From: Sporomusa malonica
Lineage (GTDB): Bacteria > Bacillota > Negativicutes > Sporomusales > Sporomusaceae
NCBI RefSeq assembly: GCF_900176355.1
Contig: NZ_FWXI01000005.1
Coordinates: 124,001 to 188,000 of the forward strand
Reading direction: 5' to 3'
DNA: 64,000 bases
This document shows positions 1 through 64,000 of this stretch, one piece after another. Under the pieces are notes generated by a model. It did no database searches. It saw nothing but the letters and a program-made list of their open reading frames with translations, and had not been told where the DNA came from. A program made the position numbers and the translations under genes. The first letter of the stretch is position 1. The number at the start of each line of letters is the position of its first letter.

Positions 1-1
1 T

Positions 2-35
2 GGTAGAGATACTCCCGAGCGGGAGTATCTCTACC
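2..35 (-). terminator. Terminator hairpin after arcC
   Basis: A 15-bp perfect inverted repeat with a GAGC loop starts 5 bases beyond the arcC stop codon. The window edge hides any T-run, but position and stem strength suggest it ends the purine operon. Confidence 0.7.
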
Positions 36-40
36 TGCTT

Positions 41-991
41 CTATAGTTGCACGTGAGTTCCCGTTTTTCCAGCTACTGCTTCTTCCAAGGACTCCGGATT
101 GGTAATAATGGCTTTGCTGCCGCCGTTTTCCAGGAATTTGATTACAGCCTGGATCTTGGGCAGCATGCTGCCTGGTGCAAAATGATTTTCTTTTACATAT
201 TCTTTTAGTTCAGCAAGAGTGACTCTGTCTAAGGCTTTCTCTTCCGGTTTGCCGTAGTTTAAGTATACTTTGGGCACACCGGTTGAGATTATCAGTTCAT
301 CTGCTAGAATCTGTGTGGCTAGCAGGCTGGCGGCAAAGTCTTTGTCTATAACAGCATCGACGCCTTTAAAGCAGCCATCCTCCTGCCGGATGACCGGGAT
401 ACCGCCGCCGCCTACTGCAATCATGCAGTAACCTTCTCGTACTAATTTATGAATAACGTCTTTTTCGACAATTTCCAGGGGCAAAGGGGAAGCCACTACC
501 CGGCGGTAACCCCGCCCTGAGTCACTTACCATAACCCAGTCAGGATGCTCCTTTTGAATTTTTTCTGACTGCTCCTGGGTGTAAAAAGAGCCGATCGGTT
601 TGGTCGGTTTTTGAAAGGCCGGATCATTGGCGTCTACCACTACCTGCGTAACCAGGGTAATAGCCGATTTATCCATGCCCCTTTTTTTAAACTCATTATC
701 CATAGCCTGTTGAATCTGATAACCAATAGCCCCTTGGGTATCGGCTCCACAAGCTACCAGGGGTACAAAATGCATTCCTGCTACTTCGTTTGCAATTTCT
801 GACCGCCTGAGAATAAAACCTACCTGAGGTCCGTTGCCATGAGTAATAATTACCTCATACCCTTGTTCCATCATGCCAACAATATGCTTAGCAGTCTCAC
901 AGACGGCATCATACTGATCCTCTACCGTCTGGCGCGTGTTATCCCGAATTAAGGAGTTGCCCCCAATAGCGATAACAGCTAATTTGGTCAT
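41..991 (-). CDS. arcC: Carbamate kinase
   Basis: Carbamate kinase makes ATP from carbamoyl phosphate and ADP, releasing carbamate that decays to ammonia and CO2. The 316-residue length is normal for the family. The N-terminal AIGGNSL and the THGNGPQVG segment near residue 50 are typical of the amino-acid-kinase fold, and VGGGGIPV and the ITNPESL C-terminus also fit. It is the last gene of a seven-gene minus-strand operon, 2 bases after the carbamoyltransferase gene, which implies that the carbamoyl phosphate released by that enzyme is used here for substrate-level phosphorylation. A strong hairpin follows the stop. The start is ATG at 991 and the GGTGG overlapping the end of ygeW may serve as ribosome binding site. 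The call is secure; the physiological direction is inferred from context. Confidence 0.96.
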   Translation of the reverse strand: MTKLAVIAIGGNSLIRDNTRQTVEDQYDAVCETAKHIVGMMEQGYEVIITHGNGPQVGFILRRSEIANEVAGMHFVPLVACGADTQGAIGYQIQQAMDNEFKKRGMDKSAITLVTQVVVDANDPAFQKPTKPIGSFYTQEQSEKIQKEHPDWVMVSDSGRGYRRVVASPLPLEIVEKDVIHKLVREGYCMIAVGGGGIPVIRQEDGCFKGVDAVIDKDFAASLLATQILADELIISTGVPKVYLNYGKPEEKALDRVTLAELKEYVKENHFAPGSMLPKIQAVIKFLENGGSKAIITNPESLEEAVAGKTGTHVQL

Positions 992-993
992 AC

Positions 994-1998
994 TTATCTG
1001 CCACCCATTAACAGTGTCATAACAGCTTTGGCTGTGTGCAGGCGGTTTTCGGCTTCATCATAGACGATAGAATGTGGTCCGTCGATAACTGCATCTTCTA
1101 CTTCGTTGTTACGGTCAGCCGGCAATGCATGCATATACATTACATTTTTATCAGCGGTAGCCATTTTTTCCTTGGTGCATTTCCATGATCTTTGGGCTTT
1201 CAGTTTGTCATCCACTACGGCTACGGCACCGGAAGCAGCCACGCCAGTCTGGTCATTTACCCAGTTGCCCCAGTTTTTCGGAATCACGATATGAGCGCCC
1301 TCGTAGGCTTCGGCTTCATTGTTGGTAACAGTAACGGTACCGCCGTATTTTTCAGCATTGGCTTTGGCTTGGGCAATGACCCAGTCAGGCAGTTCCCAGC
1401 CTTTGGGATGGGCCAGGACAACGTCCATACCATAACGTGGGAACAGCAATACCTGGGATACCGGTACGGAGATGGGTTTTTTGTGGCTTTCGGCATAGGC
1501 CCAGATGATGGACACTTTTACCCGTTTCAAATCGCCGATTTTTTCCTTCATGGTCATGAGGTCGGCTAATGCCTGGAACGGATGATATAGGTCGCATTGC
1601 AGGTTCATAATGGGTTTTGAGGACCATTTGGCCATTTCGGTCAGGTATTTGTTGCCATAACCCCAGTTGCAATAACGACAGGCAATAGCATGACCGAAGC
1701 GGGATAGTATGATGGCCGTGTCTTTGGCACTTTCGCCGTGAGCTATCTGCATGCTGCTCGAATCTAAGAACCCTGCATGACCACCTAATTGAGCAAACCC
1801 GGCTTCCATGGAGTTTCTGGTACGAGTGGATTGTTCAAAGAACATGAGAAACATGGATTGATGTAGCAAATAGGGAGTGGGAACACCCATGGCAAATTTT
1901 TTCTTCAAATCTAGTGAAACCTCAAGCATGGTATCTACTTCTTCTTTAGTGAAATCTTCCAAGTTAATAAAATGTCTTCCTCTGAAAATAGATTGCAT
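994..1998 (-). CDS. ygeW: Knotted carbamoyltransferase YgeW
   Basis: This is a transcarbamoylase of the YgeW type, related to aspartate and ornithine carbamoyltransferases, whose natural substrate is not settled. The carbamoyl-phosphate loop STRTR lies near residues 57-61 and the family motif HALPADR near the C-terminus. I chose ATG at 1998 (334 residues) because AGGGAGGAA precedes it by about 7 bases; an in-frame ATG 27 bases upstream has no comparable site. It lies between ygeY and arcC, the usual companions of this gene in Escherichia coli and in clostridia that degrade purines. The likely role is phosphorolysis of a carbamoylated intermediate to give carbamoyl phosphate for ArcC. The family call is secure and the substrate is inferred. 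Confidence 0.94.
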   Translation of the reverse strand: MQSIFRGRHFINLEDFTKEEVDTMLEVSLDLKKKFAMGVPTPYLLHQSMFLMFFEQSTRTRNSMEAGFAQLGGHAGFLDSSSMQIAHGESAKDTAIILSRFGHAIACRYCNWGYGNKYLTEMAKWSSKPIMNLQCDLYHPFQALADLMTMKEKIGDLKRVKVSIIWAYAESHKKPISVPVSQVLLFPRYGMDVVLAHPKGWELPDWVIAQAKANAEKYGGTVTVTNNEAEAYEGAHIVIPKNWGNWVNDQTGVAASGAVAVVDDKLKAQRSWKCTKEKMATADKNVMYMHALPADRNNEVEDAVIDGPHSIVYDEAENRLHTAKAVMTLLMGGR

Positions 1999-2068
1999 TG
2001 TAAATTCCTCCCTAAAAATTTTCATGTTTTTATATATTATGGTGTAGTTACCATAACTATCGCTAAGG

Positions 2069-3310
2069 TTACACCAGATTTTCGGTGTGTTCCGTCATTT
2101 TGTCAGCGTATTTTTGGGTATAAATCAGCGGAACGGCCGCATACATGGCGGCGCAGTTTACCAGTTCCTTCTTCCAGGTGCGTTCATTAGGGGCATGGGC
2201 CTGGTCTTCATGGCCGGGTCCAAAGCCAATGCAAGGAATGCCAAAACGCCCCATAATGGAAACGCCGTTAGTGGAAAAGGTCCATTTATCGACTTTGGGT
2301 GCTTCTTTGAACAAACCTTGGAAAGCATCTACCAGGGTATGACATACAGGATGTTCGTTCTCAATAAGCCAGGTTGGGAAATAACACTCGGTCGGATATA
2401 CCAAGCCGGTATATGCAGGCCTTTCGTAGGTATACATGGTGACTTCGGCATTGGCTGCTTTTACCGAAGGAAGGTTTTTTATCTGCTGAATGGCATATTC
2501 GCCGGTTTCTCCGGCCGTCAACCGTCTGTCGATGGAAATCCAGCAACTGTCAGCCACGGCGCAGCGTGAAGGAGACGTATGGAAAATTTCCGAAACCGTC
2601 AGGCTGCCTTTGCCCAGGAAGTTGTGATCCATAAGGTTTTCATGCAGGGCTTTTAGATCACTAAGAATGGGTCCCATTTTATAGATGGCATTATCGCCCC
2701 GCTCGGGCGCTGAGCCATGGCAGCTCACGCCGGTGGTTTTTACCCGGATTTCCATACGTCCTCTCTGGCCTCTATAAATTTTGCCGTCTGTCGGCTCAGT
2801 GCTTATCACAAACTCAGGACGCAGTTTATCCTCCTGAATAATATATTGCCAGCAAAGGCCGTCGCAGTCTTCTTCCTGAACTGATCCAACCATAACTAAG
2901 GTATAGTCGTCTTCTAGGCCAAGGTCTTTAATGATCTTACCGGCATAAACCATGGAAGCCATACCGCCTTCCTGGTCGCTGGCCCCTCGGCCGATGATGA
3001 TTTCTTTATCCTCATACCCTTGATAGGGATCATATTGCCAGTTTTCCGGATTGCCGACTCCAACTGTGTCAATATGGGCATCCATGGCGATAAGGTGTTT
3101 ACCATGACCAATGTAGCCTAAGATGTTGCCCATCGGGTCGATCTCCACTTTATCAAAACCTACTTTTTCCATTTCCTCCTTAATCCGCAGGACGACTTTT
3201 TCCTCCTGGCAGCTTTCACTAGGAATGGCAATCATATCGCGTAGAAATCTACTCATTTCCGGTTCATACTTTTTCGCAAGTTTCATTATTTTTTCAAAAT
3301 CCAGATTCAA
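2069..3310 (-). CDS. ygeY: YgeY-family M20 peptidase/deacetylase-like hydrolase
   Basis: A zinc-dependent amidohydrolase of the M20 family in the YgeY branch, often labelled selenium-metabolism linked because of its genomic company. At 413 residues it is full length. The metal-site segments MDAHIDTVG (residues about 76-84) and [10 protein letters not shown] (about 109-118), a later STEPTD, and a C-terminal [13 protein letters not shown] region are all present. It is thought to hydrolyse a carbamoylated or acylated diamino acid made during anaerobic purine breakdown. It follows an NCS2 permease and precedes ygeW in the same operon. The ribosome binding site AAAGGGG is about 12 bases from the ATG, a little far; an ATG eight codons downstream is an alternative start. 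Confidence 0.93.
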
Positions 3311-3361
3311 AATAATTGCCCCTTTCTTGTTTTGCTTATCTTATTGTTCCTGCCCCTTTTC

Positions 3362-4702
3362 CTATCCTCTGGCTGAGACTTCTTTTTTGTCGGTAACATC
3401 ATGAGGTGCTTCCTTACCGTTTAAAAGGAGATTCAAGAGAATGGCGGCCAAGCTGCCGGCGGTAATGCCGCTGTGCAGAATGACCTGCAGCCAGCTGGGG
3501 AAACCGTGATAAAATTTAGGTACGGCTAAAGTAATCATCCCGATACCAATGCTAATGCCTACCACCATAATGTTGTGCGTTCCATCAAAGTTGACTTTAG
3601 ACAAAGTCTTAATGCCGCTGGCTGCTACCATACCAAACATGACAATACCCGCGCCGCCTAGTACCGGATGCGGTATGGCTGCAACCATAGCGGCCAGCTT
3701 TGGAATTAGACCAAGGGCTATCAAGATAACCCCGGCAGCCGCCACCACAAACCGGCTTTTTACCCGGGTTAACCCTACCAAGCCTACGTTTTGAGCAAAG
3801 GCAGTATAAGGGAAACTGTTTAAAATACCGCCAAGTACAGTTGAGAAGCCATCGGCTCGCAAACATCTGGCCAAGTCTTCCTTATGAATGGGTTTTTCAA
3901 TAATTTCGCCAATAGCGATACAGTCGCCGGTGGTTTCGGTCATAACCACAAGCATAACTAGCACCATGGCCGCGATGGAAGCAATATCAAAAGTTGGCAA
4001 TCCAAACCAGAAGGGCGTGGTAATACCCACCCAGCCGGCAGTTCCTACCTGACTAAAGTTGACCATTCCCAGAGGAATGGCAAGAAGCGTTCCAGAGATT
4101 AAGCCTAAGAGAACGGCAATGTTACTTATGAAGCCGGTAAAATATTTGTAGAAGAATAGCACCAGCATCATAACCACAAACGCCAGGCCAATGTATTCCG
4201 GACTGGCATAATCCTTGGCTGTCGGATTGCCGCCTGCGGCCCACATGACAGCAACCGGCATCAAAGTGACGCCGATAATGGTGATAATAGTACCCGTAAC
4301 TACCGGCGGAAAAAAACGAATCAACCTGCTAAAATAGGGTGCTGCCAGGTAGGTAACAAGCCCGGCTACAATAATGGCACCGTAGATGGCTGGCATACCA
4401 TGGGTTTTACCAATAATAATCATGGGCGTAACGGCCGCAAACGTAACGCCCTGAATCATGGGAATCCGAATCCCCATATTGCCAATGCCCAGAGTCTGAA
4501 TCAGGGTGGCGATACCACAGGTAAATAAGTCGGCATTAATCAGGAAGATTAATTGTTCTCTGCTTAATCCGATGGCATTGGCGATAATGAGCGGGACGGC
4601 AACAGCCCCGGCATACATGGCCAATACATGCTGTAAACCATAGATAAACAGTTGCCCCGGTGGCAGCATTTCATCAACTGGATGACGTGTATTCTCTGTC
4701 AC
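3362..4702 (-). CDS. NCS2-family xanthine/uric acid-type permease
   Basis: A 446-residue polytopic membrane protein of the nucleobase:cation symporter-2 (NAT) family, which imports xanthine, uric acid or uracil with protons or sodium. The region MTETTGDCIAIGEI near residue 250 matches the NAT signature region and the protein has the usual dozen or so hydrophobic segments. The start is GTG at 4702, preceded by GAGGTGATG. It sits between adenine deaminase and ygeY, so a purine substrate is likely. The second permease of the operon belongs to a different branch (AzgA type), so the two probably import oxidised purines and adenine/guanine/hypoxanthine respectively. Exact specificity cannot be read from the sequence. 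Confidence 0.93.
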   Translation of the reverse strand: MTENTRHPVDEMLPPGQLFIYGLQHVLAMYAGAVAVPLIIANAIGLSREQLIFLINADLFTCGIATLIQTLGIGNMGIRIPMIQGVTFAAVTPMIIIGKTHGMPAIYGAIIVAGLVTYLAAPYFSRLIRFFPPVVTGTIITIIGVTLMPVAVMWAAGGNPTAKDYASPEYIGLAFVVMMLVLFFYKYFTGFISNIAVLLGLISGTLLAIPLGMVNFSQVGTAGWVGITTPFWFGLPTFDIASIAAMVLVMLVVMTETTGDCIAIGEIIEKPIHKEDLARCLRADGFSTVLGGILNSFPYTAFAQNVGLVGLTRVKSRFVVAAAGVILIALGLIPKLAAMVAAIPHPVLGGAGIVMFGMVAASGIKTLSKVNFDGTHNIMVVGISIGIGMITLAVPKFYHGFPSWLQVILHSGITAGSLAAILLNLLLNGKEAPHDVTDKKEVSARG

Positions 4703-4767
4703 TCTACATCACCTCGTTTTATTCTCATTGTACTTTCTGTGTGCTTGAGCACAATTGCTTACCTTGA

Positions 4768-6480
4768 TTACACGGACACCGATACAAGTTGAAACGTTGT
4801 GACATCTACCAGGCCGCCAGCTGTTAACTTTAAGGCAGGAATAACCGGCAGACTTAAAAAGGCTAAAGTCATAAAGGGATCGTATTCCATTTTTACCCCA
4901 AGACTGCGGGCTATTTTTTGCAGGGCGGCCAACTTTTCCTGTACCTCGCTGATATTCTGATCGGTCATAAGTCCAGCTAGCGGTAAGGGCAGAGTACCTA
5001 GAATTTCCCCTTCAGCGGCAATGACCAAACCGCCTTGAATATGTTCAATTGCCTTTACGGCCAGCATAATGGCTGCATCGTCTGTTCCGACCACCACCAG
5101 ATTGTGGGAATCATGGGCAATGGTCGACGCTATAGCCCCCTGTTTGAGGCCTAAGCCCTTGAGCAGTCCCACCCCCACCTTGCCTGTGCCCTTATGCCGT
5201 TCCCAAACTACCAGTTTTAGAATATCTCGGGTGGTATCGGGAACAAACTCCCCTTGAACTACCGGCATAGGCAGCTCTAAGGCAGTGGTAACCAACTGGT
5301 GGGGCATTAAGCCAACCACTCTGGCTATGGAAGAATGGGCCGGAAGTCGTAGCTTTTCTCGGCTGATTGGCCCCAGGGAAAGGGTATTGCGTATCGCTTT
5401 GTCGTCCACGAAGAAGTTCTTGAACAGGGATTTTCCATCTTCCGCTGCCAATTGTCCATCTTTAAACACCATAACCGGACGCCAATCTTTCAGATTGTCA
5501 AATACCAGTAAGTCAGCCCGATATCCAGGGGCAACCGCTCCCAAGTCACTAATTCGAAAATAATTAGCTGCATTGATGGTGGCCATTTGCAGTACCCAAG
5601 CCAGATCGGTACCTGCTGATACGGCCACATTAACTATATGATTAATGTGGCCTTGTTCAATTAAATCCGCCGGATGACGGTCATCGGTAGCAAACATACA
5701 GCGTTTTACCGTGTACTGGTTTATCGCAGGTAACAGACTTAACAAATTTTTGGCTGCCGATCCTTCCCTGAGCATGACATGCATGCCTTGCGCAAGTCGT
5801 TCAGTTGCTTCTTTAGGAGTAACGCATTCATGATCAGAGCAAATCCCGGCGGCAATATAACCGGTCAAATTTTTTCCCGTTAAGCCCGGGGCATGGCCGT
5901 CAACCAGCTTGCCCTGGGCCAGTTGGATTTTTTCGAAGACGGCGTTAGAGTTGTGGAGTACTCCGGGATAATCCATCATTTCGCCCAAACCAAGTACCCG
6001 TGGATGATGAATAAACTCCTCCAAATCCTTGGCCGAAAGTGTAGCACCCGAATGTTCCAAAGGGGTAGCCGGCACACAAGACGGCAGCATCACGTATACA
6101 TTTAAGGGAAGCTGCTCGGTAGCATTGAGCACATAGCGAATGCCTTCTAAACCTGCCACATTGGCAATCTCATGGGGATCGGCAATTACCGTTGTTGTGC
6201 CGTTAGGCACCACCGCACAAGCAAACTGCGCGGGATTTACCATGGAACTTTCCAGGTGGACATGTCCGTCAATAAAGCCAGGCGTTATGTATTTTCCTGC
6301 TACATCTATTTCCTTGCGTCCGCTGTACTCTCCAATCCCGGCAATATAGCCATTGACAATGGCCACATCCCCTTTGGTAAAAGTGCCTGTAAATACATTA
6401 AATACTTGGGCATTTTTCAGCACCAAATCGGCTGCCGATCGTCCTAAAGCCGTATCCACCAGTTTGTGTACCGGTTTCAC
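4768..6480 (-). CDS. ade: Adenine deaminase
   Basis: Adenine deaminase converts adenine to hypoxanthine and ammonia. The 570-residue protein is full length for the bacterial Ade family of metal-dependent amidohydrolases. The GFIDGHVHLESS metal motif is at residues 69-80, followed by DPHEIANV and later VDGHAP and ATDDRHP metal-ligand segments. The start is GTG at 6480 with AAGGGGATG upstream. Its position between two purine permeases in the ygeX-ygeY-ygeW-arcC operon says that adenine enters the same degradation route. A G/C-rich hairpin (6499-6527) separates it from the upstream permease gene. Confidence 0.96.
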   Translation of the reverse strand: MKPVHKLVDTALGRSAADLVLKNAQVFNVFTGTFTKGDVAIVNGYIAGIGEYSGRKEIDVAGKYITPGFIDGHVHLESSMVNPAQFACAVVPNGTTTVIADPHEIANVAGLEGIRYVLNATEQLPLNVYVMLPSCVPATPLEHSGATLSAKDLEEFIHHPRVLGLGEMMDYPGVLHNSNAVFEKIQLAQGKLVDGHAPGLTGKNLTGYIAAGICSDHECVTPKEATERLAQGMHVMLREGSAAKNLLSLLPAINQYTVKRCMFATDDRHPADLIEQGHINHIVNVAVSAGTDLAWVLQMATINAANYFRISDLGAVAPGYRADLLVFDNLKDWRPVMVFKDGQLAAEDGKSLFKNFFVDDKAIRNTLSLGPISREKLRLPAHSSIARVVGLMPHQLVTTALELPMPVVQGEFVPDTTRDILKLVVWERHKGTGKVGVGLLKGLGLKQGAIASTIAHDSHNLVVVGTDDAAIMLAVKAIEHIQGGLVIAAEGEILGTLPLPLAGLMTDQNISEVQEKLAALQKIARSLGVKMEYDPFMTLAFLSLPVIPALKLTAGGLVDVTTFQLVSVSV

Positions 6481-6498
6481 GCTACATCCCCTTTCTTT

Positions 6499-6527
6499 GC
6501 CGGGGAAGGATGTCGCCCTTCCCCGGC
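6499..6527. repeat. Intergenic hairpin between permease and ade
   Basis: GCCGGGGAAGG pairs perfectly with CCTTCCCCGGC across a 7-base loop. No T-run follows on the transcribed strand, so this is more likely an mRNA processing or stability element than a terminator. Confidence 0.6.
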
Positions 6528-6545
6528 GGCTACATACTGCACGGA

Positions 6546-7868
6546 CTAATGTAGACGCATATAGAAGTTAGCGAGGAAGGCCAAGCTGACAAGCCACATA
6601 ATGAGACTGACTTCTTTGCCTCTGCCGGACAATACTTTTACAAAGGTGTAGCTAACAAAACCAAAGGCAAAACCGTTGGCAATACTGAAAGTCAAAGGCA
6701 TCATAATAATAGTCATAAAAGCTGGAAACCCATCGGTAAAGTCAGCAAAGCTTACATGGACGATCTCAGCCATCATCAGTGCTCCTACCAGAATCAGGGC
6801 CGGTGCCGTAGCAAAGCCGGGCACCAAACCGATTAGTGGAGCAAACAACAGGGAAACAACAAACAAGCCGGCCACTGTCAGGGCTGTCAAACCGGTTTTA
6901 CCGCCTTCGGCAATACCAGCGGCACTTTCTATATATGAGGTTACCGTGGAGGTGCCAAAAATAGCACTGGTAAGCGTTCCTACCGCGTCGGTGGTCAAGG
7001 CCTTGTCGAGATTTTCGATATCACCTTTGTCATTCATCAGTTTGGCCTTACGGGTCAGGCCAATGAGTGTTCCCATGTTGTCAAAGAGTTCCACAATGGT
7101 AAAGGTAAAGATAATGGAGAATATACCGAATTGCCAGGCACCCATCAGGTCTAACTGCATAAAGGTAGGTGCCATACTGGGAATATTAAAGCTAATAATA
7201 TCATTTAACCCTTTAGGAGCCGGCACAACACCGAAAATCATTCCTAAAATAGTGGTGGTTATGATCCCAATGAGTATAGAACCTTTAACATTTCTGGCCA
7301 TGAGAACGGCGGTCAGAATCAAGCCAAAACAGGCCAATAACGGTTCTTTATCGATTAAGTGACCTACTGTCACAAATGTTGCTTTATCTGCAATAATGAT
7401 GCCAGCATTTTTTAGCCCAATAAAAGCGATAAACAAACCGATACCTACGCCGATGGCGCATTTTAAGTTCATCGGCACAGACTTGATAATGGCCTGCCGA
7501 ATACCGCCAATGGTTAAGATCAGGAACAAAATACCGGAGAAAAATACCGCTCCCAGAGCAACCTGCCAGGAAAGGTGCAGCACTCCTACTACATAGTAGG
7601 CAAAGAAAGCATTTAGTCCCATGCCAGGTGCTACGGCAATAGGGAAGTTGGCCCACACAGCCATAAGGGTTGTTGCTAAAGCGGTGGCCCATATGGTAGA
7701 AGCAATGGCCGCTTCTTTGGGAATTCCCGCATCTGCCAAAATGTTGGGGTTGACAAAGATGATGTAGGCTAAGGCCACAAAGGTGGTCAAGCCTGCCAGC
7801 ATTTCCGTCTTGACATCGGTTTGTTTTTGACTGAGTTTAAACATCCGGTCGAGTATACCTTGGTCCAT
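6546..7868 (-). CDS. NCS2-family adenine/guanine/hypoxanthine permease (AzgA/PbuG type)
   Basis: A 440-residue membrane protein of the AzgA/PbuG/AdePQ branch of purine permeases. The N-terminal FKLSQKQTDVKTEMLAGLTTF segment, the NPNILADAGIP stretch near residue 40 and the GMGLNAFFAY motif near residue 80 are characteristic. TSYIESAAGIAEGG in the middle is another family hallmark. It has an AAGGAGGAG ribosome binding site. It is the second gene of the operon, after ygeX, and directly precedes adenine deaminase, which fits import of adenine or hypoxanthine. A truncated copy of the structured intergenic repeat lies in the leader between ygeX and this gene. Confidence 0.94.
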   Translation of the reverse strand: MDQGILDRMFKLSQKQTDVKTEMLAGLTTFVALAYIIFVNPNILADAGIPKEAAIASTIWATALATTLMAVWANFPIAVAPGMGLNAFFAYYVVGVLHLSWQVALGAVFFSGILFLILTIGGIRQAIIKSVPMNLKCAIGVGIGLFIAFIGLKNAGIIIADKATFVTVGHLIDKEPLLACFGLILTAVLMARNVKGSILIGIITTTILGMIFGVVPAPKGLNDIISFNIPSMAPTFMQLDLMGAWQFGIFSIIFTFTIVELFDNMGTLIGLTRKAKLMNDKGDIENLDKALTTDAVGTLTSAIFGTSTVTSYIESAAGIAEGGKTGLTALTVAGLFVVSLLFAPLIGLVPGFATAPALILVGALMMAEIVHVSFADFTDGFPAFMTIIMMPLTFSIANGFAFGFVSYTFVKVLSGRGKEVSLIMWLVSLAFLANFYMRLH

Positions 7869-7972
7869 TTTATCTCCTCCTTAAAATCACCCGGTTTCCA
7901 CCGACCTATAGATTTGTAGGAATCCTGCCTCTATCATCTCCTTCCTTTAAATCAATTGCCACCTAATAAAGT

Positions 7973-8040
7973 AAACACAGCTTGCGCCGAGCCTTTGACG
8001 AAAGCGGAAGCTGATGTTACCAGAGAATGTTTACGTAAAC
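7973..8040 (+). repeat. Structured intergenic repeat, copy B (short)
   Basis: The sequence CTTGCGCCGAGCCT followed by ACGAAAGCGGAAGC and TGATGTTA matches the first two thirds of the repeat at 9651-9738. The last third is replaced by the palindrome GTTTACGTAAAC. It lies between ygeX and the permease gene. Confidence 0.75.
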
Positions 8041-8072
8041 CCAACCTAATGATGGCATCTCCCGCACCTATT

Positions 8073-9293
8073 TCATATAGATGGGACAGGATATTCTCCA
8101 TTCCAGGTAATACCGCGGTATTTGACCGGATCGGTGTCGCCTTCGGTGCTAAACAGCAGGATTCTCGATTTCTCATTTAAACCCAGCTTTGCTTTGGCTT
8201 CTGCCATATCCGGGTTAGTCATAAGCTCTGCCACAAGACCGGCGGTAACGGCTCCTGACTCTCCGGAAATCACCCGGGCATCAATACCTAAGGGATTTCC
8301 CAGAATACGCATACCCTTGGCTGCCACCCAGTCAGGACAAGAAGCAAACATATTGCTGTAATCCCTGAGAACGTTCCAGGCAATGGTATTCGGCTCGCCA
8401 CAGGCTAAACCGGCCATAATTGTTGCTAAATCCCCGTTAACAATTCTTGGTTCACCATCATTGGCCAGAGCTGATTTATATAAGCAGTCGGCCTGGTCAG
8501 ACTCTACGATTACCGTTACCGGACGGTCGCTTTCACAGGCCGAGGCAAAGAACCCCTGTACCGCGCCGGCTAACGAACCTACCCCCGCCTGTACAAACAC
8601 ATGGGTGGGTTTTTCCACACCTACTGCCTTAAGTTGCTCCAAAGCTTCCAACGCCATAGTCCCATAGCCCTGCATAATCCACGTAGGAATTTCTTCATAC
8701 CCTTTCCAGGCCGTATCCTGCACTACCACCCAGCCATACTTTTTAGCATTTTCTGTAGCCAAGCGTACCGCGTCATCATAGTTCAAGTCGGTAATAGAAG
8801 CCTCTGCCCCTTCAGCCCGGATATTTTCTAGACGAGTGAGGGAAGAGCCTTTGGGCATATACACCACAGATTTCTGCTTTAATCTGTTAGCCGTCCAGGC
8901 AACCCCCCGTCCATGATTGCCATCTGTTGCTGTGGTAAAAGTAATTTCCCCCAACTCTTTACGAACTTCATCGGAGGTCAGCCGTTCATAACCCAGTTGA
9001 CTTATATCTCTCCTCAGACGCTTAGCTAAGTACTTGGCCATAGCGAAAGAGCCGCCTAGTACCTTAAAGGCATTTAAGCCAAAACGATAAGATTCATCTT
9101 TTACATACATACCTGCTACTCCCAAATAGGCGGCTAAATCATTCAACTGACGAAGCGGGGTTGCGCTATATTCAGGAAAGCTTTTATGGAATTGCCTCAC
9201 CTTGCTGATTTCCTGACAACTCAAAAAATCAATAGAAACTTTCTCTTGCTTCTCCATCATTTGGTTCTTAATCCATTTAATTTTTTGGTTCAT
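8073..9293 (-). CDS. ygeX: 2,3-Diaminopropionate ammonia-lyase
   Basis: This PLP enzyme converts 2,3-diaminopropionate to pyruvate and two ammonia. The 406-residue protein has the fold-type II Schiff-base lysine in NAFKVLGGS at residue 77, the position found in the E. coli enzyme, and the substrate/cofactor segment TDGNHGRG. GVGSLAGAVQGF is the glycine-rich phosphate loop. The ribosome binding site GAGGGA is 6-8 bases from ATG 9293. It is the first gene of the purine operon, about 40 bases downstream of the sigma-54 promoter. In anaerobic purine degraders ygeX is grouped with ygeY, ygeW and carbamate kinase, where it would deliver the purine carbon skeleton to pyruvate. That pathway role is known from other bacteria and inferred here. 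Confidence 0.96.
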   Translation of the reverse strand: MNQKIKWIKNQMMEKQEKVSIDFLSCQEISKVRQFHKSFPEYSATPLRQLNDLAAYLGVAGMYVKDESYRFGLNAFKVLGGSFAMAKYLAKRLRRDISQLGYERLTSDEVRKELGEITFTTATDGNHGRGVAWTANRLKQKSVVYMPKGSSLTRLENIRAEGAEASITDLNYDDAVRLATENAKKYGWVVVQDTAWKGYEEIPTWIMQGYGTMALEALEQLKAVGVEKPTHVFVQAGVGSLAGAVQGFFASACESDRPVTVIVESDQADCLYKSALANDGEPRIVNGDLATIMAGLACGEPNTIAWNVLRDYSNMFASCPDWVAAKGMRILGNPLGIDARVISGESGAVTAGLVAELMTNPDMAEAKAKLGLNEKSRILLFSTEGDTDPVKYRGITWNGEYPVPSI

Positions 9294-9341
9294 TCCTAGT
9301 CCCTCTTTTCTGGTTTATTGCACATTCTATTACCAATATCT

Positions 9342-9357
9342 TGCAAAAACCATGCCA
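9342..9357 (-). promoter_or_regulatory. Sigma-54 promoter of the ygeX operon
   Basis: Read on the minus strand this is TGGCATGGTTTTTGCA, a near-exact match to the -24/-12 consensus TGGCAC-N5-TTGCA with the correct GG-to-GC spacing. The predicted start is about 12 bases downstream, leaving a leader of roughly 40 bases before ygeX. A sigma-54 activator gene is adjacent. Confidence 0.9.
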
Positions 9358-9512
9358 TGTTAAACTATCCCATAGAAATAGCTTGTTCTGATGGGTAAAA
9401 GACCCTATATTCCCATATAATATATTGAAGTTTGACTTCAAATATTTTTTCTTTGTCTCCCACCTAGTTCTTAAAATCTACCTATTATATTTTTTAATTT
9501 CCAGTTTTCTCT

Positions 9513-9543
9513 TATCAAAATGATAATTTTTATCATTTTGATA
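9513..9543. promoter_or_regulatory. Two palindromic upstream activator sites
   Basis: TATCAAAATGATA (9513-9525) and its reverse complement (9531-9543) sit 5 bases apart, 18 bases centre to centre, about 170 bases upstream of the -24 element. The half site is TATCA/TGATA. They are the likely enhancer sites of the adjacent sigma-54 activator. Confidence 0.75.
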
Positions 9544-9634
9544 AATTACGTCCTCTAACTTCTACTTTTGTCCTTTCCTATAAAGCACACTATTTTTCTG
9601 CTTTGCATTTGTCCTATAATCAATAACTTATATT

Positions 9635-9647
9635 TATCAAAATGATA
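9635..9647. promoter_or_regulatory. Third palindromic activator site
   Basis: A third exact TATCAAAATGATA lies 92 bases beyond the second one, about 290 bases upstream of the sigma-54 promoter and between the activator gene and its target. It directly abuts repeat copy A. Confidence 0.65.
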
Positions 9648-9650
9648 AAG

Positions 9651-9738
9651 AAGACACGGCTTGCGCCGAGCCTCTGGCGACAGCGGAAGCCGATGTTGCC
9701 CTTATCCAGACGGAAAGTTTTACTTTCTTACAGGATAA
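9651..9738 (+). repeat. Structured intergenic repeat, copy A
   Basis: The copy contains GACACGGCTTGCGCCGAGCC, then GCGACAGCGGAAGCCGATG, TTGCCCTTATCC and the hairpin GAAAGTTTTACTTTC closed by outer TTATCC/GGATAA pairing. Near-identical copies occur at 22002-22080 (inverted) and 53978-54066, with shorter or diverged ones at 7973 and 19146. Confidence 0.85.
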
Positions 9739-9747
9739 ATATAAAAA

Positions 9748-9792
9748 ATACATCCTTTATATCTCAACAGCAAAGAGATATAAAGGATGTAT
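9748..9792 (-). terminator. Terminator of the sigma-54 activator gene
   Basis: An 18-bp inverted repeat (arms around ACATCCTTTATATCTC) is followed on the minus strand by TTTTTTATATTT. It lies 39 bases beyond the stop of the regulator. Confidence 0.85.
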
Positions 9793-9830
9793 CAGTTTCT
9801 ATGAATACCTGGTCTGAACCAACTAACGTA

Positions 9831-11630
9831 TCAGTCAGGTATAGCTTTCGCAGCAACTCCGATTGTAATCTGCGCTTCTTCTATTTCATGTAATTTTCGA
9901 TACAAAGTGGCAATGCCAATTCCCAGTTGTCTGGCAGCAGCTAGTTTTCCCTGGGTTGTATCCCCAAATTGCCGAACAACTTGTAAAATGTGGTCTTGTT
10001 CTACTTGGCGCAAAGATTTGATCTCTCCCGCCCGCGGCTCATCTGATTGAACTGCCCAGCTGTCAAAAAAACTTCGCGGCAGAGTATCCCTGGTCAACCA
10101 ACCGTTATCATCAGCCATATTAATCATAAACTCAATGGTATTTTCCAGCTCCCGGATATTCCCCGGCCAACTGTATTGCTTCAATAACTCCATAGTCTCT
10201 CGGTCAATTCCGCGAATTATTTTTCGAAACAAGCCGCCGTATTTTCCCATCATAGAATCCACAAGCGGTTCGATATCTTCCACCCGTTTGCGTAGAGGAG
10301 GCACTTCAAGGGGAATTACATTTAAACGGTAATACAAATCCTCCCGAAACTTTTTTTCCTTAATAAGTTCTTTTAAGTCTTTGTTGGTAGCGGCAATAAC
10401 TCGCACATCCAGAGATAGCAGCTGGTTAGAACCAATGCGCACCAGCTTGCGCTCTTGAAGCACTCGCAGCAGTTTCACTTGCAGATACAGGGGCATATCC
10501 CCAATTTCATCTAAGAAGATAACGCCCTTGTTAGCCAGTTCAAATTTACCGATTTTTCCTCGGGGGTCTGCACCGGTAAAAGCCCCCTTAACATAACCAA
10601 ACAACTCACTTTCCAGTAGCGTATCAGGTATGGCGGCACAGTTGATGCCAATAAAAGGCCGGTCATTGCGATTGCCTGCAGCATGAATGGCCCTAGCGAT
10701 AACTTCCTTGCCGGTACCGCTTTCCCCGGTTACAAGAACAGTGGAATTGGAATCTGCAATTTTCGTCAACCTAGCCTTGAGCTGCTGGGTTACCGGTGAG
10801 CAGCTTACAATATTATCTAAAGTGACTGCTATAGGCACCTTGGTCAAGTCATAAATACCGGATTTTACATTTTTTATTTCGTTAAAGATAAAAATCCGGT
10901 CACAGGAAGATAAACCTGGTGATACAGATAATAAGTCGCCCATAAGAAAATAGGTGGTATTATCAATAGTTACCTTGTATTCGTCCACGCCCAGCATAGA
11001 GTCGCTGGTAGCAACCATGGAAACCGGCTTTTTCATACAATCAACAGTGAGCTGGAGTTGTTTGCGTGCACTGTCATTAATCTGAACAATGTGGTTGCTG
11101 CTGTTCAGCACTAGCACCCCTTTGTCTACATTGTCGACGACTTGCAATAACACCTCCATCATGCGCTGATTACGTTGGCTTTCCTGTCGCTCATATGCTT
11201 TAGCACTGATAAAGTCAGCAATTTGCTCCAGAAACAGCTGGTAAAAGTTTAAATCCTGTAACAGCTGTTTCTTCTGTGCTTCCTCAAAGCAAATCAGACC
11301 AATAACCCCGATGATCTCCTCTCCCAAGGTAATGGGAGTACAAAGTTCTAGTTTTTCATCACAGCAACCTTGTTTGGGACAAATAATGCAAAGGGCGTGC
11401 TCGCCTGGGTTTTCAATAAGCTGGGATTGTCCGGTAGCCAGTACATGCTTATAGACAAATCCCTCTCGGGACATGTCTTCATTAATTCCCTTGTCATAGA
11501 TGCCGGTGCCAACAATGCGGAATAAGTCCGCATCTACAATTTCTACATCCACACGAATGACATGAGCAATAATTTTTGCATATTGAATAACCGCAGCTTG
11601 AATTTCTTGTAAAATTGATTTTTTTATCAT
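9831..11630 (-). CDS. Sigma-54-dependent transcriptional activator (GAF-PAS-AAA+-Fis)
   Basis: A 599-residue enhancer-binding protein. An N-terminal GAF-like sensor (about 1-150) contains a cysteine cluster CIICPKQGCC (81-90) plus C97, suggesting a redox, metal or Fe-S ligand site. A PAS-like segment follows (about 160-260). The AAA+ domain has Walker A GESGTGKE (302-309) and the sigma-54 contact loop GAFTGA (349-354); the C-terminus carries a Fis-type helix-turn-helix ending in GIGIATLYRKLHE. It sits upstream of, and reads toward, the ygeX operon, which has a sigma-54 promoter and three palindromic sites between. This matches the position of ygeV next to ygeW/X/Y in E. coli. Regulation of the purine operon is therefore strongly implied, and the signal is unknown. 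The ribosome binding site is weak (GTGGA). Confidence 0.93.
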   Translation of the reverse strand: MIKKSILQEIQAAVIQYAKIIAHVIRVDVEIVDADLFRIVGTGIYDKGINEDMSREGFVYKHVLATGQSQLIENPGEHALCIICPKQGCCDEKLELCTPITLGEEIIGVIGLICFEEAQKKQLLQDLNFYQLFLEQIADFISAKAYERQESQRNQRMMEVLLQVVDNVDKGVLVLNSSNHIVQINDSARKQLQLTVDCMKKPVSMVATSDSMLGVDEYKVTIDNTTYFLMGDLLSVSPGLSSCDRIFIFNEIKNVKSGIYDLTKVPIAVTLDNIVSCSPVTQQLKARLTKIADSNSTVLVTGESGTGKEVIARAIHAAGNRNDRPFIGINCAAIPDTLLESELFGYVKGAFTGADPRGKIGKFELANKGVIFLDEIGDMPLYLQVKLLRVLQERKLVRIGSNQLLSLDVRVIAATNKDLKELIKEKKFREDLYYRLNVIPLEVPPLRKRVEDIEPLVDSMMGKYGGLFRKIIRGIDRETMELLKQYSWPGNIRELENTIEFMINMADDNGWLTRDTLPRSFFDSWAVQSDEPRAGEIKSLRQVEQDHILQVVRQFGDTTQGKLAAARQLGIGIATLYRKLHEIEEAQITIGVAAKAIPD

Positions 11631-11913
11631 CTTCAGTCCACTTGCCTTTACTGATTTATGATTATTGCTTCCTGTGTTCTACTCTTTTGGCAAATTACCC
11701 AATACAAATTCGCTTGGGGTTGCTTCTTTCCCTGCGTATTGTTGTAAATGCTTCAAAATTTAACCGAATAAAATTTTTCCTCAGAATTAAATTCACTGCA
11801 CCATTCTCTATTCTCTCAGAACAGGGCGGGAATGCGGGCGGAAAAGTCTCGGATTATAATGGTAAGAAACATTAAATCTGGATTAAAACTGATGACGGGA
11901 GAAATATTTGCCC
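11631..11913. other. Intergenic leader of the sigma-54 activator
   Basis: About 280 bases upstream of the activator gene on the minus strand. I see no credible gene or strong promoter match here; it presumably holds the activator's own promoter. Confidence 0.5.
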
Positions 11914-11921
11914 AAAATAAA

Positions 11922-11946
11922 AGGCCCCCAGTTTCCCGAGGGCTCT
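11922..11946 (-). terminator. Terminator after the chemoreceptor-like gene
   Basis: AGCCCTCGGG and CTGGGGGCCT pair around a short loop and are followed on the minus strand by TTTTATTTTG, 7 bases beyond the stop codon. Confidence 0.75.
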
Positions 11947-11952
11947 AAAACT

Positions 11953-12768
11953 TCATATTATCTCTGCAACCTTCTCTATATCGGTCGCCGATGACGCCAA
12001 TTGCTGCATTGACGCTGATATTTCCTGGCTTGCAGCGGCCTGACGCTCACCAATAATGGCCGTCTCTCCTATACCCGTTATTATCCCAGTCGTATCTCGC
12101 TGGATAGCCTGAAGTACTGCTTTAATGTCTTTCACTGCCTGGCTACTGTTATCAGCCATCTTTCTTATCTCGGTCGCCACTACAGCAAACCCACGTCCGT
12201 GTTCACCGGCTCTGGCGGCTTCAATAGCAGCGTTGAGTCCTAGTAGATTAGAATTAGTAGAAACGTCACTGACAAACTTAAGAATATCATCGGTCTTCTT
12301 AAGTTCCTGTATTACTCGTTCCCCTCTTGATTTAAGGTCGTCAAGCTGCTGTGCCAAAGAGGTAGCTGATGCTGCAAGCTCCTCAGTAGTTGCCGTGATT
12401 TCTTGACTTGTAGCTGCTATGTTTTGAGCTGATTCCATTAACGTTTGCTGTGAGGATAAAGAAAAACCCATCGCACTAGCTCCAACTAATACACCGTTTT
12501 CAAATACTGGATATGCGATTGCTTTAATTGCAACGCCGTACAGTTCCTTGGGCAGAGTCTTGAAAACTTCTTTGTGCGTTTTTAGGCAGTCGCCTAGAGT
12601 TCCGTTGGTTGGAATTGTATCGCCTTCCTTAACCCGCATATCAAAAGTTTTTGCTGGTAGGAACTTAACTACGACACCTTCTGTATTGCAAATCATTACA
12701 CAGCAGTCTATGGGAACAAGATGTTGATACACAGTAGCTGATCTTATAGCGCAATCTAATTCTGTCAT
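11953..12768 (-). CDS. Soluble methyl-accepting chemotaxis-type signalling protein
   Basis: A 271-residue cytoplasmic chemoreceptor-like protein. The first 110 residues form a small sensor domain ([18 protein letters not shown] near 20-37, [18 protein letters not shown] near 88-105) resembling PAS/CACHE-like input domains. The rest is a helical signalling domain with the conserved hairpin tip [20 protein letters not shown]. There is no membrane segment, so it senses inside the cell. It has a strong AGGAGAGGGAG ribosome binding site and its own terminator. Two adjacent cysteines (21-22) in the sensor domain are noteworthy. The short length, lacking the long methylation helices, puts it among the small soluble receptors common in Firmicutes. 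The ligand is unknown. Confidence 0.88.
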
Positions 12769-12825
12769 GGCTCCCTCTCCTTTTAATTACTTAGCAAAAA
12801 CAATCACATTAACTTTTGACATGAA

Positions 12826-12851
12826 AGGGAAAGCCGCCTCGAGGATACGGC
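12826..12851 (-). terminator. Hairpin after the 100-residue orphan gene
   Basis: On the minus strand GCCG...CGGC encloses CTCGAGG and is followed by TTTCCCTTT, about 20 bases beyond the stop codon at 12872. The T-run is imperfect. Confidence 0.5.
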
Positions 12852-12871
12852 AACCCGGCAGAGTATTTTGC

Positions 12872-13174
12872 CTATTCTTCATCACTATCCCAAGAGATGT
12901 TTGTGCATTTCGCTTTATCAAACTCATCTTTTGCCTGTTCTCGCGTACCAGATAGATTAGATATCATGACCACTCTTTTTATTCTCCATCGCCCATTAAT
13001 ATACTCAATGTATTCAGCATTCGTGAAATGCTGCAAAACTTGATAGAGAGCTTCCTTAGCAGCAAACAACTGCAATCCCCTCGCCGGTGTCATATCGGGA
13101 TTACGAATTTCCTGTTCAATAGCGTAATAGTCGCTAATAGTTGTTTGCAAGGCATTTTTTAGTTTAAGCTCCAT
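12872..13174 (-). CDS. Uncharacterised 100-residue protein
   Basis: I do not recognise this protein. It is hydrophilic and mostly helical in appearance, with no membrane segment or signal peptide, and ends in an acidic tail (SWDSDEE). The start at 13174 is chosen because AAGAAGGGA lies 8 bases upstream; an in-frame ATG at 13198 has no site. It is expressed independently, with a hairpin behind it and an intrinsic terminator (13256-13291) standing between it and any promoter further upstream. Confidence 0.7.
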   Translation of the reverse strand: MELKLKNALQTTISDYYAIEQEIRNPDMTPARGLQLFAAKEALYQVLQHFTNAEYIEYINGRWRIKRVVMISNLSGTREQAKDEFDKAKCTNISWDSDEE

Positions 13175-13255
13175 GTTTATTATCCCTTCTTTTTTCATGC
13201 GATTACGCAGCCTAAGGTATCGGCAAATCTTTTGGGCTTACGAGGCTAACACAAG

Positions 13256-13291
13256 TAAAAAAAAGTACCGTCTACTCACAAGTAAACGGTA
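13256..13291 (-). terminator. Orphan minus-strand terminator in a divergent intergenic region
   Basis: TACCGT-TACT pairs with AGTA-ACGGTA and is followed on the minus strand by TTTTTTTT. No minus-strand gene lies upstream of it; the next gene to the right runs the other way. It may end a short non-coding transcript or act as an attenuator. Confidence 0.75.
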
Positions 13292-13498
13292 TTATAAAAT
13301 GGGAGAGTTTTACTAAAAGGTTAATTTAATAATACAATAATGATGTTGCGGTTAGGTTAAGAGTTTGTAAACATTTGATTAAAAATATAAAACCACGTTA
13401 TTTTTTATTTCTCAATATAATTTATATGATTGCAGGAATATAATGTTAATTTGTGGTATTTTATATAATAATAAAAATCACCTTTGGGAGTGTGCAAA
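13292..13498. other. Divergent intergenic region
   Basis: About 200 A/T-rich bases between the terminator and the plus-strand secreted-protein gene. Several TATAAT-like boxes are visible (for example near 13464), but no convincing paired -35 box and no gene. Confidence 0.5.
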
Positions 13499-14122
13499 AT
13501 GAAAACTGTTTTATCTATCCTGATTTGTTTTATAATCTCACTATCAGCGTTACCCGTACAGGCCGAGTTTAGTTTTAGTTCCACCGAACCCGAATCCAAA
13601 CCAACTATCGCTGTTTTGGTTGGTGGCCAAGGCGCCATACGAAGCAATGAAAAGGCCATGAAAATAATCCAAGAGAAACTTGAAGAAAAATTCCCAAAAG
13701 CAAAATTCAATCTGGTTACAGACAGCAAGTTAGTTCAAGATGCTTTGATTTTTGCAGAAGACGAAGAAGTTACTGACATCTCGCAAATAAAGAAAGGTCA
13801 ACTCGCCAAATTTGGAAAAGAACGCAACTTTGATTATGTCATTTCTTTAATACTGGGCATGGGCCACGGCAGGTCTGGTATGAATTTTTGGGCCCTAAAT
13901 TACGACATCGACGTAGACTTACAGGCCAAGGTTGTCGATGTTGCTACCGCACAATATATATACCGGCAAAACATTATGGGCCATGGGAAAAGTTCTGCTG
14001 GAATCGGTATGCCTAGCTCTGTAAATGCGTTTGCTAAAGCAACGCAAGCCTGCATGGAAACGTTTTGTAAGGAAGTTAATATAAGTCCAATTAAACCTGT
14101 TGTACCCGAAACAGCACAATAA
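13499..14122 (+). CDS. Secreted protein of unknown function
   Basis: A 207-residue exported protein. It begins with a classical signal peptide (MKTVLSILICFIISLSALP, cleavage probably after VQA). The mature part starts with a repeat-poor region followed by TIAVLVGGQGAIRSNEKAM, a beta-strand/glycine-loop pattern reminiscent of exported proteins that compute with a small Rossmann-like or CsgG-like fold. A VDVATAQYIYRQNIMGHG segment near residue 150 resembles the part of such proteins that reports parameter-dependent activity. The start is ATG 13499 with GGGAGTG upstream; a TTG 15 bases earlier is less likely. It is one of very few plus-strand genes and stands alone before a strong hairpin. Function unknown. 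Confidence 0.75.
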   Translation: MKTVLSILICFIISLSALPVQAEFSFSSTEPESKPTIAVLVGGQGAIRSNEKAMKIIQEKLEEKFPKAKFNLVTDSKLVQDALIFAEDEEVTDISQIKKGQLAKFGKERNFDYVISLILGMGHGRSGMNFWALNYDIDVDLQAKVVDVATAQYIYRQNIMGHGKSSAGIGMPSSVNAFAKATQACMETFCKEVNISPIKPVVPETAQ

Positions 14123-14126
14123 AAAA

Positions 14127-14165
14127 CCACCAAAGCCCCCAGTACACGCAAGGGGGCTTTGGTGG
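14127..14165. terminator. Strong terminator hairpin after the secreted-protein gene
   Basis: CCACCAAAGCCCCC pairs perfectly with GGGGGCTTTGGTGG. It ends the plus-strand gene; the A-run in front gives a T-run on the minus strand, so it probably works in both directions. Confidence 0.85.
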
Positions 14166-14226
14166 GGTAATTTATTTCTCAATATACCCTTTACCGATTT
14201 ACAAATGATTCACTATAAACCAAAAA

Positions 14227-14260
14227 AGCTGCCCCATCTATAAGGAGAAGCGGCAAAGCT
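14227..14260 (-). terminator. Terminator after the 42-residue membrane protein gene
   Basis: On the minus strand AGCTTTGCCGC and GGGGCAGCT form an imperfect stem followed by TTTTTT, directly after the stop codon at 14261. Confidence 0.65.
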
Positions 14261-14389
14261 TTAAATATGTGACAGCATTAGCGCAACATACGCCAAACCT
14301 AGGAAAACTGCTATACTCCCCTTTATAGGCCATGACTTATGTTCCTGTTGACCGATTTGCTGTTTTGCTAATTCATGAACCAAAAACAT
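14261..14389 (-). CDS. Small single-span membrane protein (42 residues)
   Basis: A short gene found by eye. The ATG at 14389 has GGAGTG 7 bases upstream. The predicted peptide has a polar N-terminal half (MFLVHELAKQQIGQQEHKSW) followed by a hydrophobic stretch of about 18 residues (SIAVFLGLAYVALMLSH), so one membrane span is likely. A terminator-like hairpin with six T follows the stop, which supports a real transcription unit. No family is recognised. It resembles the short helix-plus-span proteins often associated with stress or sporulation, but that is only a comparison of shape. Confidence 0.65.
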   Translation of the reverse strand: MFLVHELAKQQIGQQEHKSWPIKGSIAVFLGLAYVALMLSHI

Positions 14390-14598
14390 TCAATATCACT
14401 CCGATTTTCATAAATATTATTATTTAAGATTTATTATTTCTTTATTATAACATGTATTTATTTCCAAGGATAGCTAAATCAAAAAAACTAGGTATGATAT
14501 TAAGATAAGAGTTGTTATATTGACAGAGACGTTAACGCTCTGAGTTCATATGTAATATAATAATCATCAATTTTTAGAATTAATTTAGAATAAATAAA
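14390..14598. other. Intergenic A/T-rich stretch
   Basis: No gene seen. It contains a TTGACA-like box at 14519 leading into a dyad CAGAGACGTTAACGCTCTG (14523-14541), without a good -10 box or downstream gene. Confidence 0.4.
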
Positions 14599-14632
14599 AG
14601 CCACCTATCAGGGACGAACCCGTCAGGCGGCT
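14599..14632 (-). terminator. Terminator after the 59-residue membrane protein gene
   Basis: On the minus strand AGCCGCCTGA...AGGTGGCT forms a stem followed by TTTATTTATT, 70 bases beyond the stop codon at 14702. Confidence 0.7.
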
Positions 14633-14701
14633 AGAATCTATCATTCTGAACATGCGCAGAAGCTCAAGCCTTTGCAAAAATCAAGATCGGGGCTTTTGAA
14701 A

Positions 14702-14881
14702 TTATGGAAGTAAAGCTGGATCTATGTAGATTCCTTGAGATGCTCCAAATAAAACTAGAGCCGAAAGAACTAACATAGCTAAAATATAGCCGCCAGCTAT
14801 TAAAAATTTATCTAAAAGTTTTATCTTGCCTTCTTCGTGGGCACCATCACAATACCCTTTATAGCAATAGGTGTTGGCCAT
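14702..14881 (-). CDS. Small membrane protein (59 residues)
   Basis: A short hydrophobic protein with a polar, cysteine-containing N-terminus (CYKGYCDGAHEEGK) and one membrane span (LIAGGYILAMLVLSALVLFG). I place the start at ATG 14881 because AAGGGG is 9 bases upstream; an ATG 9 bases earlier overlaps that site. A well formed promoter (14927-14955) and a terminator (14599-14632) frame it, so it is very probably expressed. The CxxxxC in front of the span could bind metal or form a disulphide. No family recognised. Confidence 0.72.
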   Translation of the reverse strand: MANTYCYKGYCDGAHEEGKIKLLDKFLIAGGYILAMLVLSALVLFGASQGIYIDPALLP

Positions 14882-14926
14882 TACAATCATCCCCTTGAGA
14901 TATATGTTAAATGTTTCCTTGAAATC

Positions 14927-14955
14927 AACATACTATAATCGATAATAATTGTCAA
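14927..14955 (-). promoter_or_regulatory. Sigma-A-type promoter of the 59-residue gene
   Basis: On the minus strand TTGACA (14950-14955) and TATGTT (14927-14932) are separated by 17 bases, about 45 bases upstream of the ATG. Confidence 0.7.
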
Positions 14956-15129
14956 TGTGAAATTATATTCTGTTAATAGATAAAGTTGAAAATATTCTGT
15001 AATAGGTAAAGAAAAGCAAAAGATCCTTCCAGTTCATTACTTGTTCGTATTGAGTGATGGTCGGCAACATCGTGAACTATCATGATGTGCTGTAGCACTC
15101 GTATCACTTACATTTGAGGGAAAAAGAAA

Positions 15130-15148
15130 ACCGCCCTATTTGGACGGC
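15130..15148 (-). terminator. Terminator after the 67-residue gene
   Basis: CCGTCC and GGGCGG pair around AAATA and are followed on the minus strand by TTTTCTTTTT, immediately after the stop codon. Confidence 0.75.
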
Positions 15149-15352
15149 TTAAAAGTTATAATCAGTCATAAAATCAGGAAAAAATTCATCTTTACTTAAT
15201 TCTTTTAATTTAGTCCTCGCCTCATCAACAGTGTTCCCGATTCTAGTTGATTCTCCAGTTTTAGAATTGATCAACAGAACTTCTCCGTTTCCAATTACTA
15301 GTTGCTCTGATGAATCCATGCTCATCCAAAAATGTCCAGATTCCTCTACCAT
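15149..15352 (-). CDS. Small orphan protein (67 residues)
   Basis: A 67-residue soluble protein with AAGGGAGATG upstream of its ATG and a terminator directly behind it. The N-terminal half looks like short beta strands (EQLVIGNGEVLLINSKTGEST), the C-terminal half like a helix (VDEARTKLKELSKDEFFPDF). The pattern resembles small SMI1/immunity-like or IDEAL-type orphan proteins, but I cannot assign a family. It stands alone. Confidence 0.7.
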   Translation of the reverse strand: MVEESGHFWMSMDSSEQLVIGNGEVLLINSKTGESTRIGNTVDEARTKLKELSKDEFFPDFMTDYNF

Positions 15353-15647
15353 GCTAGCATCTCCCTTGTACCATTTTTATGCGTCATTCGTCAAAAGGTA
15401 AATAATTCCTCTATTTAACGTTTTTCTTTAAATCACATCAATACAATAATTTCATGAACACTAGCAACGGATTATTGTGGCTTTCATGGTTTGCCTCTCC
15501 GTTAAGTATAAAGATATCTTTTTTTGCCTACGCTACGTTAGGTGAATGTTTAAACTTGAAAAGTTATCTAGTTAGTTCCAAAAAATTTCAAGATAATCTA
15601 CTGCTATTTTGTAAAAACTAAAACAAAACTTGATTGGAGGTGTTGGA
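15353..15647. other. Divergent intergenic region
   Basis: Nearly 300 bases between two divergent small genes. Besides an eight-codon minus-strand frame with a good ribosome binding site (15461-15487, reading MKATIIRC) nothing is apparent. Confidence 0.4.
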
Positions 15648-15797
15648 ATGGCTAAAGGAGATAGCGGCGCAACGCAACAGGATATATTTAATAAAAATGT
15701 GTCAGAGCAAGCAGTGGTTAATTACAATAATCCTGCGACAAGCGGAGCAATTCAAGATAAATTACGTAACCGCCGCGACCCTAACATTCATTCATAA
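15648..15797 (+). CDS. Small hydrophilic orphan protein (49 residues)
   Basis: A short plus-strand gene whose ATG at 15648 follows TTGGAGGTGTTGGA, a strong ribosome binding site. The predicted peptide (beginning MAKGDSGATQQDIFNKNV, ending RNRRDPNIHS) is polar, rich in Asn, Gln and Asp, without membrane segment; it looks intrinsically disordered, in the manner of small acid-soluble or spore-coat-associated peptides, which is inference. A good terminator lies about 55 bases downstream. A longer overlapping frame in another register (from 15634) is not supported by a ribosome binding site. Confidence 0.72.
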   Translation: MAKGDSGATQQDIFNKNVSEQAVVNYNNPATSGAIQDKLRNRRDPNIHS

Positions 15798-15853
15798 TCC
15801 AATTGAATCGTGTCAAATTGCTGTGAGCTGGAGATACTAGAATCTCTCCCTAT

Positions 15854-15878
15854 AGGCCGTATGGCCTGTTTTTTATTT
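15854..15878 (+). terminator. Terminator of the 49-residue gene
   Basis: AGGCC-GTAT-GGCCT followed by GTTTTTTATTT on the plus strand, just before the convergent LysM gene ends. Confidence 0.85.
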
Positions 15879-15882
15879 ATGG

Positions 15883-16179
15883 TCACTCCTTTGCCCAGTA
15901 ATTTACTGTCAACTTGTCTCCAGGATGAATTTCACCGGGTTCTCTACTAGCAAGTACATCCTGGTTAATTTCAATAATCCCGTGATAAAACTCCCTTATG
16001 TCTCTGGGGCCGTAAGTATTCTTCTGTATATACTGTTCCGATATAGTCCATAGCGTGTCTCCGGTTCTGACTGTATATGTTTCTGATATTAGTACGCCAG
16101 AAGGATCACTGCCGCTTCCATAGCTTACTACAGTTACTAATAAGGCCGTGCCAATAATTAACCGTTTAAAGTTTGTCAT
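15883..16179 (-). CDS. Small exported LysM-domain protein
   Basis: A 98-residue protein with an N-terminal signal or anchor segment (RLIIGTALLVTVVSYG) and a single LysM domain (YTVRTGDTLWTISEQYI ... IHPGDKLTV). LysM domains bind peptidoglycan. The start at 16179 has GGAGG 6 bases upstream; a GTG 21 bases earlier is possible but poorer. It is convergent with the small gene at 15648. The role could be in cell wall or spore cortex remodelling; there is no catalytic domain. Confidence 0.85.
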   Translation of the reverse strand: MTNFKRLIIGTALLVTVVSYGSGSDPSGVLISETYTVRTGDTLWTISEQYIQKNTYGPRDIREFYHGIIEINQDVLASREPGEIHPGDKLTVNYWAKE

Positions 16180-16246
16180 GCTTAACCTCCTAGCAGTCAC
16201 ACATGATTAGCCGAATGTCTCAGCCTGCTGCTTGTACATTCTATGA

Positions 16247-16354
16247 TTAGAATTCATGCTTCATGCACTGGTTAAAGAAAATTGGCTCAAACGTCTGGCA
16301 CTCTAACTCCTTCACGCACACGTCCTTAGGTGGACACGGATCGGTCTTACACAT
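16247..16354 (-). CDS. Cysteine-rich mini-protein (35 residues)
   Basis: A possible tiny gene starting at ATG 16354, preceded by AAAGGTG and, further up, AGGAGGTG. It would encode a 35-residue peptide with five cysteines (MCKTDPCPPKDVCVKELECQ, then one more near the end). The cysteine spacing suggests metal binding or disulphides. A longer in-frame extension to 16504 overlaps a better-supported plus-strand gene and lacks a ribosome binding site, so it is dismissed. Only moderately certain. Confidence 0.45.
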   Translation of the reverse strand: MCKTDPCPPKDVCVKELECQTFEPIFFNQCMKHEF

Positions 16355-16430
16355 TCTTGCACCTTTGTTTGCACCTCCTAACAACATAATCCGTATAATA
16401 AAGCAACCAGGATTATAAGGTGGTGATACT

Positions 16431-16577
16431 TTGGTTATTGATTTTGATGAACAAAAATTTAGAAATGAAGTTAAAAATATGGTTCGCCCCTTAGGATTAA
16501 GCAAACGACAGGTTGAAGAAATTGTGAATCAGGCTTTAATGGCAATTCGTAGATCAAGCAAAATAGTAAAAATGTAG
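16431..16577 (+). CDS. Small helical orphan protein (48 residues)
   Basis: A TTG-started gene with AAGGTGGTG 7 bases upstream and a terminator with seven T downstream. The peptide is amphipathic and basic toward the end (LGLSKRQVEEIVNQALMAIR), with a helix-turn-helix-like or small coiled-coil look. No family recognised. It overlaps on the opposite strand only the dismissed extension of the cysteine-rich peptide. Confidence 0.62.
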   Translation: MVIDFDEQKFRNEVKNMVRPLGLSKRQVEEIVNQALMAIRRSSKIVKM

Positions 16578-16591
16578 TTCAATCATCTGGC

Positions 16592-16617
16592 TGGCCTTTG
16601 GGGTTGGCCATTTTTTT
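16592..16617 (+). terminator. Terminator of the 48-residue gene
   Basis: TGGCC and GGCCA pair around a T/G-rich loop, followed by TTTTTTT on the plus strand 15 bases after the stop codon. Confidence 0.85.
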
Positions 16618-16713
16618 CTGCTGCGTTACGCCTGCTTTAATATTGCCATGGAGGGGGCCTTCTTGAACATCCTGCTAATGTCATGCAGGAATTCTACAAA
16701 CACTAAAGCCAGA

Positions 16714-16752
16714 AATAAAAAAAGGACAGGCTTAACGCCTGTCCTTTTTTTA
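16714..16752. terminator. Bidirectional terminator
   Basis: AGGACAGGC-TTAAC-GCCTGTCCT with A7 before and T7 after. It separates the small-gene region from the tRNA and mutase cluster in both directions. Confidence 0.88.
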
Positions 16753-16815
16753 TGCACAATTATTATTTTGTTCTTTTGAAAACGTCGTAGGGGACAAGAT
16801 TACATAAAATTAAAA

Positions 16816-16840
16816 ACCGAAGGTCTATAAACCTTCGGTT
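16816..16840 (-). terminator. Terminator downstream of tRNA-Pro
   Basis: ACCGAAGGT and ACCTTCGGT flank CTATAA; on the minus strand the stem is followed by TTTTTAATTTT. It lies 15 bases beyond the CCA end of the tRNA. Confidence 0.85.
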
Positions 16841-16854
16841 TAACTGGTGTTTTT

Positions 16855-16931
16855 TGGTCGGAGCGGCGAGATTCGAACTCACGGCCTCTTCCACCCCAAG
16901 GAAGCGCGCTACCAAACTGCGCTACGCCCCG
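16855..16931 (-). tRNA. tRNA-Pro (anticodon GGG)
   Basis: The minus strand folds into a complete cloverleaf. The acceptor CGGGGCG pairs with CGCTCCG (one G-T), the anticodon arm is CTTCC-TTGGGGT-GGAAG with anticodon GGG, the T loop contains GTTCGAATC, and CCA is encoded. The anticodon reads proline CCC/CCU codons. Its own promoter and terminator make it a separate unit. Confidence 0.97.
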
Positions 16932-16944
16932 ACATTTTCACCCT

Positions 16945-16976
16945 TCAGACAGTTACATTTAGATGTTCTGTCTGAC
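16945..16976 (-). other. Hairpin in the tRNA-Pro leader
   Basis: TCAGACAG and CTGTCTGA flank a 16-base loop inside the precursor between the promoter and the mature tRNA. It may guide 5' processing or be the remains of a terminator of the mutase operon. Confidence 0.4.
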
Positions 16977-16987
16977 TGACAAAATCT

Positions 16988-17016
16988 ATTTTACTCAATT
17001 TACAGGTAATTGTCAA
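16988..17016 (-). promoter_or_regulatory. Promoter of tRNA-Pro
   Basis: On the minus strand an exact TTGACA (17011-17016) and TAAAAT (16988-16993) are 17 bases apart, with the start expected near 16981, 50 bases before the mature tRNA. Confidence 0.85.
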
Positions 17017-17045
17017 CACTTATTATTAGAATTTTTATGGAAACT

Positions 17046-18866
17046 CTATTTTTTCGTCTGAACTGTGTCTTTGCCAGTGCGACCGGGATATGCGCCTTCT
17101 TCCCTGCTGCCTAATAGACCCTTATGAATGGCGGCGACGAAGTCGCCTTCGGCAATGACATTGTCGAGTACACCTTCGATGCCGTCAACGATTTGTGCTG
17201 CATAATGATCGGCTTGTTCAGTTGGTGTGATGTTGGCATGGCCAAAGAAACGAAAGCCGTCCTGAACTGCACGGAGTGTATCAACCTTAGCCGGAACCGA
17301 GATGGGTCCTCCGGAATAAGCTTCATCGGTGGACGCAATCGAAATGGCATCCACGCCAAGCGACATGGCCAGACAGGCGTGCAGTGTGGTGGTCATGGAT
17401 GATTGAACTCGGTCTTCGGTATGGGTTAGGAAGCCGATGGGTGCGCCCGGCCATATGGGTGCGTTGATGATGTTTCGAAGAGCATAGATTTTGGCCGCAT
17501 TAAAGTTGATGTAGTTATCGTCCATGAGGTCGTTGATCATGACTTCTGGTGAATAGGCGAATAACGGTTGCAGAATGGGTCTTGCCCCCAATTTGATAGC
17601 CAAGTCAGCTACGATTAACATACCGGCAAAGGCTTTATGTGCTGGTACACCTGCCAGTTCTTCATTGGTAACAATATCAAACGGCAGTTTATATTTTTGG
17701 GCATATTTTATGGCATGATAGCCATCAACCGTCATACGTTCTGGATCAGTACCAGCACCAAGTGCTCCATAGCATATGTTAATTTTAGTCAAGTCAGCGC
17801 CGATTTTTCCGGCCAAGACAACTGTCTCAGGGGTATTTAGACCACGATGAGCCCGGATTTGCCAGAGTGTTGATTTTTCCAATGCCATCTGTATACGGTT
17901 AAGATTAGCTGGGGTCATAACGGTGCCATCTTCCTGGTGGGTTAGGAAACCATCAAGGAAGCCCTCTGTTCTAGCGCCCCAGGATGGATCAAAGTGTACC
18001 ACGCCGTCAGCACCCCAGGCTTCACTGGCAAGGATATGGGCAATGTCCATAAACGGACAGCCTGTTCCATATTGATTAAACACAAGTGGCTTTTTTCTAG
18101 TATGTTGTAGTTTGACAACCGACATCCGCGCTTTTGTTTCTTCAAGATATTTTTCTAATCCAACTACTTCGCCTTTTGTAAACCGTCTGGTTTTAGGATG
18201 CAGCTCACCTGTATTATAAAATTTCTGTGGTAATTCACTGCAAATCCCAGGGTAATATTTGTCTAGATCGCCATTACCCAGGCGATCACGCCAACGTTCG
18301 ACATCCCAGTACTCATCGCGGACGCGTCCGCGTTCAACACCGGATGAGGTCTTATCTTTTACCCAGTCCAAGATGAGATTTGACACTTTATCAAGCTTAC
18401 TTCCGATGTTAGGTGAAACATAGTGATAATCATAATCGGCTGTCATATCTGTCTTTTTCTTCTTGGTACGGTTCAAATCCGGTTTATATTCGCGTCCTTC
18501 AACAAAACAGATGACTTCTTCTACGGTTGTTCCAGGACCGAATCCAGCGTCAAATCCAAGTTCTGCCGCCAATTCTGGGCGAATAGCCATTCCGCCGATG
18601 CCAATTTTAACCCGCTCTCTTGCACCGGCTGCATCAGTGAGGTCAATAAACCGGGCTAAAAGTTCTCCTACCCCATAGCCAAGTGTTCGGCTTAAGAGTA
18701 GTGTTTCGACATCCTGGTGGCGGAGGATTTGCTGGACGATTTCTTCGGCAGACAAATCCGGCTGCAGTAATATAGCCTGGTGTCCTGCTTGTTCTAAGCC
18801 TCTGGCTATCATTTTAAGACCGATGTCATGTACTGGATCAATAGGGGCCAATAGTACTTTTTTCAT
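17046..18866 (-). CDS. B12-binding domain fused to an aminomutase-like barrel (single-chain mutase, substrate unknown)
   Basis: A 606-residue protein with two parts. Residues 1-125 form a cobalamin-binding Rossmann domain: DPVHDIG (10-16) supplies the His that would replace the lower axial ligand, SRTLGYG (59-65) and ELGFDAGFGPG (102-112) follow, the last almost identical in pattern to the beta subunit of lysine 5,6-aminomutase. Residues about 255-580 look like a TIM barrel with WGARTEGF (296-303) and a LAGVPAHKAFAG region recalling the alpha subunit of the same enzyme. The domain order (B12 first) differs from ornithine 4,5-aminomutase, and the position that carries the PLP lysine in KamE, 11 residues after the His, is Leu24 here. 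It therefore probably performs an AdoB12 rearrangement without the usual PLP link, or takes its PLP elsewhere. It has a good GAGGTG site and follows a 79-residue gene by 13 bases. The substrate is unknown. Confidence 0.8.
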   Translation of the reverse strand: MKKVLLAPIDPVHDIGLKMIARGLEQAGHQAILLQPDLSAEEIVQQILRHQDVETLLLSRTLGYGVGELLARFIDLTDAAGARERVKIGIGGMAIRPELAAELGFDAGFGPGTTVEEVICFVEGREYKPDLNRTKKKKTDMTADYDYHYVSPNIGSKLDKVSNLILDWVKDKTSSGVERGRVRDEYWDVERWRDRLGNGDLDKYYPGICSELPQKFYNTGELHPKTRRFTKGEVVGLEKYLEETKARMSVVKLQHTRKKPLVFNQYGTGCPFMDIAHILASEAWGADGVVHFDPSWGARTEGFLDGFLTHQEDGTVMTPANLNRIQMALEKSTLWQIRAHRGLNTPETVVLAGKIGADLTKINICYGALGAGTDPERMTVDGYHAIKYAQKYKLPFDIVTNEELAGVPAHKAFAGMLIVADLAIKLGARPILQPLFAYSPEVMINDLMDDNYINFNAAKIYALRNIINAPIWPGAPIGFLTHTEDRVQSSMTTTLHACLAMSLGVDAISIASTDEAYSGGPISVPAKVDTLRAVQDGFRFFGHANITPTEQADHYAAQIVDGIEGVLDNVIAEGDFVAAIHKGLLGSREEGAYPGRTGKDTVQTKK

Positions 18867-18879
18867 GAAAGATGCACCT

Positions 18880-19119
18880 CTACTTCCGTTCAGCGTCGGG
18901 GATAATCCAACTGTATTTGTCAGCTGGTCGGTGGATATATGCTCTTCCCCTTACTCGGATTCCAGGACCCATATGCTGAGCAAACACCACGTCAACATCA
19001 GTAAGACCCCATTGTTTGAGGAGTCCAAGCATGAGACTACGTCCCTGCTGTTCATTATCGCAAACAAAAAAAGTTTCTACATCAAGGGCATCCATAACTT
19101 GCTCTAACGGCTGAATCAT
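18880..19119 (-). CDS. 79-residue protein preceding the mutase, possible small subunit
   Basis: A short soluble protein, alpha/beta in appearance (VETFFVCDNEQQGRSLMLGLL then VDVVFAQHMGPGIRVRGRAYI). It is translated from a strong AAGGAGGGAAAAT site and ends 13 bases before the mutase start, so the two are almost certainly co-translated partners. Ornithine 4,5-aminomutase also has a separate small subunit, but I see no clear sequence match and this one is shorter. It could stabilise the mutase or help load the cofactor. No family recognised. Confidence 0.75.
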   Translation of the reverse strand: MIQPLEQVMDALDVETFFVCDNEQQGRSLMLGLLKQWGLTDVDVVFAQHMGPGIRVRGRAYIHRPADKYSWIIPDAERK

Positions 19120-19145
19120 ATTTTCCCTCCTTGTTGGATAATAAG

Positions 19146-19200
19146 AAAAGACTTGGCTTGTGCCAAGTCCTTCAGGGACGCCGGCAGAAGCCTTAGTCGT
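19146..19200 (+). repeat. Structured intergenic repeat, copy E (diverged)
   Basis: GACTTGGCTTGTGCCAAGTC, a hairpin, followed by GGGACGCCGGCAGAAGCC parallels the first two modules of copy A with several substitutions, some of which compensate within the stem. The third module is missing. Confidence 0.6.
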
Positions 19201-19240
19201 TCTTATGTCAACAGAATTGCGTTATAAATTCTGGTAGACT

Positions 19241-19272
19241 AAAGAAGGTGATACCAAGTATCACCTTCTTTA
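19241..19272 (-). terminator. Terminator between permease and small-subunit genes
   Basis: AAAGAAGGTGATAC and GTATCACCTTCTTT form a perfect 14-bp stem with a three-base loop. On the minus strand it lies 30 bases beyond the permease stop, so the permease gene and the mutase pair may be separate transcripts. Confidence 0.7.
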
Positions 19273-19303
19273 TGTCAAGGTATTCTCTATTAGTTTGCCC
19301 TTA

Positions 19304-20683
19304 TTATAGGAGGAATATTGCAACAATCGTCGTTGCTGCAAAGCCCAATATAACTGGTATAAAGTTTTTGCGTGCAAGGTCAATGGGGTTAACACCAGTG
19401 ATGGCGGCAACCGGGATTAATCCCCAGGGAATAATGGTCCCGCCCCCTGTCCACACACCGGCGATCTGGCCAAGCGCAGCTAGTGTAGCTGTATCAAAAC
19501 CTGCTTTTCCGAAGGTTGCGGCTACGCTACCGACTAATGGCAGCGGTGAGAACCCTGAACCATCCAGACCGACAACGATCCCTGTTGCCAGGCTGACAAG
19601 AGCGACAAATACTTTATTTAGGGGCACTGTCTGTGATAATGCCACACCAAAATCTTCAAGGAAACCGGTGGCGGCTTTGTCGCTTAGAATGCTTTGGGCA
19701 AGCTCTCCTTTACCGAGAAAGAAGAAACCACCAATAATTACGACAGGCGCAAAGATTTTGATGCCAAACATAAATCCGTCCCGCACGAAGTCGGTTATTT
19801 TCTCTAAGCCTTCCCAGCCGTATTTGAGCATGGTGCCAACTGCAAGAATGAGTACAGCCGTACCACCTAAAAGAGCAGTAGCATCCCCGCCTCTAAGCTG
19901 TAATACCCACATGGCTGCTACGTCAAGGGCGAATGCCAGCGGGGTTACTACAGCCAGGAAATACGATACTCCGTTGATCTCTCTTTTTATTTCTTTGCCC
20001 ACAATAGCTTCGCGTTCAGCGGCCAAAGCTTCGGGGTTTTTACGCATATCTTTTTTTATAATAATATACGCAGCAATGGTGGTTACAAGACCCATAGTCA
20101 GCGCTAGTGGTATGCTGGCTTGAATAACTGGGCTCGGGTTTGCAAAGCCGGCAGCCTTGGCTGTAATGGTCGGCGCGCCTTGAATAATGTAGTCTGTAGA
20201 CAAAGCAATGCCGTGACCAAAAAGGTTCATCGCCATAGCGGCACCAATGGCCGGTAGGCCAGCTCGTACTGCAACCGGGAACATAATGGCGCCTATGAGT
20301 GCTGTCGCAGGCGACGGCCAGAAAAACCAGGAAGCCAGCATCATGGCAATACCAATAACCCAATAGGCAACATCGGCGTTAACCATAAGCCGCGCGGCTG
20401 GACTCATAACCAAGTAGTCGGCCCCGGTTTCACTTAGTAGTTTTGACAGGGCTACGATGAGGGAGATAATAACAATTATCCCCCAGAACTCGTTGCCTGC
20501 TACAATTAATGCGTTATACACGCTGGTAACGCCGCCAAGGAAGCTTTTCTTAAACAGCCAGCCGACTGTAAGTAAGCCTAAGAGGCACGGTATCAAAGGG
20601 TCTTTACGGAACCCCATAACGATGATTACCACACCGACCCAGAATAGAAACAGCCAGTGAGCGGTCGTCAAAGTTACCGACAT
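19304..20683 (-). CDS. Multi-span permease of the ion-transporter type, substrate unknown
   Basis: A 459-residue integral membrane protein with about 11-12 hydrophobic segments. The repeated organisation, with re-entrant-looking stretches such as WPSPATALIGAIMFPV (about 118) and GLDGSGFSPLPLVGS (about 378), resembles secondary carriers of the ion transporter superfamily (GntP, CitMHS, ArsB/NhaD types). I cannot name the family with certainty. It overlaps the stop of the flavoprotein gene by 10 bases, with GGAGGCGG inside that gene, so the two are translationally coupled. In this cluster it most likely imports the amino acid or organic acid that the cluster degrades. Confidence 0.8.
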   Translation of the reverse strand: MSVTLTTAHWLFLFWVGVVIIVMGFRKDPLIPCLLGLLTVGWLFKKSFLGGVTSVYNALIVAGNEFWGIIVIISLIVALSKLLSETGADYLVMSPAARLMVNADVAYWVIGIAMMLASWFFWPSPATALIGAIMFPVAVRAGLPAIGAAMAMNLFGHGIALSTDYIIQGAPTITAKAAGFANPSPVIQASIPLALTMGLVTTIAAYIIIKKDMRKNPEALAAEREAIVGKEIKREINGVSYFLAVVTPLAFALDVAAMWVLQLRGGDATALLGGTAVLILAVGTMLKYGWEGLEKITDFVRDGFMFGIKIFAPVVIIGGFFFLGKGELAQSILSDKAATGFLEDFGVALSQTVPLNKVFVALVSLATGIVVGLDGSGFSPLPLVGSVAATFGKAGFDTATLAALGQIAGVWTGGGTIIPWGLIPVAAITGVNPIDLARKNFIPVILGFAATTIVAIFLL

Positions 20684-21975
20684 GCCGCCGCCTCCTTAGC
20701 AGAGCGGGCATAGATGCTGGTTAAGCCGGCTTTCTCGACACGCTCTTTAATCGCCTGGACATCGGTGGTATATAAGCCTTTTTCCTGCATGCGCTTAAAG
20801 TATTGCGCGCCCGAAAAGGTGTATTTTAGTTTCAGACCATCTTCGGTTTGCATCTGTTCTCTGACATGGGCAATAGCGTCGCCGGTAGCCAATGTTTCAG
20901 AGAGAACTAGCAGTTGTTTGGCAAATGCATGGCGAACGGCGTTATGTCCAGCCAGAGTGCCTGTGACAATCGCTTCGGTGTGTCCAACCAAGAGTCCCGC
21001 TTTTTCACCACCGCAGAATAGGTTATCAACACCATTCACTTTAAGCGCGTTGTCACGCGGTGAAAGTGCGGTAAAACGCATGGAGTTTCCTATTCCGCCT
21101 GCATATGGATCTTCATAACGGGCGTTTTCGAAACCAGGAATTTTCCGGAGCTTGTCCAGTGGATAGTAGGGCGACATAAGCTTAGCATGACCTGTATCAA
21201 GCAGGATTATATTGTCAGCAAACTCTTTTAGCGCGTATTGCTGGCAAGCTTTTATTGATAGTGATTCGGCTTTTTTTAGGTCTTCAGGGATGGGCACAAC
21301 AACAACACCTTTGCTGTCAAGTTCTTTCGCAATTTGCTCTGACAACGATTCCTTATGCAGTTTACATGAGCCGCTCATAGCGGCATAGGAACCGTCAGCT
21401 TTGCGCCCCATCATTTCTTGTACGCCTGCTCGGGCCGCCACGCTGATTCGTGGACCAAACGAAGGGCAGCGAATAATGCACATAACGCAGCCATTGCCAT
21501 ATTTACTACAATGGCCTTGCGGGCCAGCGGTGCCAGTGGCTTCGACAAAGACGTCGCCATAAACTTCATCGTCTTTGTCTGTAATAACTGACTTGATTTT
21601 TGTGCCATCCATTGTGATGTCTCGGACACGCGCCATTAGATTGTATTTGATGCCAAGGCGGTCTAGAACACGTCTAACGGCTGGCTCAATCTTGGCTACA
21701 TCGTACAAGGTAACATGTTTGTGGCCAGGGAATTCTATATTCCGATGCCGGGCAGCCTCTTCAACAGCGTCAAATAAATCACCGCCGCCCATAGCATAAG
21801 CTTCTTCCGTGGCAGTGAACCGGCCGTTATTGCGCATAATACCGCCAACTAATCCAGTGCCAAGAAGCATATCAGTGCGCTCTAACAAAATTACTTCGTC
21901 AGCACCGGCTTTTTTGGCGGCTATGGCTGCGCCACAGCCGGCCCAGCCGCCACCAATGACAACTATTCTAGCCAT
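20674..21975 (-). CDS. GidA-like FAD-dependent oxidoreductase with four clustered cysteines
   Basis: A 433-residue flavoprotein. Its N-terminus has the dinucleotide-binding GGGWAGCGAA (8-17) and an acidic residue after the second strand (LLERTD). Residues 156-170 carry Cys-x6-Cys-x2-Cys-x3-Cys (HCSKYGNGCVMCIIRCPSFG), an unusual insertion that suggests an iron-sulphur cluster. The C-terminal VGHTEAIVTGTLAGHNAVR is like the FAD-contact region of the GidA/TrmFO family. A close paralogue at 51398-52678 keeps all four cysteines and is paired with a PyrK-like reductase subunit. Here it is coupled to the permease gene. It presumably oxidises an amine or hydroxy intermediate. The substrate is unknown. 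Confidence 0.85.
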   Translation of the reverse strand: MARIVVIGGGWAGCGAAIAAKKAGADEVILLERTDMLLGTGLVGGIMRNNGRFTATEEAYAMGGGDLFDAVEEAARHRNIEFPGHKHVTLYDVAKIEPAVRRVLDRLGIKYNLMARVRDITMDGTKIKSVITDKDDEVYGDVFVEATGTAGPQGHCSKYGNGCVMCIIRCPSFGPRISVAARAGVQEMMGRKADGSYAAMSGSCKLHKESLSEQIAKELDSKGVVVVPIPEDLKKAESLSIKACQQYALKEFADNIILLDTGHAKLMSPYYPLDKLRKIPGFENARYEDPYAGGIGNSMRFTALSPRDNALKVNGVDNLFCGGEKAGLLVGHTEAIVTGTLAGHNAVRHAFAKQLLVLSETLATGDAIAHVREQMQTEDGLKLKYTFSGAQYFKRMQEKGLYTTDVQAIKERVEKAGLTSIYARSAKEAAACR

Positions 21976-22001
21976 AGAGATTCCTCCCTTGTTTTCCTGT
22001 T

Positions 22002-22080
22002 AGAAAGTATAACTTTCGCCTGGATAAGGGCAACATCGGCTTCCGCTTTCGCTAAGGCTCGGCGCAAGCCGTGTTTTCTT
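22002..22080 (-). repeat. Structured intergenic repeat, copy C
   Basis: Read on the minus strand it contains ACACGGCTTGCGCCGAGCC, TTAGCGAAAGCGGAAGCC, GATGTTGCCCTTATCC and GAAAGTTATACTTTC, nearly identical to copies A and D. It lies between the PLP enzyme and flavoprotein genes. Confidence 0.85.
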
Positions 22081-22084
22081 TATA

Positions 22085-23554
22085 TTAAGCGATGCCAGCG
22101 TAACGGCAGGTGATCTCAATCAGGCGGACTAAGCATTGAACTGCATAACGGGTAACATCTTCTAACAGGCGGTTTTTACTGTCAACAGTGGCAAGGCCTG
22201 GGGAAATATAAATATTGCCGTCATAAGCGACAGTCGGTATTACGCCCATTTGTGCCATACCTGTTTGGAAGATATTGCTGCCGGCATACATGTCTTCAAT
22301 CGAGAAAATCGGAATACCTAGTTCGCCACCTTCCCAAGTTTTCTCGTAGTTAACCTCAACAGCGGTCGAGTTATACGATTTGGAGATAATGATTCCATCT
22401 TTAAGACGGGCAGGAAGATTAATCTTTGCAAACTCTTCTTTAACTATTTTTTCGAGAACATCAACTGGGTCGGTCAAGACTTGCGGATTATCGCGCAGTA
22501 CTTTAAGAGCTTGGATTTGGCTTAAGAGTGCTTCTTTACCAGGGTCAAAACCTACATAAGCAGCCTTACCATAAGCAGCTGTAGTACCATAGCGGTCACC
22601 ATGCATACCCATGGCGCGACGGATGGGTACCATGTATTCTTCTTTGCCAATGATGAGACCGCTGGTAGCTGCGCCGGTGGCTTTGTCCATGCTGTAGATA
22701 ATAACATCTGCGCCAGTTTTGATTGGGTTGCAGCCTACGAACGGCAGACCCCAGGCATTATCAATGACATAAGGGATATCATAGGAATGCGCTAAATCCG
22801 CAAGATATTTTTGCAGAATCGGAGTGCCTTCTTCGTCTTTTACGGCATAGCCATAGCCTGGAGTTTCATAGCCAAGGCCGGTAATACCGGTTAAGAACGG
22901 AGCGTGAATGCTCGCATGCTCGCTTAAAATATCGAGAGATTCCTCAGGATCAACACCGGTTAAGAGTGGAACAGGATGATATTTGATGCCATGTACGTCA
23001 TATCGTGCACCAGCTAATGGTACGATTATCGTGTCAAGGTTATTTTGGCGTTTACCGTAGAAACCAAGTTCGCCCGCAGTGGTGCCTCGATCGCCAAATA
23101 TGTCTTTAAACCGTGCCGGAAATGGACGACCATAAGCGCCTTGGTGATGTAGATGTTTTTCATAAGGTGCAATATAGCGAGCACGATAGTTATCACCACG
23201 TCCCATCATTGGAGGGCTGAATAAGCTGTCAAATGTTACCCAAAGACCTGCTTCACAAGTCGATATTGGGCAGGCGTCATATTCGTCGCCGTAAACAGAC
23301 TTAACCAATTCACGAATGTCGTCAACCAGTTTAGCCAAAGGAATTACTTCTTTTGCACCATGCTCGCTGTACTCCATGATATCATCGCGAAGGGGGGCTG
23401 GACAGCCGGAGATAGCACCGGTTAAACCAAATTTGCCTTTGAGTTCTTTAGGAATGTTGATTTCATCTGCCGCTTTACGAGCGTCTGCGTAAATATTGGA
23501 AATGTTTTGTTGAAGAGCGCGGTACATCTGGAATTTAAATTTGTGTGTTGACAT
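22085..23554 (-). CDS. Fold-type I PLP-dependent enzyme, substrate unknown
   Basis: A 489-residue protein of the aspartate aminotransferase superfamily. VIDNAWG (263-269) gives the aspartate that holds the pyridine nitrogen and SMDKATGAA (288-296) gives the likely Schiff-base lysine, K291; the arrangement is closer to the SelA/SepCysS-like branch than to ordinary aminotransferases. The N-terminal 120 residues contain three cysteines (C51, C95, C100) in GLTGAISGCPAP and DACPISTCEAG. It has a GGGAGG site and lies 62 bases after ridA. A lyase or eliminase that releases a reactive enamine would explain the neighbouring RidA. The substrate is unknown and may be an amino acid acted on before or after the B12 mutase. 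Confidence 0.82.
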   Translation of the reverse strand: MSTHKFKFQMYRALQQNISNIYADARKAADEINIPKELKGKFGLTGAISGCPAPLRDDIMEYSEHGAKEVIPLAKLVDDIRELVKSVYGDEYDACPISTCEAGLWVTFDSLFSPPMMGRGDNYRARYIAPYEKHLHHQGAYGRPFPARFKDIFGDRGTTAGELGFYGKRQNNLDTIIVPLAGARYDVHGIKYHPVPLLTGVDPEESLDILSEHASIHAPFLTGITGLGYETPGYGYAVKDEEGTPILQKYLADLAHSYDIPYVIDNAWGLPFVGCNPIKTGADVIIYSMDKATGAATSGLIIGKEEYMVPIRRAMGMHGDRYGTTAAYGKAAYVGFDPGKEALLSQIQALKVLRDNPQVLTDPVDVLEKIVKEEFAKINLPARLKDGIIISKSYNSTAVEVNYEKTWEGGELGIPIFSIEDMYAGSNIFQTGMAQMGVIPTVAYDGNIYISPGLATVDSKNRLLEDVTRYAVQCLVRLIEITCRYAGIA

Positions 23555-23616
23555 TTGGTTGCCTCCCTTTTAGTATGTGTGAATTAGTATTGAATGTGAT
23601 TTGTTGACGGCAGTAG

Positions 23617-24075
23617 CTACTTCACCTTAATAATCATTTCTACTTCTACGGCGGCGTTAAGCGGCAGCTCAGCTACACCGACAGCAGAACGCGCGTGTTC
23701 GCCCGCTTTGCCAAAAATTGAGCCAACTAGTTCTGATGCGCCGTTAATTACCTTAGGCTGGTCATAGAACTCTGGTGCACTGTTGACAAAGCCGACGATT
23801 TTTATCACTTTTTCAATATTGTCCAGCGAACCAATTTGCCCTTTGATGGCTGCCAAACAGTTGATAGCACAGGTTTTGGCAGCTTCATACCCCTCTTCCA
23901 CTGTTAATTCTTTACCAAGCTTGCCTTTGAATTTTAATTCGCCAGCAATAAACGGGATCTGCCCGGAGGTGTACACATAGTTGCCATCTTTAACAGCAGC
24001 AACATAAGCTGCCACGGGTTTGGGAGCATCGGGCACGGTAATGTCCAGTTCTTTCAATTTTGCTTCGTAGCTCAA
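23617..24075 (-). CDS. RidA-family enamine/imine deaminase
   Basis: A 152-residue member of the RidA/YjgF/UK114 family, slightly longer than the usual 125-130. The C-terminal HARSAVGVAELPLNAAVEVE contains the arginine that binds the substrate carboxylate in active RidA proteins. These enzymes hydrolyse 2-aminoacrylate-type enamines and imines released by PLP enzymes to keto acids and ammonia. The start is TTG at 24075, with GGAGGG upstream. It lies between a PLP enzyme gene and a conserved small gene, so a task in this pathway is more likely than general housekeeping. Confidence 0.9.
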   Translation of the reverse strand: MSYEAKLKELDITVPDAPKPVAAYVAAVKDGNYVYTSGQIPFIAGELKFKGKLGKELTVEEGYEAAKTCAINCLAAIKGQIGSLDNIEKVIKIVGFVNSAPEFYDQPKVINGASELVGSIFGKAGEHARSAVGVAELPLNAAVEVEMIIKVK

Positions 24076-24101
24076 ACATATCCCTCCATTATTTTATGGT
24101 G

Positions 24102-24524
24102 CTAACCAATGGTGACCTCGTCCGCAACAGATAAACTAAACTCTTTTCCGGTAGTTTTGCTGCCTGTCATGATAATGTTTAGGTGATTGGGCATATGCGT
24201 TTCATCATACCCTGCAATTTTACCGAGTATTTTTTTACCGATTTTGACTTCATCGCCAACGACTATGACCCCGCCCTGGTTGATTTCGAAAAAACCGACA
24301 TAAGCAATATTATTGACTTTGCTTCCAGGCTGGGCTTCTTCATCGGTTATAATTAATTCATGAATCTCCGTTTGCCGTAACGCACGCGAAGGAGGCTTAA
24401 TGAGTTCCAGCCCACGGTTTTCGTATACTCCATCCAAAACAACTACTAGCCTGCCAATAACAGGTTGTTTGGCATAATAGGGGTTAAAGGAACCAAACAT
24501 TTTGCGGGCATAAGGGTCGGACAC
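24102..24524 (-). CDS. Small conserved protein, first gene of the mutase cluster
   Basis: A 140-residue soluble beta-rich protein (GRLVVVLDGVYENRGLELIKP early, GGVIVVGDEVKIGKKILGKIAGYDETHMPNH later). I believe it belongs to a conserved domain of unknown function found beside B12/PLP catabolic genes in anaerobes (DUF6917-like), but this is from memory and not certain. The GTG start at 24524 has AAGG eight bases upstream. It would be the first gene of the unit leading into ridA and the PLP enzyme. The glycine-rich, SH3-like strand pattern could mean a cofactor-binding or regulatory subunit. Confidence 0.65.
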   Translation of the reverse strand: MSDPYARKMFGSFNPYYAKQPVIGRLVVVLDGVYENRGLELIKPPSRALRQTEIHELIITDEEAQPGSKVNNIAYVGFFEINQGGVIVVGDEVKIGKKILGKIAGYDETHMPNHLNIIMTGSKTTGKEFSLSVADEVTIG

Positions 24525-24600
24525 ACGTCTAACCTTCTTTCATAACGGAATTAATGCTGTGATTCTTTTATATTGTGCCGTGAAAAACAGCAAATATGCA

Positions 24601-24648
24601 AAAAAGAAAACCCTACTCGCTACAAGTGCGAACAGGGTTTTCTTTTTT
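24601..24648. terminator. Bidirectional terminator between thrB and the mutase cluster
   Basis: AGAAAACCCT pairs with AGGGTTTTCT, extended inward by TCGC/GCGA, with A- and T-runs on both sides. It follows thrB on the minus strand. Confidence 0.85.
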
Positions 24649-24675
24649 ATGGAACTGTATAATTAGCATATCTAG

Positions 24676-25581
24676 CTATACGATTATAGCACCTTGAGTG
24701 TCAATCTGTAAAAGTTGATATCTCGCATCCACCTTATGTATGTTAAATGCTTTGACCATTGCCTGCCCTATCTCATCAGAATTATCGGCGGTAAAGGCCA
24801 ACAGACACGGTCCAGCGCCGCTCAGCGCTGCGCCCAATGCCCCAGCTTGACGGGCTGCCGCCAGAACCTGCGCCATACCAGGAATAAGTTGCTCACGGTA
24901 CGGCTGATGCAGCCTATCTTCCAGAGCATGAAGTAACAGCTTTAACTCGCCAGTGCACAGCGCCCCAATTAAGAGCGCTGTACGACTGACATTAAATACT
25001 GCATCTGCAAAGGGTACTGAATCAGGAAGCACCTTACGAGCTGCTTTGGTGGACAGGTTAAATTCAGGAATTACAGCCACCATGGAAAAGTTTTTAGGTG
25101 GCAGGAAGCGTAGATATTTAGCAGTACCGCTGTCCATAATGCTTACAGTGATACCGCCAAAGATGGCTGGTGCAACATTGTCAGGATGGCCTTCAATGGC
25201 TGTCGCCATATCTAAAATTTCTTCTTTGGTAAGTCGATTGCCAGTAAGCTCATTGGCCGCCACTAGCCCGCCGACTATAGCAGCCGCGCTACTCCCTAGC
25301 CCCCGCGCCAGCGGAATATTGTTGACCATGTTAAGTTTAATGCCGTTAGCCGGATAACCAGTTTTGGTTAACACCATTTGAATTGCCTTAACCACAACAT
25401 TAGATGCATCAGCCGGTATTGCCCCAGCGCCCTCACCGGCTACCTCCAGTGATATCCCGCCTTGATCACTTAAAGTAAGTTCTAGGTCGTTATATATTGT
25501 ACATGCTATACCGACCGCATCAAACCCCGGGCCGCAATTGGCGGTTGTTCCCGGCACGCGGATTTTTACGGTGTTTGCCAT
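24676..25581 (-). CDS. thrB: Homoserine kinase
   Basis: Phosphorylates L-homoserine with ATP, the step before threonine synthase. The 301-residue GHMP kinase has the ATP loop PLARGLGSSAAA near residue 90 and a C-terminal GAALSGAGPCLLAF. It follows hom by 19 bases in an ACT protein-hom-thrB operon and ends at a bidirectional terminator. The ribosome binding site is GGTGGAG. Threonine synthase is not in the window. Confidence 0.96.
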   Translation of the reverse strand: MANTVKIRVPGTTANCGPGFDAVGIACTIYNDLELTLSDQGGISLEVAGEGAGAIPADASNVVVKAIQMVLTKTGYPANGIKLNMVNNIPLARGLGSSAAAIVGGLVAANELTGNRLTKEEILDMATAIEGHPDNVAPAIFGGITVSIMDSGTAKYLRFLPPKNFSMVAVIPEFNLSTKAARKVLPDSVPFADAVFNVSRTALLIGALCTGELKLLLHALEDRLHQPYREQLIPGMAQVLAAARQAGALGAALSGAGPCLLAFTADNSDEIGQAMVKAFNIHKVDARYQLLQIDTQGAIIV

Positions 25582-25600
25582 GGTATCTCCACCTTTTGAC

Positions 25601-26893
25601 CTATGAGATTTGTTCTGCTTCTACTCTAATTACATTTCCTACTTTACTTACTACCGACATGCCAAGCAAGGTGTTCATGGCCAGACGGATATTTTCATCA
25701 GATACCCGGTAGGTGATAAGGACAAGCTCGGTAGAACGTTCTACTTTACGTTTTTGAATAACGGAATGCAGGCTGACTTGCTGAGCTCCAAATGCACCGG
25801 CAATGGCTGCCAATACGCCGGGCTTATCCTCGACAAGCAGTCTAATATAGTATGGTGACTCGGTCTTACTGACAGGATAAATATGTTTATGATCAAAGCA
25901 GGTGCACAAAATTCGGCTACTGACATTGTGACGAATGTCGCGAGCTACATCAATAATATCAGCAGTAACGGCGCTGGCTGTCGGCAATTCGCCAGCGCCG
26001 CGGCCGTAGAACATTGTCTCACCCACAGCATCACCTTTGACAAATATAGCATTAAACACATCGTTTACTGAAGCTAACGGATGGCTGGTCGGCAGGAAAG
26101 CCGGATGCACCCGGACATTAATGCCGCAGTCGTCTTGCTTGGCAATAGCCAGCAGCTTAATGTTAAAGCCTAATTCCCGTGCGTATTCAATATCCTCGAT
26201 GGCGATATTTGTTATACCCTCAACGTTGACATCATCTAGCGTAATTCTGGCGCCAAACGCAATTGACGCCAGAATGGCAATCTTACGGGCTGCGTCAAAA
26301 CCACCGACATCGGCTGTTGGATCAGACTCAGCATAACCTTTGGCCTGAGCTTCAGCTAATACGTCAGCATAGTCCATCTTTTCGTTGGTCATCTTAGTGA
26401 GCATATAGTTAGTGGTCCCGTTAACAATGCCCATAATTTCAGTAATCTGATTAGCTGCTAGACACTGTTTAAGTGGACGGATTATAGGGATACCCCCACC
26501 CACACTGGCTTCAAAAAGAAAATCAGTATGGTTTGCTTCGGCAGCTTCAAATAGCTCACGACCGTATTTGGCTACAACATCTTTATTGGCAGTCACTACA
26601 TGTTTACCAGCTTTCAGCGCAGCCAACATATAATCCTTCGAGGGCATTTCACCACCCATAACTTCGGCGACAATCTTTATGTCAGGATCATTCAGGATTT
26701 CATCAATATCTGTAACTATCTTGGCGTCGGTTGGAGCATTTCTAACTTTGCCAGGATTTCTAACAAGTATCTTTTTAATAACTACCGGAGCGCCCACTTT
26801 TTGTTCGATATTGTGGGCATTATTGGCTAATATTTTAACAACACCGGTACCCACAGTTCCCATTCCCAATAGGGCAATATTGATGGCACTCAT
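25601..26893 (-). CDS. hom: Homoserine dehydrogenase
   Basis: Reduces aspartate semialdehyde to homoserine. The 430 residues include an N-terminal NAD(P) loop LLGMGTVGTGVV (9-20), the catalytic core with GIVNGTTNYMLTKM and the lysine-containing EAQAKGYAESDPTADVGG segment, and a C-terminal ACT domain (about 350-430; VEDKPGVLAAIAGAFG) expected to mediate threonine feedback. AGGAGGG precedes the ATG. It lies 11 bases after the ACT protein gene and is co-transcribed with thrB. Confidence 0.97.
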   Translation of the reverse strand: MSAINIALLGMGTVGTGVVKILANNAHNIEQKVGAPVVIKKILVRNPGKVRNAPTDAKIVTDIDEILNDPDIKIVAEVMGGEMPSKDYMLAALKAGKHVVTANKDVVAKYGRELFEAAEANHTDFLFEASVGGGIPIIRPLKQCLAANQITEIMGIVNGTTNYMLTKMTNEKMDYADVLAEAQAKGYAESDPTADVGGFDAARKIAILASIAFGARITLDDVNVEGITNIAIEDIEYARELGFNIKLLAIAKQDDCGINVRVHPAFLPTSHPLASVNDVFNAIFVKGDAVGETMFYGRGAGELPTASAVTADIIDVARDIRHNVSSRILCTCFDHKHIYPVSKTESPYYIRLLVEDKPGVLAAIAGAFGAQQVSLHSVIQKRKVERSTELVLITYRVSDENIRLAMNTLLGMSVVSKVGNVIRVEAEQIS

Positions 26894-26904
26894 AGTTTTC
26901 CCTC

Positions 26905-27354
26905 CTAAGCCTGACCCAGAACTTCCAACCTTTTTACTCCATCCACCATTCTTAGTTTGTCAAGCATAGCTTCTAAATCGATTGCCAAATCGGCTGTTTC
27001 GATTGATATAGTGGCGTTGGCAACTCCCTGAAGCGGAATTCCTTGATTAATTGTCAGTACGCTACCACGCTCATTGGCGATAGTATTTAATACACGGGAC
27101 AGTACTCCTGATTTGTGTTCAAGCAGTAAAGCAAGTGTAACAATTTTTTCTTTACTGGCTTCATAAAACGGAAAAACATAGTCCTTATATTTATAATAGG
27201 CGCTACGGCTTAATTCCATTTTTTCTACAGCTTCATTAATTGTTCTTGCTTCACCGCGTTTTAATAGTTCTTTTACTTTAATAGTTTTTTTAATAGCTTC
27301 AGGTAAAATTTCTTCCCTAACTAAATAAAAAACAGCTTTTTGGCCTGTAACCAT
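26905..27354 (-). CDS. ACT-domain regulatory protein (PheB/UPF0735 type)
   Basis: A 149-residue protein with an N-terminal segment (YLVREEILPEAIKKTIKVKELL ... INEAVEKMELSRSAYYKYKDYV) that looks like a small helical, DNA-binding-like unit, and a C-terminal ACT domain (LLLEHKSGVLSRVLNTIANERG). This architecture is that of the PheB-like family found beside homoserine dehydrogenase in Firmicutes. It probably senses an amino acid. ATG 27354 has AGGAGGGG upstream; longer frames lack a site. A promoter TTGTAA-18-TATAAT lies 53-82 bases upstream. Confidence 0.9.
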   Translation of the reverse strand: MVTGQKAVFYLVREEILPEAIKKTIKVKELLKRGEARTINEAVEKMELSRSAYYKYKDYVFPFYEASKEKIVTLALLLEHKSGVLSRVLNTIANERGSVLTINQGIPLQGVANATISIETADLAIDLEAMLDKLRMVDGVKRLEVLGQA

Positions 27355-27406
27355 GTTTCCCCTCCTCGGTACTGCTGTTGCGGATGGATATCTGTATATG
27401 GTAGAC

Positions 27407-27436
27407 ATTATAACATCACTTTGCCTGGAATTACAA
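27407..27436 (-). promoter_or_regulatory. Promoter of the ACT-hom-thrB operon
   Basis: On the minus strand TTGTAA (27431-27436) and TATAAT (27407-27412) are 18 bases apart, giving a leader of about 45 bases. Confidence 0.65.
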
Positions 27437-27449
27437 GTAAAAATACAAA

Positions 27450-27478
27450 AAAATTAGTCAGTCCTTTACAGACTGACC
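27450..27478 (-). terminator. Terminator after spoIVA
   Basis: GTCAGTC and GACTGAC around CTTTACA are followed on the minus strand by TAATTTTTTTG, about 30 bases past the spoIVA stop codon. Confidence 0.8.
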
Positions 27479-27506
27479 TCAAAACTACTACATAATGTTG
27501 TTTTTA

Positions 27507-28985
27507 TCAAAAAATGATACATATTAATCCGCCGCTACCATCGTTAACGATTTTTTGGAGTGTATCTTTCAGTTTCATTTGTGCATTTTCAGGCATACTT
27601 GTTAATTTATTCTGAATGCCTTCACGGACAAGTTCATTCAAAGATTTACCAAACAGGTTAGTTCGCCAGATTTTTTCTGGTTCGCCTTCAAATTCGCGCA
27701 TGAGATATTGAATTAGTTCTTCGCTTTGCTTTTCAGTACCAATAATCGGCGAGATCTCAGCTTGAACGTCAGTTCGGATAATATGTAAGGACGGCGCTGA
27801 AGCCTTGAGTTTTACACCAAAACGGTTGCCGGTACGGATAATTTCCGGCTCTTCTAGAATCATTTCGTCAAGCTGCGGCGGCACGATACCATAGCCGGTT
27901 TGTTCAACATCTTCAAGAGCGGCCGATATTTTGTCATATTGCCGTTTAGCCACAGACAAATCCTTCATCAGCCGCAAAAGGTGATGTTCGCCGGCAATGG
28001 TAAATCCTGTTAGCTCTTCTAGGACACTATAGAACAGGTCTCCACGGGCTGTCATTTCGATAACAGCAATACCGCTGCCAAGGTCCATATCATGGAGAAT
28101 AACGTCAGCGACAAAATCATAACCAGACAAATCATCAATGGCCCTGTCAATATCCCGCAAGCGGCGGATGTATTGAACAACATCACTAACAGCGGCTTCG
28201 AATTTTTGGCGCAACCAGTGGTCTTTATCCAGCTCTTCTACCCACTTCGGCAGTGTAATATTGACTTCTTTTACAGGGAATTCGTACAGTACTTCCTGTA
28301 AAATACCATAGATATCGTCGTGGGACAGTTGGGCGCAGTCAACCGGAATAACCGGTACATCGTACGTGCCCTCTAGTTTGGCTACAAGTTCCCGCGTCTC
28401 TTTGGAATTTGGCTTACCAGTATTTAGAATGACCAGAAATGGCTTTTGCAACTCCTTGAGTTCATTGATAACCCGTTCTTCAGCCGGTATGTATTTATCA
28501 CGAGACAGGTCGGTCACTGAGCCATCAGTTGTGATAACCAAACCAATGGTTGAATGCTCGGCAATAACTTTGCGTGTGCCCACTTCTGCTGCTTCCTGGA
28601 AAGGGATTTCATTTTCGAACCAGGGTGTGAGTACCATGCGGGGACCTTGTTCTTCTTCATATCCCAGTGCGCCTTCTACAGTGTAACCGACGCAGTCTAC
28701 TACTCGCACTCTAACATTAACATTGTCTTTAACATTGATCTCCACGGCTTCATTGGGAATAAACTTAGGTTCAGTTGTCATGATAGTCTTACCGCCAGCG
28801 CTTTGTGGCAGCTCATCTTTAGCACGTTCTTTGTCATATGGATCGGCGATATTAGGCAGTACCATGGTCTCCATAAAGCGTTTGATAAACGTAGATTTAC
28901 CAGTACGGACCGGCCCGACTACACCAATATAAATATCTCCACCAGTCCGCTCGGCGATATCTCTAAACAGGTCGAATTTTTCCAT
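27507..28985 (-). CDS. spoIVA: Stage IV sporulation protein A
   Basis: SpoIVA is an ATPase that polymerises on the forespore to form the base of the spore coat. The 492-residue protein has the Walker A GPVRTGKST (24-32) and the typical C-terminus ending GGLICIIF. ATG 28985 is chosen for its GGAGGGAG site and because the protein then starts MEKFDLFRDIAERTGGD as in other SpoIVA proteins. It is flanked by terminators on both sides, so it is a single-gene unit, and it is followed upstream by the conserved gpsA-plsY-der block. It is good evidence that the organism forms endospores. Confidence 0.97.
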   Translation of the reverse strand: MEKFDLFRDIAERTGGDIYIGVVGPVRTGKSTFIKRFMETMVLPNIADPYDKERAKDELPQSAGGKTIMTTEPKFIPNEAVEINVKDNVNVRVRVVDCVGYTVEGALGYEEEQGPRMVLTPWFENEIPFQEAAEVGTRKVIAEHSTIGLVITTDGSVTDLSRDKYIPAEERVINELKELQKPFLVILNTGKPNSKETRELVAKLEGTYDVPVIPVDCAQLSHDDIYGILQEVLYEFPVKEVNITLPKWVEELDKDHWLRQKFEAAVSDVVQYIRRLRDIDRAIDDLSGYDFVADVILHDMDLGSGIAVIEMTARGDLFYSVLEELTGFTIAGEHHLLRLMKDLSVAKRQYDKISAALEDVEQTGYGIVPPQLDEMILEEPEIIRTGNRFGVKLKASAPSLHIIRTDVQAEISPIIGTEKQSEELIQYLMREFEGEPEKIWRTNLFGKSLNELVREGIQNKLTSMPENAQMKLKDTLQKIVNDGSGGLICIIF

Positions 28986-29066
28986 CTGGCGTCTCCCTCC
29001 CTGATTACGATAATTGTCATTAATAAATATATGACAGGCCACTCCAAATATTACAATAAAAAAAGC

Positions 29067-29110
29067 ATGGTAACTAAAAAGTAAGTATATCTTACTTTAT
29101 TAGTCACCAT
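29067..29110. terminator. Terminator between gpsA and spoIVA
   Basis: ATGGT-ACTAA-AAGTAAG pairs with CTTACTT-TTAGT-ACCAT; A/T-rich flanks on both sides. It ends the gpsA operon. Confidence 0.75.
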
Positions 29111-29131
29111 ACCATTTTATGCCAAGTTTAT

Positions 29132-30160
29132 TTAATTCCAGTGCAAATTGTTAAGGGCAACTTCCTCAACCTCATGGGTGCGGCTTCGGGTCATCAATTC
29201 AAGGACGGCGTCTTTAGGAGACTTATTTTGATGTAATACTTGGTAGATTTCGCTAGTTATCGGCATATCAACATCATAGTTGGCAGCCAACTGATAGGCC
29301 GCTTTGGTAGCCCGGATGCCTTCCACTACCATGGATGTCTCAACCTGGATTTCATCTACTGTTTTACCTGCCGCCAGCATAATCCCAGCCCGTCGGTTGC
29401 GGCTGTGTACACTGGTGCATGTGGCAATTAAGTCGCCAATACCCGCTAACCCTGCAAAAGTTAGCGGGTTGGCGCCCATCGCTATTCCCAGACGAGCAAT
29501 TTCAGCCAGTCCGCGTGTCATAAGTGCTGACTTGGCATTGTCACCGAAACCTAACCCATCGGCAATACCAGCGCCAAGCGCAATAATATTTTTCAGCGCA
29601 CCTGCCAGTTCTACGCCGTTAATATCAGGATTGGTGTAGACACGGAAATACGGCAGCATAAACGTATCCTGAACATATTCGGCTACTTTGCGCGACGTTG
29701 CTGCAGCTACAGTGGCTGTCGGATGGCCTAATGCCACTTCTTCGGCATGATTGGGACCAGAAAGTACGGCTATTTGACCGGCGATTACCGGCAATTCCTC
29801 AGCAATAACCACGGACATGCGTTTAACACTGGCTAATTCCAAGCCTTTGGCAGCGCTCACAATGACACTATTAGCCCTGATATATGGCGCTAGCTCTGCC
29901 GCTGTTTGCCGTATTGCATGAGATGGGGTTGCCAGCACAATTAACGGTGCACCATTGGCGGCCTCGCCGAGCTTGTGAGTAACGGTAACAGACTGCGGCA
30001 ATTTACAACCAGGCAAGTAGTTTACGTTTTCGCGGGTTGTCTTGATTTGTTCGGACAGGCCTGGCGATCTCACCCATAATGCAACTGAAGGGTGTTTCTG
30101 GCCTAAAACGGCGGCCAGGGCGGTACCCCAACTGCCAGCGCCAATGACTGCTATCTGCAT
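29132..30160 (-). CDS. gpsA: Glycerol-3-phosphate dehydrogenase (NAD(P)+)
   Basis: Reduces dihydroxyacetone phosphate to sn-glycerol 3-phosphate for phospholipid synthesis. The 342-residue protein has the nucleotide loop IGAGSWGTALAAVLG (6-20), the VSAAKGLE and SGPNHAEEVA segments and the catalytic lysine in GALKNIIALGAGI. It is coupled to plsY, whose product uses glycerol 3-phosphate, ten bases upstream. The ribosome binding site within the end of plsY is weak. It ends at a large hairpin. Confidence 0.97.
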   Translation of the reverse strand: MQIAVIGAGSWGTALAAVLGQKHPSVALWVRSPGLSEQIKTTRENVNYLPGCKLPQSVTVTHKLGEAANGAPLIVLATPSHAIRQTAAELAPYIRANSVIVSAAKGLELASVKRMSVVIAEELPVIAGQIAVLSGPNHAEEVALGHPTATVAAATSRKVAEYVQDTFMLPYFRVYTNPDINGVELAGALKNIIALGAGIADGLGFGDNAKSALMTRGLAEIARLGIAMGANPLTFAGLAGIGDLIATCTSVHSRNRRAGIMLAAGKTVDEIQVETSMVVEGIRATKAAYQLAANYDVDMPITSEIYQVLHQNKSPKDAVLELMTRSRTHEVEEVALNNLHWN

Positions 30161-30170
30161 TTAGTAACTG

Positions 30171-30791
30171 TCACTTCTCTTTCTCGGGGCCGGATTCAGG
30201 TGTGCCTCCGGCCTTGATTTTTGGCTCATCCCCTTTTAAAAGGCGCTCAATGTTCGGACGGTGCCTCACGATAACAAACAAGGCAGCCAATATACCAAAA
30301 TAAAAAAATTCCTGCCTGGCGTGGAGTAGCCACATACTGATTGGAACCAAGGCGGCTGCCACGATTGAGGCCAGTGAAACATAGCGCGTAAAATACACAA
30401 TAATTGCCCATACACCGAAAACAATGAGTGTCACTTTAGGGGCAATCATTGCAATAACGCCCAGGCCGGTCGCCACACCCCTCCCACCTTTGAACTTCAA
30501 GAATGCTGACCAGTTATGGCCGGCGATAGCCCCAATTCCTCCGGCTAATTCGGCCAACGCTGTTCCGGCAATATATTGGCCTAAGAGCACCCCGGCTACG
30601 CCCTTAAGGGCATCTGTTAAAAATACCCAGAAGGCTGGCCGGGGGCCTAGTGTCCTGTAGGCGTTGGTTGCCCCAATATTTTTACTGCCAAATTGCCTTA
30701 AATCAACCTTATAGAAGTACTGTCCGATGATCAGGCCATTAGGAATTGAACCAATTAGGTAGCTGGTGATAATAACCAGCACATACTCCAT
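30171..30791 (-). CDS. plsY: Acyl-phosphate:glycerol-3-phosphate acyltransferase
   Basis: Transfers an acyl group from acyl phosphate to glycerol 3-phosphate, the first step of membrane lipid synthesis. The 206-residue membrane protein has the family motifs IGSIPNGLIIG near the N-terminus, GSKNIGATNAYRTLG (35-49) and KGGRGVATGLGV (about 105). A charged tail (about 20 residues) is a little longer than usual. It lies between der and gpsA in the conserved order. Confidence 0.96.
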   Translation of the reverse strand: MEYVLVIITSYLIGSIPNGLIIGQYFYKVDLRQFGSKNIGATNAYRTLGPRPAFWVFLTDALKGVAGVLLGQYIAGTALAELAGGIGAIAGHNWSAFLKFKGGRGVATGLGVIAMIAPKVTLIVFGVWAIIVYFTRYVSLASIVAAALVPISMWLLHARQEFFYFGILAALFVIVRHRPNIERLLKGDEPKIKAGGTPESGPEKEK

Positions 30792-30820
30792 TCTCCCACT
30801 CCCCCACTCACTGAATCAGT

Positions 30821-32146
30821 TTACTCATCTTTTTCTTTACGTCCGCGAACAACCAGTTTGAGTGGAGTCCCTTCGAAGCCAAAGGATTCTCTTAATCTGT
30901 TTTCTAAAAATCTCAAGTAAGAGAAATGCATGATCTCAGGGTCATTAACAAAGAAAATAAAGGTAGGCGGCTTGACATCAGGCTGGGTAGTAAAATAGAT
31001 TTTGAGCCTTCGACCACGGTCTGAAGGTGGCGGATTGATGGCTGTAGCGTCTTCAATAACTTGGTTTAGTACACTTGTTGCTACTCTCATAGCGTGTTGG
31101 TCTGCCACATATTTGACAAGCTCGGTTACCCGGTGAATGCGCTGTTTGGTGAGCGCTGAAGTAAACAAAACCGGCGCATACTGCATAAAGCCTAATTCTT
31201 CGCGAATGGTTTCGGTAAATTTGAGCGAGGTTTTACCGTCTTTATCAATCAGATCCCATTTGTTAACGACAATAACGCTGCCTTTACCAGCCTCGTGTGC
31301 ATAGCCGGCAATTTTTTTATCTTGTTCTGTCACGCCTTCTTCGGCGTTAATAACCATAAGAACAACATCCGAGCGGTCAACAGCCCGAAGTGAGCGGATA
31401 ACACTGTATCGCTCAACCGGCATGTCAACTTTGGCTTTGCGCCGCATCCCGGCTGTATCAATCATGACGTAAGTTTGCCCGTCTTTAGTAAAATGGGTAT
31501 CGATGGCATCGCGGGTTGTACCGGGTATGTCGCTGACAATGACCCGTTCCTCGCCAATAATAGAATTTACCAGCGAAGACTTGCCGACATTAGGACGGCC
31601 AATCACGGCCACCTTAATCTGATCGTTGGCCTCAGGTTCAACCTGTTCTTCAGGCAGGCTTTCGATTAGCAGGTCAAGCATATCACCGAGATTCAGCGCA
31701 TTGGTAGCAGAAATGGCAATCGGGTCGCCTAGACCTAGATTATAAAACTCGTAGATATCGGCTTCGTTTTTCATGTTGTCAACTTTGTTTACTACCAGCA
31801 GCACAGGCTTTCTGGTATTGCGCAAAATAGTAGCCACTTCGTCGTCCCCTGCGGTCAGTCCAGCTTTACCATCAACAACAAACATGATGGCATCAGCCTC
31901 GTCAATAGCCAACTTTGCCTGATTACGCATGGCTGTGTAGATTTTATCATTGCTTTCAAACTCAATACCACCGGTATCAATCATAGTAAAATTACGACCC
32001 AGCCATTCAGCATCCATATAGATGCGGTCACGGGTAACGCCTGGCATATCTTCAACAATCGATAAACGGTTTCTGCCTATATAATTGAATATGGTCGATT
32101 TGCCGACATTAGGACGGCCAACAATTGCAACAATTGGTTTACTCAT
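30821..32146 (-). CDS. der: Ribosome biogenesis GTPase Der (EngA)
   Basis: A double GTPase needed for assembly of the 50S ribosomal subunit. The 441-residue protein has two G domains, with P-loops GRPNVGKST (10-18) and GRPNVGKSS (about 182-190), DTGG and DTAG switch motifs and NKVD and NKWD specificity motifs, followed by a KH-like C-terminal domain. AAGGTGG precedes the ATG. It is part of the conserved der-plsY-gpsA-spoIVA block. Confidence 0.98.
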
Positions 32147-32167
32147 CGAATACCACCTTGTATCTTT

Positions 32168-32701
32168 CTAAAAATCGATTCCCTGACGTGCTGGGACGCC
32201 AATAGAAAATGGATGTTTAATATCATGCATCTCGGTAACTAGGTGTGCAATGGCTGTTATCTCAGGCGGAGCATAGCGGCCTGTCAAAACAACCTCTGTA
32301 TTATTCTTCTTCTCAGCTAAAAAGGCGGCCACAACAGAAGCATCCAATAATTTTGCCGCCATAGTGACATTGACTTCATCTAAAATAACAATATTATACT
32401 GCCCTGACAGTATGACCGACTTGGCTAGTTCCCAGCCTTCCTCAGCCAGTTTGTAATCAATGCTCTCAGGATTTTTCAGGTCAACAAATGCCTCGCGTCC
32501 GACCTGAATAAGCTTAAAGTTTGGAATTTTGAGGGCCGCCTTTACCTCGCCGTACTCATCATTCTTTTTCATAAACTGAATCATGCATACATTGAACTCA
32601 TGTCCGGAGGCACGAAAGGCTAGACCCAGGCTAGCAGTAGTTTTTCCTTTACCGTTGCCTGTATATACTTGGATTAAGCCAAAGTTATCATGCTTTCCCA
32701 C
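32168..32701 (-). CDS. cobO: Cob(I)alamin adenosyltransferase
   Basis: Adenosylates cob(I)alamin or cobinamide to make coenzyme B12. The 177-residue protein has the CobA/BtuR P-loop YTGNGKGKTTASLGLAFRA (12-30) and the NIVILDEVNV segment near 105. The start is GTG at 32701 with GAGGGGG upstream; the overlapping ATG is out of frame. It lies between a radical SAM gene and der. The product can serve the B12 mutase at 17046-18866 in the same window and other B12 enzymes; no other B12 biosynthesis gene is present. Confidence 0.94.
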   Translation of the reverse strand: MGKHDNFGLIQVYTGNGKGKTTASLGLAFRASGHEFNVCMIQFMKKNDEYGEVKAALKIPNFKLIQVGREAFVDLKNPESIDYKLAEEGWELAKSVILSGQYNIVILDEVNVTMAAKLLDASVVAAFLAEKKNNTEVVLTGRYAPPEITAIAHLVTEMHDIKHPFSIGVPARQGIDF

Positions 32702-32729
32702 ATTATAGCCCCCTCACGGTTATTTTTAA

Positions 32730-34037
32730 TTACCGCCACGCGCAAAGCAATTCCTTTAAATCTTTGGCAAAGTAGGCAGTACGTACCGGTACGCCCAGCT
32801 TGGCGGCTATTATTTCCGGTGTGGTATTATCAAGAAAAACGTGTTCACCTTTTCTGAGCGCCACGCCTGGTATAATAATACCGCTACGAGAACCAGGAAG
32901 CTGCTGCAAGTTCTCAATAATATCACCGCCAGTCAAGAGACCGGTGACTGTCACATTATGACCAAAAAACTTGTTTTCTACAGCAACTACCCGTACTTTA
33001 AGATTGGGTAGAGACAATTTGGACAGCAGCGGTGTTAAAATCTTTTCGGCTGATACGCCACAGACAACATCTATATAATGCTGCTCATCATAACCCATCT
33101 CAACGACTGGTTGCTCCTCCCATTCTGCCAGGAAACTCCGGACAATGCCAACACCATTTTCTAGCTGTGGAAAGCTGTCATAAAGTTCATAACTGGGAAT
33201 CTCCTGACCAGCTGCCAAATAAAACTCATCAGCCAGATACACAAAGGATTCCTGATTCTCTTTGCGGCATTTTTCTTGCCATGCATGAACTAATTTAATC
33301 ACTTGGTCAGCCTTTTCACTGGTAAACGTAGTCAATGGGTGGCAGTTATCACGGTAGCGGGTAAGTCCAACAGGTACGATGGCTAGCGAGAGAACAGAAG
33401 GATACATGCCGTATAAATCGCTGATGGTTCTTTCAAGTTCCTTACCATCGTTAAATCCTGGACATAAGACAACTTGAGTGTGCACATCAATGCCTTTATC
33501 TACCAGCTTGCTAAGTTGCTCCATAATCTTGCCTGCCTGTTTACCGCCCAACATTCTTTCCCTAAGCTCACCATTTGTGGTATGAACTGAGACATATAGT
33601 GGCGACAAGTGCAATCGGGCAATACGGCTGAGGTCCTGATGCCCCAAATTAGTCAGTGTAACAAAATTGCCGTACAAAAAGGACAAACGATAATCGTCGT
33701 CTTTGATATACAGGCTATCTCGCATGCCGATTGGCATCTGGTCAACAAAGCAAAAAATACATTTATTGGCACACTGCCGTACTTTATCAAATACCGCGCT
33801 TTCAAACTCCAGCCCCAGATCCTCGTCATACTCTTTCTCCAGAGTAATTAGTTCCTGTTCCCCCGAACTCCGTTCAACCAACAACTCAACATCTTCCTCG
33901 GCCAGCGCAAAGCTGAGGTCAATAATATCTTGAACAGCTTCTCCGTTTACCTCTAGCAGCTGGTCGCCGGGAGCGAGGCCTATTTCAGCGCCGATACTAT
34001 CTGGTTTAACATTTGTTATAATCGCTTTATATGTCAA
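32730..34037 (-). CDS. Radical SAM protein with PDZ and DUF512 domains
   Basis: A 435-residue putative Fe-S oxidoreductase of the DUF512 family, common in clostridia and cyanobacteria and of unknown reaction. An N-terminal PDZ-like segment (IGAEIGLAPGDQLLEVNGEAV) is followed by the radical SAM cluster motif CANKCIFCFVDQ (about 90-101; Cys-x3-Cys-x2-Cys) and a C-terminal DUF512 region (VVAVENKFFGHNVTVTGLLTGGD). I start at TTG 34037 because AAGGAAGGGGGG is correctly placed for it, whereas the longer ATG frame from 34088 has no site. It lies between spoIIP and cobO. The function is not known. Confidence 0.9.
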   Translation of the reverse strand: MTYKAIITNVKPDSIGAEIGLAPGDQLLEVNGEAVQDIIDLSFALAEEDVELLVERSSGEQELITLEKEYDEDLGLEFESAVFDKVRQCANKCIFCFVDQMPIGMRDSLYIKDDDYRLSFLYGNFVTLTNLGHQDLSRIARLHLSPLYVSVHTTNGELRERMLGGKQAGKIMEQLSKLVDKGIDVHTQVVLCPGFNDGKELERTISDLYGMYPSVLSLAIVPVGLTRYRDNCHPLTTFTSEKADQVIKLVHAWQEKCRKENQESFVYLADEFYLAAGQEIPSYELYDSFPQLENGVGIVRSFLAEWEEQPVVEMGYDEQHYIDVVCGVSAEKILTPLLSKLSLPNLKVRVVAVENKFFGHNVTVTGLLTGGDIIENLQQLPGSRSGIIIPGVALRKGEHVFLDNTTPEIIAAKLGVPVRTAYFAKDLKELLCAWR

Positions 34038-34121
34038 AGTATTCCCCCCTTCCTTTAATATTCCGTTAGTAGCTATATTTTCCTGCAAAGTGTTTTGTTA
34101 AACGACAAAATAAATAAGAAA

Positions 34122-34142
34122 AGGCAGGACATAAGCCTGCCT
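34122..34142 (-). terminator. Terminator after spoIIP
   Basis: AGGCAGG and CCTGCCT around ATAAG, followed on the minus strand by TTTTCTTATTTTG, within 10 bases of the spoIIP stop. Confidence 0.8.
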
Positions 34143-34150
34143 GATGCGCA

Positions 34151-35362
34151 TTACTTGTTATCGTCCTGTTTTTCAGACTGCTCAGAATCTGATGGATTTT
34201 TACGACGCTTTCTGGTCTTAGGACCAAGGAAGTTGGCAAATTCAGTGGAAGCAAAGTTCTTAAGTTTGGCACCGGCTTCTTTCATGCTGCCGGTACTTAG
34301 GAATAAGAACGCCGCAGTGCCTACAATCAAGAGCCCTACAATCCAACCCATAGATTTGGTAGCACCTGATGCACCGCCAGCCGCCGAGCCCAGCCCGGTA
34401 TTACCGTCCGCCCCAGTGGTTCCTGCGGCATTAGGACCTGTAGGAGCGCTGGATTTGCCTAAAACTGTTGGCACAACATCGGAGAATAGCGCAATCCCCT
34501 TTTCAGCCGATTCGCGATCATTGGTATGAGCACCTACTTCCAGCAACATGGAACGCGGGTGTAAATCCTGGTTATAGTCACCGCCTTTGGCAAAGAAAAT
34601 ACCCTTTACCAGGCCTGGATGCTTTTTATCTGATGCTGCTTTAATTTGTATGGCGTAATCTTCGATTTGCTTGCCGGTAGGTCCGTACTTTCCAACGACG
34701 AGTTGAATTTTACTGACATCTTGACCGTCAATGTTGCCTTTATACACTTGTGGCGGCACAGCATCACGGTGAAGATCGAAAACAGCATCTGGCTGCTCTT
34801 TTTTGATTAGGTTAAGCGCCGTACGGCGCGAACGTTCATAGGCCATATCGTCATGGGGATCATGTTTTGCTTCAGAAAAAGCCACATTAATGCCCTTGCT
34901 TTTGAGTGATTCAGAAAATTTAGCACCTACTTTGTAAATGCCACCAGCGCCGAGAATACTCTCTTTGCCGTCAGTCGGTACATATGATTCGTCAGAGTGA
35001 GTATGGTAGATTGCTACTTTTCCACCGCCTTCAGCCCTGGCGATAGTTGGTTCAAGCAACCCTCTTAACCTAGCCAGTACGCTTTTGTCTGCATCTTGGT
35101 AGTATAAGGAAAGATTAACTTCGCCAATAAATTTGGCATGAGCGGTGTCACCATCCACGCGTACGACTTCATATCGACGGTTATTCTCGGTAATCACCTG
35201 ATCGCCTGCTTGTACACGCCATCCTGTCATGTAAACGGTATTGCCACCTTCATCAACGATTGTTGAATAACTTCCGTCATTACGCTCGTTGGCTAAAACA
35301 AGAATGTTGGTCGTAACTAGGAGCAAGCCCACGAGGATAGTTACCAGGAGCCTACTTTTCAT
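34151..35362 (-). CDS. spoIIP: Stage II sporulation protein P
   Basis: SpoIIP is the amidase and endopeptidase that, with SpoIID, thins septal peptidoglycan so that the mother cell can engulf the forespore. The 403-residue protein starts with a signal anchor (RLLVTILVGLLLVTTNILVLA), carries the zinc-ligand stretches YHTHSDESY and LLEVGAHTND that define the amidase domain, and DLHRDAVP between them. Near the end is an additional membrane span (SMGWIVGLLIVGTAAFLFLS) and a basic tail, unlike the B. subtilis protein. ATG 35362 overlaps the stop of the upstream DUF1614 gene by 11 bases and has GGGGGTG upstream; earlier in-frame starts lie inside that gene. Confidence 0.94.
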   Translation of the reverse strand: MKSRLLVTILVGLLLVTTNILVLANERNDGSYSTIVDEGGNTVYMTGWRVQAGDQVITENNRRYEVVRVDGDTAHAKFIGEVNLSLYYQDADKSVLARLRGLLEPTIARAEGGGKVAIYHTHSDESYVPTDGKESILGAGGIYKVGAKFSESLKSKGINVAFSEAKHDPHDDMAYERSRRTALNLIKKEQPDAVFDLHRDAVPPQVYKGNIDGQDVSKIQLVVGKYGPTGKQIEDYAIQIKAASDKKHPGLVKGIFFAKGGDYNQDLHPRSMLLEVGAHTNDRESAEKGIALFSDVVPTVLGKSSAPTGPNAAGTTGADGNTGLGSAAGGASGATKSMGWIVGLLIVGTAAFLFLSTGSMKEAGAKLKNFASTEFANFLGPKTRKRRKNPSDSEQSEKQDDNK

Positions 35363-36119
35363 TGTTTTCACCCCCATTATCAGAGGTGTTAGTATTAGCT
35401 CCTGTCTGCTTCGGCGTTTGTTGCCCTGCTTGTTGTTTTTCTTTGGGATGCAGTTCTTTACTAAACTCATATAATCCTTCGGGTCGATTAGGCCCTAATA
35501 CCGGACCGCCTTGCAGTTTTTCTCTGGTCTCACCGACCAGTTCGGCTATCATTACAGCTACTATACCGGCAATAATAGTAACGTCAAATGCTCCTGCTCC
35601 ACCAATTGCGGTAGTGCCTGGAATGCCTAAGCCAGAAAGGGTAACAATATGGATTATATCGCTGAGAACAATGCCCAGTACACCGCCGATAAAAGCACTG
35701 CGCCGAGAACGGCCAGCAAGATAGGCAATAAGACCTGCCGATACCCCATAGATAAGTTTGGGATCAAGAAACATGTTTTCCGGTTCGTAAGGCAAATAAC
35801 GCGATCCTAGCGATACTGCGCCTGCAACAAGTACTGCTGCAACAACGGCTCGTACTCTTTCGGCAGTTTCATCGGCTTTGGCAATTAGGTAGATACTGAG
35901 CAAAATAGGAAGCACCGCGCCGCCGACATTGATGGTAATTTCCATAGGGGAACGCATTATGGGAATGTCGATAAAACTGCCGACAACAATACCGGCAATA
36001 AACATCAGCGCTTGTTTATCAGTCATCCGCATGCGGTCTAAAATTCGCTGAGCTAACCCGAAATAAACCAGCACGCTGACAACTAAAAGCAAAATCATTC
36101 CTAGCGGCATATTCATCAT
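35352..36119 (-). CDS. DUF1614 membrane protein
   Basis: A 255-residue membrane protein with about seven hydrophobic segments, of the DUF1614 family. GIVVGSFIDIPI, GGAVLPILLSIYLI and GGAGAFDVTIIAGIVAVMIAEL are the conserved parts. The C-terminal 45 residues are hydrophilic and rich in Gln and Asn. It is translationally coupled to spoIIP, suggesting a function in or near sporulation or spore cell wall, but this is only inference from linkage. AGGTGAG precedes the double ATG at 36119/36116. Confidence 0.85.
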   Translation of the reverse strand: MMNMPLGMILLLVVSVLVYFGLAQRILDRMRMTDKQALMFIAGIVVGSFIDIPIMRSPMEITINVGGAVLPILLSIYLIAKADETAERVRAVVAAVLVAGAVSLGSRYLPYEPENMFLDPKLIYGVSAGLIAYLAGRSRRSAFIGGVLGIVLSDIIHIVTLSGLGIPGTTAIGGAGAFDVTIIAGIVAVMIAELVGETREKLQGGPVLGPNRPEGLYEFSKELHPKEKQQAGQQTPKQTGANTNTSDNGGENNEK

Positions 36120-36191
36120 GTTGTCTCACCTCATAGCCTTGTAATGTTGACGTATTAATCCTAGTTTGTACTGTTGTCGGCTTATTAATGC

Positions 36192-36220
36192 AAAAAGCAT
36201 GGCCAGTTGGCCATGCTTTT
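36192..36220 (-). terminator. Terminator after fni
   Basis: AAAGCATGGCC-AGTT-GGCCATGCTTT followed by TTTTT on the minus strand immediately after the fni stop codon. Confidence 0.88.
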
Positions 36221-37286
36221 ACCGTGTTTTTTTACGCTTTGCAAATTGCTCAGTGTCAATTCCCCTTGCAGATAACCACTCTCGGCTAAAGCCGGTAACA
36301 ACTATAGGTGTAGACCGTAGATCATTGATGTTTTGTGCGCCCACAAGGAGCATAAAGCGCCGTATATCTGTAGCAAAATTCTCATACCAGCGGACCGTGC
36401 CGTCCAATCCCTTACGCCTGAGCGTTTTTAGCACTGGACCAGCAATCCCCGTGGCCGCGCCACCAATAGAAAGCGCCTTGACAACATCAAGCGGTGTCCT
36501 GACGCCGCCTGACAAGACCACATCAACGGCAGGAGCAGTTGCAGCCACTACTTCTACCGCCGCAATTGCGGTAGGAATCCCCCAGGCGATCATTTCCTCA
36601 TCCAGGTTTATTCGCCCACGGGCCGCTTCGATCGCCAGGAAGTTGGTACCGCCAGTGCCGCCTACATCAATGGCCTTGACACCAATACCGGCCAGTGCCT
36701 CCGCTTGTTCACGAGCAATGCCGCACCCCACTTCTTTAACAATAACTGGCACGTTAACTTTTTTTACAATGGCTTCAATTTTAGACAGATACCCGCTAAA
36801 ATCACGGTCACCTTCACTCATAATGATTTCCTGTCCGGCGTTGAGGTGAATCTGAATGGCTTGGGCACCAATCATCTCTACAGCGTAGCAAGCAGCATCT
36901 GGGGCAGCATATGCGCCTAAATTTGCAAATACCACACCGTTAGGATTAGTTTTGCGTACAACTTTATACGATTCAGCCGCTGCCGGGTTCTCAATGGCAG
37001 AATACTGCGACCCCACCGCCATGGACACCCCTGTAAGACGAGCGAATTCAGCTAGCTCCCGGTTGACCTGTGTGACATCGGCTGCACCACCGGTGATTGC
37101 ATTAATGATAACTGGCTGCGGCAACGTTATGCCTGCGACTGACGTACTGATGTCAATATCCCGCCATGCCAAATCTGGCAGGCAATTATGCACCAGATGA
37201 AAATCTGTAAATCCGGCAGCCGCCGGGCCATCGCCTAAGAGTATGGAATACTTTAAATGTTCCAGTTTACGTGACTGCCGTATCAT
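36219..37286 (-). CDS. fni: Isopentenyl-diphosphate delta-isomerase, type 2
   Basis: FMN- and NADPH-dependent isomerase of isopentenyl and dimethylallyl diphosphate. The 355-residue protein has the glycine-rich segments ITGGAADVTQVNRELA (65-80), VAMAVGSQ-like GVSMAVGSQ and KEVGCGIA and the FMN-binding VDVGGTGGTNFLAIE. It lies 8 bases after ispH-S1, so an isoprenoid gene pair is formed: IspH makes the mixture, Fni balances it. The ribosome binding site GGGAGG is about 12 bases from the ATG. Confidence 0.96.
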   Translation of the reverse strand: MIRQSRKLEHLKYSILLGDGPAAAGFTDFHLVHNCLPDLAWRDIDISTSVAGITLPQPVIINAITGGAADVTQVNRELAEFARLTGVSMAVGSQYSAIENPAAAESYKVVRKTNPNGVVFANLGAYAAPDAACYAVEMIGAQAIQIHLNAGQEIIMSEGDRDFSGYLSKIEAIVKKVNVPVIVKEVGCGIAREQAEALAGIGVKAIDVGGTGGTNFLAIEAARGRINLDEEMIAWGIPTAIAAVEVVAATAPAVDVVLSGGVRTPLDVVKALSIGGAATGIAGPVLKTLRRKGLDGTVRWYENFATDIRRFMLLVGAQNINDLRSTPIVVTGFSREWLSARGIDTEQFAKRKKTR

Positions 37287-37294
37287 GCGACTTG

Positions 37295-39256
37295 CTAGTC
37301 CTCCCGTTTAAATAAATGGCCGAACTTATCGCCAAGCGTAACTCCAGATGGCGGAGCCTGCGTGGTGAGATAATCGCTGAATTCGGCCCGCTCCTTATCT
37401 TGTGCGGCCTGCACCATGCTAAGCCCAATCCGTTTGCTTTCTTTATCAATGCTAAGCACCTTAACAGCCACTTCTTGTCCGGTGCTTACAACTTCCTCAG
37501 GATTAGCTACCCGCCGCTCCGCCATTTCAGAGATATGTACCAACCCTTCAATGCCTTTTTTGAGTTCAATAAACGCACCAAACTTGGCAATCTTACTAAC
37601 CGTGCCAGTCATGACCGCACCTACTGTCAGGCTGTCAATCGTTGTATACCATGGGTCGCGTTCAACGTCTTTTAGGCTGAGCGACAATTTTTTTGCTTCA
37701 GGGTCAACCTTGAGCACAACGACAGTCACTTCATCGCCAACATTGACAACTTCCTGAGGTGTTTTGATACGCTGCCAGGATAAATCAGAAATATGAACAA
37801 GCCCGTCAATGCCGCCTACATCGACAAAAGCGCCAAAGTTAGCCAGGCGGCTTACTTTACCGGTAAGCGTCTGCCCCGCTGCTATTTTAGTAAATAGTTC
37901 TTTCTCTTTGACTTCTTTTTCCTGTGCTAACACTTGTCTGCGGGAAAGAACGGCCTTTTGTTTTTCCCTGTCGATTTCAATAGGCACTGCCTGAACAGTT
38001 TGTCCGACAAATGGTTGTAAATCTTCAACAAATCTAAGTTCAACCTGTGAGGCTGGAATAAAGCCGCGCACACCCAAAACGGCAGCAACCACACCGCCTT
38101 TAACAACTTCAGTAATTTGGGCATCTACTGGCTGTTTAGTGGCAAAGGCCTGCTCAAGTTTATCCCAGGCAGTTATTTTATCAGCTTGCACCATTGATAG
38201 TTTGACCTGGCCGTCAGTACTATCAGCATCAAGCACCAATACCTCAATGATCTGTCCGATACTAACAACGTCTGCGGCCGTTTCCGGTGTTGGATATGCC
38301 AGTTCAGCTAGCGGAATAACGCCTTCAGACTTGTAGCCGATATCTACGAACACTTCATCATGACGGACGCCAACAACCGTACCTTTTACAATACTGCCAG
38401 CCTCCAATTTAACAACATCAGTTACATTCATTTCTTCCATTTTTTTATATACCTCCTCAATCACCCAATCGGGCGTTGACGCACCAGCTGTAATCCCTGC
38501 AACTTGTACACCCGTAAACCATTCAGGTTTTAACTCATTGGCTGATTCAATATGATAAGCCAGTGAGCCGGCCTCACGGCAGACACTGGCGAGCCGGGCG
38601 GTGTTGGCACTGCTTTTGCCGCCAACTATAATAATGATATCCACCTTTTTCGCTAAATCGATAGCTGCCTGCTGCCTAAGATCTGTTGCCGTGCAGATAG
38701 TGCGTTCAATTTTTAATTCTTCACATTTGGTCTTTACAACTGTAACGATAGCCTCAAACTCCTTAGCGGCAAACGTTGTCTGAGCTACTACCCCGATTCG
38801 CGGGTAATATGGCAGCGCCTCTGCCTCAGCTGGCGTTTCCACCACTTGAGCCTTATGATTTGTCCAGGCAATAATACTTTGGACTTCTGGATGGTGCTGT
38901 TCGCCGACAATAACTACCTGATAGCCGACTGTCAAAAGCGCATGAGCGGCCTGCTGGGCCTTTTTTACATGTGGACATGTGGCATCGACCACTTCCAACT
39001 GTTGGGTTTCAGCCTGATGATATACTTCAGGGCCAACACCGTGTGACCTGATGATGACTCTGCCTGCCGGTATCTCATCCAGTTTGTTAGCAGTATCGAT
39101 ACCCTGCGCTTTCAGGTGGCTTACCATCTGCGGATTATGGATAATCGGGCCTAGAGTATGGACCGGGCAATTTGCATTAGTTGAAGCCAAGGCCATATCG
39201 ACAGCTCGCTTTACTCCATAGCAAAACCCCCGGTGCTCGGCCATAACTATTTTCAT
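37295..39256 (-). CDS. ispH: Fusion of IspH with ribosomal protein S1
   Basis: A 653-residue fusion. Residues 1-280 are 4-hydroxy-3-methylbut-2-enyl diphosphate reductase with the three cluster cysteines in HRGFCYGVKRA (C12), VDATCPHVKKAQ (about C95) and the later ICTATDLRQQA segment. After a short linker, four S1 RNA-binding repeats follow (GTVVGVRHDEVFVDIGYKSEG, a degenerate second one, GKVSRLANFGAFVDVGGIDG, GTVSKIAKFGAFIELKKGIEG). Such fusions are characteristic of the Negativicutes and several clostridia. ATG 39256 has AGGAGGC 6 bases upstream. It is followed directly by fni. Isolated from cmk/plsC by the inserted cstA-lytST block. Confidence 0.96.
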   Translation of the reverse strand: MKIVMAEHRGFCYGVKRAVDMALASTNANCPVHTLGPIIHNPQMVSHLKAQGIDTANKLDEIPAGRVIIRSHGVGPEVYHQAETQQLEVVDATCPHVKKAQQAAHALLTVGYQVVIVGEQHHPEVQSIIAWTNHKAQVVETPAEAEALPYYPRIGVVAQTTFAAKEFEAIVTVVKTKCEELKIERTICTATDLRQQAAIDLAKKVDIIIIVGGKSSANTARLASVCREAGSLAYHIESANELKPEWFTGVQVAGITAGASTPDWVIEEVYKKMEEMNVTDVVKLEAGSIVKGTVVGVRHDEVFVDIGYKSEGVIPLAELAYPTPETAADVVSIGQIIEVLVLDADSTDGQVKLSMVQADKITAWDKLEQAFATKQPVDAQITEVVKGGVVAAVLGVRGFIPASQVELRFVEDLQPFVGQTVQAVPIEIDREKQKAVLSRRQVLAQEKEVKEKELFTKIAAGQTLTGKVSRLANFGAFVDVGGIDGLVHISDLSWQRIKTPQEVVNVGDEVTVVVLKVDPEAKKLSLSLKDVERDPWYTTIDSLTVGAVMTGTVSKIAKFGAFIELKKGIEGLVHISEMAERRVANPEEVVSTGQEVAVKVLSIDKESKRIGLSMVQAAQDKERAEFSDYLTTQAPPSGVTLGDKFGHLFKRED

Positions 39257-39332
39257 AACAGCCTCCTGCTTGGTAGTCTTTGGTATATTCACCTTATTTA
39301 TTATAAACCCTTTGCGCCAACGTTTCAAATCT

Positions 39333-39375
39333 AAAACCGCCGCCATTTAGCTAAAGCTGAAATAGCGGCGGTTTT
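39333..39375. terminator. Bidirectional terminator between cstA and ispH-S1
   Basis: AAAACCGCCGC-ATTT pairs with AAAT-GCGGCGGTTTT. On the minus strand it follows the cstA stop; it also isolates the ispH-S1 operon. Confidence 0.88.
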
Positions 39376-39406
39376 CTTTATAATTTAGTTGACCTATTAC
39401 AAATTA

Positions 39407-41263
39407 TTAGCTCGGAATATTAGGCTTAGTGGTATTCACGGGGCAAGACATGGCTGAAATTTCGGTATTCATGCCAATTGGTTTATCATTCTTAAGCAGT
39501 TGTAACCACAACCTAATGGAGTCAAGCAGAGTAATAATTACCAGGACAATTAGGATAATGCTTACTGTGCCATTCGTGTTGCCTAAGGCATCACCGCGTT
39601 TGAAGAACATTTGCACATTCATTATACCTGCAGTAATAACAGTAACTGACAAGAAGCAAAGTGGGGCAAAAGTAACCCAGGCGTACGATTTCTTAGGAGC
39701 GATTTTCAGGATAATGGTTGTGCCAAGAGCCAGAGCAACAACAGCCAATAGCTGATTGGCCACACCAAACAACGGCCAAATAGTAGCTACGTCACCACTA
39801 TAAAGCAGGTAGCCCCAGCAGTAAGTGACCAAAAAGCTGGTGAAAAGAATTCCTGGCCACCAGTTGGTTTGTTTGAGTGGAGAATACAAGTAGGTGCCAA
39901 GAATATCCTGGAGGATATAACGGGCTACACGAGTACCAGCGTCAATTGTAGTAAGAATAAACAGAGCCTCAAACATAATGGCAAATTGATACCAATAACT
40001 CATCAGGTGCTGCATACCGCCGATGCTGGAAAAGATATGTGCCATCCCAACTGCCAGCGAAACTGCACCACCAGGACGATGCGCAACATCCATTTGTACC
40101 AAACGGGACAATTCTTTAATTTCTACGGTAGGAATACCCAGTTTCGCAAATACAGCAGCCGGGCTGTTGATGGCGAAATAGTCGCCAGGCATAAGCACAA
40201 CCGCCGAGATAAGAGCCATTACAGCAACAAAACCTTCAGTAAGCATGCCACCATAAGCGATAACACGGGATTGGGATTCAAGTTCAATCATCTTAGGCGT
40301 AGTACCTGAGCTAATGAGTGAATGGAAACCTGAGATAGCGCCGCAGGCAATGGTGATAAATACATACGGCCACCACGGACCAGGGATAATCGGCCCGCCG
40401 CCGTCAATAAAGCGGGTGGTTATCGGCATATTGATACTAGGCTGTACTATAAGGATTCCCAAAGCCAGTGCTAATACAGTACCAATCTTCATGTACGAGC
40501 TGAGGTAATCGCGCGGAGCTAACAAAAGCCATACCGGCAAAACAGCTGCAAAGAAGCCGTAGACAGGCAACGCAATTGACAGTTGCTGTTTAGTAAGGTT
40601 AAATATGTCGGCTATACCTGCCCACGGTTGACCAGGGCTCAGCCAGTGACCGGTAAATACTGCTGCCAATACCATGAGGAAACCGGCAATTGAACCGGAA
40701 CGGATAGAACCAGGGGCAATTTTGAACATGTACAGACCAACAACAATTGCAATCGGAATGGTCATAAACAGTGTGTATACGCCCCATGGATTTTTAAATA
40801 GAGCGTTTACAACAACGATAGCCAGACCAGCAAGTGCGACAATGATAATAAATAGTACAGCTAAGGAAGTAGTTACACCAGTCAGCGGACCAACTTCCCG
40901 CCGAGCGATAACAGCCAGTGACTGGCCATTGTGACGAACTGATGCAAAGAGGATGATGAAGTCGTGGACTGCGCCAGCAAAAACAGAACCTAGCAGAATC
41001 CACATAAAACCAGGTCCCCATCCATACTGCGCGGCAAGTACCGGGCCGACAAGCGGACCTGCACCGGCAATCGCAGCAAAGTGGTGACCGAATAGTACCC
41101 ACTTATTTGTGGGTACAAACTCGCGACCGTCATTGCAGCGGTATGCTGGGGTAATATTAGCGTCGTTTAGTGCTAATACCTTTGCGGCGATGAATGCTGA
41201 ATAATAGCGGTATGCCAAGACATAAACACATACGGCAATAACCAATAAACTAACTGAATTCAT
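39407..41263 (-). CDS. cstA: CstA-family carbon starvation/pyruvate transporter
   Basis: A 618-residue polytopic membrane protein of the CstA family, which includes pyruvate and peptide transporters. The N-terminal NKWVLFGHHFAAIAGAGPLVGP and AVHDFIILFASVRHNGQSL motifs are diagnostic, as are the GFHSLISSGTTPKM and STIDAGTR-like TTIDAGTRVARYILQD segments. A LytS/LytT two-component system lies directly upstream, the same arrangement as the pyruvate-sensing BtsSR-BtsT system of E. coli. It has AAGGGGGA upstream of the ATG and a leader of about 85 bases after the predicted promoter. Confidence 0.95.
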   Translation of the reverse strand: MNSVSLLVIAVCVYVLAYRYYSAFIAAKVLALNDANITPAYRCNDGREFVPTNKWVLFGHHFAAIAGAGPLVGPVLAAQYGWGPGFMWILLGSVFAGAVHDFIILFASVRHNGQSLAVIARREVGPLTGVTTSLAVLFIIIVALAGLAIVVVNALFKNPWGVYTLFMTIPIAIVVGLYMFKIAPGSIRSGSIAGFLMVLAAVFTGHWLSPGQPWAGIADIFNLTKQQLSIALPVYGFFAAVLPVWLLLAPRDYLSSYMKIGTVLALALGILIVQPSINMPITTRFIDGGGPIIPGPWWPYVFITIACGAISGFHSLISSGTTPKMIELESQSRVIAYGGMLTEGFVAVMALISAVVLMPGDYFAINSPAAVFAKLGIPTVEIKELSRLVQMDVAHRPGGAVSLAVGMAHIFSSIGGMQHLMSYWYQFAIMFEALFILTTIDAGTRVARYILQDILGTYLYSPLKQTNWWPGILFTSFLVTYCWGYLLYSGDVATIWPLFGVANQLLAVVALALGTTIILKIAPKKSYAWVTFAPLCFLSVTVITAGIMNVQMFFKRGDALGNTNGTVSIILIVLVIITLLDSIRLWLQLLKNDKPIGMNTEISAMSCPVNTTKPNIPS

Positions 41264-41347
41264 GAATAAGTCCCCCTTCCAAAATAGTTATAAAATAAAA
41301 GACTTTACCTCCTTTTCACCAATTTTTCTTTATATTTAAAATAATAC

Positions 41348-41353
41348 ATTATA
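41348..41353 (-). promoter_or_regulatory. Probable -10 box of cstA
   Basis: TATAAT on the minus strand, preceded by no clear -35 box, as expected for an activator-dependent promoter. It lies about 85 bases before the cstA ATG, just downstream of the lytT terminator. Confidence 0.45.
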
Positions 41354-41393
41354 CCGCATAGGCTAGCAATATGTATGCCGTGAAATGACAAAA

Positions 41394-41423
41394 AACCAGG
41401 ATGAAATACACTGTCATCCTGGT
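41394..41423 (-). terminator. Terminator after lytT
   Basis: ACCAGGATGA and TCATCCTGGT flank AATACACTG; TTTTTTG follows on the minus strand, 38 bases past the response-regulator stop. Confidence 0.85.
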
Positions 41424-41461
41424 CAATAGCACCAAGTTTGTTTACATAGTTACAGGGATAA

Positions 41462-42229
41462 TTATAAACCAAACAGTTTTTTCAGCTTGGAGACTTGCTG
41501 ACGACTAACAGGAACTTCTCTCTCAAATCCTTCTAAAATCAGGTTATATGTTCCGTTAAACCATGGAATAATCTCTCTGATCTTTTCAATGTTAACAAGA
41601 TAAGCACGATGAGTACGAAAAAACAATCGTTCATCCAGCCGAGACTGGAGGTCCTGTAGCGGCATATTAGAGTAGTAGGTTTTATCTGCCGTATGTATAG
41701 ATAGTTGTCCTTCAGTGCAGTACGCAGCAATGATATCCCTTGTATCAATGACATATGCCTTGCCATTATGTTCTATAGCCAGCTTTTGAAAGATGTAAAG
41801 TTGATTTGATTCTATGTCGCGTTTTCTAGGTGTGGTATGTACAGCTTCAGTTAGTAAGGTACGGACTTTCTCGATACATTTGGCTACCCTTTTTGCGGAA
41901 AAAGGCTTTAATAAATAATCTACAGCATTAAGCTCAAAAGCTTTTATAGCAAACTCTTCATGAGCAGTCGCAAAAACAAGTAGCGGTAGTACGTTGTTAG
42001 CATTAATTTTTTCGGCTGTTTGAATACCATTTAGCCCTGGCATCTCAATATCGATAAAAATAAGATGCGGCCGAAGAGCCAGTACGGCCTTACTGGCTTC
42101 CTCACCGCTTTTAAACTCGCCAATAATTTCGACTTCCTCAAATTGCTCTAGTAAATAGCGCAACTCGCTGCGGGCCGGTTCTTCATCATCGACCATCATC
42201 ACCTTAATTGTACGTAATTGGTCAGCCAT
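41462..42229 (-). CDS. lytT: LytTR-type response regulator
   Basis: A 255-residue response regulator: an N-terminal receiver with DDEEPARSELRYLL at the acidic pocket, the phosphoacceptor aspartate in LIFIDIEMPGLNG and lysine in YLLKPFSAKRV, and a C-terminal LytTR DNA-binding domain (IIAAYCTEGQLSIHTADKTYY ... RTHRAYLVNIEKI). ATG 42229 overlaps the end of lytS by 8 bases and has GGAGGAGG upstream. The likely target is the divergent-free promoter of cstA immediately downstream. Confidence 0.93.
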   Translation of the reverse strand: MADQLRTIKVMMVDDEEPARSELRYLLEQFEEVEIIGEFKSGEEASKAVLALRPHLIFIDIEMPGLNGIQTAEKINANNVLPLLVFATAHEEFAIKAFELNAVDYLLKPFSAKRVAKCIEKVRTLLTEAVHTTPRKRDIESNQLYIFQKLAIEHNGKAYVIDTRDIIAAYCTEGQLSIHTADKTYYSNMPLQDLQSRLDERLFFRTHRAYLVNIEKIREIIPWFNGTYNLILEGFEREVPVSRQQVSKLKKLFGL

Positions 42230-43949
42230 TAACAACAACCTCCTCCACATCAATAGGAATTTGAAGGATTACTGTTGTTCCCTGCCCTTCCATACTCCTA
42301 ATCATGAGCGCATGTTTTGGTCCATAGATGGCTTTGAGTCGTTCGTTGACATTGGTTAAACCGACTCCGGCGCCTTTGCCGAAACCAAATTCCAACACTT
42401 GCTTTTGAATGTCTAGCGGGATACCCTGTCCATTATCGCTTACGACAATTTCGATTAATTTACCAGTTTGTTTTGCACAAATCTTAACAGTACCACCGTC
42501 CGCTTTTGATAAAAGTCCATGCTTTACCGCATTTTCAACTAAAGGCTGCAGAGTAAAGGTCGGAATTAATACGTCCAACACACTGGGCTCGATATCTTGC
42601 TCAATTGTTAGCCGCTGTCCAAATCGCGCTTGCTCTAAGGTAAGGTAGGAATCAACATGCTCAAGTTCTTCTTTAAGGGTTACAAAATCGCGGGCAGCCT
42701 TAAGACTACGTCGGAAAAACTCGCTCAATTCAATTAACAGATTGCGCGCATTTTCTGGGTTGGTACGGCATAAAGAAACAATAGTATTTAGCGCATTAAA
42801 GAGAAAGTGGGGGTTAATTTGGGCTCTCAACGCTTTGAGCTCAGCCTTTGCTGTCAGTTCAGCCTTATGCTGTAGGGCAGCCAATTCGAGCTGAGTACTG
42901 AATACCTGGCCAAGACCCTGTGCAAATTCAATATCAAGTGCTGTTAGCACTTCCTCACGAGCATAATAAATCTTTAGAGTGCCAACAAGCTCATCCCGAC
43001 AATAGAGTGGTACCACAACTGCAGATTTAAGCGGGCATGCCGGAACATTACACCCAATCTCGGCTTGGGTTTGGGCAACGGTAACCTGTCCTTGTGCCAA
43101 GCAGGCTTTTGTCAGCCTAGTAAATACCTGTATCCCTTTAGTATGGTGATCGTCGCCTAAACCAACATGGGCTAAGACTCGTTCTAGATCAGTGATGGCT
43201 ACAGCGGCTGCCGAAGTCATATTTAGTATATTCACAGCCACCTTTTCAGCCGATAACGGATTAAGTCCCTGCCGGAAATGCGGCAAGGTTGCGTTAGCAA
43301 TTTTAAGTGCCTTATGTGTTTGCAGAGCGGCAATCTTTGTTTGATGCTGTCTGGCATTATGAATAATAATCATAAAAATAGCGATACCGACCGCATTGGC
43401 CAGTGACATGGGAATGATAATTTTCTTAACCAGCGACCAGGCTGTGTCAAAAGGCTTCGCAAACAATAAAATAAGCCCCATGCTAATAAGAATGACACTG
43501 ACACCGGTTATGATCCCGGTAATCCATTCTGGGGTTTTTGGTTTTGTTCGTATATGGATATAGCCTGCCAGCATACCACCTATCATTGTAGCAACACCGC
43601 ACTGCACAGCAGTAAATCCGCCAAGGTAAATGCGATGCAAACCACTAATAAAACCAGTTGCCGTACCTACCAGCGGGCCAACTAAGAGACCGGCGACAAT
43701 GGTACCAGTATCCCGGACATTTGCCAATGCTCCTTCAATCGGTATCCCGAAATAAGTGCCTGCAATTGAAACCAGGGAAAAAATAAATACTAGGGTAAGC
43801 TTTTCTCGTCCAGTAGTGCTTTCTTTAAATATCAGGCGAAACGCCTGCGTATGTGATAGTACATAGGCAAAAACGGCAATGATGGCGATACGTTGTACTA
43901 AAATGATAGATAGGTTGGTATCTAATATATCAATTGAACTATTATCCAT
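42222..43949 (-). CDS. lytS: LytS-type sensor histidine kinase
   Basis: A 575-residue sensor with six hydrophobic segments of the 5TMR-LYT type (residues 15-200), a GAF-like domain (about 225-360, with C-rich CNVPACPLKSAVVVPLYC near 310), the phosphoacceptor box AQINPHFLFNALNTIVSL and the ATPase motifs PLVENAVKHG and DNGQGIP/GKGAGVGLTNV. It is co-transcribed with lytT and begins 8 bases after plsC ends. Members of the family sense pyruvate or cell-wall signals; the neighbouring cstA favours pyruvate here (inference). Confidence 0.93.
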   Translation of the reverse strand: MDNSSIDILDTNLSIILVQRIAIIAVFAYVLSHTQAFRLIFKESTTGREKLTLVFIFSLVSIAGTYFGIPIEGALANVRDTGTIVAGLLVGPLVGTATGFISGLHRIYLGGFTAVQCGVATMIGGMLAGYIHIRTKPKTPEWITGIITGVSVILISMGLILLFAKPFDTAWSLVKKIIIPMSLANAVGIAIFMIIIHNARQHQTKIAALQTHKALKIANATLPHFRQGLNPLSAEKVAVNILNMTSAAAVAITDLERVLAHVGLGDDHHTKGIQVFTRLTKACLAQGQVTVAQTQAEIGCNVPACPLKSAVVVPLYCRDELVGTLKIYYAREEVLTALDIEFAQGLGQVFSTQLELAALQHKAELTAKAELKALRAQINPHFLFNALNTIVSLCRTNPENARNLLIELSEFFRRSLKAARDFVTLKEELEHVDSYLTLEQARFGQRLTIEQDIEPSVLDVLIPTFTLQPLVENAVKHGLLSKADGGTVKICAKQTGKLIEIVVSDNGQGIPLDIQKQVLEFGFGKGAGVGLTNVNERLKAIYGPKHALMIRSMEGQGTTVILQIPIDVEEVVVNG

Positions 43950-43957
43950 CTTGATAC

Positions 43958-44572
43958 CTACACACTTTGTTCATTGGTATGATTATCTTCTTCTAGCATG
44001 CGGCCGATTGCATCCATAACCTTTAGGCTAAGCACTTCCAAGCCGTCTTTTTTTGCGTCATCCTTACTTAGCATAATAGGCTTGCCAAATATCACTTTAA
44101 ATTTAGGAAAGAACTGACCTTGCTGAAAGACTTTGTTAGTACCAATGATTGCGGTGGGAACAACCGGGACACCTGCCTTTACGGCCAGCATGGCTAAACC
44201 TGGTTCAGGCGAGCCCAATTGCCCATTTTTGCTGCGGGTACCTTCGGGAAAGATACCAAGTATTGAACCGTTTTCCAGAAGTGTCAAAGCTGTACGGATT
44301 GCCGTCCGGTCAGCTATCCCCCGCTTGACAGGAAAAGCACCTAGTCCTGAAATGATACGAGCAAATATTGGATTGGAGAACAATTCTTCTTTAGCCATAA
44401 AATGGATCCGCCGGGGTATGGCGGTGCCAACAACCGGCGGATCCCAGAGGCTTACATGGTTTGATGCAATAATCAGACCGCCAGAGGACGGAACGTTCTC
44501 TGCACCAATTACCTTCCACCGGAAAAAAAACGAAAAAATAATACCCAGTACAAAACGTAATAAGTTATACAT
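43958..44572 (-). CDS. plsC: 1-acyl-sn-glycerol-3-phosphate acyltransferase
   Basis: Acylates lysophosphatidic acid to phosphatidic acid. The 204-residue protein has an N-terminal membrane-associated helix, the NHVSLWDPP catalytic motif (H-x4-D, about 38-46), and the FPEGTRSKNG substrate motif (about 112-121). It overlaps cmk by 8 bases and is followed by lytS. The cmk-plsC pair is a conserved backbone arrangement. Confidence 0.95.
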   Translation of the reverse strand: MYNLLRFVLGIIFSFFFRWKVIGAENVPSSGGLIIASNHVSLWDPPVVGTAIPRRIHFMAKEELFSNPIFARIISGLGAFPVKRGIADRTAIRTALTLLENGSILGIFPEGTRSKNGQLGSPEPGLAMLAVKAGVPVVPTAIIGTNKVFQQGQFFPKFKVIFGKPIMLSKDDAKKDGLEVLSLKVMDAIGRMLEEDNHTNEQSV

Positions 44573-45239
44573 GGGTCTGTCGCTCCTTGCAAAGTTCTAA
44601 TATTTCTGTAACTGCCTCATCAATGGATAATTCGGTGGTATCAACCATAACAGCATCGGTAGCGGCGATTAGCGGGGCAACTTCCCGTTCACAGTCGGCT
44701 TTATCTCGGCAGGCAATTTCATTTTCCAGTTCAGCTAAATCTATAGTATAGCCTTTGCTAGTCAGTTCGTGCCACCGGCGTTTAGCGCGTTCTTTAATTG
44801 ATGCTGTCAGAAATAACTTTAAGTCAGCATTAGGTAAAACATGTGTACCAATATCCCTGCCGTCCATAACAACCCCGCCTGCGATAGCCATATCGCGCTG
44901 CAATGTAAGCATAACTGCTCTAAGTTCCGGTACTTGTGCTACTTTGGGTACAAGTCGACTGACTTCAGGGGTACGGATATCATCTGTAATATCCTGATTA
45001 TTGAGAAATACCTCAGTTTTGCCGTCAACATAGGTTAGTTTCATATCAAGCTTATGAGCCAAATTGGCAACTGCTTCACTGGCGGGATCAATACCTTCAG
45101 TTAATACCTGCCAAGCTACAGCACGATACATCGCCCCAGTGTCGATATAAGTATAGCCAAGCCGCTGGGCAACCAGTTTGGCTACTGTGCTTTTTCCTGC
45201 TCCTGCTGGTCCGTCAATTGCAATAATTAAGCGCTTCAT
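44565..45239 (-). CDS. cmk: Cytidylate kinase
   Basis: Phosphorylates CMP and dCMP. The 224-residue protein has the P-loop IDGPAGAGKSTVAK (6-19), the IDTGAMYRAVAW acceptor motif and MDGRDIGTHVLPNADLK. GGGAGGCC precedes the ATG. It follows aroA by 14 bases, and overlaps plsC. Confidence 0.97.
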   Translation of the reverse strand: MKRLIIAIDGPAGAGKSTVAKLVAQRLGYTYIDTGAMYRAVAWQVLTEGIDPASEAVANLAHKLDMKLTYVDGKTEVFLNNQDITDDIRTPEVSRLVPKVAQVPELRAVMLTLQRDMAIAGGVVMDGRDIGTHVLPNADLKLFLTASIKERAKRRWHELTSKGYTIDLAELENEIACRDKADCEREVAPLIAATDAVMVDTTELSIDEAVTEILELCKERQTHV

Positions 45240-45253
45240 AAGTGGCCTCCCTG

Positions 45254-46552
45254 CTAATCCCGTCTTAATCCTGCGAGCACAGCATAAAAATCAGGGTACG
45301 AAATTTTTACACAGTCAGGTTCTTCAATTTCAACCCCCTGTGAAGCAGTGCCTGCTATAGCTAGCGCCATAGCCATGCGATGGTCATCATGAGAATGGCA
45401 AACAGCAGCATTCAGTTTCTGCGGTCCCTCAATTATCAGGCCGTCAGGAGTTTCAGTAATTTCCGCTCCCATTTTGCCAAGTTCCAGTGCGACTGCTCGC
45501 AGACGATCAGTTTCCTTAACCCGCAGCTCTTCTGCCCCTTGCACCACAGTTCGTCCCTCGGCAAATAAAGCAGCCACAGCTAGCACCGGAATCTCATCAA
45601 TTAGCCGAGGAATAATTTCCGCGCCAATAGCAATACCCTTTAGTTGAGCTGATCGTACAACTATATCAGCTACTGGCTCGCAGCCACTCCACCGTTCATT
45701 AGTGATAGTTATATCTGCACCCATTTGTTTTAAAACATCAAGAATTCCGGTACGTGTCGGGTTAATACCAACATTCACCAGTGTAAGCTGACTATTGGGG
45801 ATGATGGAAGCAGCAACTAACCAAAAAGCAGCTGAGCTAATATCTCCAGGTATGTTGATTAACTCTGGAGCTGTAAGTTTTTTCACCGGCTCAATGCTAA
45901 TGGAGCTGCCTATTCGCTTAACAGGGATACCAAAGGTTTCAAACATTCGCTCAGTATGGTCCCGTGAAGGCAAGGGTTCGGTAATAATGGTCGGACTATT
46001 GGCATATAACGCAGCCAGCAAGATGGCTGATTTTACCTGGGCACTTGCAACCGGCATATCATACTCGATTCCGTGAACCTGTTCGGCTGGCGTAATAGCC
46101 AGCGGAGCATAACGCGACTCTTCACGGCCTTTTATGTTTAAGCCCATTTTGGCCAGCGGCGTAATCACACGGGCCATAGGACGTTTACGCAAGGAAGCAT
46201 CACCTGTCATTACGCTAAAGAACGGCTGTGCACCTAATAAACCTGTTAACAGCCTCATGGTTGTACCCGAGTTACCGGCATCAAGCACATCATATGGTTC
46301 GCTTAATCCATAAAACCCCCGTCCGGTGATGTCCAGCACCCCGGCTGCATCTTGCTCTACCGTAACACCTAGTGCCCGCATACAGCCAATGGTTGATCTG
46401 CAGTCAGCAGCGTGAAGAAAATTCGTCACTTTTACCGGTGTATCAGCAAGTCCGGCCAACATTACACTGCGGTGTGATATTGACTTGTCACCTGGAATAT
46501 TGACTGTTCCTGCTAAACCGTCAGCAGGGCTTAGTTTAATGATTTCTTCCAT
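45254..46552 (-). CDS. aroA: 5-enolpyruvylshikimate-3-phosphate synthase
   Basis: Shikimate pathway enzyme joining shikimate 3-phosphate and phosphoenolpyruvate. The 432-residue protein has the signature GDKSISHRSVMLAGLAD (21-37), the LDAGNSGTTMRLLTGLL segment (88-104) and DHRMAMALAIAG near the end. GAGGGATAG precedes the ATG. It is the second gene of the aroF-aroA-cmk-plsC set. Confidence 0.97.
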   Translation of the reverse strand: MEEIIKLSPADGLAGTVNIPGDKSISHRSVMLAGLADTPVKVTNFLHAADCRSTIGCMRALGVTVEQDAAGVLDITGRGFYGLSEPYDVLDAGNSGTTMRLLTGLLGAQPFFSVMTGDASLRKRPMARVITPLAKMGLNIKGREESRYAPLAITPAEQVHGIEYDMPVASAQVKSAILLAALYANSPTIITEPLPSRDHTERMFETFGIPVKRIGSSISIEPVKKLTAPELINIPGDISSAAFWLVAASIIPNSQLTLVNVGINPTRTGILDVLKQMGADITITNERWSGCEPVADIVVRSAQLKGIAIGAEIIPRLIDEIPVLAVAALFAEGRTVVQGAEELRVKETDRLRAVALELGKMGAEITETPDGLIIEGPQKLNAAVCHSHDDHRMAMALAIAGTASQGVEIEEPDCVKISYPDFYAVLAGLRRD

Positions 46553-46590
46553 ATCTAGCTATCCCTCTTTGCTGTATATTTTTCTGTCTC

Positions 46591-47601
46591 CTATAACGAA
46601 CGTCCGAGTGCGGTGGCTAAAGTATTTAGCTCTGCCATAAGCTGGGAAAAATTATTGAGAGTCAGCGACTGCGGGCCATCAGATAAAGCTTCCTCTGGAC
46701 AGGGATGGACTTCAATTAGAAGACCGTCCGCACCGGCAGCCACTGAGGCCTTAGCCATGGGACTCACCCATCGCCAACTGCCCGTGCCGTGGCTGGGGTC
46801 AACTATGACAGGTAAATGGCTTAAATGCTTTATTACCGGAACAGCCGTCAAATCAAGGGTATTGCGGGTATACGTCTCATAGGTGCGAATGCCTCGTTCA
46901 CACAATACAACCTGATTATTCCCCCCAGACATTATGTACTCGGCCGCCATAAGCCATTCTTCAATTGTTGCGGCAAGACCGCGCTTAAGCAAGACTGGTT
47001 TTTTTGTTAGAGCTACCTCTTTGAGCAGGACAAAATTTTGCATGTTGCGGGTGCCAATTTGCAGCATATCAACATGTTCGGCAATAAGCTCGACTTTGCG
47101 CGGGTCGGTTACCTCAGAGACTACTGGCAACCCGACTTCACTGCCAACTGTCTTAATAATTTCCAATCCGGCTTTTTCCAGACCCTGAAAGCTATAGGGC
47201 GAAGTACGCGGCTTGTAAGCCCCACCTCTCAACATCGACGCGCCTGCCGCTTTTGCACTAATCCCAGCCTGGTAAAGCTGGTCATAACTTTCAATGGCAC
47301 ACGGTCCGGCAATCACCGGAATGGTGCTGCCGCCAAAGCTAGCCTTGTCCACAGTGACGATAGTATTACTGTTCTGAAATTCCCTGCTTGCCAATTTATA
47401 CGGTGTTTCAACAATAACAACCTTATCCACCCCGGGCATTCTTTCATATAATTCAGGGCGACAGGCTGATAAATCCCCACTTGCCGTAATTATTGTTTTG
47501 TCTAAGCTGGTTATCGAATGCCCATCCAGTCCCAATTGACGAAGTTTGTCCAACACGCGGTTAATCTGGTCAATAGTGGGCGCGTTCATCATTATAATCA
47601 T
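46591..47601 (-). CDS. aroF: 3-Deoxy-7-phosphoheptulonate synthase
   Basis: First enzyme of the shikimate pathway. The 336-residue protein is of the type I-beta kind, with an N-terminal ferredoxin-like regulatory extension ([22 protein letters not shown]) and a catalytic barrel containing [11 protein letters not shown] (about 99-109), [17 protein letters not shown] and DPSHGTGSW. The start is ATG at 47601 with GGAGG 6 bases upstream. It begins the aromatic amino acid/lipid/nucleotide set that extends to plsC. Confidence 0.95.
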
Positions 47602-47682
47602 AGCAGGCCTCCACGAATATCCAAAAATGTATTATTTATAATTCCCTGCATAAAGAAAATTTCCTCTAATATTAATACTTTA

Positions 47683-47728
47683 CTGCCAACTTTCTGTAAA
47701 TATTTCAATATTTACAGAAAGTTGGCAG
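47683..47728. terminator. Perfect 22-bp inverted repeat between aroF and the 47.7-kb gene
   Basis: CTGCCAACTTTCTGTAAATATT is followed after two bases by its exact reverse complement. It begins right after the stop codon of the 47730-48287 gene, so it should terminate or protect its mRNA, though it has no classical T-run. Confidence 0.7.
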
Positions 47729-47729
47729 C

Positions 47730-48287
47730 TTAACGTTTAAATACAACTTTGCCCACCACAATCATATTGTTCTTACTTTCAAGCATAATCCCATCAATAG
47801 GGAATACCATATCACTATGATGTGTGTCAATAATAAACTGGGCTGGCGCTTTTATATTAATGGCGTCAATCTCTATATAGTCTCCGTCGTAAATTGTTAG
47901 TTCAACTTTTCCTTTGCCGAAGTGCCCCATTACTTCCCCATTAACTGTAACAACGGCATCCATGTTGGCTGGTGGGTTAATCATTCGGATTATGATATTT
48001 TTACTAGGTCTAAGGGTACGGATCGACTTGGCGACAACTTTATGCACAGCATTCATGGTTGTATCGGGATTAGGCCAGGGAACATCAGCCGCATACATAG
48101 TGGCCGGAGAGGTTATCTGTTCTCCTTCCAGCTTATCGACCAATGAAAGATACTTACGGGTTTCTCCATTTAAGAGGAGTGTCTGAACCACTAATAACAA
48201 AACAACAGCAGCTGTCGATAGCTTTATCAGCAGCCGATCGACAGTAAGGAATTGCTTGCGGCGGAACTTGTGATTCCTGTTTTCCAT
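47730..48287 (-). CDS. Membrane-anchored extracytoplasmic protein, unknown function
   Basis: A 185-residue protein: a basic N-terminus (MENRNHKFRRKQFL), one membrane anchor (LLIKLSTAAVVLLLVVQTLLL) and an outside domain with beta-strand character (VVTVNGEVMGHFGKGKVELTIYDGDYIEIDA). The domain resembles small Ig-like modules of spore-associated or cell-wall proteins, without a firm family. ATG 48287 follows AGGGGGGGG; the longer frame from 48407 overlaps the preceding gene. It lies 28 bases after a BaiN-like flavoprotein gene. Confidence 0.75.
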   Translation of the reverse strand: MENRNHKFRRKQFLTVDRLLIKLSTAAVVLLLVVQTLLLNGETRKYLSLVDKLEGEQITSPATMYAADVPWPNPDTTMNAVHKVVAKSIRTLRPSKNIIIRMINPPANMDAVVTVNGEVMGHFGKGKVELTIYDGDYIEIDAINIKAPAQFIIDTHHSDMVFPIDGIMLESKNNMIVVGKVVFKR

Positions 48288-48315
48288 ACAACCCCCCCCT
48301 TTGCTGTGGTTTGTA

Positions 48316-49560
48316 TTAATCCTGAGCAGCAGCATACTTGCCGGCCACATAACCGGAAGAAAATGCTGCCTGAAGATTAAATCCGCCGGTATACCCGTCA
48401 ATATCAATTACTTCACCGGCAAAAAATAAACCTGTCACTATTTTTGATTCCATCGAACGTGAATTAATTTCTTTAGTGCTGACGCCACCAGCTGTTACTA
48501 TGGCTTCGGCTACAGGTCTGGTTCGAGAAATTGTAAAAGTAAGGTGCTGAAGTATCTCAAGCAAACGGACACGTTCTTCTTTAGTAATTTGGTGGACAAA
48601 CTTATCAGGATCAATAAAAGCCAGGTCAATCACTACAGGTATGAGTTTGGTTGGTAATAGTTCATTAAGTGAGTTTTTTAACTGCTTCCTGGCAAATTTA
48701 GTAAAGTCTCGTTGCAGGCGCTTGTCCAGCGTCTCAACAGAGAGCGCCGGTTTGAGGTTAATTACAATAGATACTTCTTGACCTGGAGTTGTCAGGAACA
48801 ACTCAGAAACCTTTTTGCTTAGCGATAGAATAATGGGACCTGATAAGCCGTAATGTGTAAACAGCATTTCACCAAATTCATCAGCTGCCTTTTTGCCGCT
48901 GCAAAAAACTGTTGCTGCTACATTCTTGAGTGATAAGCCTTGTAGCTCAGTTACCCACTCTTCTTCGACTTCGAGCGGTACCAGTGACGGCTTAATAGGT
49001 ACAATAGTATGTCCGACCGCCTGTGCCAGGCGGTAGCCATCACCTGAAGAACCGGTTCCTGGATAAGAGGCACCGCCTGTTGCTATAATGACGGCGTCGG
49101 CCCGATATTCAGCCTCGGCAGTTACTGCACCGGCAACGCGCCCGTTTTCTATGATTAGGTTCTTCACTGTTTGTCCTGTTCTTACATCAACATCTAGCTT
49201 GGATAATTCTTTGACAAATGTTTTAATTACATCTCTCGCCTGATCACTGACTGGAAAGACGCGACCTCCACGCTCTACCTTGGTTGGCAAGCCGGCACGT
49301 TCAAAAAAATCAATCAAATCCTGGTTACTGAACGCATTAAACGCGCTATATAAAAACAATCCGTTGCCTGTCATATTTTTAACCAATTCAGGTAGGTCAC
49401 AGCTGTTGGTGATATTACAGCGACCTTTGCCAGTGATAAGCAGTTTGCGGCCAATATCTTTCATTTTTTCCAGTACTGTCACTCTAGCGCCATGCTGCGC
49501 GGCGCTGACTGCGGCCATTAAACCGGCAGCACCGCCGCCGATAATGAGAACCTGCTGCAT
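48316..49560 (-). CDS. BaiN/HI0933-family flavoprotein
   Basis: A 414-residue NAD(P)/FAD-dependent oxidoreductase of the HI0933/YhiN/BaiN family. The N-terminus has VLIIGGGAAGLMAAVSAAQHGA, the middle GGASYPGTGSSGDGYRLAQAVGH and the C-terminus GLFFAGEVIDIDGYTGGFNLQAAFSSGYVAG, all typical. Some members reduce bile-acid double bonds; in environmental bacteria the substrate is unknown. ATG 49560 is the most likely start; a GTG 9 bases and a TTG 21 bases upstream are alternatives because no ribosome binding site is strong. Confidence 0.92.
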   Translation of the reverse strand: MQQVLIIGGGAAGLMAAVSAAQHGARVTVLEKMKDIGRKLLITGKGRCNITNSCDLPELVKNMTGNGLFLYSAFNAFSNQDLIDFFERAGLPTKVERGGRVFPVSDQARDVIKTFVKELSKLDVDVRTGQTVKNLIIENGRVAGAVTAEAEYRADAVIIATGGASYPGTGSSGDGYRLAQAVGHTIVPIKPSLVPLEVEEEWVTELQGLSLKNVAATVFCSGKKAADEFGEMLFTHYGLSGPIILSLSKKVSELFLTTPGQEVSIVINLKPALSVETLDKRLQRDFTKFARKQLKNSLNELLPTKLIPVVIDLAFIDPDKFVHQITKEERVRLLEILQHLTFTISRTRPVAEAIVTAGGVSTKEINSRSMESKIVTGLFFAGEVIDIDGYTGGFNLQAAFSSGYVAGKYAAAQD

Positions 49561-49595
49561 GCGTATCACACTCACTTTCAAGTTACTGTCGTAGT

Positions 49596-49635
49596 AAAAA
49601 AACCCTTATTTTCCTTTGAAATAAGGGTAAAAAAA
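49596..49635. terminator. Terminator after rluB
   Basis: ACCCTTATTT and AAATAAGGGT with A7/T7 flanks. It ends rluB on the minus strand. Confidence 0.88.
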
Positions 49636-49636
49636 C

Positions 49637-50371
49637 TTATCCGTTTTTTTTCTTACCAAGCCGTTTGAGTTCTTCAACCTCACTGGCAAGCAGTTGGCGA
49701 TACTGCCCCCGACGAAGCCCTTCTAACGTTAAGAATGCGTATTGAACTCGTTTAAGGTTCTTGACCGGATAGCCAATTGCTTCACACATCCGGCGAATCT
49801 GCCTGTTTTTCCCTTCGTATATGATAATTTCTAAAGTTGTTAATTCTTTCTCACGATCAATATCCACAACATTAATTTTTGCCGGAGCGGTAACGCCATC
49901 TTCCAACTTAATACCGACACGCAGTCTATCAAGTTTATCTTCAGGCGGAAACCCCTGGACTTTGGCCAAATAGGTTTTGGCGATTTCATGACTAGGGTGA
50001 GTTAAAGCATGTGTTACGTCGCCATCATTGGTCATGATCAGTAGTCCCTCAGTATTGTAATCCAGCCTTCCAACGGGATAAATACGTTCCGGAATCTTGG
50101 CAACAATATCAGCCACCGTTTTGCGCCCCCGGGGATCTTCGAGCGTAGTAACTACACCTTTCGGTTTATTTAGCAAAATATAAACATACTTTTCGGCTTT
50201 AAGCGGTTTGCCATCAACTGTGACACGAGCCCGCCTTGAATCAATTTTAGTGCCAAGCTCAGTCACTACTTTCCCATTAACAGTGACCCGACCAGCGGTA
50301 ATTAGTTCCTCCGCATCCCGTCGTGAAGCAATACCGGCTTGAGCAATTACTTTCTGCAACCGTTCTAACAT
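49637..50371 (-). CDS. rluB: Pseudouridine synthase RluB
   Basis: Makes pseudouridine in 23S rRNA. The 244-residue protein has an N-terminal S4 RNA-binding domain (RLQKVIAQAGIASRRDAEELI) and the RluB/RsuA catalytic motif GRLDYNTEGLLIMTNDG (about 101-117) with the catalytic aspartate. In B. subtilis-like genomes rluB follows spmA-spmB; here two flavoprotein genes stand between. Confidence 0.96.
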   Translation of the reverse strand: MLERLQKVIAQAGIASRRDAEELITAGRVTVNGKVVTELGTKIDSRRARVTVDGKPLKAEKYVYILLNKPKGVVTTLEDPRGRKTVADIVAKIPERIYPVGRLDYNTEGLLIMTNDGDVTHALTHPSHEIAKTYLAKVQGFPPEDKLDRLRVGIKLEDGVTAPAKINVVDIDREKELTTLEIIIYEGKNRQIRRMCEAIGYPVKNLKRVQYAFLTLEGLRRGQYRQLLASEVEELKRLGKKKNG

Positions 50372-50401
50372 AGAATTTGATTCCTACTTTCCTTACTATA
50401 T

Positions 50402-51385
50402 TTATTCTTGGATAAATTGGCTAAAATCAGTTTGCACTTTACAGGTACGCACCTTCTTGTTGTCCTTGGTTAGCCGTTCACAACTGCCGCAGATACCTTC
50501 ACCACAGCACATTGTGGCGTTATTGGTAGCTGCCATAGGTATATTTACTCCAGCTGCCTGCATTGCGGCGATGATACCATAATGCTGGTTGTCAGGACCG
50601 GCACTCACTATTAGGTCTGGGTGTCCTTTGCTATCAGCTAATAACTCTCTGATAGCGTGCATTCCAAATTGACGCATGGATGCTACCGCCTGTACCTCTA
50701 TGCCAAGTGCGGCTAGTTCTCCGGCAATAAACACCGTGCCGATTTTTCCTGGCGCTATGATGGCCTTGACGCTGTTGCTTTTTTCAAGAAGCTTATGAGC
50801 GATCGGCACAACAGGTGGCTGCCCCATACCTCCAACTATTAATAATATTTTACCATTATCTACATTGTCAATCCAGGGTTGACCCAAAATACCGTTAAAA
50901 TATGGTCCACGAACCATTACCTGCTTGTTGTTATCTGTAAATAAGCGAGAAGATTTAGGTCCGATGGCCTCGACAACGACCTGAAGAGTATTACCGATAA
51001 CCTTCATGACTCCCACTGGGAAATGATAAAAATGCTGGTCCGTCGGCCGGCGCATAAACACAAATGAACCGCATCTGTTAAGTGCCTGGGCAAGGTCGGG
51101 AATGACTTCAAATTCTAACAGGTATGTTTGTTCTGTAATTTTTTGTTTTACAATAAATTCGGTATCAGACTCTAGCCGGACAGGCATGTCAGCGCCCAGG
51201 ATCCAACTATGTTTTTTTTGCTGCCATTGTTTTTCATATAGTATGCACACTCCGCTCCAGTTGCAATCACATACAGGTTCACCTTTAAGATGACTGCAAA
51301 AAGTACAATGGTTGGTTTCTGACAACAGGCACGGACAGTAGGGTGAGTTAATGTCAATACACTTCATGGACAGTTTGTGCAGCAT
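50402..51385 (-). CDS. PyrK-like flavin/[2Fe-2S] reductase subunit with N-terminal cysteine cluster
   Basis: A 327-residue electron-transfer protein. The first 50 residues contain seven or more cysteines (CPCLLSETNHC, CSHLKGEPVCDCNWSGVC), unusual for the family and suggestive of an additional metal site. A ferredoxin-reductase-like FAD/NAD domain follows (SFVFMRRPTDQHFYHFPVGVM, GGMGQPPVVPIA). The C-terminus has CCGEGICGSCERL and a final RTC, the [2Fe-2S] pattern of PyrK/sulfide dehydrogenase subunits. It starts 12 bases after the flavoprotein gene at 51398-52678, so the two form one complex that probably passes electrons between NAD(P)H and a substrate or ferredoxin. ATG 51385 has GGAGGGG upstream. 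Confidence 0.88.
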   Translation of the reverse strand: MLHKLSMKCIDINSPYCPCLLSETNHCTFCSHLKGEPVCDCNWSGVCILYEKQWQQKKHSWILGADMPVRLESDTEFIVKQKITEQTYLLEFEVIPDLAQALNRCGSFVFMRRPTDQHFYHFPVGVMKVIGNTLQVVVEAIGPKSSRLFTDNNKQVMVRGPYFNGILGQPWIDNVDNGKILLIVGGMGQPPVVPIAHKLLEKSNSVKAIIAPGKIGTVFIAGELAALGIEVQAVASMRQFGMHAIRELLADSKGHPDLIVSAGPDNQHYGIIAAMQAAGVNIPMAATNNATMCCGEGICGSCERLTKDNKKVRTCKVQTDFSQFIQE

Positions 51386-51397
51386 GTTCACCCCTCC

Positions 51398-52678
51398 TCA
51401 TACCAGACAGATATTATAGATATCTGTTAAACCGGTTTTAGTTACACGCTCGTTAATTTCTCCTCGCTGCGCCGAATACAACCCAAGCTTTTTCATTCGT
51501 TCAAGATAAACAGAACCAGAAAAAGTATATCTGAGTTTAATCCCTTCTTCAGTAGCCATTTGCTCGTGAACAAAGGTGATAAAATCTCCAGATGCCAGTT
51601 CAGACGGTAATTCCAGGTACTGCATATCTAGACAACAGCGTACTGCATTGTGGCCAGCCAATAAACCGGTGATCACAGCTTCAGTATGACCGACCATGCT
51701 ACCGGCTTTTTCACCCGCACAGAATAAATTGTCTACTCCTTCTACTTTTAGCGAGCTGCCACAGGGTGCAATCCCCAAATACCGAATAGAGTTGCCTATG
51801 CCGCCTGAATACGGATCTTCATACCGGGCCCGTTCCAGACCGGGTATCGTTCTTAACATGTCAAGCGGGAAGAATGGCGTCATTAGTTTGGCATGGCCGG
51901 TATCAATGAGGACAATGTTTTCAGCGTAATCGGCAATAGCATACTGTGAGCACGCTTTTTTTCCAAGCATTCCTGTCTTTTTCAGGTTTTCTGGCAATGG
52001 AATGACTACCATGCCCTCTTTTTCCAGTCGGTCTTTAAGTTCGGGGCTTAATGAATCTTTATTAATCTTACATGAACCACTCATGGCGCCGAAGGTGCCG
52101 TCAGCTTTTTTACCCATGATTTCCTTGACATCAGCCTTCGCCGTAATACTTACTCTCGGACCAAAGGTCGGACAGCGAAGAATACACATGGCGCAGCCAT
52201 TGCCATACTTTAAGCAATTGCCCATAGGGCCTGATGTACCGGTAGTGTCAACAAAAGCATCTCCTTTAATGGTCTCTTCATTATCATCGGTAAGATATTG
52301 AATTTTTTTACCATATTTAACTACGCTGGATACCCTTAATCTAGTTTTAATGTCAATGCCGTAGTTTTGTAGAATCTTTTTTACCAAAGGTTCCATAGTA
52401 GTTACATCATAAAATGAAGCATGGCTGTGTCCAGGAAAGTGTATCCCCCGGTGTCTGCTATTAGCATCCATTGCCACAAATAAATCCCCGCCGCCCATGG
52501 CAATCGCTTCTTCAGCTGCTGTAAACCGTCCGTTATTGCGGAATATGCCGCCAACTAGTCCGGTTCCTAGTAATAAGTCGGTGCGCTCAAGTAAAACTAC
52601 CTGTGCCCCAGCTTTAGCCGCTGTTAACGCTGCAGCACAACCAGCCCAGCCACCACCAACCACTACCACTTTAATCAT
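51398..52678 (-). CDS. GidA-like FAD-dependent oxidoreductase, paralogue of 20674-21975
   Basis: A 426-residue flavoprotein with GGGWAGCAAALTAA (8-21), then C-x6-C-x2-C-x3-C in NCLKYGNGCAMCILRCPTFG (near 155-174) and VGHTEAVITGLLAGHNAVR toward the C-terminus. It shares long identical blocks with the flavoprotein of the B12 cluster, from the NNGRFTA segment to FSGS/FSGA-x2-Y near the end, so both arose by duplication or transfer and likely act on related substrates. Here it pairs with the PyrK-like subunit. The two genes lie inside the otherwise conserved spmB-rluB interval. Confidence 0.88.
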   Translation of the reverse strand: MIKVVVVGGGWAGCAAALTAAKAGAQVVLLERTDLLLGTGLVGGIFRNNGRFTAAEEAIAMGGGDLFVAMDANSRHRGIHFPGHSHASFYDVTTMEPLVKKILQNYGIDIKTRLRVSSVVKYGKKIQYLTDDNEETIKGDAFVDTTGTSGPMGNCLKYGNGCAMCILRCPTFGPRVSITAKADVKEIMGKKADGTFGAMSGSCKINKDSLSPELKDRLEKEGMVVIPLPENLKKTGMLGKKACSQYAIADYAENIVLIDTGHAKLMTPFFPLDMLRTIPGLERARYEDPYSGGIGNSIRYLGIAPCGSSLKVEGVDNLFCAGEKAGSMVGHTEAVITGLLAGHNAVRCCLDMQYLELPSELASGDFITFVHEQMATEEGIKLRYTFSGSVYLERMKKLGLYSAQRGEINERVTKTGLTDIYNICLV

Positions 52679-52758
52679 GGACTTCCCCCTCCATTCCCTG
52701 CTTTAAATCACATTACAGTGTATTCGTTCACCTTCAATGTGCCACAAGCAGCGGCATA

Positions 52759-52788
52759 GAAAAAACTGGTAACAATGCGCTACCAGTT
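52759..52788 (-). terminator. Terminator after spmB
   Basis: AACTGGTA and TACCAGTT around GCGCATTGT, followed on the minus strand by TTTTTTC, at the spmB stop codon. Confidence 0.8.
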
Positions 52789-53326
52789 ATTGTACAAATA
52801 GATACTGACATATGTAAACTGAGGCCAGGAAGCTGGCAATGTCGCCAGAAAGACCGACTAATACAGCATAGCGAGGATTACTAAGGCCTACCGCACCAAA
52901 ATACACTGTTAGTACATAAAACGTGGTATCCGTGCTTGCTAATACTGTTGAAGCAATTCGTCCCACCAATGAGTCTGGGCCATAGGTTTTTAGGATTTCA
53001 GTTGCTAGCCCTAACGAGCCGCTGCCTGACAGCGGCCGCATGACGGCCAAAGGCACGAGGTCAGAGGGTACTCCCAACATACTTAAGGCAGGGCCCATCC
53101 AGGCCACACAGGCGTCCATGGCGCCTGAGGCGCGGAATATACTGATGGCTACCAGCATCGCCACAAGGCATGGCAAGATACGGACAGCCGTGTGAAAGCC
53201 CTCCCCAGCGCCTTCGACAAAGGCTTCATACACTTTAACCTTCCGTAAATAACCAATAATTGGGATGAAAAAGAGTACAGCAGGAATAGCCCAAACCGAC
53301 AGTTTCTCACATAATTCAATCAGCAT
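52787..53326 (-). CDS. spmB: Spore maturation protein B
   Basis: With SpmA it is needed for dehydration of the spore core and heat resistance. The 179-residue membrane protein is normal in length and has the nucleoside-recognition (Gate) type segments VPLAVMRPLSGSGSLGLATEI and VLASTDTTFYVLTVYFG. ATG 53326 has AGGAGGGAAG upstream; the upstream extension to 53473 overlaps spmA and is not coding. It lies 16 bases after spmA. Confidence 0.95.
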   Translation of the reverse strand: MLIELCEKLSVWAIPAVLFFIPIIGYLRKVKVYEAFVEGAGEGFHTAVRILPCLVAMLVAISIFRASGAMDACVAWMGPALSMLGVPSDLVPLAVMRPLSGSGSLGLATEILKTYGPDSLVGRIASTVLASTDTTFYVLTVYFGAVGLSNPRYAVLVGLSGDIASFLASVYICQYLFVQ

Positions 53327-53342
53327 CAGACTTCCCTCCTGG

Positions 53343-53924
53343 TTACCGTTTCCACACCGCCCTACATAGCCGGTCAACAATAAGCACGAAGATTGTGGCA
53401 AACAAACTGACAACAAGAGTCGGCCCGACAATCTCGGTGGGATTAACCGACCCTGCTGCTGAACGTAATGCAATAATAGTCGCCGGCACTAGCGTAAACC
53501 CTGTTGTACATAAAGCCAACAAGGTACACATGGCTGGTGTGGCGGTATCTTTTTGGGAATTGAGAGTTTGCAGTTCTTGCATTGCTTTAATCCCGAGCGG
53601 GGTTACTGCATTGCCTAAACCCAACATATTAGCACTGATTGTCAAAATAATTGCCCCCATAGCTGGATGGTTTTTTGGTATGCTGGGAAACAAGAGGCCT
53701 ACAAGCGGATTCAATATGTAGGAGACGGCTTTAATAAGTCCTGATAACTCAGCGATCTTCATGATACCCAGCCATAGACACATAACGCCAATTAGATTAA
53801 TAGCCAACTCTACCGCATTTGTAGCTGCATTGATAGCGCTGGCTGTAACAAATTCAATTCGCCCGTTTATACCCGCATAAACAATACCGCTTGTCATGAG
53901 AATCAGCCAGATTACATTAATCAT
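53343..53924 (-). CDS. spmA: Spore maturation protein A
   Basis: The partner of SpmB, a 193-residue membrane protein with the nucleoside-recognition domain. LGIMKIAELSGLIKAVSYIL, SANMLGLGNAVTPLGIKAMQEL and CTTGFTLVPATIIALR are family segments. ATG 53924 gives the usual start MINVIWLILM with GGGTG about 9 bases upstream; a GTG 12 bases earlier is possible. It lies between spmB and dacF, and a structured repeat copy fills the gap to dacF. Confidence 0.95.
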   Translation of the reverse strand: MINVIWLILMTSGIVYAGINGRIEFVTASAINAATNAVELAINLIGVMCLWLGIMKIAELSGLIKAVSYILNPLVGLLFPSIPKNHPAMGAIILTISANMLGLGNAVTPLGIKAMQELQTLNSQKDTATPAMCTLLALCTTGFTLVPATIIALRSAAGSVNPTEIVGPTLVVSLFATIFVLIVDRLCRAVWKR

Positions 53925-53977
53925 CGTCAATATCACCCATTATGATGGTATGACAGATGTTATTAGGCTAGAACATA

Positions 53978-54066
53978 AGAAAACACGGCTTGCGCCGAGC
54001 CTTAGCGAAAGCGGAAGTCGATGTTGCTCTTATCCAGAAGAAAGTTATACTTTCCTATCAGGATGG
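53978..54066 (+). repeat. Structured intergenic repeat, copy D
   Basis: AAACACGGCTTGCGCCGAGCC, TTAGCGAAAGCGGAAGTCG, ATGTTGCTCTTATCC and the hairpin GAAAGTTATACTTTC with ATCC/GGAT closure, almost identical to copy C. It lies between dacF and spmA. Confidence 0.85.
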
Positions 54067-54089
54067 AAAAGGACGCACTAATGCGTCCT
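54066..54089 (-). terminator. Terminator hairpin at the end of dacF
   Basis: AGGACGCA-CTAA-TGCGTCCT at the stop codon, followed on the minus strand by TTTTCC. Repeat copy D begins immediately beyond. Confidence 0.65.
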
Positions 54090-55237
54090 CATGCAAAATT
54101 GCGGATTACAAAGGTCAGGAACCCCCATACTGAACCCCAAAGCAATCCGAAAAATGATTTTCTATCTACCGACCGGTCGGCCACCAGATCAGAGCTGGCA
54201 ACTTCAACATTATTATACATGACCTTTACTGTTCCTACTTTCTGCCCAGAGGTAATAGGGGCATCTAATTTGTTCGGAGCATCAATCACAGTAGAGAACT
54301 TGTCATGTTCACTTTCAGCCATCGGTACGCTTATATCGTTTGCTGCGATCAGCTTTATATCCCCAGTTTTTCCGTCTTTTATTTTAACTGTTTTCAAAAT
54401 GTCATTCCGGTTAATAACTGGCACCTGTTTAAGCTGGGTAAAGCCATAATCCAACAGCTTAATTGAATCGTCCCACATATGCTCGCTGTCTAATACAACG
54501 ACAATCAACTGAATGCCGTTCCGGTTAGCAGCCGAAACCAAACAACGTCCTGCAGCATCCGTGTAGCCGGTCTTAACCCCGTTGGCTCCATCATATAGCC
54601 ATAGCATTTTATTTTCATTGTATAAATCGCGGTCATGGTCTTTGCCAGGCCAAGGAACAACCTTATGTTCAGTTGAAACAATCTGGGTAAACAGCGGTTT
54701 CTTATACCCGTATGCTGTGATTTTAGCCAAGTCGTAGGCTGTGCTATAATGTCTTTCATCAGGAAGACCGCTGGTATTGGTAAAATTACTATTTACCGCG
54801 CCAATGGCATGGGCCTTGTTTGTCATTAATGTCGCGAATTTTTCCACTGAACCGGACATATGCTCAGCTACTGCTACAGTGGCATCATTACCAGAAACAA
54901 GCATTATCCCATATAACATATCCAACATTTTAAGTTGCTCACCTTGCGTAAGCCACAGTGACGACCCGTCGGTACTTGCAGCATTCGCGCTGGTTGTAAC
55001 GACATCGTCTAATTTCCCATACTCAAGTGCCGTAATGAGTGTCATAATCTTGGTAGTACTGGCCGGATAGCGCCGTTCTTCAGCATTCTTTTCATATAGC
55101 ACTTTCCCTGTAGATGCTTCCATTACAATTGCCGCCTTTGCCGTTACATCTGGCAGAGCGTTTGATGCTAGACTAACGGTCGGCAAAAACATCAGACACA
55201 TCAAAAATATTCTTCCAAGATTAGTTAGTTGTCGCAT
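54089..55237 (-). CDS. dacF: D-alanyl-D-alanine carboxypeptidase (DacF type)
   Basis: Penicillin-binding carboxypeptidase that trims peptidoglycan stem peptides, here probably in spore cortex formation. The 382-residue protein has a signal peptide (FLMCLMFLPTVSLASNA), the active-site SxxK in PASTTKIMT (S60-K63), VSGNDA (SxN motif) and GVKTGYT (KTG). A C-terminal PBP5-like beta domain and terminal amphipathic helix (ending SVWGFLTFVIRNFA) anchor it to the membrane. It stands before spmA/spmB, as in other spore formers. Confidence 0.96.
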   Translation of the reverse strand: MRQLTNLGRIFLMCLMFLPTVSLASNALPDVTAKAAIVMEASTGKVLYEKNAEERRYPASTTKIMTLITALEYGKLDDVVTTSANAASTDGSSLWLTQGEQLKMLDMLYGIMLVSGNDATVAVAEHMSGSVEKFATLMTNKAHAIGAVNSNFTNTSGLPDERHYSTAYDLAKITAYGYKKPLFTQIVSTEHKVVPWPGKDHDRDLYNENKMLWLYDGANGVKTGYTDAAGRCLVSAANRNGIQLIVVVLDSEHMWDDSIKLLDYGFTQLKQVPVINRNDILKTVKIKDGKTGDIKLIAANDISVPMAESEHDKFSTVIDAPNKLDAPITSGQKVGTVKVMYNNVEVASSDLVADRSVDRKSFFGLLWGSVWGFLTFVIRNFA

Positions 55238-55411
55238 TAATCCAATCCTTTCGTTTAGGATAAACCAAACATTATTATATAATTAATTTCCCCTGAGGTC
55301 AAAAATATATCTTTTCCAAATTGAGCCATATTAGTCTTCGAAAATAATATCCTGGCATTATTTCAACCTTATCCGGAGATAATAATAACAAATTCAAGGA
55401 GGTGAATCAAC

Positions 55412-55603
55412 ATGGAAATGCTTGATATCAAAACAGCTTTACGCACCACTCTTACACAAAAGCAAGAGCTTGTGCGCGATTATCAGTCTTACGCTGATCG
55501 CATTAATGACAAAGAAGTAGCTAAAATGTTCAAACATTTCGCCGAAGCTGAAGCCCTACATTCTACTCAGATTAAAGACAAACTGGATGGCTTGGTTCAA
55601 TAA
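55412..55603 (+). CDS. Small helical protein (63 residues), ferritin-like or rubrerythrin-like fragment
   Basis: A plus-strand gene with a strong AAGGAGGTGAATCA site and a terminator behind. The protein is two helices (LTQKQELVRDYQSYADRIND and EVAKMFKHFAEAEALHSTQI) with an E-x2-H pattern and resembles one half of a ferritin-like/DUF2383-type four-helix bundle; two copies could form a full bundle. Similar 60-residue genes occur in spore formers between sporulation genes. The role is unknown. Confidence 0.8.
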   Translation: MEMLDIKTALRTTLTQKQELVRDYQSYADRINDKEVAKMFKHFAEAEALHSTQIKDKLDGLVQ

Positions 55604-55625
55604 TTACATCAGTAAGATTTATATG

Positions 55626-55657
55626 CAAAAACCCACACAATCATGTGTGGGTTTTTA
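55626..55657. terminator. Bidirectional terminator
   Basis: AAAAACCCACACA-ATCA-TGTGTGGGTTTTT lies between the convergent 63-residue gene and ytfJ and ends both. Confidence 0.9.
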
Positions 55658-55685
55658 AGACGCTTCATGTATCTTGTAAGCGATT

Positions 55686-56141
55686 TTATAAGTGTCCAGA
55701 GTGCTGATGGGTCGGTTGAGTTTCTGCTGTTTGTGCAAGCTGTTCGAGGTTAGCGTCTTCATCGCTCTCGCCACCGAACATATTTTCAATTTTGTTCATA
55801 ATTTGCGGCACCATATCAATAAGCCGATCGTAAAACAGATTGCTTTCCACTGACATAAAGCGTACACCATTAATTGGTGAGCATACCAAAAAACCTACTG
55901 GTTTTACACTAATTCCGGCACCGCTGGCACCGCCGAAAGGGTGGTTCTGGGCAGTTGCCGTATCTTCTGCTTCATAGTCGCCGCCTCCTGCTGCAAAGCC
56001 AAATGCCACCCGCGAAATAGGAACAATTACTGTTCCATCCGGAGTCTCTACCGCATCGCCGACAATGGTATTAACATCCACCATTCCTTTGATACTCTCC
56101 ATAGCAGTCTTCATCAAACCCTGTATTGGATGCTCAGCCAC
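55686..56141 (-). CDS. ytfJ: Spore protein YtfJ
   Basis: A 151-residue spore-associated protein of the YtfJ family. IQGLMKTAMESIKGMVDVNTIVG is the N-terminus and the middle contains VIPISRVAFGFAAGGGDY with FGGASGAGISVKPVGFLV, the family core. The function is not established, but in B. subtilis it is made in the forespore. The start is GTG at 56141, overlapping the DUF2953 stop by 8 bases and preceded by GGGAGG. The C-terminal tail (residues 115-151) is acidic, Gln- and His-rich. Confidence 0.93.
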   Translation of the reverse strand: MAEHPIQGLMKTAMESIKGMVDVNTIVGDAVETPDGTVIVPISRVAFGFAAGGGDYEAEDTATAQNHPFGGASGAGISVKPVGFLVCSPINGVRFMSVESNLFYDRLIDMVPQIMNKIENMFGGESDEDANLEQLAQTAETQPTHQHSGHL

Positions 56142-56811
56142 TGCGAGTCGCCTCCCTGTGCAATGAATTTGTTAAAGTAGCCATAGTCGCAGTAATAACA
56201 TTGCCAAGTCTTATTCTGAATATACACCTGAACTCAATCTCAAAATGACTCTGACCGTATACTGGCGTAATATTAATATTCGGTTTTGCTTCTAATATTA
56301 GACGGTTATGTAGCGACGCCAATAAAAGGCCTCTAGCTGCGCCAAAGGCACCCATCATAAGTCCTGTAAAAGCCGCATCATCAAAGCCATATACGGCTCG
56401 TATGTCTAGCTTTTCGCAATGGATTGAGGCTACCAGACTGTTTATATATTTACGATAAATGCGGATATACCGTTTGACCGCTCTCATGAGCTTTTTAAAT
56501 TTTTGCGGATTTTTTACGAATATCTCGGCAATTTTTTTTACAAAACGTTGCTCACGCGCAATATGGGTCTCGGCTCCACCCTGTGGCGCCTTAATTTCTG
56601 AAGTAATCCAAGGTAAATCATTGTACCGTACAATCTCAATAACAGGAATTTTAATGGTATAAACTAACAATGGTCGCAGAGCAGAGACGCTAACTTCTAT
56701 ATAATCATCATCTTTACGCCGACAAAAATGAATATCAATATAAATATTTATTCGCGAAAGCATCAACATCAGAATGCTAGAAGTTACTGAGAATATAATC
56801 CAATTGCTCAT
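56134..56811 (-). CDS. DUF2953 membrane-anchored protein
   Basis: A 225-residue protein with an N-terminal membrane segment (WIIFSVTSSILMLMLSRINIYIDI) and a C-terminal domain of the DUF2953 type (PNINITPVYGQSHFEIEFRC). It is translationally coupled to ytfJ, an arrangement common to Firmicutes sporulation clusters, so a role in the forespore is likely but not proved. ATG 56811 has AGAGGTGGAAAG upstream; an in-frame ATG 21 bases earlier lacks a site. Confidence 0.88.
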   Translation of the reverse strand: MSNWIIFSVTSSILMLMLSRINIYIDIHFCRRKDDDYIEVSVSALRPLLVYTIKIPVIEIVRYNDLPWITSEIKAPQGGAETHIAREQRFVKKIAEIFVKNPQKFKKLMRAVKRYIRIYRKYINSLVASIHCEKLDIRAVYGFDDAAFTGLMMGAFGAARGLLLASLHNRLILEAKPNINITPVYGQSHFEIEFRCIFRIRLGNVITATMATLTNSLHREATRSG

Positions 56812-56898
56812 GCTTTCCACCTCTTTATGCATAACATATTTAATTTTTACAGTTTTTCCAATCTGTATGCATCAGCATGGCGTGGATAAATTAAAAAG

Positions 56899-56925
56899 AA
56901 AAAAGGACAGTCGCGTAGACTGTCT
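56899..56925 (-). terminator. Terminator after scpB
   Basis: GGACAGTC-GCGTA-GACTGTC immediately at the scpB stop, followed on the minus strand by TTTTTTCTTTTT. Confidence 0.8.
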
Positions 56926-57459
56926 TCATTCCTCTGGATGGATGTCCGGGAGCAACCTGGAAATATCAGGTAAATCTTCCAGGCTTTTCAGGCCAAAACA
57001 CTGCAGAAACTCAATAGTTGTTCCATATAAGATAGGACGGCCAATCGCCTCTTTGCGTCCAATTTCCTTAATTAGCATCCGTTCTAAGAGTGTGGTAACA
57101 ACCCTATCGACATTCACACCGCGAATACTCTCAATCTCCTGCCTGGTTACCGGCTGCTTAAAAGCTACAATGGCCAATGTTTCTAATGCGGCTGCCGATA
57201 ATTTGCTTTCCTGGACAGCAGCCAATTTGCTGACGATATTAGAAAAAGCAGGCTTGGTACAAAGCTGATAGCCACCAGCTACCTCAACAATTGTCAAACC
57301 GCGTTCTTCGGCCATCATCGAATTTACCATATCAGCAATCAGCGTATGGACATGGTCGATATGTATATTTAACATGCTGGCAATTCTTTCTGCCGGCAGC
57401 GGCTGCCCGCTAGCGAACAGCAGGGCTTCTATAGGACCCTGTAAATGCCGGTAAAACAT
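56926..57459 (-). CDS. scpB: Segregation and condensation protein B
   Basis: A subunit of the SMC-ScpAB complex that compacts and segregates the chromosome. The 177-residue protein is a double winged-helix protein, with ALLFASGQPLPAERIASML near the start and ALETLAIVAFKQPVTRQEIESIRG in the middle. ATG 57459 has AAGGAG about 11 bases upstream; GTG 57471, which overlaps the scpA stop as GTGA, has its GGA too close. Co-translated with scpA. Confidence 0.95.
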   Translation of the reverse strand: MFYRHLQGPIEALLFASGQPLPAERIASMLNIHIDHVHTLIADMVNSMMAEERGLTIVEVAGGYQLCTKPAFSNIVSKLAAVQESKLSAAALETLAIVAFKQPVTRQEIESIRGVNVDRVVTTLLERMLIKEIGRKEAIGRPILYGTTIEFLQCFGLKSLEDLPDISRLLPDIHPEE

Positions 57460-57467
57460 AGCGCCCT

Positions 57468-58175
57468 TCACTCCTTTAAAGTAAGGTGGATAGGTGCAAA
57501 TGGCTGTAGCTGGTGAACGCTAATCCGTTTTAGTCTGATAAGCTCCAATAAAGCTAAAAAACCAGCAATTACTTCGGTGCGTGAGCCGGTTCTGATAATC
57601 GTCTTGTTAAACTCTAAGCGACCGTTATTACTTCTAAGTAAAGTAATAATATCATGCATTTTATCCTTAACGCTGATCTCTTCGGGAGCAATTAAGGCAA
57701 AGTCGGGGACCGCGCTTTCCCAGAGAGTAACAAAGGCTTTTAGCAAATCGTCAAGTGAGAGGCCTTCAGGCAGGGCAAACTGTTGCGCAAACTCCTGGGG
57801 AAATCGTGTAAAGTACTTATCCCGTTCACCGCCAAGCTGGCTCAGTATTTCAGAGACTTGTTTAAATTTGCGGTACTCAATCAGTCGTTCAACCAGCTCT
57901 TGACGCGGATCAACTTCTTCAGCAACTGTATCGGTCGTAACCGGACGTGGCAATAGCATCCGTGATTTTATCTGCAGCAGCGTAGCTGCCATAACCAAAA
58001 ATTCGCTTGCCACTTCGATATTAAATTCTTCCATGTTAGTGAGATAATCCAGGTATTGTCCGGTTACTTCTGCTATGGGGATATTATAGATGTCAATTTG
58101 ATGTTTTTCGATCAGGTGCATTAATAAGGCTAATGGTCCCTCGAAGGTTTCCAGCCTAAGTGTATAATCAGACAT
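57468..58175 (-). CDS. scpA: Segregation and condensation protein A
   Basis: Kleisin subunit of the SMC complex. The 235-residue protein has the conserved N-terminal FEGPLALLMHLIEKHQIDIYNI and ITGQYLDYL-like VTGQYLDYLTNMEEFNIEVA segments and a C-terminal winged helix with GFLALLELIRLKRI. The ribosome binding site is not evident, so it may be translated by read-through from trpS, whose stop is 6 bases upstream. Confidence 0.95.
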   Translation of the reverse strand: MSDYTLRLETFEGPLALLMHLIEKHQIDIYNIPIAEVTGQYLDYLTNMEEFNIEVASEFLVMAATLLQIKSRMLLPRPVTTDTVAEEVDPRQELVERLIEYRKFKQVSEILSQLGGERDKYFTRFPQEFAQQFALPEGLSLDDLLKAFVTLWESAVPDFALIAPEEISVKDKMHDIITLLRSNNGRLEFNKTIIRTGSRTEVIAGFLALLELIRLKRISVHQLQPFAPIHLTLKE

Positions 58176-58181
58176 AATGTA

Positions 58182-59159
58182 TTAGGACAAATTCATAACG
58201 GCTCGGACTTCCTCCATGGTAGTTGCCGCTATTTTGCGTGCCCGTTCAGCACCATAGGCTAATATTTCCTTTAACTTATCAGGTTTTCCACTCATTACTT
58301 TGCGCCGGCCATGGACATCGGCCAGCGTTGTGACCATCTTCTCTGCTAACCGTTTTTTGCAGTCTACGCAGCCAATACTAGCATTACGACAGTGACCGGC
58401 AATCTCAGCCTGTTCTGGGCTGAAAATTTTATGAAAGGTGTATACTGTGCAAATATCAGGGTTGCCTGGGTCAGTTTTCTTAACTCGCTGCGGATCAGTA
58501 ATCATTAATCTTACTCGTGCCTGTAGCTCGTCAGGTTCGGCTGCGTAGGGAATTTCGTTGCCATAAGATTTACTCATCTTGCGGCCGTCGATACCTGGCA
58601 GAAGTGGGCTTAAAATAGGCTGTGGTTCAGGGAATACCGGCTTGTACAAATTAGCAAAACGACGGATGATTTCCCGAGCCAATTCAAGATGTGGTATCTG
58701 GTCTTCGGCTACCGGCACAGCATTGGCCTTATATAGTATAATGTCAGCCGTCTGCAGTTCAGGATACCCGAGAAAACCGTAAGTATTAATTTCTTTGCCC
58801 ATATCCCCTAGTTGCTGCAGTTTATCTTTGTAGGTAGGTACTCGTTCTAGCCAGGATAGGGGCGTCATCATAGATAATAAAAGATGCAGCTCAGCATGTT
58901 CCTTCACATGGGACTGAACAAAAATGATACTTTTCTCAGGGTCAAGACCAGCGCTCAGCCAATCAAGCGCCATACATTCTATGCGCTCTGGAATCATGCT
59001 GGTATCTTCGTAGGAAGACGTAAGTGCATGCCAGTCAACGATGGAATAAATGCAGTTATAATCATCCTGGAGCTTAATCCAGTTGTTAAGCACCTGATAG
59101 TTCCCCATATGAAATTTTCCTGACGGCTGCATACCACTGAAAATGCGTCCTTTAGTCAA
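58182..59159 (-). CDS. trpS: Tryptophanyl-tRNA synthetase
   Basis: Charges tRNA-Trp. The 325-residue class I synthetase has the HIGH-like PSGKFHMGNYQ (12-22) and the KMSKS sequence GRKMSKSYGN (about 192-201). The start is TTG at 59159 with GGAGG 8 bases upstream. No T-box leader is visible in the 15 bases to the next gene, so it is read with the site-2 protease gene. Confidence 0.96.
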   Translation of the reverse strand: MTKGRIFSGMQPSGKFHMGNYQVLNNWIKLQDDYNCIYSIVDWHALTSSYEDTSMIPERIECMALDWLSAGLDPEKSIIFVQSHVKEHAELHLLLSMMTPLSWLERVPTYKDKLQQLGDMGKEINTYGFLGYPELQTADIILYKANAVPVAEDQIPHLELAREIIRRFANLYKPVFPEPQPILSPLLPGIDGRKMSKSYGNEIPYAAEPDELQARVRLMITDPQRVKKTDPGNPDICTVYTFHKIFSPEQAEIAGHCRNASIGCVDCKKRLAEKMVTTLADVHGRRKVMSGKPDKLKEILAYGAERARKIAATTMEEVRAVMNLS

Positions 59160-59174
59160 TTGTATCTCCTCCTG

Positions 59175-59795
59175 TTACAAAATTGTCATAACTATTGCAT
59201 TGATAATATAGGCTAAACCTCTTTCAAGCGGGTAAGTAACCATACCAATCACTCCGATATACACGAGCGCCATCAGTATAAACGGGCCATATTGTTCCAT
59301 CTGTTCAAATACATAGCCCTGCCGGCCGGGCAATATGCTTGCCAATACTTTTGATCCGTCCAGCGGTGGTATTGGGACCAAATTAAAAATTGCCAGAATG
59401 ATGTTATAGCTGTAGGTCATCCACAAAACCTTGACCCAGTCCCCACTTAATAATTGCATTTTAGCTAGAATGCCAATAGCAAAGGCAGTAATCAGTGCCA
59501 ATATCATATTGGAAACCGGACCAGCTAGTGATACCATTAACATGTCTTGGCGGTAGTTTTTAAAGTAGCTGGGATTTATAGGCACCGGTTTGGCCCAACC
59601 AAATTTAAACAGCCATAGCATTAGCAAGCCAATGGGATCAAGATGCGCTACAGGATTGAGAGTTAACCGCCCCATAAACCGCGGTGTTGGATCACCTAAG
59701 GCCACTGCCACTCGGGCGTGCGCATATTCATGTACAGTCAAAGCAATTAACAGTGCCGGTATTCTAAATATCATGTCGGCATCAAAACCTAACAA
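59175..59795 (-). CDS. Site-2 protease family (M50) membrane metallopeptidase
   Basis: A 206-residue intramembrane zinc protease of the short bacterial type. The HExxH motif is VHEYAHARVA (about 21-30), with LTLNPVAHLDPIG and the NLVPIPPLDGSKVLASILPG third motif (about 140) carrying the second metal-ligand aspartate. Paralogues process membrane-bound precursors such as pro-sigma-K, but this short form (YwhC/RseP-like Rip3 group) is of unknown substrate. The start is TTG at 59795 with GGAGG 8 bases upstream. Confidence 0.93.
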   Translation of the reverse strand: MLGFDADMIFRIPALLIALTVHEYAHARVAVALGDPTPRFMGRLTLNPVAHLDPIGLLMLWLFKFGWAKPVPINPSYFKNYRQDMLMVSLAGPVSNMILALITAFAIGILAKMQLLSGDWVKVLWMTYSYNIILAIFNLVPIPPLDGSKVLASILPGRQGYVFEQMEQYGPFILMALVYIGVIGMVTYPLERGLAYIINAIVMTIL

Positions 59796-59976
59796 ATGGA
59801 TGTCCTCCTTATCACTTCGGTCAGCATACTACTAAATTATACTAAAAAAGCTATAAAAAGCAAAATGAAATAGTGGATTTATTTCCATACTAAAAACACC
59901 CACATATGCTCAGAATAAATGTATCTGGAGGCATCTAATAGAATCTTGTCCAATACTGAAAGGAGGTTTATACTTC

Positions 59977-60723
59977 ATGCGTGTAATCACCCCTGTCAAG
60001 ACATTCATAGTTGCAGTCGTTATTCTATCTTTTAGCCTTAGCGGCTGCGGGTTGCTTGCAGGTCCAGCTCCCAAACCGGACATTGGCCCAGCCGGCAAAC
60101 CTGTGGATTCAAAGCCTAATCCTCCATTTATCGAAAGGTTTTATTCTGCTCCGACTGAGCTTTATGATCTGGAAGCAACAGCCGGAGTTGTATTTGAAGG
60201 TATCAATAAAGAAGACTGGGCTCAGGCTCAGGCCGGTCTAAACAATTTACAGACCTTGTGGGAACAGGCTAAAGCTGCGGTTGGCGACAAAAAGGGCGTT
60301 AAGGAAGCAGATGAAGCTATGGGGAAGCTAAAAACCGCTATTAATGGTCAAAAAATTACCGACTCCTACGAAAGCTTGATAAAATTTATGGGTAGTGTTA
60401 GCGACATTGGCAAATCTTATAAGTTGTCACCGGTAGCTGATATTATCTCAGTTAGTAACGCTATCCGCAATGTCAGTTTCTATGTAGAGGATAAGGACTG
60501 GAAAAAGGCAGCAGCCAAAGTAAAAGAGCTTCAGGGAACATGGGAACAAGTAAAGCCTAGCATGGAACAAATCGGTATTTTAGGAGAAATAACCAAAGTT
60601 CACTCAACCGTAAATCAGATGAAAGATTCTGTTAATGCCGAAAATAAAGGTTCATTTATGGAACAACAAGCCAACATAAATGAGAGTATGGGACGTGTCA
60701 GAGAATTCTTCCGTGGAAAATAG
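59977..60723 (+). CDS. Putative lipoprotein of unknown function
   Basis: A 248-residue plus-strand gene. It has a lipoprotein signal peptide with the lipobox LSGC (residues 21-24) after a hydrophobic stretch (TFIVAVVILSFS), a proline-rich linker and then an all-helical domain (TPELYDLEATAGVVFEGI type repeats with W residues in DWAQAQAGLNNLQTLWEQ and DWKKAAAKVKELQGTWEQ). The two W-containing helices are repeats of one another. AAAGGAGG precedes the ATG, and the stop codon lies within the terminator. Such helical lipoproteins occur in sporulating Firmicutes; no function is known. Confidence 0.85.
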   Translation: MRVITPVKTFIVAVVILSFSLSGCGLLAGPAPKPDIGPAGKPVDSKPNPPFIERFYSAPTELYDLEATAGVVFEGINKEDWAQAQAGLNNLQTLWEQAKAAVGDKKGVKEADEAMGKLKTAINGQKITDSYESLIKFMGSVSDIGKSYKLSPVADIISVSNAIRNVSFYVEDKDWKKAAAKVKELQGTWEQVKPSMEQIGILGEITKVHSTVNQMKDSVNAENKGSFMEQQANINESMGRVREFFRGK

Positions 60724-60761
60724 ATAGTTGCCGCCATTATGGGCGGCAACTATCTATTTTT
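60721..60761 (+). terminator. Terminator after the lipoprotein gene
   Basis: TAGATAGTTGCCGCC-ATTAT-GGGCGGCAACTATCTA followed by TTTTTC on the plus strand; includes the lipoprotein stop codon and abuts the convergent spoVAF gene. Confidence 0.92.
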
Positions 60762-62274
60762 CTTTCTTTTCGTCTTTATTATTACTTTGGTTGTCTTCTT
60801 TAGCACCTGCACTTTCCAGACGGTCTTTGTCCTGAGGTTTTAAAACAGCTGGGCGCAATATCTTGCTGGGAATGGGTAGGCGGAACAACACATCTTTCAT
60901 AGCGCCAAAATTAAAAGGTAATGCCGGCCATAGGTAAGGGACTCCGAAAGACCGTGAGGTTAGCAGCAAGAGAAATACGGCAGCCAGTCCGCCAGCAAAT
61001 CCGGGTAATTTAAACAGCATTACTAACACAATAAGTATTGCCCTAAACAGTCGCATAGCCATAGCAAACTCCATACTTGGGGTTGCAAAAGCTCCTACTG
61101 CAGCAACCGCTGTATAGAAAATAATTTCGTTACCAAATAGCCCTACTCTGGTAGCAAAATCGCCTAACATAAACGCCCCAATAAAACCTAGCGCTGTTGA
61201 CTGAGCCGTAGGCACATGCACGGTGGCCATCCGTACCAGTTCTATTCCAAATTCAGCTAAAATAAACTGGATACCAATAGGGATAATACCTGGCTCACGC
61301 GGTCCTAAAAAGGCGAGAGACTCTGGCAGTAATTGCCGGTTAAGCACCATTGCCAGCCATAAAGGGGGCAAAATGAGCGAAAGCATGACGCCTGCTAGTC
61401 TAACAAGCCGCAAATATGAACCAATGACAACGTTTTGATGAAACTCCTCGACGTGCTGAACATGATGCCAAAAGGTTGTCGGCAAAATCATAATATTGGG
61501 CGAAGTGTCTACAATTATACAAACATGTCCTTCTAAAAGATGGACTGCGGCAACGTCAGGACGTTCAGTGTATCGAACCATAGGCAGTGGATTCCATTTA
61601 CTACCGCCGACAATATATTCTTCGATAGCCTTTTCAGCCATCGGTATACCGTCAATATTTATATTATTTATTCTGTCTTTTACTGTCTTAACAAGGTCGG
61701 GGTTGGTAATATCTTTAATATAGCAGACCGCAATATCGCATTGAGAGCGTGTTCCTACTTTAACAATTTCAAACCTAAGATTAGGGTCACGTAAGCGACG
61801 TCTGATCAAAGCAGTATTAAATACAATTGTCTCAACAAAGGAGTCCCGAGAGCCTCTTGTTACTTTCTCAATATTTGACTCTGCCGGCATTCGTGCCGGG
61901 TAAGAGCGCGCATCCAGTACCATTACCTGACTTTCGCCATCGACAAAAAATAGCAGCTCGCCAGACAGCAGACTGGTTATAGCATCATTCATGTTTTCAA
62001 GTAATTTGGCTTGAGAATGAGTCGCGCGAGAATAAAAGAGTTTTTGCATAGTGTTTATTGTCAAATCTTCCTGCCTATAGGCAGTCAGTTCTTCGAAAAC
62101 ATTTGATAATACAACATCATTTGTCATACCATTTATAGAAAATGATGCAGCCCGTTTTCGTCCTACTCTAAATTCGCGGAAAATAACATCAAATGTTTCT
62201 CCTACCCCTAGATAGTCTTTAATATAATTTATATTCTTGTCAATCTCTTTTTCAATTTTTATTTCATCGCCCAT
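60754..62274 (-). CDS. spoVAF: Stage V sporulation protein AF / GerA-family spore germination protein
   Basis: A 506-residue membrane protein of the GerA/SpoVAF family. It has an N-terminal soluble domain (about 1-270, with SVFEELTAY and LLEGHVCIIVDTSPNIMILP) and a C-terminal half with five or six membrane spans (SLILPPLWLAMVLNRQLLPE ... LFRAILIVLVMLFKLPGFAGGL). In B. subtilis spoVAF is the last gene of the spoVA operon, as it is here, just after spoVAE. ATG 62274 overlaps the spoVAE stop; the in-frame GTG at 62286 lacks a site. A member of the GerA family could instead be a receptor A subunit. Confidence 0.9.
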   Translation of the reverse strand: MGDEIKIEKEIDKNINYIKDYLGVGETFDVIFREFRVGRKRAASFSINGMTNDVVLSNVFEELTAYRQEDLTINTMQKLFYSRATHSQAKLLENMNDAITSLLSGELLFFVDGESQVMVLDARSYPARMPAESNIEKVTRGSRDSFVETIVFNTALIRRRLRDPNLRFEIVKVGTRSQCDIAVCYIKDITNPDLVKTVKDRINNINIDGIPMAEKAIEEYIVGGSKWNPLPMVRYTERPDVAAVHLLEGHVCIIVDTSPNIMILPTTFWHHVQHVEEFHQNVVIGSYLRLVRLAGVMLSLILPPLWLAMVLNRQLLPESLAFLGPREPGIIPIGIQFILAEFGIELVRMATVHVPTAQSTALGFIGAFMLGDFATRVGLFGNEIIFYTAVAAVGAFATPSMEFAMAMRLFRAILIVLVMLFKLPGFAGGLAAVFLLLLTSRSFGVPYLWPALPFNFGAMKDVLFRLPIPSKILRPAVLKPQDKDRLESAGAKEDNQSNNKDEKKEK

Positions 62275-62881
62275 AACTAATGCCACTCCGTTTCAATATC
62301 TCTTCGATTGCTTTACGGGTAATCGGGGCGCCCCGACTCAAATCATCATGCTTGTCCATTTTACCAATATCACCTACGCCGATAATGACTGGAATTTCGA
62401 CATCATTGAGTACATCAACAGTATCTCCGGTAATAACCGGCTTGCAGCCACAGTCTTCTTTCTCTTTAATCTCTCCTTTTTTATCTACAGATAAATCAAT
62501 TACATGACCCTGACAGTCGATACAGGCATCAGCCTGTACCCCGTCAATGCCGGTCGTATTAGAAGCTACAGCTACTGCTCCCAACACTTCAATATCAGGG
62601 TGATTAGCAACATATTCGAGAGCTCGTTCACCTTGAGCTTTTTCCTTAAGCCCTTTATCATCAAACATTATCAGTACCGGATCAAATGGCACGGTTTTTA
62701 GCAATTTAACAATTTTTTCACCACTAATCGGTGTTGGGTTGCCTGCCGAAGCTGAAATACATCGTAAACCTAGTGAAGTACCTATGGTTTCGACAGCCTG
62801 CTGCGCTACCCTATCTCCATCGGTAACAAGAATTACACGTATTTTTTTATGGATTGCTTGGGTTTTCTCCAACTTAATCAC
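62264..62881 (-). CDS. spoVAE: Stage V sporulation protein AE (soluble SpoVAEA type)
   Basis: A 205-residue soluble protein of the SpoVAE(A) type, which takes part in dipicolinic acid movement into and out of the spore. VILVTDGDRVAQQAVETIG is the N-terminus, MFDDKGLKEKAQGERALEYV and the GVQADACIDCQGHVIDLS segments are conserved, and the end GAPITRKAIEEILKRSGI overlaps the next gene. The ribosome binding site is unclear: GTG 62881 has none, while GAGGTG would favour TTG 62872. It precedes spoVAF as in B. subtilis. Confidence 0.92.
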   Translation of the reverse strand: MIKLEKTQAIHKKIRVILVTDGDRVAQQAVETIGTSLGLRCISASAGNPTPISGEKIVKLLKTVPFDPVLIMFDDKGLKEKAQGERALEYVANHPDIEVLGAVAVASNTTGIDGVQADACIDCQGHVIDLSVDKKGEIKEKEDCGCKPVITGDTVDVLNDVEIPVIIGVGDIGKMDKHDDLSRGAPITRKAIEEILKRSGISYGR

Positions 62882-62885
62882 CTCA

Positions 62886-63593
62886 TCACTTTTGGCTATT
62901 TTCTTCTCCCAATAAATTACTAATCTTGTTAGCGATTTTCTCGCTTTCGCTGATGACCTGCTTTAGTTTTTTCAAACTGGTTTCAAGCTCATTAGAGAGT
63001 TCATACTGTGCTTGAGCAAGTACTTGTGCTGCTGTCTGCACTGCTATTGAGCTATTCCTATTAGGCGTATTAACTGTTTCACTACCTTGACCCTGATCCT
63101 GCCTTTGGCTTTGTTTTTGTTGCAGTGACGGGTTTTGGTCTTGACTGTTGCCTTGTGGATTGGCTTGTTGACTGTCATTTTGCAGAAGCAAACTAAATAG
63201 ATTTCTCAACTCCTGCGATACGCCAGCTTCGGCCTGCGGACTTGCTGGTTGCTGCTGTACTTGTTGAGGTTGCTGAGCGAGACTTTGCTGTGGCTGCTGG
63301 GCAGGTTGCTGCCCGATCTGCTGGGACTGTCCAACTAACTGACTGCTTGAGGTTAAAGAAGTTTGCAGGTTTTCCAGCTGACTGTTAATTTTGCTTAGCA
63401 AGTCCACAACTTCTTGTGAATTGGTTTGCTGAGACGCATTGGATAGCTTTGTTTGAGCTTGCATAAAGCTTCTTGCCATATCAGCAATTAGATTTTCATC
63501 ATCTACTTGCTCTCGTTCCTGGTTCTGAAACTTTGATTGGCTGGGCTTAATATAACTTGATATTTTACTGGAAACTCGTTTTGGCACACTCAT
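62886..63593 (-). CDS. Glutamine-rich coiled-coil protein, sporulation-linked orphan
   Basis: A 235-residue soluble protein with a very Gln-rich middle (residues 85-160 and beyond; the ribosomal frame runs QQPAQQPQQSLAQQPQQVQQ and similar) and predicted helical ends (VVDLLSKINSQLENLQ and ELETSLKKLKQVISESEKIA). The low-complexity centre is probably disordered. It is co-transcribed with spoVAE-spoVAF and a membrane protein, so a role in spore formation or coat is a reasonable guess. The start is uncertain: ATG 63593 has GGAG only two bases away, while GTG 63587 has the same site at a better eight bases. Confidence 0.78.
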   Translation of the reverse strand: MSVPKRVSSKISSYIKPSQSKFQNQEREQVDDENLIADMARSFMQAQTKLSNASQQTNSQEVVDLLSKINSQLENLQTSLTSSSQLVGQSQQIGQQPAQQPQQSLAQQPQQVQQQPASPQAEAGVSQELRNLFSLLLQNDSQQANPQGNSQDQNPSLQQKQSQRQDQGQGSETVNTPNRNSSIAVQTAAQVLAQAQYELSNELETSLKKLKQVISESEKIANKISNLLGEENSQK

Positions 63594-63607
63594 CACTCCA
63601 TAGTTTA

Positions 63608-63994
63608 CTAAAAGAACTGACAAATACTTAAAATCAAAGAAATGACCGCAAACCTAAGGTTTATTACAGCAAATGGATGTTTTAACACAGCTGCGGGGTT
63701 GACTAAATGCGCTGTGCTGACAAATTCAATACCACCAGCCATTTTACTGATGATGAAATTTGTTAATGGGCCGCTCACTACAAATAACACAGCTTTAAAT
63801 TCGCTAAGATTGGTAATGGCTGCTGAACTAAAAGCTCCGGCCGTAACAATTTTTTCAATATTTCCTGCGAAAAAAACGGCTATAAGCACTTGCCCTATTG
63901 CATTAGCTAATGCTGCTGCCAACGCATGATGCGGATACCGGATGCTGACGAGAACTATGGAAATAATCAAACCAACTATATCTACTGAAACCAT
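63608..63994 (-). CDS. Hydrophobic membrane protein, possibly incomplete at the window edge
   Basis: At least 128 residues, with about four hydrophobic segments (VDIVGLIISIVLVSI, LANAIGQVLIAVFFAG, FKAVLFVVSGPLTNFIISK, FAVISLILSICQFF). YPHHALAAALANAIGQV could be a degenerate HExxH-like arrangement of a site-2 protease relative, but it lacks the Glu and I do not rely on it. The start at ATG 63994 is six bases from the window end, with the frame open beyond, so the gene may begin outside. It is the first visible gene of the spoVAE-spoVAF transcript. Confidence 0.6.
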   Translation of the reverse strand: MVSVDIVGLIISIVLVSIRYPHHALAAALANAIGQVLIAVFFAGNIEKIVTAGAFSSAAITNLSEFKAVLFVVSGPLTNFIISKMAGGIEFVSTAHLVNPAAVLKHPFAVINLRFAVISLILSICQFF

Positions 63995-64000
63995 ATGCTT

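Follow-up and report, generated by a model that had tools for sequence, protein, structure and literature searches.

Organization of the locus

The window is a 64,000-nucleotide stretch of the Sporomusa malonica genome, in which positions 17046-24524 hold seven ORFs, all on the minus strand (Table 1). From the mutase gene to the gene for the small protein, the intergenic gaps are 13, 184, -10, 109, 62 and 26 bases. A consensus scan placed a promoter-like site upstream of the last of these genes and a hairpin in the interval between the carrier and the 79-residue ORF; across the region, the scan returned 25 promoter-like sites versus 18.9 expected, and 19 hairpin-type sites versus 11.0 expected.

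Table 1. Genes and candidate regulatory features, with positions in the window
Feature	Position	Strand	Length	Basis or remark
Predicted AdoCbl-dependent mutase	17046..18866	-	606 aa	B12-binding match; fold and profile comparison
79-residue companion ORF	18880..19119	-	79 aa	Carried by 100 of the 102 loci
12-pair hairpin with T-rich tail, carrier/79-residue interval	19146..19173	-		Consensus scan only; possible attenuator or terminator
Membrane carrier	19304..20683	-	459 aa	Reading of hydrophobic sequence
FAD enzyme with conserved Cys set	20674..21975	-	433 aa	GIDA-type FAD domain
Fold-type I PLP enzyme, SelA/SepCysS/DgaE-like fold	22085..23554	-	489 aa	Profile and fold comparison
Predicted RidA-type enamine/imine deaminase	23617..24075	-	152 aa	Pfam match
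DUF6917 protein	24102..24524	-	140 aa	PF21891 match
Promoter-like site TTTACA-18-TATAAT, TG before second hexamer, upstream of DUF6917 gene	24683..24712	-		Consensus scan only

The first-pass annotation had described seven adjacent minus-strand genes that include a B12 protein, an Fe-S-like flavoprotein, a fold-type I PLP enzyme, a RidA protein and a conserved small protein, and the ORF coordinates and family comparisons agree with each of these readings. In particular, the B12-binding domain (49.5 bits; Pfam cut-off 32.1) is confined to residues 11-117 of the mutase; the small protein is a DUF6917 member (161.2 bits; cut-off 27), found at 82 of 102 related loci; and the RidA protein exceeds the cut-offs of two Rid domains in Pfam (69.6 bits against 27.3, and 82.1 against 35), scores 53.9 on TIGR00004, below its cut-off of 106.25, and is predicted to be an enamine/imine deaminase. 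The flavoprotein contains an FAD domain of the GIDA type (112.6 bits against a threshold of 22.1) and seven cysteines, including a C-x6-C-x2-C-x3-C motif, that are kept in all 78 ORFs of its cluster and probably bind an Fe-S cluster; we propose that it is an amine dehydrogenase. The PLP enzyme shares its fold, at 13-14% identity, with SelA and with D-glucosaminate-6-phosphate ammonia-lyase (DgaE), but it differs from them in carrying three invariant histidines (His134, His136 and His137 in 93 of 93 sequences) and in scoring 38.1 bits on the DgaE family model TIGR01437, far below the cut-off of 385.3. Its Lys291, part of an invariant Asp-Lys pair, is likely the PLP lysine. The Pfam search returned no match at E ≤ 0.1 for the mutase body, the 79-residue protein or the carrier, and none above the cut-off for the PLP enzyme.

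Conservation of the gene set

Co-occurrence across genomes, proposed beforehand as a check on the grouping, was found at two scales. In a sample of 60 genomes, comprising the window's own genome and its relatives, the mutase, PLP enzyme and DUF6917 protein occur together in 16 and are all missing from 43; the remaining genome, 58% complete, has the PLP enzyme and DUF6917 and lacks the mutase alone. DUF6917 was absent from all 14 control genomes. Across the phylum, the operon is patchy (39 of 398 genomes), and the search gave matches at 42 places, including two that are the window's own, leaving 40 stretches. These were combined with 80 loci drawn from 118 confirmed relatives, and 18 loci were dropped because they had an identical 600-base mutase stretch in common with another locus, giving 102 distinct loci that exclude the window's own and in which some genomes contribute two copies.

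Within these 102 loci, the 79-residue gene is present at 100, the PLP gene at 95, a KamB-like gene at 84, DUF6917 at 82, the flavoprotein at 70, RidA at 55 and related carriers at 34; absences are partly due to truncation, since many contigs are short. Among the 73 loci flanked on each side by over 6 kb, the corresponding counts are 72 (79-residue gene), 72 (PLP), 66 (DUF6917), 62 (KamB-like) and 54 (flavoprotein), and 60 loci carry all five of the mutase, 79-residue, PLP, KamB-like and DUF6917 genes. The seven-gene grouping is therefore, given this co-occurrence, not due to chance: the gene set is tightly packed, conserved and common to many anaerobic bacteria. FCD-type regulators, recognized by ORF clustering alone, accompany 65 of the 102 loci, and none lies in the window operon. 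In the open-access part of the literature that could be consulted, no description of the operon was found.

Kinship and cofactor sites of the mutase

The mutase consists of a B12 Rossmann domain (residues ~1-125), a helical segment (~150-190) and a TIM barrel (~250-545), so that a KamE-like B12 domain is fused ahead of a KamD-like barrel. Foldseek ranked lysine 5,6-aminomutase alpha first (E = 1e-18, 15% identity), followed by OraE (E = 2e-11) and glutamate mutase (3e-11), and hhalign gave E = 2.6e-5 at a probability of 75 for a 391-column alignment with KamD and E = 2e-18 for KamE. The KamE of the same genome is 34% identical to the mutase's B12 domain over 87 residues. Both the barrel and the B12 Rossmann homology that mark the AdoCbl class III aminomutase superfamily are found in the mutase, which is a very remote member of the lysine/ornithine group. 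For the helical segment, pairwise hhalign with the OraS profile (E = 0.0022, at a low probability of 13) weakly suggests an OraS/KamD-N-like origin, a reading not helped by the OraS-typical motif TS-x-x-V-x-R, present in just 48 of 102 mutases.

Family models place the protein outside the characterized enzymes. On the lysine 5,6-aminomutase models NF052384 and NF052385, the mutase reaches 41.7 of 280 bits for beta, through its B12 domain only, and gives no alpha match at E ≤ 0.1; the bona fide KamD and KamE of this genome reach 890 and 391. For OraE (model NF040743, cut-off 800) the mutase obtains 23.7 bits. The Pfam barrel model of glutamate mutase E does not appear among its matches at E ≤ 0.1. 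Neither the mutase nor the PLP enzyme is a close orthologue of a characterized enzyme in the libraries searched. The first-pass reading needs correction in one respect: fold and hhalign comparisons identify the known aminomutases as remote superfamily kin of the mutase. A first impression by eye, that the mutase is simply glutamate-mutase-like, was set aside when the fold search put lysine 5,6-aminomutase first.

The cofactor sites show a divided pattern. The cobalt-binding His is kept in all 102 mutases, with Pro in place of the DxHxxG Asp two positions before it. The PLP-lysine column holds Lys in 11 of 11 KamE and 5 of 5 OraE sequences and is gapped in all 102 mutases, from which the whole segment bearing that lysine is missing. 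In the barrel, R183, T184, Q187, S188, S237 and R267 (KamD numbering) are fixed in 10 of 10 KamD and 5 of 5 OraE sequences and replaced in every mutase; we take R183, Q187, S188 and S237 to be PLP-site residues. Asp/Asn and Arg occupy two positions of this putative site in the mutases, and the serine of KamD and OraE that gives way to an invariant mutase Arg is presumably the one that binds the PLP phosphate. Retained in all 102 mutases are Y262, which we assume to stack on PLP in KamD, R273 and E410; the retained Glu presumably binds the adenosyl ribose.

From these alignments, the mutase is predicted to be a PLP-free, rearranged branch of the lysine/ornithine aminomutase superfamily, and a PLP-assisted amino shift is unlikely because the family's PLP lysine is absent. 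It is improbable that the enzyme is still a PLP-dependent aminomutase holding PLP on another lysine, such as Lys18, which lies five residues past the cobalt ligand and is invariant in a 58-sequence alignment. The Tyr at Y262 and R273 would fit such an arrangement, but the gap at the usual lysine stretch and the substitution of R183, Q187, S188 and S237 throughout the 102 mutases argue against it.

Companion protein and likely reactivase

At 97 of the 100 loci that have it, the 79-residue gene lies no more than 60 bases from the predicted start of the mutase; at the other three the distance is larger. In hhalign comparisons, its product aligns with OraE residues 518-573 (E = 0.0018, probability 15) and KamE residues 31-58 (E = 0.038, probability 1.4), versus E-values of 0.17 and 0.54 for control profiles. 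These weak matches suggest that it is likely the KamE/OraE dimerization domain as a separate subunit. Its identification as OraS was rejected, as the OraS profile matches inside the mutase and the 79-residue protein matches another domain.

The KamB-like gene, a partner not mentioned in the first-pass annotation, lies elsewhere in the window's genome, outside the operon. On the KamB model (cut-off 210), its product scores 203 bits, and the copies at loci L101, L098 and L064 score 205, 184 and 254 bits; the genome's true KamB scores 336 bits. The KamB-like ATPase is likely the mutase's reactivase.

Comparison with known systems

The B12 domain, the barrel fold and the cobalt His are common to this system and lysine 5,6-aminomutase, and a KamB-like ATPase is a further resemblance. 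However, the mutase lacks the PLP lysine and the putative PLP-site residues, its B12 domain is fused to the barrel with the 79-residue protein separate, and the window proteins include no Kdd or Kce match. The gene content had been described as unlike that of the lysine 5,6-aminomutase cluster, and the genome indeed holds a separate cluster of Kdd, KamB, KamD, KamE and Kce elsewhere. D-Ornithine 4,5-aminomutase (OraS/OraE) belongs to the same superfamily and differs in its PLP lysine and in the OraE score given above; neither Ord nor OrtAB appears among the best 25 matches listed for each window protein. Glutamate mutase (GlmS/GlmE), which is PLP-free and has a MutL-type reactivase, resembles the mutase remotely in its B12 Rossmann domain and barrel, but its fold match is weaker than that of lysine 5,6-aminomutase and the reactivase here is KamB-like.

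Proposed pathway and alternative explanations

On balance, the operon probably encodes an uncharacterized anaerobic amino-acid pathway built around a new branch of AdoCbl aminomutases. The carrier would import the substrate, inferred to be an amino acid; the earlier suggestion of a diamine found no support. Without PLP, the mutase would act directly on an amino acid that bears a carboxylate, rearranging it by a 1,2-radical shift in the manner of glutamate mutase, its invariant Arg standing where the presumed PLP-phosphate Ser was. The FAD/Fe-S protein would oxidize an amino group, RidA would hydrolyze the resulting imine, and the SelA-fold PLP enzyme would eliminate or cleave the product. This three-step scheme would parallel clostridial ornithine fermentation, which proceeds through a mutase, an amine dehydrogenase and a PLP enzyme. 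The carriers and the FCD-type regulators point to a catabolic direction, and the operon is probably catabolic.

In some Bacteroidota, an NAD-dependent diaminopimelate dehydrogenase may serve as the oxidizing enzyme. It occupies the flavoprotein's position at six loci from Bacteroidota, of which four are named Ignavibacteria and two (L104 and L105) only Bacteroidetes, and TIGR01921 is passed in all six genomes (297-333 bits; cut-off 180.6). The flavoprotein is found at 70 of 102 loci, the dehydrogenase at 6, both at none and, within the stretches fetched, neither at 26. The oxidizing enzymes and RidA may be optional, because those 26 loci have neither oxidizer and RidA occurs at 55; moreover, the swap may be a single event, because the six loci are all of Bacteroidota type. 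None of the six genomes has a protein that passes the LL-diaminopimelate aminotransferase model's cut-off, which weakens the case that their dehydrogenase is non-biosynthetic.

Few kinds of adenosylcobalamin-dependent rearrangement are known, and a widespread branch that discarded PLP would show how a radical enzyme family can switch from amino shifts assisted by PLP to chemistry without it, and back. For anaerobes such as acetogens, sulfate reducers and heliobacteria, it would also put a name to a step of fermentation.

It is unlikely that the operon is instead biosynthetic, or tied to the cell envelope or sporulation. The window neighbours include thrB and, by eye, hom- and spoIVA-like genes; in the fetched stretches, a DacF-like gene occurs at 16 of 102 loci (cluster c22) and a PBP2-like gene at 13 of 102 (cluster c29), with names read from sequence, and EamA-type exporter genes, named by eye, adjoin some loci. 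Against these associations stand the operon's patchy spread, its FCD regulators and its presence in Ignavibacteria, which are not known to sporulate. Homologues of hom and thrB occur at only one of 102 loci, in Sporomusa acidovorans, and the two genes were rejected as pathway members. It is also improbable that the operon rearranges the carbon skeleton of glutamate or another ordinary dicarboxylic amino acid, with the branched product degraded by the PLP enzyme and dehydrogenase: glutamate mutase E is the mutase's third structural relative and the Asp/Asn and Arg in the putative PLP site would suit it, but neither methylaspartate ammonia-lyase nor a MutL-type protein is among the matches listed for the eight window proteins scanned, and the glutamate mutase E model is missing from the mutase's Pfam list.

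For the proposed catabolic pathway, the leading guess at the substrate is diaminopimelate or an amino dicarboxylate like it, though a tentative guess with the odds against it; the joint reading of anaerobic diaminopimelate degradation by the first PLP-free carbon-skeleton mutase to arise from aminomutases is unlikely. Diaminopimelate is the amino acid most characteristic of the bacterial cell wall; as the substrate, it would help to explain anaerobic recycling of cell-wall material. No diaminopimelate-related family is among the window's seven genes, and such neighbours are few across the 102 loci (diaminopimelate dehydrogenase at 6, Opp-type substrate-binding proteins at 3, DapF homologues at 2, LD-carboxypeptidase at 2 and a DHDPS-family protein at 1) and may serve other substrates. 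Diaminopimelate epimerase has two catalytic cysteines; one DapF homologue, about 9 kb away on the opposite strand, has both, and the epimerase at L098 scores 228.6 on TIGR00652 (cut-off 114.65) and aligns with Ser at both catalytic positions.

Relationship to known aminomutases and loss of the PLP site

The Pfam match on the mutase covers its B12 domain only, and its wider relationships come from structure and profile comparisons. In particular, an AlphaFold2 model from 58 sequences (mean pLDDT 89.7) had lysine 5,6-aminomutase alpha as its top Foldseek match (E = 1e-18, 15% identity), followed by ornithine 4,5-aminomutase and then glutamate mutase. When compared with a KamD (lysine 5,6-aminomutase) profile drawn from ten same-class genomes, the mutase aligned over 391 columns (E = 2.6e-5, probability 75), and the B12 domain matched KamE (E = 2e-18) and the ornithine 4,5-aminomutase subunit OraE (E = 3e-11). 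We read the mutase together with the 79-residue protein as a known domain set in a new arrangement, a reading that is firm for the large pieces and suggestive for the small ones. Among the small pieces, an OraS profile built from three sequences matched the helical segment N-terminal to the barrel (E = 0.0022, probability 13), and the 79-residue protein matched the OraE domain preceding the B12 domain (E = 0.0018, probability 15) and the KamE stretch ahead of its B12 domain (E = 0.038, probability 1.4), where two control profiles gave E = 0.17 over 16 columns and 0.54 over 14.

After 18 duplicates were taken out, 102 distinct mutase loci were compared. All 102 mutases have the cobalt-ligand histidine, and all have a gap at the PLP-binding lysine column, which is K in 11/11 KamE and 5/5 OraE sequences. 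Moreover, R183, T184, Q187, S188, S237 and R267 (numbered as in KamD of the window's genome) are fixed in 10/10 KamD and 5/5 OraE and replaced in every mutase; Y262, R273 and E410 are retained throughout. Several of these barrel residues we take, from published structures, to be contacts to PLP, substrate or the adenosyl group.

Operon layout and co-occurrence

The seven minus-strand reading frames listed by the first-pass annotation lie where it had placed them, with intergenic gaps of -10 to 184 bases, and a tRNA-Pro comes after the mutase gene. The hairpin and overlapping promoter-like site in the table suggest that the last two genes, for the 79-residue protein and the mutase, may be transcribed separately.

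Features of the operon and of related loci
Feature	Location	Remarks
Hairpin, 12 pairs, strong, T-rich tail	window 19146-19173	between carrier and 79-residue genes; consensus match only
Promoter-like site	window 19138-19166	overlaps the hairpin; consensus scan
Promoter-like site		upstream of DUF6917 gene; consensus match only
Lysine 5,6-aminomutase fermentation cluster	L111, G000:C32:70000-84000	window's genome; Kdd, KamB, regulator, KamD, KamE, Kce
Two ORFs with both DapF-domain halves	G000:C37:68568-69365; G000:C28:83440-84228	window's genome
DapF homologue	L098 6707-7567	four-base overlap with predicted DUF6917 ORF
Mutase in two overlapping pieces	L023, G007:C4:726562-728371	different frames; same genus

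A scan of named genomes found 118 relatives of the mutase, and the 80 of these that were listed include Sporomusa, a Pelosinus MAG, Lucifera, Candidatus Formimonas, Desulfotomaculum-type sulfate reducers, heliobacteria, Tepidanaerobacter, Thermovorax, Fervidicola, Halobacteroidaceae and Ignavibacteria. Of 398 genomes drawn evenly across the phylum, 39 carry the mutase (33 of 267 genera). Further, 60 genomes were compared (the window's own and relatives ranging from the same genus out to the same class): 16 have the mutase, 17 the PLP enzyme and 17 DUF6917, with presence agreeing in 59; the sole exception is a 58%-complete genome. At the 102 loci, the 79-residue gene is found at 100, the PLP enzyme at 95, a KamB-like gene (a putative reactivase) at 84, DUF6917 at 82, the flavoprotein at 70, an FCD-type regulator at 65, RidA at 55, the carrier at 34 and diaminopimelate dehydrogenase at six. 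The co-occurrence on which the first-pass annotation had made its pathway depend is thus borne out by the 60-genome agreement and these counts. G007, a same-genus genome counted among the 16 with the mutase, is the one with the split gene, which reflects either a frameshift or an assembly error.

Proposed pathway and candidate substrate

The proposed pathway builds on the observed homology, cofactor-site loss and co-occurrence; its reaction types, step order and direction we infer. After substrate uptake, the mutase would carry out a PLP-free radical rearrangement; the amino group would be oxidised by the flavoprotein and the imine hydrolysed by RidA, or a dehydrogenase would act instead; and the PLP enzyme would perform an elimination or cleavage. 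The flavoprotein keeps seven cysteines in 78/78 ORFs, a count that takes in second copies at some loci. PyrK-like reductase genes, so labelled from matches under curated cut-offs, lie near it at 9 loci (cluster c40, opposite strand) and 10 loci (c38). At nine loci (L056, L057, L060, L061, L086, L162, L166, L168 and L169), a second flavoprotein copy lies directly 3′ of a PyrK-like gene, downstream of the KamB-like gene. The PLP enzyme model (pLDDT 88.3) has SelA, Cap15 and SepCysS as nearest folds, with DgaE at rank 41; this fold is common to several chemistries. Its Asp290-Lys291 pair is kept in 93/93 cluster ORFs. No description of the operon or pathway was found in the titles and abstract openings of the open-access literature, a coverage that leaves most subscription journals outside.

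Diaminopimelate is the leading candidate substrate, though one of low probability. The hints are a diaminopimelate dehydrogenase at six Bacteroidota loci, the DapF homologue of L098, an S66 LD-carboxypeptidase 3′ of the KamB-like gene in L104 (with a 52%-identical homologue in L106), and a DHDPS-family protein with Opp genes at L052; such genes occur at a small share of the 102 loci, and none lies within the window. In the L098 DapF homologue both catalytic cysteines are serines, and a second copy in the same genome has cysteine at both. The Bacteroidota loci with the dehydrogenase (L101, L102 and L104-L107; by record title, four Ignavibacteria and two only Bacteroidetes) all lack the flavoprotein and RidA. 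This dehydrogenase is most like 3wb9, a Symbiobacterium-type enzyme, and is the only above-cut-off copy in each genome; DapF is above cut-off elsewhere in all six. DapF should be dispensable to an organism whose biosynthesis runs through the dehydrogenase, an argument that is incomplete here because none of the six genomes has DapL above its cut-off.

Four KamB-like proteins scored 184-254 against the KamB model, on both sides of its cut-off of 210, where true KamB scored 336. The operon and the KamB-like gene of the window's genome are on different contigs, and the lysine 5,6-aminomutase cluster is on a third; the regulator between KamB and KamD in that cluster is, judged by eye, of the sigma-54 type.

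A NIF3-like protein is encoded near the cluster at five of the 102 loci (L074, L080, L090, L094 and L098). Its gene adjoins that of a membrane protein in L090, L094 and L098, with no Pfam match in the single copy scanned, and the two are possibly another accessory pair.
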